Of a DNA stretch of 14,619 nucleotides, positions 1 through 14,619 are shown piece by piece. The position numbers and the translations under genes were made by a program. The stretch covers positions 1 to 14,619 of the forward strand of contig QJNS01000551.1 of assembly GCA_004154925.1 (NCBI GenBank), written 5' to 3'. Under the pieces are notes generated by a model. That model made no database searches and had not been told where the DNA came from. It saw only the letters and a program-made list of their open reading frames with translations. Origin of the DNA: Monosporascus cannonballus (taxonomy: Eukaryota; Ascomycota; Sordariomycetes; Xylariales). The stretch's first letter is position 1, and each line of letters starts with the position of its first letter.

Positions 1-1
1 G

Positions 2-284
2 TCTGCGATGAACGCGGCGGCTGGGGGACAAGGACAGACGGCAGTGGCTAATGGTCCACACCAGTATGTAAGTAGCATATCTACCCTCCTTTCCATTCAT
101 AAAATAAATATTCACAAACCAGGCCCAACTCCTTCGTCAACAGCAACAGCAACAGGCCGCCGCCGCCGCCGCTGCCCAGGCTGCTCAAACCACTCAAGGG
201 GCTCCGAGGCACACAAGCGGTAGTGCTACCCCAACGCCCGCACCCTCTGTCACCCCGGAGGCGGTCGTGGTAGTACTGGATTAG
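2..284 (+). CDS. 3' end of a Gln/Ala-rich protein gene (partial, one intron)
   Basis: The gene runs in from the left edge. Exon 2-67 reads in frame (…SAMNAAAGGQGQTAVANG…). An intron at 68-122 (55 nt) has a perfect GTAAGT donor and a CCAG acceptor, and it sits at phase 0. The last exon, 123-284, encodes a QLLR segment, then six Gln and seven Ala codons, then a Thr/Pro/Ser-rich tail ending in VVVVLD and TAG at 282-284. Without splicing, the reading frame leaves the Gln/Ala register. The low-complexity Q/A and P/S/T composition is typical of the disordered tails of fungal nuclear regulators, but no domain is visible and the protein cannot be identified. The start lies outside the window; the ATG at 8 is probably internal. 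The exon-intron structure is well supported; the function is unknown. Confidence 0.6.
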
Positions 285-771
285 GTCAGGACTTCGAAGA
301 TAAATTGCAGCTTGACTCCCCTGCAAAACTCGCGCGGTTCGTCTGTTGCAGGGCGCAGGCTGCGACGCTTCTTAAGGAACACGACGAACCACAATGATGG
401 CTTACGGCGATGAGCCTATACGACGCCTTCCTCTCCCATACGGGGCCAAGCTCGAAACTAGAGAGGATCTGTGCTTTCGACTTGTATCGATATCGAGATG
501 AATAAGGTATCTAGTCTTACCCGATGATGTTTGGGGGATAGCCGAGGGCTCGAAAACACAGTAAAGCTGGCAAGGGGTACATACGACAGGAGAAGGCTAT
601 ATAGGATCTAGAACACAACGCTTACTACGGCTTTAGTCATACCATGAGTTAGCTAGGTTGTCAAATCGGATATCATCCTACGCTGCTACATACCGGTACG
701 TATTCGGTCGTACCTAATGTTTAATACAATGAGCCCGGTCGATTCACTACCAAGTACCTAGGTAAGAAAGA
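285..771. other. Intergenic, nothing recognised
   Basis: This stretch has frequent stops in all frames and no convincing motif, repeat or RNA gene. Just before the next fragment, GTAAGA at 762 follows ACCTAG and could be a chance donor-like site. Confidence 0.5.
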
Positions 772-1041
772 ATGGCCTGCTATGCCAAAGCGCTAAGAGG
801 AAGCCCCAGTCGACTTTCTAACCTAGCGGCCACTAAAGCCCCCCAGCTTCAACATACAGATCCTGGCTTATCAATTGCACGCGATATGGTGGATGCTTAC
901 GCAGCAGCCTTTGCATGGGTCCAAGGCGGCTGCCTGGGAGACGCAATGGGGCTTGGCAAGACGGCAGAACGCATAATCACCGCATGGATTCGTGGATCTC
1001 TTCGTGGAACGAGCATCCACTTCGCTAAAAAGTCCTCGTAA
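772..1041 (+). pseudogene. Fragment of an SNF2-type helicase (motif I region)
   Basis: This 89-codon open frame starts at ATG 772. Residues 54-64 read CLGDAMGLGKT, which matches the helicase motif I of SNF2-family ATPases (usually DEMGLGKT or DAMGLGKT), preceded by Gly-Gly as is usual. The following AERIITAW fits the helix after the P-loop. The upstream part (PGLSIARDMVDAYAAAFAWVQ) could be the Q-motif region. The frame ends at TAA 1039-1041. In another frame, VLVNTSKIRIWVR (from 1032) resembles the next strand of such enzymes, which suggests a frameshift. No DEAH box (motif II) or C-terminal helicase domain is found, whereas intact enzymes have several hundred more residues. It is most likely a gene relic; a chance P-loop match is possible but unlikely given the flanking similarity. 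Confidence 0.55.
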
Positions 1042-1594
1042 ACACCAGCAAGATCAGAATTTGGGTTCGATCAGGGTCGAACCGACCAGGGCGTTGACAC
1101 TGATGCCGTGATGATCGGGATGGAAAATTGAGCGTGGACACTTGATGGTGGGGCCACACGTGTGGTTGCAGCCACGGCTGAGCCACAACTTGGTCTCCCA
1201 GCCCAGAATAGGGGCTTGTCCGGGAGGAAAACGAGCACGTGTTGGGAGGGGCATCTGTTGGTAAAGGTCACACTCGCGGTGGCCACCGCGATATGGGACT
1301 CTCTGACCAATACTTGCAACCTATGTCTCAATTCTCTACTCCTATCCAGTACAATAATTTACGTCTAGTGGAATGCGTGCTCTCCTGGCCTCCCTCAAGT
1401 TCTTAGCGCGCTTCCTCCTGTCCCTCGAGCTACCGCCTGTCTTTCTACAGCCTCGCACGGGATTGCCTAACTGCATCCTTAATCGGCCGTTTCTCGACAC
1501 GGACCGTGGGATTATGGGTGCTTCTGTGGTAGGAACATTTCTATAAAATAACGCAATCAAACGCTGGAACAAGGTGCCCCGCCGGTGGGACCGT
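1042..1594. other. No gene recognised; small hairpin at 1064-1083
   Basis: A perfect 7-bp inverted repeat (GGTTCGA / TCGAACC, 6-nt loop) lies at 1064-1070 and 1077-1083, just past the helicase fragment. The rest has only short open frames without motifs. Confidence 0.4.
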
Positions 1595-1725
1595 CCGCTG
1601 ACCAGGGCCATCCGACCGCTGCCGCTGGGCTGGCTATCCGCCGGCAAGCGGACCGCTGGAGACAGGTGCAATCCGACCGCTGACCGCTGAGGTGTCATCC
1701 GCGGCGGGCCGCCGGCAAGCCGCTG
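1595..1725. repeat. GC-rich patch with seven direct CCGCTG words
   Basis: CCGCTG occurs at 1595, 1616, 1622, 1653, 1677, 1684 and 1720, all in the same direction within 131 bp. The longer word CGCCGGCAAGC occurs twice, near 1640 and 1710. The patch is much more GC-rich than its flanks. It abuts the point where the hAT transposase relic loses similarity. Short subterminal repeats of this kind are known as transposase-binding sites in hAT elements, so this may be the end of the same or a related element. No terminal inverted repeat partner or target duplication was found. Confidence 0.5.
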
Positions 1726-1739
1726 GTCGTTATATGGAG

Positions 1740-2640
1740 ATGCCAGAATATGTAAAATTGAGGCTATCTCGACTTCTTCTCTAGCTTCTGTAATACCTAT
1801 CGAGCTTCTGCCAACCTAGCTTGATGCGTATCTTGAGGAGGCGACGGCTATCCGCATCAAGCCCAGCTAAAATATTTACTCTGGCATGCTTGGTCGGGTC
1901 GTCGGGGTCGGGAACGATGCAAGTACCGGTCATACAGGTCTCGAGGTGGTCCAGAAGCTGTTCAATGCATGGGAAATACTCATGAAATGACCCAGTGGTA
2001 CCTCTGGTGTCCTTTTTAGCCTGGTGATGCCGTCGCCTTGCAGCTGGGTAGCTGTAATCTTGAACTGGTAAAGAATGCTGTGGAGGCTGTCGATGATCTT
2101 CCAGTATCCATATTAGATGCGTTATCCAAAGTAAGATAGCCTGTTGCCTTCGAGTCGATATTGAAGAAGTTCAAGATCTCCAGGACCTCTTCTGCGATAG
2201 CTTTGCCGGTGTGCCCGTCCAGAACCGGCACAAGGCAGATTAAGATGTTCCACTCTCTCCAGCTGTTGTCGATTAAATGAGCCCTAACTCCTAGAAAGGG
2301 TGTGTTTTGTCGCGAAGTCTACCCGTCAACGGTAAGACGGATCATGCCACGAGCCGTTCCAAGAAGGACGACGATATGGCCGAGGGCGTTGGTGTACTCC
2401 TTATTGACCAATCGAACAAGTGTTTGGCTTGACGGAGTATCCTTCGCTGTAAGCACTGGATCCCCGTATAATAATATCCTTTAAAAGCTCTCTGAATCGA
2501 CGTTCTAAAGGCGAGGTTTTCGTACGTTATACAGTCAGCAGCCCCTGACCTCCCTAGGCCAATAGAGTAGAACACATATATTAGTAAGATTAAACCGCCA
2601 GTCATATCTAACTAGGCGATAAATTCGTCAAAACGGGAAG
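1740..2640 (-). pseudogene. Decayed hAT-family transposase
   Basis: On the minus strand, from high to low coordinates, several transposase pieces appear in different frames. First comes a segment with ITYENLAFRTS and RRILRQAKHLFDWSIRSTPTPSAIS (2342-2605). Next is VDG-stop-TS followed by FLGVRAHLID, then GHTGKAIAEEVLEILNFFNIDSK and the hAT signature LTLDNASNMDT (about 2105-2335). Then WKIIDSLHSILYQFK and QLQGDG (about 2030-2095). Last is HEYFPCIEQLLDHLE through LGWQKLDRYYR (about 1785-1990). The stop at 2319-2321 replaces the Trp of the FDxWT-like motif around the first catalytic Asp. The residues normally between NASNxDT and WKIID are missing, as are the C-terminal dimerisation domain and a BED zinc finger. 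The order and spacing otherwise match fungal hAT transposases. It is clearly inactive. Confidence 0.85.
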
Positions 2641-3542
2641 GGCAGGTAGTGGTGGTAAGGCTGGGCTACTGACCAAGCAGGGCAACCGTTCTGCCGAACC
2701 GCGCACAGGACCAGAAGCGAATCGCATTATGTCGAGTAAGACGGCTTATGTTCTCGCCCTCTCAATCTTCTCCAAGGCCGTCGCTGATGCATAGCTACAG
2801 TCACTAGTTACTGATCTCAATATAAGAGTTACGGCGCCGCCACTTTTTTGTGTTATCAGAACGTATCCCAGCAATAATCAAAAGAGGGCCGTTGAATTAA
2901 GGTTATCGGCAGGGGCAATTTGAGTTATGACAAGCAGAAAATTGGGTACGGGAGTTGATCGAACCGTCGAGCCGGTGCACGCTAATCGAAAACATCGGCC
3001 GCACATGGGACCTAAGGCAGTACTCCACAACCTGGAATGCTCTGCCAGAATAAGTGCATCTTCGCGTAGGTCCCTATGTGTGGACCAATTTCCGTTACAT
3101 GGACTGCTGCGTTTTAGCATTAGAGTGAGGGCTGAAAAAGAAGTTCTCGAAAACCTTAGAAATCTGCTCCTTAGACAAGCGACGAACCGCGACCGGGAAG
3201 AGGTTCGACACTTACTGAGAACAAATGATTATGCACGAGCTCAGAACTAAGATATGAGTTCCACCGTAGTATGTTGAAACGGTAACTATGAACTCGGCCT
3301 GGGTATTTCTATTGCGTCCGCGTTGACAAGCCAAAATATTCTGTTTCCGCGCTTAATCAGGGAGGGATACTCAAGCTAAACGTAAAGTCGCCCCTGCAGC
3401 TGCGAGGGATTAAATGCCCCACTATTACTCACCACTTTTCCGGGTGCGCCATGCCGCTTTTGCAGGGCTGACCAGAAAAGCTGTGCATAACCAAAGCGGG
3501 GCAGCAATCATCGTTTGCTTCATAGATAGGGAGTGATCTGCA
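2641..3542. other. No gene recognised
   Basis: The longest open stretches (2927-3250 on plus, 2878-3120 on minus) carry no family motif and overlap each other antisense. The first part could still belong to the hAT relic, since PSRFDEFIA is readable on minus just before 2605, but similarity fades. A 21-codon reading frame at 2729-2794 has a hydrophobic signal-like composition but nothing else in support. Confidence 0.4.
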
Positions 3543-3543
3543 G

Positions 3544-3576
3544 GTGACACTAACCGGCGATCACTAACAGTGTCAC
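3544..3576. repeat. Small inverted repeat
   Basis: GTGACACT (3544-3551) and AGTGTCAC (3569-3576) form a perfect 8-bp stem around 17 nt. The loop contains one of two direct CACTAAC words (3548 and 3562). It could be a protein-binding palindrome or chance. Confidence 0.35.
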
Positions 3577-5640
3577 ACCATTTTGCACACTTATCTGTAA
3601 GATATGTTATGTCTTAGTTGTGGCCTCAATGGCGACGGACTAGGCCATCCAGCTATGTGTGACACAAATGGGCCATCCACAGATCCAAGGACAGGGGCAG
3701 CTCTAAATCCAGGAGGGATCCGTTACGCTTTCGCTTTCGGCTTTCCGTTAATCGACATGCTGCCTGCTGATCTCGTCGCCCTGCGTCAGTGTCGCATTAT
3801 CGCCCCCCGCAATTTCTCCACCGAATTCTGACCCGTCTTGCTCCACAACTTCATCCAACAAGATCCTTATTTTATTGCCTTGAGTTGCCGACGCTGTACC
3901 GTGAAGGGTGATTTTACTGTTAAATTTCGACCCTCCTTGCTTAATTTGAGGACGTGGGGATGATGCGGGGATTTCTGGCCAAGTGCCTAGAGTAGGGTCG
4001 CTGCTTCCATACGTTAGCGAGCCCTACAAAGTCCATTACTTTGGCATACCTCAGCCGATTGTGCGAGTTTTGTCTTTTAGCACAGATGTTGGCATCTGTC
4101 TGAACCAGCGTCAGCTCGATAAGAGAAGAGCAACCGCAATCCAACTAACCATACCTCTGCCTGTCGGCAGCTGCTTCTTAGGGAAGCAAAGGGCGTTTGA
4201 CTGTGCGGTCGGGGACATGGAGAATGCGACGGTCCGAAGTCCTGTGAAAATGAACGATCGAGACCTAGGCCAAGGTGATCAGACGAACAGGTAAAGGCTG
4301 CAATCATATATGGCGACGACCGCCAGACAGCAGTGCCTCTCCAGCCAACCATGGCTACTGAGACATGGTCTCCTCCGATTCCATGCGATACCCCTCTGCG
4401 CCGCGGCCAGTCGCAAAAAAGGTGTGTGTTGCCAAGCCAACTTGTGGGGCGCGACACTCCAATTCAAATCTACAGTAGCTCGGGCGGGGTTCTGCTGACG
4501 GTGTCCGTGGGACACCGCCACCTTCTCGTTAGACGCCAAGCGCAGCTTGGTCAAGTAGCGCGGCCAAGGGCTTATCATGGCAAGGGCGGCGCGCAGACCC
4601 GCGCAGCGCGACGCAGCGTGAGGGTGCAATCCCCGGGTCGGAGCCGCGGCGCCCTACTGCGGAACGTATCCTAGGGATCATCCTACGCGAGACTCGAGTA
4701 CCTTTCGCCTCTTTTATGCATCTACCGTTGTGACGTCCCAAAGTGCACAGGGTTCCCTGGTTCTCAGCAGGTTACATCTCTGCCATCTTTCGGAGCGTGC
4801 CGAGCGGATTTTTCGCCGCTGTTAATGGGCTGTGATCTCCCGCTCTGTTGCAGCACGGGTAGGCCGGACTGGACGAGCCACTCTGTTTTGACCGGAATCT
4901 TACGTTCTTCAACTTCGTTGCGCGAACGGTAAGTAGAGTAGGGCTTGCGGAGAACGAAGATATGTTGCCGCAGTTGGCCCAGCCCCACGCCGATCCCGAC
5001 ACTCAGCCGGTGGATACCGTAATTTAGCAACCCGCACACTGAGCTCGTTCATTACGTCCCCCGTTCATCGAGTTCTCTGTAGGTCGCGACGCAGCGACGA
5101 ACCGGTCCTCTCCCCGTAACCTGATTGCCATCCTGGCCATGTCTGACCTACGAAGTGTTACCCCAACCGTTGACCTCGTCCCGACAGCCCTCCGCAAGCG
5201 CCGCTGTTCAGCTATCGCCAAAACCAAGCTACTAATTGGGCATTTTTGCTCTGTGGCAGCGCCGCAAACTTCCCCTGATCGGTGTGCAGGCCTGACTACT
5301 GGACGATAGCAGGGGTCGCACCAAGCAATGGCTTGAGCTAAGCGCCAGCAGCCCTTTCAGCAGCCCGTCAGCGAAGATGGAGTACCATTCCGTGGCCTGC
5401 GAGTGGCCAGCTTCCGCCGAATAAGAACCCCACCCCCCTCCCCCTCCAAAAAAAGCTCTGCAACGGCTACGTCGCGCATTGCCCTCCTTCTTTCTTCGGC
5501 CTCTTCGAGTACCTTATGCGAGCCTTACGTCCTAGAATCCAAAGTTCGCACGACTTCTGCCACGTTCAATTAGCCGACTGACGGAGTCGTCGTCTTTACA
5601 CCTTGAGGTCCAGGGAAGCTTGTAGGCGTGGCATCCAACG
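3577..5640. other. Long gene-poor stretch, no gene recognised
   Basis: Several 60-125-codon open frames occur on both strands, overlapping one another, and none shows a recognisable domain. The frame at 3604-3831 holds GIRYAFAFGFPLIDMLP, which faintly recalls the start of DUF1254-type proteins, but the match is too short to call. A stop-free plus-frame tract at about 5043-5306 has protein-like composition (NLIAILAMSDLRSV…) without a known motif. A pyrimidine tract at 5427-5447 is of the type found in fungal promoters and could belong to the NLR gene or to a lost gene. No RNA gene was seen. Confidence 0.4.
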
Positions 5641-5648
5641 TGTTAGAG

Positions 5649-5885
5649 GTGAGGTATTCATTTCCTGGCAGTCTGAGTTGCTAAGAGCGCCAGCCTTTTA
5701 TTTCTTGATAGGTTGCTAACGTCTCTTATCCTCAGATCCTGACAATCAAATTCCCCTTCCAGTTTAACATCAAGGCACTCCGCGTCCCACATGACAAAGC
5801 CTGGTCGATCAAGAAGAGCTTAAAGAGCCGTGAAAGATACGACCACCTCTGGAATTCAGGACAACGTCGACACGCAAGAGACTGA
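5649..5885 (+). other. Possible intron plus orphan exon upstream of the NLR
   Basis: 5649-5735 looks like an 87-nt fungal intron: donor GTGAGG, branch site GCTAAC at 5715-5720, acceptor CCTCAG. Reading phase 0 across it gives VGVASNVLE joined to ILTIKFPFQFNIKALRVPHD and on through KAWSIKKSLKSRERYDHLW to a TGA at 5883-5885, one base before the NLR start codon. The sequence has protein-like composition, but I do not recognise it, and a TGA at 5604 closes the frame upstream. It may be the remnant of a neighbouring gene, or the 5' leader of the NLR transcript with a leader intron. Confidence 0.3.
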
Positions 5886-7630
5886 AATGCCGCAAAGAAA
5901 ACGACGCTGCCTTGCCAGAGACGGCGAGAGCCATTTAGAAAGGCCTCAGAAACGCAACAAATCAGAGGCTTCCGTTCCTCAGCAAGAGCAGAGTTCGCTC
6001 TTTAGACAAAATGGATCTCAATTTGGCGGTCGAATCAGTCTAGGGCATGGATCTTCCATGCGGCAGGGGAATATTCTAAATGTATATCAGACAGCTAACC
6101 GATGCCTCTCCGACTTACGCTCCACCGATCCCCGTTACGACAAGAAACGCATCGAAGAGACAAAGGGCGGCCTATTACGGGATTCGTACCTCTGGATCCT
6201 TACTCACGATGATTTCCGGCGATGGCGCGACGACCCCGACAGCCGCCTGCTCTGGATCAAGGGCGACCCGGGCAAGGGCAAGACCATGTTGCTTTGTGGC
6301 ATTATCGATGAGTTGATGAATCAGAATGCCCATACCGAACAGACTGCCAACACTACCCACCTTTTGTCCTTCTTCTTCTGCCAGGCCACCGACGATCGGC
6401 TCAATAATGCAACAGGCGTACTTCGCGGTCTTATATACCTCCTCGCCGACCAGCAGCAGCCACTGGTCTCGTATATCCAGAAGAAATACGACGGCGCAGG
6501 CAAAGCGCTGTTCGAGGGTCCAAATGCCTGGTTCGCATTACGCGATATCGTTATTCAAATGTTGCAGGATCCGGATCTCCCAGATACTACCTTAATTATC
6601 GACGCGCTCGACGAATGCGAAACGGATCTCCCGTTACTTCTCCACCTGATTACGGAGGCCCCGCCTAGATCCCGTATCAAGTGGCTTTTGTCTAGTCGTA
6701 ACAGAATCGACATCGAGCAAAGACTGCGGCCTGATCATTCGCGGGCAAGGCTTAGTCTGGAGTTGAAAAGCAACGCGGACCATGTCTCACATGCTGTTGA
6801 CGCATATATCGATCATTGCATCTCGGAGATTCCAGCCGTACAAGATAACATACAGCTTCAAACCCAGGTTCGCGACCAAATGCGACGGGGGGCGGATGGT
6901 ACGTTCCTTTGGGTAGGCATAGTTACCCAGGAGCTTAAAAAAGCGCAAAGCTGGCATGTTATGGAAATTATGGACGAAGTACCTCACGGCTTAGAGGAAC
7001 TATACTGGCGGATGATGCGACAGATCCAAGGACTCCGACGAGACACCACATACTGCCTACAGGTACTTTCAGCTGTTGTAACCACATACCGTCCACTTCG
7101 CTTAGAAGAACTTGGTGCTTTATCCGGTTTACCTCAACCGGCGTTCGGCCCCCTTCAGACCGTAGCAAATATTGTGAAATTATGTGGTTCATTTCTTACA
7201 ATACGGGAAGATCGCATCTTTGTCATCCACCAATCAGCTAAAGATTTTCTTTATGAAACGGCAAACCATGCTATATTTCCTAACGGAATCGGAGCCGCCC
7301 ATCACGACCTATTCTCGAGATCTCTTGGTGTTCTGTCGAAGACCTTACGACGGGACGTATACCGCCTCAATGACTGGGCTGCCCACCGACCAAGTGACGC
7401 TGCCGGATCCCGACCCGTTAACGGCCGCGCGGTACTCGTGCATCCACTGGGTTGACCACTTGGCCGAATGCAAGCCTGATAAGCAGGCACAATATGAAGA
7501 CCTTCGAGATGGCGGGATCATCGACAGATTCCTGCGACGGCATTATCTCCACTGGCTCGAGGCTCTTAGTATCCTCGGAGGTGTATCGGAAGGGATCCTA
7601 GCGATATCGAAACTTAACGGGTTGTTCCAA

Positions 7631-7685
7631 GTAAGCGCCTAATAGCAGGCTTTATATGGAATACCATTAATAATATGCGGCATAG
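7631..7685 (+). other. Phase-0 intron joining NACHT and WD40 parts
   Basis: The 55-nt intron has donor GTAAGC, a TTAAT branch-like site near 7667 and acceptor CATAG. It begins exactly after codon CAA in frame 2 (…LNGLFQ) and resumes at 7686 in frame 3 (GKTTQLNEFIQDATRFIRYH…VYASALIFSP…), which is the normal linker of this NLR family. Unspliced reading stops at once (TAA at 7640-7642). It explains why the WD40 frame differs from the upstream frame, so no second mutation is needed here. Confidence 0.88.
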
Positions 7686-7901
7686 GGAAAAACGACGCAG
7701 CTTAACGAATTTATCCAAGACGCGACCCGGTTTATTCGATATCACAGATCGGCAATCGAAAGCAGTCCGCTTCAGGTATATGCGTCGGCGCTTATCTTCA
7801 GCCCGTCCCATAGCATAGTACGGCGTCACTTTCAGAACGAAGAACCGCGATGGTTAGTTTTAAAGCCGGCTGTCGAAGATAATTGGGGCGCGTGCCTGTT
7901 G

Positions 7902-8600
7902 ACGCTCGAGGGCCACCGCGGCAGGATTAGCTCGGTAGCCTTCTCGCCCGATTCTAGCCGCGTGGCGTCGGGCTCTGACGACTACACCGTCAAGGTCTGG
8001 GACGCGGCGACGGGCGCGTGCTTGTCGACGCTCGAGGGCCACCGCGGCAGGGTCAGCTCGGTAGCCCTCTCGCCCGATTCTAGCCGCGTGGCGTCGGGCT
8101 CTTACGACAGCACCGTTAAGGTCTGGGACGCGGCGACGGGCGCATGCCTGTCGACGCTCAAGGGCAACCGCGGCAGTGTCAGCTCGGTAACCTTCTCGCC
8201 CGATTCTAGCCGCGTGGCGTCGGGCTCTTGGGACTGCACCGTTAAGGTCTGGGACGCGGCGACGGGCGCATGCCTGTCGACGCTCGAAGGCCACCGCGAT
8301 AGGGTTAGCTCGGTAGCCCTCTTGCCCGATTCTAGCCGCGTGGCGTCGGGCTCTAACGACGGCACCGTCAAGGTCTGGGACGCGGCGACGGGCGCATGCC
8401 TGTCGACGCTCGAGGGCCACCGCGGCAAGGTCAGCTCGGTAACCTTCTCGCCCGATTCTAGCCGCGTAGCGTCGGGCTCTTACGACTACACCGTCAAGGT
8501 CTGGGACGCGGCGACGGGCGCGTGCCTGTCGACGCTCGAAGGCCACCGCGGCAGGGTTAACTCGGTAGCCTTTTCGCCCGACGGGAACTACCTTATAACA
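7902..8600 (+). repeat. WD40 repeat array, five full 126-bp units plus a partial sixth
   Basis: Units start at 7902, 8028, 8154, 8280 and 8406, with a sixth partial unit from 8532 that departs after VAFSPDG. Each full unit encodes 42 residues beginning TLEGH and containing SVAFSPDSSRVASGS, TVKVWD and AATGACLS. The DNA is nearly identical between units. Changes cluster at unit positions 8 (R/S/K), 13 (A/T), 14 (F/L), 26 (D/Y/W/N/Y) and 28 (Y/S/C/G/Y). These lie near the GH and S-G-S-x-D-x-T elements, which fall on the ligand-facing side of the propeller. After the array comes the usual C-terminal tail of the family (EWITYNGRNLLWLPLDYRP, AVGCKAGWVWV), ending at TAA 8841-8843. Confidence 0.95.
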
Positions 8601-8843
8601 AATACCGGCACTATACCACTGCTTGCATTATCCAAGATCGGCCCGCTACCTACCGCCCCTCAATACTCTTCTACCGATTATTATAACCTGGGGGTAAAAA
8701 AGGAATGGATAACTTATAACGGCCGGAATCTGCTTTGGTTACCTCTCGATTATCGACCTAAATGCTCAGCCGTTACGGCACGGGCTATTGCGGTCGGCTG
8801 CAAAGCCGGGTGGGTTTGGGTGTCAACCTTTTCATTTAGCTAA

Positions 8844-9116
8844 CATCTCGCTTTGCCCTTATTCGTATTTCCCATACTTAGTTTAGACAACGCATGTCCT
8901 AAGCATGCCAAGCATCGGGCCTTTTTTTCCTCTTATTTCTATTCTCTTTGCAAAAGATGGGGTCGGGGGAGCCTTTCTATTTATACACATATCTTGCCAC
9001 TATTATATGAATAAGTTACATTGTGTTGGACCCTGTTGCGGCCCCTATTGATGGCCCCATTGTGGCAACAGTGGCAATAGTGGCAAATAGGCAATGTCAG
9101 CTGCCCTCCCGATTTC
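8844..9116. other. NLR 3' flank with short TGGCAA repeats
   Basis: This is an AT/T-rich 3' flank, including a poly-T run near 8922. At about 9061-9088 the word GTGGCAA occurs three times in close succession. No gene was seen. The tract ends at the left boundary of the large inverted repeat. Confidence 0.45.
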
Positions 9117-9965
9117 GTGTAACGAACCTGTCATACATCCACCTGGAGGTATGAGCAGTATCCGAAAAGGGTCTTGATTTGCAGGTAACAATAGGACGAG
9201 GAATGATTCAGTGGTCTGTTCGTTAAAGAGATTTGCGGACTCTTCCCTCAATTAGAGAACGATGCCTCCGATTGAAGGCTTAGATTGATAGTTAAGGAGC
9301 GAAACTAAGTAGGTGGCTATTTACATGAGAGACCGATTCATTATATATCCCAATTTTCCTAAGTGAGTGTGTCGTGGATCTGTGTGATCTGGCTCCCAGA
9401 TCACCCAGATCAACCAGATCACCTTGAGAGCCAAGCTTCTCTGTCCGGGGTTTAGCCGTGACAGGTCCACGCTAGGCCTTAAAGGTAGGTTCCTTCGAGA
9501 CAGGAACCCCTGTTCCTGTAACATTTCGGTTGTAAAGCCATATTGTTACAGGAACAGGGGTTCCTGTCTTGAGGAGGCCAACCTTTAAGGCCTAGCGTGG
9601 AACGGCCACGGCTGAACTCCGGAAGGGAGTTCTTGGCCCGGATGGAGTGATCTAAGTGATCTAATGGATTGATCAGATCACTTAGATCACATAGATCCAC
9701 GACACACTCACTTTAAGGAATTGGGATATATAATGAATCGGTCTCTCATGTAAATAGCACCTACTTAGTTTTCGCTCTTTAGCTATCAATCTAAGCTCTC
9801 AATTCAGAGGCAACTGCACCGTTCTCTAATTGAGGGAAGAGTCTTTAAATCTCTTTAACGAACAGACCACTGAATCATTCCTCGCCCTATTGTTACCTGC
9901 AAATCAAGACCCCATTTCGGATACTGCTCATACCTCCAGGTGGATGTATGACAGGTTCGTTACAC
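9117..9965. mobile_element. 849-bp foldback-like element: two ~400-bp inverted arms
   Basis: The left arm (9117-9523) and right arm (9544-9965) are reverse complements around a 20-nt loop (9524-9543). Both outer ends begin GTGTAACGAACCTGTCATAC when read inward. The outer 250 or so bp match almost perfectly, with scattered substitutions and small indels. The middle of each arm diverges around AGATCA-rich stretches (9377-9423 and 9646-9697), and the innermost 60 bp match closely again. The innermost arm sequence is itself palindromic (ACAGGAAC / GTTCCTGT around CCCT). No transposase frame is present. Long arms like this are known from foldback and Mutator-like non-autonomous elements. No clear target duplication is visible (flanks CGATTTC and ATATATT), so the class is uncertain. 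Transcribed RNA would fold into a long hairpin. Confidence 0.93.
9647..9690. repeat. Nested perfect 16-bp hairpin inside the right arm
   Basis: GTGATCTAAGTGATCT (9647-9662) and its exact reverse complement (9675-9690) flank a 12-nt loop. The equivalent part of the left arm (9377-9423) has related AGATCA words but only a weaker hairpin, so the two arms have evolved differently here. Confidence 0.85.
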
Positions 9966-11039
9966 ATATATTCAAGAAGACATTCACCACCTAAAACCCG
10001 TATTTAGGTTTCTTTCGTTCCCCAGTTCGGACTGATATGGTTGTTATTGGCAGGAACGGGTGGGAGTGGTGATTTTGCGATCTACGCTGTGGAGTTTGTT
10101 TTCGGGCAGCTGGCGTGCGAAGGAAAGGTGGAGGTTGCAGCATGTTCGACGCGTCGTAGCGCGAAGTTACGTAGCGTCGCCAGAGACCTTCGCTAATTTA
10201 ATTTGCAAGGGCTTACAACTCCCGGCACTACACGTAGTATCATGAGCTTGACTTTTGGGGGGCAGCGGGAGGCGCCTTGCAAGGTACCGTACAGAGGGAC
10301 GCCTCTCACTTCTACATACCTCGTAGACCGAATTATCTAGGCGATAGCCGAGATCGGTTGTCCACGATATAGCACCCGGCCTAGTCTCGGTACAAGTCGA
10401 CCGTTCTTGAGGCAACGGGAATACAAGCCTCGAGCGTAGCTAGTACGCGTCGGGCCCTAGGTAAGTAGCGCGTCGTATGCTAGCTCACGGTTTACCCGCG
10501 TTTCAGTGGAGCACTCCAGGGATGACGGGACGGTGCATACACTAGCGAAAGCTTGGGCTTTGCCGCTACACAAGTAGATTATCCGCCAGCACCGGCTACC
10601 CGAGGTACATTTAACGTCATTTCCATGTTCTTTATTTCTAGCATCATTGAAGAACCACTATCAACCCTAGTAATTTCGAGTTCGGCCGCTTCCCAGCGGT
10701 GTATTCGACGCGCGCCACTCGATCGGCCTTGATAAGGCTCAGTGCACTGCCTTCCCCAACCGAGTGGCAACAGCGACATGCACCCTTTCGAAAGCATACG
10801 GCCGGGACGTGCAGCTCGGCGGCGCGACCGTGGCTAGGGATCAATAGACTGCCAAGCCTGGCCAGCGGACCACGTCACCGACGCCACCTCGACCGACGTG
10901 TGCTTTCATTAGCTGATATGCGATATGCGATGCGCGATGGTTGACGGGTAAGATGATGTTTCCACCATTGGACCCATTGGATTCTTTTAAACGCCTGTGC
11001 TGAGGCCTAAAACGCAGGCTTAGGGTGCGGCAGTCCTAA
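9966..11039. other. No gene recognised
   Basis: A stop-free tract at about 10047-10193 reads GTGGSGDFAIYAVEFVFGQL and on, with protein-like composition but no known motif. GTAAGT at 10461 with TTTCAG at 10501-10506 resembles a 46-nt intron, but no coding frame fits on either side. A short imperfect repeat (GATATGCGATATGCGATGCGCGATG) lies near 10915-10939. Antisense-overlapping short open frames at 10579-10944 are not supported. Confidence 0.35.
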
Positions 11040-11628
11040 CGCTATGCGGCCTACTATTGGCTAAATAAGCGGCCAATCTTTTGGATACCAGAGCGGCTAT
11101 TCTCAGGCAAACGCGGCCCACTTTGGGGGTCCAACAATGTCGACCGATTCCGTACCTCGTCCAAATCCATACATGCTATAACCATTTTCGCCACCATTCC
11201 TGCAGCCCTTCTCATAATCACCACGGGAGAATGGTACGGTTGCTCTCCAATTACGCGCACGGCTTTGGATGCTCTCTACGTTGCAACCAACAGCATACGA
11301 GGCTCCTGCCAAGGTATACGCTGCCCCGATGAAATGCGGCTGGGTGATGGCTTAAAGAGAGTGTCCGACACCATGGAGGTAGCTGGTGCAGAGGAAATGC
11401 GATTTCGAGCCACCCAGTCAGCAACAAAGATGGATAAGTTGGGCGTATTGTCCGGCACTCAATGGATACTTACGTTAGTTAAGAGGCTGCAGCTCAGGTG
11501 CTTGGTATTCAGTTATATGCCCTCTCGCGATCATGGAGGCGAGGAGCAGAGGACAAGACGTTAAGGAGCATGGCGTGGAGATTCAGAATCAAAAGTTTGT
11601 CGCCGGACCAGATACAGGGAATGGATAG
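11040..11628 (+). pseudogene. Decayed coding sequence of unknown family
   Basis: One plus frame is open from 11040 to 11564 without a usable ATG near its start. It includes TALDALYVATNSIRGSCQG, MRLGDGLKRVSDTMEVAGAE and EMRFRATQSATKMDKLGVLS. Protein-like sequence then continues in a second frame (AAAQVLGIQLYALSRSWRRG, about 11487-11550) and a third (KEHGVEIQNQKFVAGPDTGNG, ending at TAG 11626-11628). Upstream, another frame reads SFGYQSGYSQANAAHFGGPT (about 11076-11135). This pattern suggests one ancestral protein with frameshifts; introns could explain some of the switches. I do not recognise the family. The coding character is moderately supported, the structure is not resolved. Confidence 0.4.
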
Positions 11629-12243
11629 CTATAACGAATTCAGTGAATTGCATGGCGTTATTGGGCTAGACTGCAATATAAAACTTGGAATTTAAAACCC
11701 ATGAAAGCTGCCGACGACACCGTTCCCTCATCACCAGTCTATCGGCTTTGTCATTGGGCACATGAAGTCGAGGCGAGGAAAGGAAAGCGCCATCAGAATC
11801 TAAACCCGCCACATATGTTTCTTGTTGCCGGATGTTTGCCGAAGAAGTGTTGTTGAGGCTTTGCTTGATTGAAGTGGACGAGAGCCGACGTACATGCTTG
11901 GATAGGGAAGTTCGCCGAAAAGTATCAGTTCGGTGTTCCGGAGGACTGAAATACTTCCTACCCTGGCGCCATCTTAACCGGTTCCTTCCGACCGGCATCA
12001 GTCACACTCGCATAATCCACTCAATGCGGGGGAGAACAGGGGCAGTCTATCGGTACCGCCAATAGGAGCACGCAACTTCACACTTCCAGCAGCCGACGCC
12101 GACGCCATGACTGATGGCCTAGGCTGTCCAGATGTAGCCATCCCTTCATACGATGTGACAACCTCCATCCCATTGGTCCAAAGGGAGATGTCATCGGGGA
12201 ATACGCCCCCTGCTCGAGCACTGTGATGATCAGTTCGCGCTGA
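11629..12243. other. No gene recognised
   Basis: Overlapping open frames on opposite strands (11666-11998 minus, 11832-12065 plus) have no motif. One plus-frame stretch near 12180-12260 reads EHCDDQFALNVTLAIAFAE and may belong to the decayed sequence that follows. Confidence 0.35.
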
Positions 12244-12640
12244 ATGTCACACTGGCGATCGCCTTTGCTGAGTGACGTGGCCGACAAGTGCGCGATGGAC
12301 CTGGTCCGCGACGCATATACGACCACGAAACCGGCTCAAGGCTTGGTGACCCTGCGCCGTCTATTGTTAGCCGATTCGTTCGCGTACGACCCCGCGCACC
12401 CGGCATTTGTAAATATGCTGGCGTGTCTGTTATTAGGGCCGTGCGGGGTGCCGGGTTGTAGCAGTAACTCTAATCGGACGTCAGCAAGTATTCATGGCTC
12501 GGCATTGCGTCTGAACCTAACTACTTCTTGCTGGCTCGAGCGCAGCCAACCCAACTGTAGACGAGATAGTTTGCTCCGCGTTGGCGTGTCTGCAGCAGAT
12601 GGGCCTGCGAGCATAGCGGTTGGATCATCGACCCCATTGC
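12244..12640 (+). pseudogene. Possible decayed coding sequence, unknown family
   Basis: The frame from 12244 contains a compact helical-looking stretch, DKCAMDLVRDAYTTTKPAQG then LVTLRRLLLADSFAYDPAHP and AFVNMLACLLLGPCGV (about 12280-12450). From about 12490 a second frame looks more protein-like (SWLGIASEPNYFLLARAQPT), and from about 12558 VDEIVCSALACLQQMGLRA. This again suggests frameshifted remains. No domain was recognised; the ORF could also be chance. Confidence 0.25.
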
Positions 12641-12646
12641 ATTTTA

Positions 12647-12744
12647 GCGGGGTAATATAAGTTAGCATGGTTACATAGTGCGGCCACAAAAGCCCGCTTA
12701 CCTGATCAGTGCCGAGCCCTTGCCACGCTAACTTACACCCCCGC
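12647..12744. mobile_element. 98-bp MITE with ~22-bp terminal inverted repeats and TA flanks
   Basis: The left end reads GCGGGGTAATATAAGTTAGC and the right end, reverse complemented, GCGGGGGTGTAAGTTAGCGT. They match over about 22 bp with a few differences. Both ends are flanked by TA (12645-12646 and 12745-12746), the target duplication of Tc1/mariner-type elements. The interior is non-coding. Class assignment rests only on the TA and the terminal repeats. Confidence 0.7.
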
Positions 12745-12746
12745 TA

Positions 12747-13049
12747 CCTATTTAGAACCCTGGCGGAGATCCACTTAGCCCATGCGAAATTTGCATGAAG
12801 GAATGTGAGGAGTTATAGAGGTGATTAACGTTGCCCTTGTATCCCCACATCTGAAGCCAAAACATGTTCACAGCTGAAACCGAAGGGGACCCAAGACAAA
12901 GGTCTTTTGAAAAGACAGATCGCGGTCCCCCGCTATGGCTCCCTAGGATTGAAGAAGGACAGGAGAATACTTGAAAAGAGAGACATCATGCTCCCTCCCT
13001 CTCCTTTGTCGTCGGACTCAGCACGGCCGTGTCGCGGCCGGCTTGGACT
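12747..13049. other. No gene recognised
   Basis: This is a spacer between two MITEs. The plus frame at 12907-13104 runs into the hAT MITE and has no motif. Confidence 0.4.
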
Positions 13050-13057
13050 GCAGCACT

Positions 13058-13430
13058 TAGGGTTTGCAAATGGGTACCCAATGGGTACCCACGGTCGTGG
13101 GTAGCGTGGGTATTTTTTAGTACTTCGCCACCAACATATATACGCAAATAATTGGTTTACGATAACGTACTAATCAGCGTACTAATTAGCGGATAGCTTT
13201 AAAATTTATATCCATCGGAAATATAAGGCTTATATAATATAATATTTAATTACAATTATATGCGACCGTAAAAATCTTCTTAAATAAGTTTAATGGGTAA
13301 AAATAAATGTTAGTAGGTAAGTACTACCCACGGATTACCTAGGACTACCCATTCGTGGGTAGCATTTTCTTGGCATGGGTGGCTCGTGGGTAGAAAATTT
13401 AGCGTGGGTGGGTGGGTAGTGCAAACCCTA
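13058..13430. mobile_element. 373-bp non-autonomous hAT element (MITE) with target duplication
   Basis: The terminal repeats are perfect over 11 bp: TAGGGTTTGCA at 13058-13068 and TGCAAACCCTA at 13420-13430. They are flanked by an exact 8-bp direct repeat, GCAGCACT, at 13050-13057 and 13431-13438. An 8-bp duplication is the hallmark of hAT insertions. Both ends hold many TGGGTA / TACCCA words, including two TGGGTACCCA palindromes near 13071-13092 and several GTGGGTAG words, which are probable transposase-binding subterminal repeats. The middle (about 13115-13320) is very AT-rich and non-coding. It is a different family from the hAT relic at 1740-2640, judging by the subterminal words. The intact ends and duplication suggest a fairly recent insertion. 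Confidence 0.93.
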
Positions 13431-13438
13431 GCAGCACT

Positions 13439-13945
13439 CTATTGGCTGCAATTAATGACAACTCAGCACATCCGATATGCATCCGGCAGACTATTGCCTT
13501 CTCATCCAATTGTATTCGAATAGAGACAAGTCGTCGTTTTAAAAATCTCTCCTGGTTGGCGGAGACGTAATGGTGGCTATCACGAGCTGCAGGAGACTCA
13601 GGCCAGAGTCCAAAGTACTTGCAGAAAAAGCGAATTGTTTGGCACCACCATCTGTCGGGACTATTGCCCTTCGCTTGCAAGCGGGTGGCAAGACTATTTC
13701 TTCCTATAACGGCACTTGCCGACAGGAGTGATAATTTTCAACTAAGACTACCTAGCACCGAGTCGTTTGGGTACCTTCAGCTTCATGGAGCTAGTATTCT
13801 CTACAATTAACTCGCTCACTTAGAGGGTTAGGCATACATAGAACATTATTACTCTTTTTCTGGACTGCTCATTCCAAACTGGCTTAGAAAGCTTCCAATT
13901 TGCGCATTCAAGGTCACTTCTCTGACCAAGATCATCTCAAAACAA
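13439..13945. other. Spacer and likely promoter/leader of the microexon gene
   Basis: A minus-strand open frame (13399-13680) continues from the MITE into genomic DNA. Without the MITE it would run into QSKPAATRPC and stop, so the insertion changed its C terminus if it was ever coding; no motif was found. A CT-rich tract at 13851-13861 lies about 90 bp before the ATG at 13946, and the bases before that ATG (CTCAAAACAA) resemble fungal translation starts. These are plausible promoter and leader signals, not proven. Confidence 0.35.
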
Positions 13946-14619
13946 ATGGACGTAAGTAAACTGGACCCGAAGCATACCCTTGGATAACTAACTAATAGCG
14001 GACCGAATCTTCACACTTGTAGAAAGTGAGCCTGGCTAGATGGAATGCACTGAAACACACCGACTCGGTCTTATTAACGGTTGCAGGCAGTAAGTGTTCC
14101 TACCTAGATTAAGTATGCTGGATTATACTGACTATATCTTGATGACTATAGCGTGTAAGTAAATCTGGCTAGATGGACGGTGCTGAATCCTGCTGATTCT
14201 GGATGGTTATAGTGGGTAAGTAAATCTGGCCAGATGGGCGATGCTGAATCTTGCTGATTCTGGATGGTTATAGGATGTAAGTGAACCCGGCCAGATGGGC
14301 GATGCTGAATCTTGTTGATTCTGGATGGTTATAGCGGGTAAGTGAACCTGGCTAGATGGGCGGTGCTGAATCCTGCTGATTTTGGATGGTTATAGCTTGT
14401 AAGTGAACCTGGCCAGATGGGGGATACTGAATCCCGCTAATTCTAGATGGTTATAGCCTGTAAGTGAACCTGGCTAGATGGGCGATGCTGAATCCCGCTG
14501 ATTATGCCTTGATGGTTATAGTTTGTAAGTGAACCTGGCCAGATGGGCGATGCTGAATCCCGCTGATTTTGGATGGTTATAGCATGTAAGTGAACCCGGC
14601 CAGATGGGCGATGCTGAAT
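13946..14619 (+). CDS. Putative gene made of single-codon microexons (5' end, partial)
   Basis: ATG GAC (13946-13951) is followed at once by a GTAAGT donor. Splicing at the best donor and acceptor sites gives exons of exactly 3 nt: AAA 14023-14025, GCA 14087-14089, CGT 14152-14154, TGG 14213-14215, GAT 14274-14276, CGG 14335-14337, CTT 14396-14398, CCT 14457-14459, TTT 14522-14524, CAT 14583-14585. All introns are phase 0. Their lengths are 71, 61, 62, 58, 58, 58, 58, 58, 62 and 58 nt, and an eleventh runs off the window. Donors are GTAAGT (once GTGAGC), acceptors TAG or CAG, and each has a YTRAY branch-like site before the acceptor. The product would begin M-D-K-A-R-W-D-R-L-P-F-H. Nine of the ten complete introns meet an in-frame stop if retained, and intron 2 shifts the frame. 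No protein family can be judged from 12 residues. The alternative is a minisatellite carrying splice-like words. Confidence 0.65.
13952..14151 (+). other. Diverged 5' introns 1-3 of the microexon gene
   Basis: Intron 1 (13952-14022) has a CTAACTAAC branch region at 13987-13995 and acceptor TTGTAG; using the earlier AG at 13998 would add an in-frame stop. Intron 2 (14026-14086) begins GTGAGCCTGGCTAGATGG, sharing CTGGCTAGATGG with the array, and ends TTAACGGTTGCAG. Intron 3 (14090-14151) ends CTTGATGACTATAG, close to the CTTGATGGTTATAG end of intron 9. So the three share ancestry with the array but have diverged widely, while the one-codon spacing is kept. Confidence 0.6.
14155..14619 (+). repeat. 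61-bp tandem array: 58-nt intron-like unit plus 3 variable bases
   Basis: Unit starts (GTAAGT) lie at 14155, 14216, 14277, 14338, 14399, 14460, 14525 and 14586. The unit at 14460 is 4 nt longer. The conserved core is GTAAGTGAACCTGGCCAGAT, then GGGCGATGCTGAATCC, a CTGAT branch-like site and GGATGGTTATAG. Differences between units are mostly single transitions (for example GGCTAG/GGCCAG), whereas the 3 bases after each TATAG differ in every unit. The array continues past the window end. Confidence 0.95.

Follow-up and report, generated by a model that had tools for sequence, protein, structure and literature searches.

The end of a contig from Monosporascus cannonballus, a fungus of melon roots, carries an array of ten 3-letter stretches set between short intron-like blocks, which we consider likely to belong to a gene of serial one-codon microexons whose introns are alike and whose codons have diverged. 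The window, i.e. the whole stretch of DNA analysed here, is one whole contig of 14,619 bp that ends within the array, so that neither an ordinary exon nor a stop codon or domain is seen further downstream. The gene reading goes back to a first-pass annotation of the same DNA and was supported in part. Hypervariability restricted to the codons, splice signals kept in a diverged block and the likeness of the blocks to introns of the actin gene speak for it, whereas the accompanying views that blocks 2 and 3 are independent of the repeat and that there was no fungal gene of this kind to compare it with had to be given up.

Structure of the array

Parsing by script placed an ATG at 13946, followed by GAC and then by ten complete GT..AG blocks with lengths of 71, 61, 62, 58, 58, 58, 58, 58, 62 and 58 nt. 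The donor is GTAAGT in nine of ten blocks and GTGAGC in block 2, which also has the single CAG acceptor, all others ending in TAG. At least one YTRAY site is present in every block (10/10). Each block is followed by a spacer of exactly 3 nt (10/10), and all ten of these codons are in phase 0 if ATG GAC is exon 1. They are all mutually different. If retained, nine blocks would bring an in-frame stop into the message while block 2 (61 nt) contains no stop but would shift the frame. The script thus reproduced for 10/10 blocks the array that had been described before (donor, YTRAY site, YAG acceptor, 3-nt spacing, phase 0) as well as the statement that nine blocks hold an in-frame stop and the tenth shifts the frame.

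All predicted features lie on the plus strand. Predicted exon 1 (ATG GAC, Met-Asp) occupies 13946..13951 and is followed by predicted intron 1 (13952..14022, GTAAGT..CTAAC..TAG), for which the profile search detected no similarity to the repeat, and by the predicted one-codon exon AAA (Lys, 14023..14025). Predicted intron 2 (14026..14086, GTGAGC..TTAAC..CAG) is by similarity a diverged repeat copy and precedes GCA (Ala, 14087..14089). Predicted intron 3 (14090..14151) is likewise a diverged copy, in register with intron 9 in the alignment, and precedes CGT (Arg, 14152..14154). With predicted intron 4 (14155..14212) a tandem repeat unit is reached, as seen by parsing, alignment and Tandem Repeats Finder. 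From here on, the parse and the alignment give the predicted one-codon exon TGG (Trp, 14213..14215), intron 5 (14216..14273), GAT (Asp, 14274..14276), intron 6 (14277..14334), CGG (Arg, 14335..14337), intron 7 (14338..14395), CTT (Leu, 14396..14398), intron 8 (14399..14456), CCT (Pro, 14457..14459), intron 9 (14460..14521), TTT (Phe, 14522..14524), intron 10 (14525..14582) and CAT (His, 14583..14585). Predicted intron 11 (14586..14619) is partial, with 34 nt before the contig stops inside the array. Tandem Repeats Finder reported 7.7 copies with a period of 61 for 14147-14619.

We infer that the ATG at 13946 is the start codon. A TAG at 13829 closes the frame upstream of it, and the interval contains no further ATG in that frame. 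Its position -3 is C and not the usual A, which is the fungal consensus at this place, and this counts against the gene reading. The predicted visible product has 12 residues (MDKARWDRLPFH; Met-Asp-Lys-Ala-Arg-Trp-Asp-Arg-Leu-Pro-Phe-His) that are charged and, judged by eye only, not signal-like, and it would continue past the contig. Ten stop-free codons in a row have a chance expectation of about 62% by simple arithmetic and are hence unremarkable. A normal exon over the array was ruled out for either strand, as no stop-to-stop frame of at least 80 aa is found there.

Published M. cannonballus assemblies are based on short reads, a method relevant to the contig break. They comprise 753, 758 and 1,441 contigs with 89.3-91.5 Mb and are described as SPAdes assemblies of 150-bp Illumina reads (PMC7407469). 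Short-read contigs would be expected to break inside near-identical tandem repeats, which may account for the contig end in the array.

Relationship of the units

Blocks 1 to 3 had been described as very different from the repeats, and the 3-nt rule had been taken to hold beyond one copied unit. Both views stand for block 1, the only block without detected similarity to the repeat, and fall for the other two. Blocks 2 and 3 are diverged repeat copies and not independent sequences. The first part of block 2 (14022-14066) is found by the repeat profile R1, from which block 2 had been left out (22.6 bits, E 1.2e-6), and 14024-14188 matches the repeats at 67% identity. Block 3 can be aligned with block 9 without gaps, with 32 of 51 interior bases identical (19/51 differ) and all 11 splice-signal bases the same. 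Units 2 to 11 are alike as tandem copies. Since blocks 2 and 3 are copies, the 3-nt rule has a single sequence-independent witness, namely block 1.

The 62-nt form occurs only in introns 3 (14090-14151) and 9 (14460-14521), where four extra bases are found at the same place, followed by CTTGATG. That both introns have this form although intron 3 is far diverged points to shared ancestry or to exchange between units. Block 2 starts with GTGAGCCTGG where the repeats have GTAAGTGAACCTGG. Judged by eye in this one case, its start could be the result of a loss of GTAA after which a G was regained at +5, thereby keeping the 3-nt exon.

A chance test was carried out with 20 Mb of Markov-1 simulated sequence, in which both strands were searched for YAG-N3-GTRAG junctions at 45-90 nt spacing. 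The simulated sequence contained two series of at least two junctions and none of at least three, compared with ten in series for the array in the window, which rules out a chance alignment of splice motifs. As most of the ten-junction series is due to tandem copying, the simulation figure alone is no proof of selection.

Variation between the units

Hypervariability of the codons is the best evidence for coding. For units 4 to 10, the mean pairwise difference was 0.65 in the three exon columns compared with 0.099 in the 58 intron columns and 0.123 in the 47 interior intron columns. The TATAG before and the GTAAGT after the exon columns are invariant in units 3 to 10. Only 10 of 35,990 column triples reach the exon value, the exon triple itself counted among the ten, and no run of three consecutive columns other than the exon has values of at least 0.5 in units 4 to 10. 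With unit 3 added, two further triples at alignment columns 49-52, mostly the four bases that the other units lack and that are shared by units 3 and 9, reach 0.67 and 0.81. Parsimony on a tree built from introns only required 8 changes in the three exon columns and 20 in the 58 intron columns (binomial P 4.4e-5), a value that is only indicative because tandem units may exchange. The sample behind these figures consists of seven near-identical units from one locus in one strain. Variation concentrated in the exon is not expected from uniform mutation or from homogenisation of whole units. It would be expected under selection on the coded residue, and likewise if intron copies had been inserted between older codons.

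Native introns and genome-wide searches

Spliced alignment of the actin gene from the same genome yielded three introns. One of them, with 58 nt, reads GTAAGT..CTGAC..CAG and another, with 61 nt, GTAGGT..CTAAC..TAG, so that these two are of the size and type seen in the array; the third is longer (153 nt). The alignment script favoured consensus donors and introns of at least 45 nt, and it missed the first tiny exon, by eye ATGGAAG before GTATGC. In regard to exon size, a 1-nt exon with transcript support is described for Fusarium CYP621A (PMC12940212), and 1-nt exons are described for the plant genes APC11 and VPS55 (PMC8831610). The Fusarium case indicates that fungal spliceosomes are able to handle such tiny exons.

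We searched the genome (88.8 Mb, 618 contigs) for TAG acceptors and GTAAGT donors separated by three bases, a scope that covers arrays built on these two signals. TAG-N3-GTAAGT was found at 371 sites compared with 307 for the reversed control, and eight of the 371 lie inside the array. There was no other series of at least three among all 371 sites, and an expanded microexon family was not found, the 371 sites giving one series. Sites neighbouring each other on the same strand within 1 kb occurred in only two other cases. One is a site in the MITE-like element upstream (see below), 838 bp before the array. The other is a pair 91 bp apart on the minus strand of a different contig (C504:15261/15352, within C504:14300-16600), which is not in a tandem repeat and lies in the 5' flank of a frame that by eye is HET-C/glycolipid-transfer-like. 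Uniform placement would give about 0.04 same-strand pairs within 100 bp (arithmetic). The pair may be a product of chance or may mark a 3-nt exon within a 5' untranslated region.

A scan of 39 other loci (135 kb), including 30 NACHT loci with short flanks, one of which is the NLR of the window itself, gave no series at 45-90 nt spacing; the C504 pair, with a spacing just beyond this limit, could not be reported by it. DNA searches of the genome with the 473 bp of repeats, with 651 bp of upstream flank plus blocks 1 to 3, and with 132 bp of blocks 2 and 3 each gave matches only in the array's own contig, using a tool in which scoring is limited to the best candidates and very common words are passed over. 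With these searches and scans, neither the other end of the array nor a second array, a paralogue or a homologue was found in the genome. Viral contigs scanned with a repeat pattern gave 0 matches, and a scan for promoters and terminators led nowhere, its models being bacterial and not meaningful for a fungus.

Neighbouring features in the window

A MITE-like element at 13058-13430, about 500 bp upstream of the array ATG, has perfect 11-bp terminal inverted repeats (TAGGGTTTGCA / TGCAAACCCTA) and is flanked on both sides by the 8-bp direct repeat GCAGCACT. We take this element to be hAT-like. On the minus strand at 1781-2611, frames are found that by eye resemble a decayed hAT-type transposase; the three frames tested there had no Pfam match.

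An NLR gene at 5824-8843 combines a NACHT part with five near-identical 42-codon WD40 units, which have a mean nucleotide difference of 8.4%. Eleven of the 42 codon columns vary in amino acid, the most variable being position 30 (D,Y,W,N,Y) and position 32 (Y,S,C,G,Y). The NACHT frame matches M. cannonballus DL762_009689 with 99% identity over 63% of the query. Comparison with the relative P0001 showed a change of frame in the interval from about 7310 to 7374, so this copy may be broken. For WD40 repeat regions of fungal NLRs, concerted evolution together with diversifying selection is described in PMC4986451. The NLR on the contig of the array shows a related regime of near-identical units and hypervariable codons, as set out there for fungal NLRs.

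Alternative explanations

The array could be a non-coding minisatellite near the contig end, with a unit that reads GTAAGT..TAG by chance and that is either unspliced or contained entirely within a single larger intron or an untranslated region. A tandem repeat with a period of 61, a MITE-like element some 500 bp upstream, and the fact that no downstream exon was found within the contig and no paralogue in the genome would all suit such an origin. A neutral unit should, however, vary evenly, whereas variation in units 4 to 10 peaks at just the three bases between the invariant TATAG and GTAAGT. Further, unit 3 has kept all its splice signals despite 19 differences in 51 interior bases, and the unit resembles native actin introns. 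We consider a minisatellite improbable. The conserved part might instead be the functional one, the 58-nt element acting as an intronic or tandem small RNA, with the 3 nt being neutral spacers that change at the true neutral rate. Intron interiors are indeed well conserved among units 4 to 10, and one stretch of two units has a better fold than most of its shuffled versions (z -2.23, with 4 of 200 equalling it), but three single introns fold no better than shuffled sequences (z -0.11, -0.42 and -0.28) and the interior of unit 3 has diverged while its splice signals were kept. A search of 13001-14619 gave no Rfam family above threshold (two matches, both under the gathering score), which rules out a known structured RNA and also counts against this view. 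We regard a small RNA function as very unlikely indeed.

A different kind of alternative agrees with the one-codon splicing and departs only in the origin of the array. Here, intron copies of the introner type would have entered an older, uninterrupted frame at one codon boundary after another, so that the codons would always have been different, without any diversifying selection. This would be in line with the sequence-similar introns described at new positions, seamlessly inserted, in Hypoxylaceae and Xylariaceae, which belong to the order Xylariales like Monosporascus (PMC12403724, PMC8469720). Free insertion should, however, result in varied exon lengths and phases while all ten exons are exactly 3 nt long. 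Moreover, our DNA searches of the genome, with best candidates scored and common words skipped, returned neither copies of the array introns elsewhere nor similar introns at dispersed gene positions. Insertion at successive codon boundaries is in our judgement decidedly improbable as the origin of the array.

Proposed mechanism and implications

Under the favoured reading as a gene of serial one-codon microexons, the array at the contig end would be the 5' part of a protein-coding gene, the coding sequence of which is cut into one-codon exons, with introns of ordinary size being removed one after another. The 61-nt unit (58-nt intron plus one codon) would have arisen through tandem duplication, with the codons diverging at a much higher rate than the introns. 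Recent copying or exchange may keep the introns alike, while selection on the peptide may have kept the codons different or driven them apart. Because every exon is one phase-0 codon, the product would differ by a single residue whenever a unit is gained, lost or skipped, and the frame would always be preserved. Variation of the peptide could therefore come from recombination between introns as well as from exon skipping. If truffle NACHT-ANK genes containing 3-bp microexons are taken as a model, the product may have a variable recognition segment.

Taken further, the array might be a codon-shuffling locus in which each residue sits on its own 61-bp recombination cassette. The near-identical introns would allow unequal exchange to insert, remove or replace single residues without loss of frame. 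Identical splice sites would compete, and exon skipping would turn one transcript into a combinatorial set of peptides (the ten codons seen allow as many as 1,024), variety being favoured by selection as it is in allorecognition or in immune receptors. We put this forward tentatively and think it rather unlikely.

If the array is spliced as predicted, two or more classes of filamentous ascomycetes would have serial one-codon-exon genes, which standard annotation could miss and at which short-read assemblies could break. With its succession of ten near-identical splice sites, the array would then also offer a clean system for studying how 3-nt exons are ordered and joined by the spliceosome. 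Owing to the contrast between introns that are alike and codons that are hypervariable, a direct test of residue-by-residue diversification is possible with existing strains.

Comparison with known systems

Ultra-small exons that are joined by spliceosomes, fungal ones included, are reported for Fusarium CYP621A and for plant APC11 and VPS55, where they are described as single tiny exons in ordinary conserved genes, whereas M. cannonballus has a predicted series. Introners and stwintrons of Xylariales (PMC12403724, PMC8469720) resemble the array in being sequence-similar spliceosomal introns of the same fungal order. They are, however, described at new positions in many genes while the M. cannonballus introns form one tandem array with fixed 3-nt exons. 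The WD40 regions of fungal NLRs share with the array, as far as PMC4986451 describes them, near-identical units that carry few hypervariable codons. A WD40 unit consists of 42 codons without an intron; the array unit pairs a single codon with an intron.

The micro-exon genes (MEG) described for Schistosoma mansoni likewise have tiny exons in series, most of them with a length divisible by three, and their product is highly variable. According to PMC10526429, their exons measure 6-81 bp (3-81 bp in its abstract) and mostly 15 bp, the introns have lengths between about 100 and 5000 bp, and a signal peptide is present. In contrast, every internal exon seen in the M. cannonballus array has 3 nt, its introns are 58-71 nt long and mostly near-identical, and its host is a fungus.

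The first-pass annotation was aware of no fungal gene of serial single-codon exons. This has to be corrected, as multiple codon-sized (3-bp), alternatively spliced microexons were reported earlier for NACHT-ANK NLR genes of Tuber melanosporum (PMC4986451, PMC10197012, both citing Iotti et al. 2012). Both fungi are filamentous ascomycetes, and the truffle genes as described share with the array multiple 3-bp, frame-keeping exons and a link to the diversification of a peptide segment. In M. cannonballus, a member of the Sordariomycetes while T. melanosporum belongs to the Pezizomycetes, one locus only was found, its array directly follows ATG GAC, and its splicing is predicted. The abstract of Iotti et al. 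2012 is said to liken more than 50 truffle paralogues to schistosome micro-exon genes. On the contig of the array, NACHT similarity was found in one place only (6244-6729), which is part of the separate WD40 NLR. As the contig ends inside the array, neither a NACHT nor an ANK part is seen with it, and we do not assign it to the NACHT-ANK family. By sequence, 3-bp predicted exons that keep the frame nevertheless follow each other between short GT-AG introns in 10/10 cases, making the array a candidate for the serial codon-sized microexon genes in another fungal class. The M. cannonballus array is thus probably a further fungal example of such genes, and not the first.
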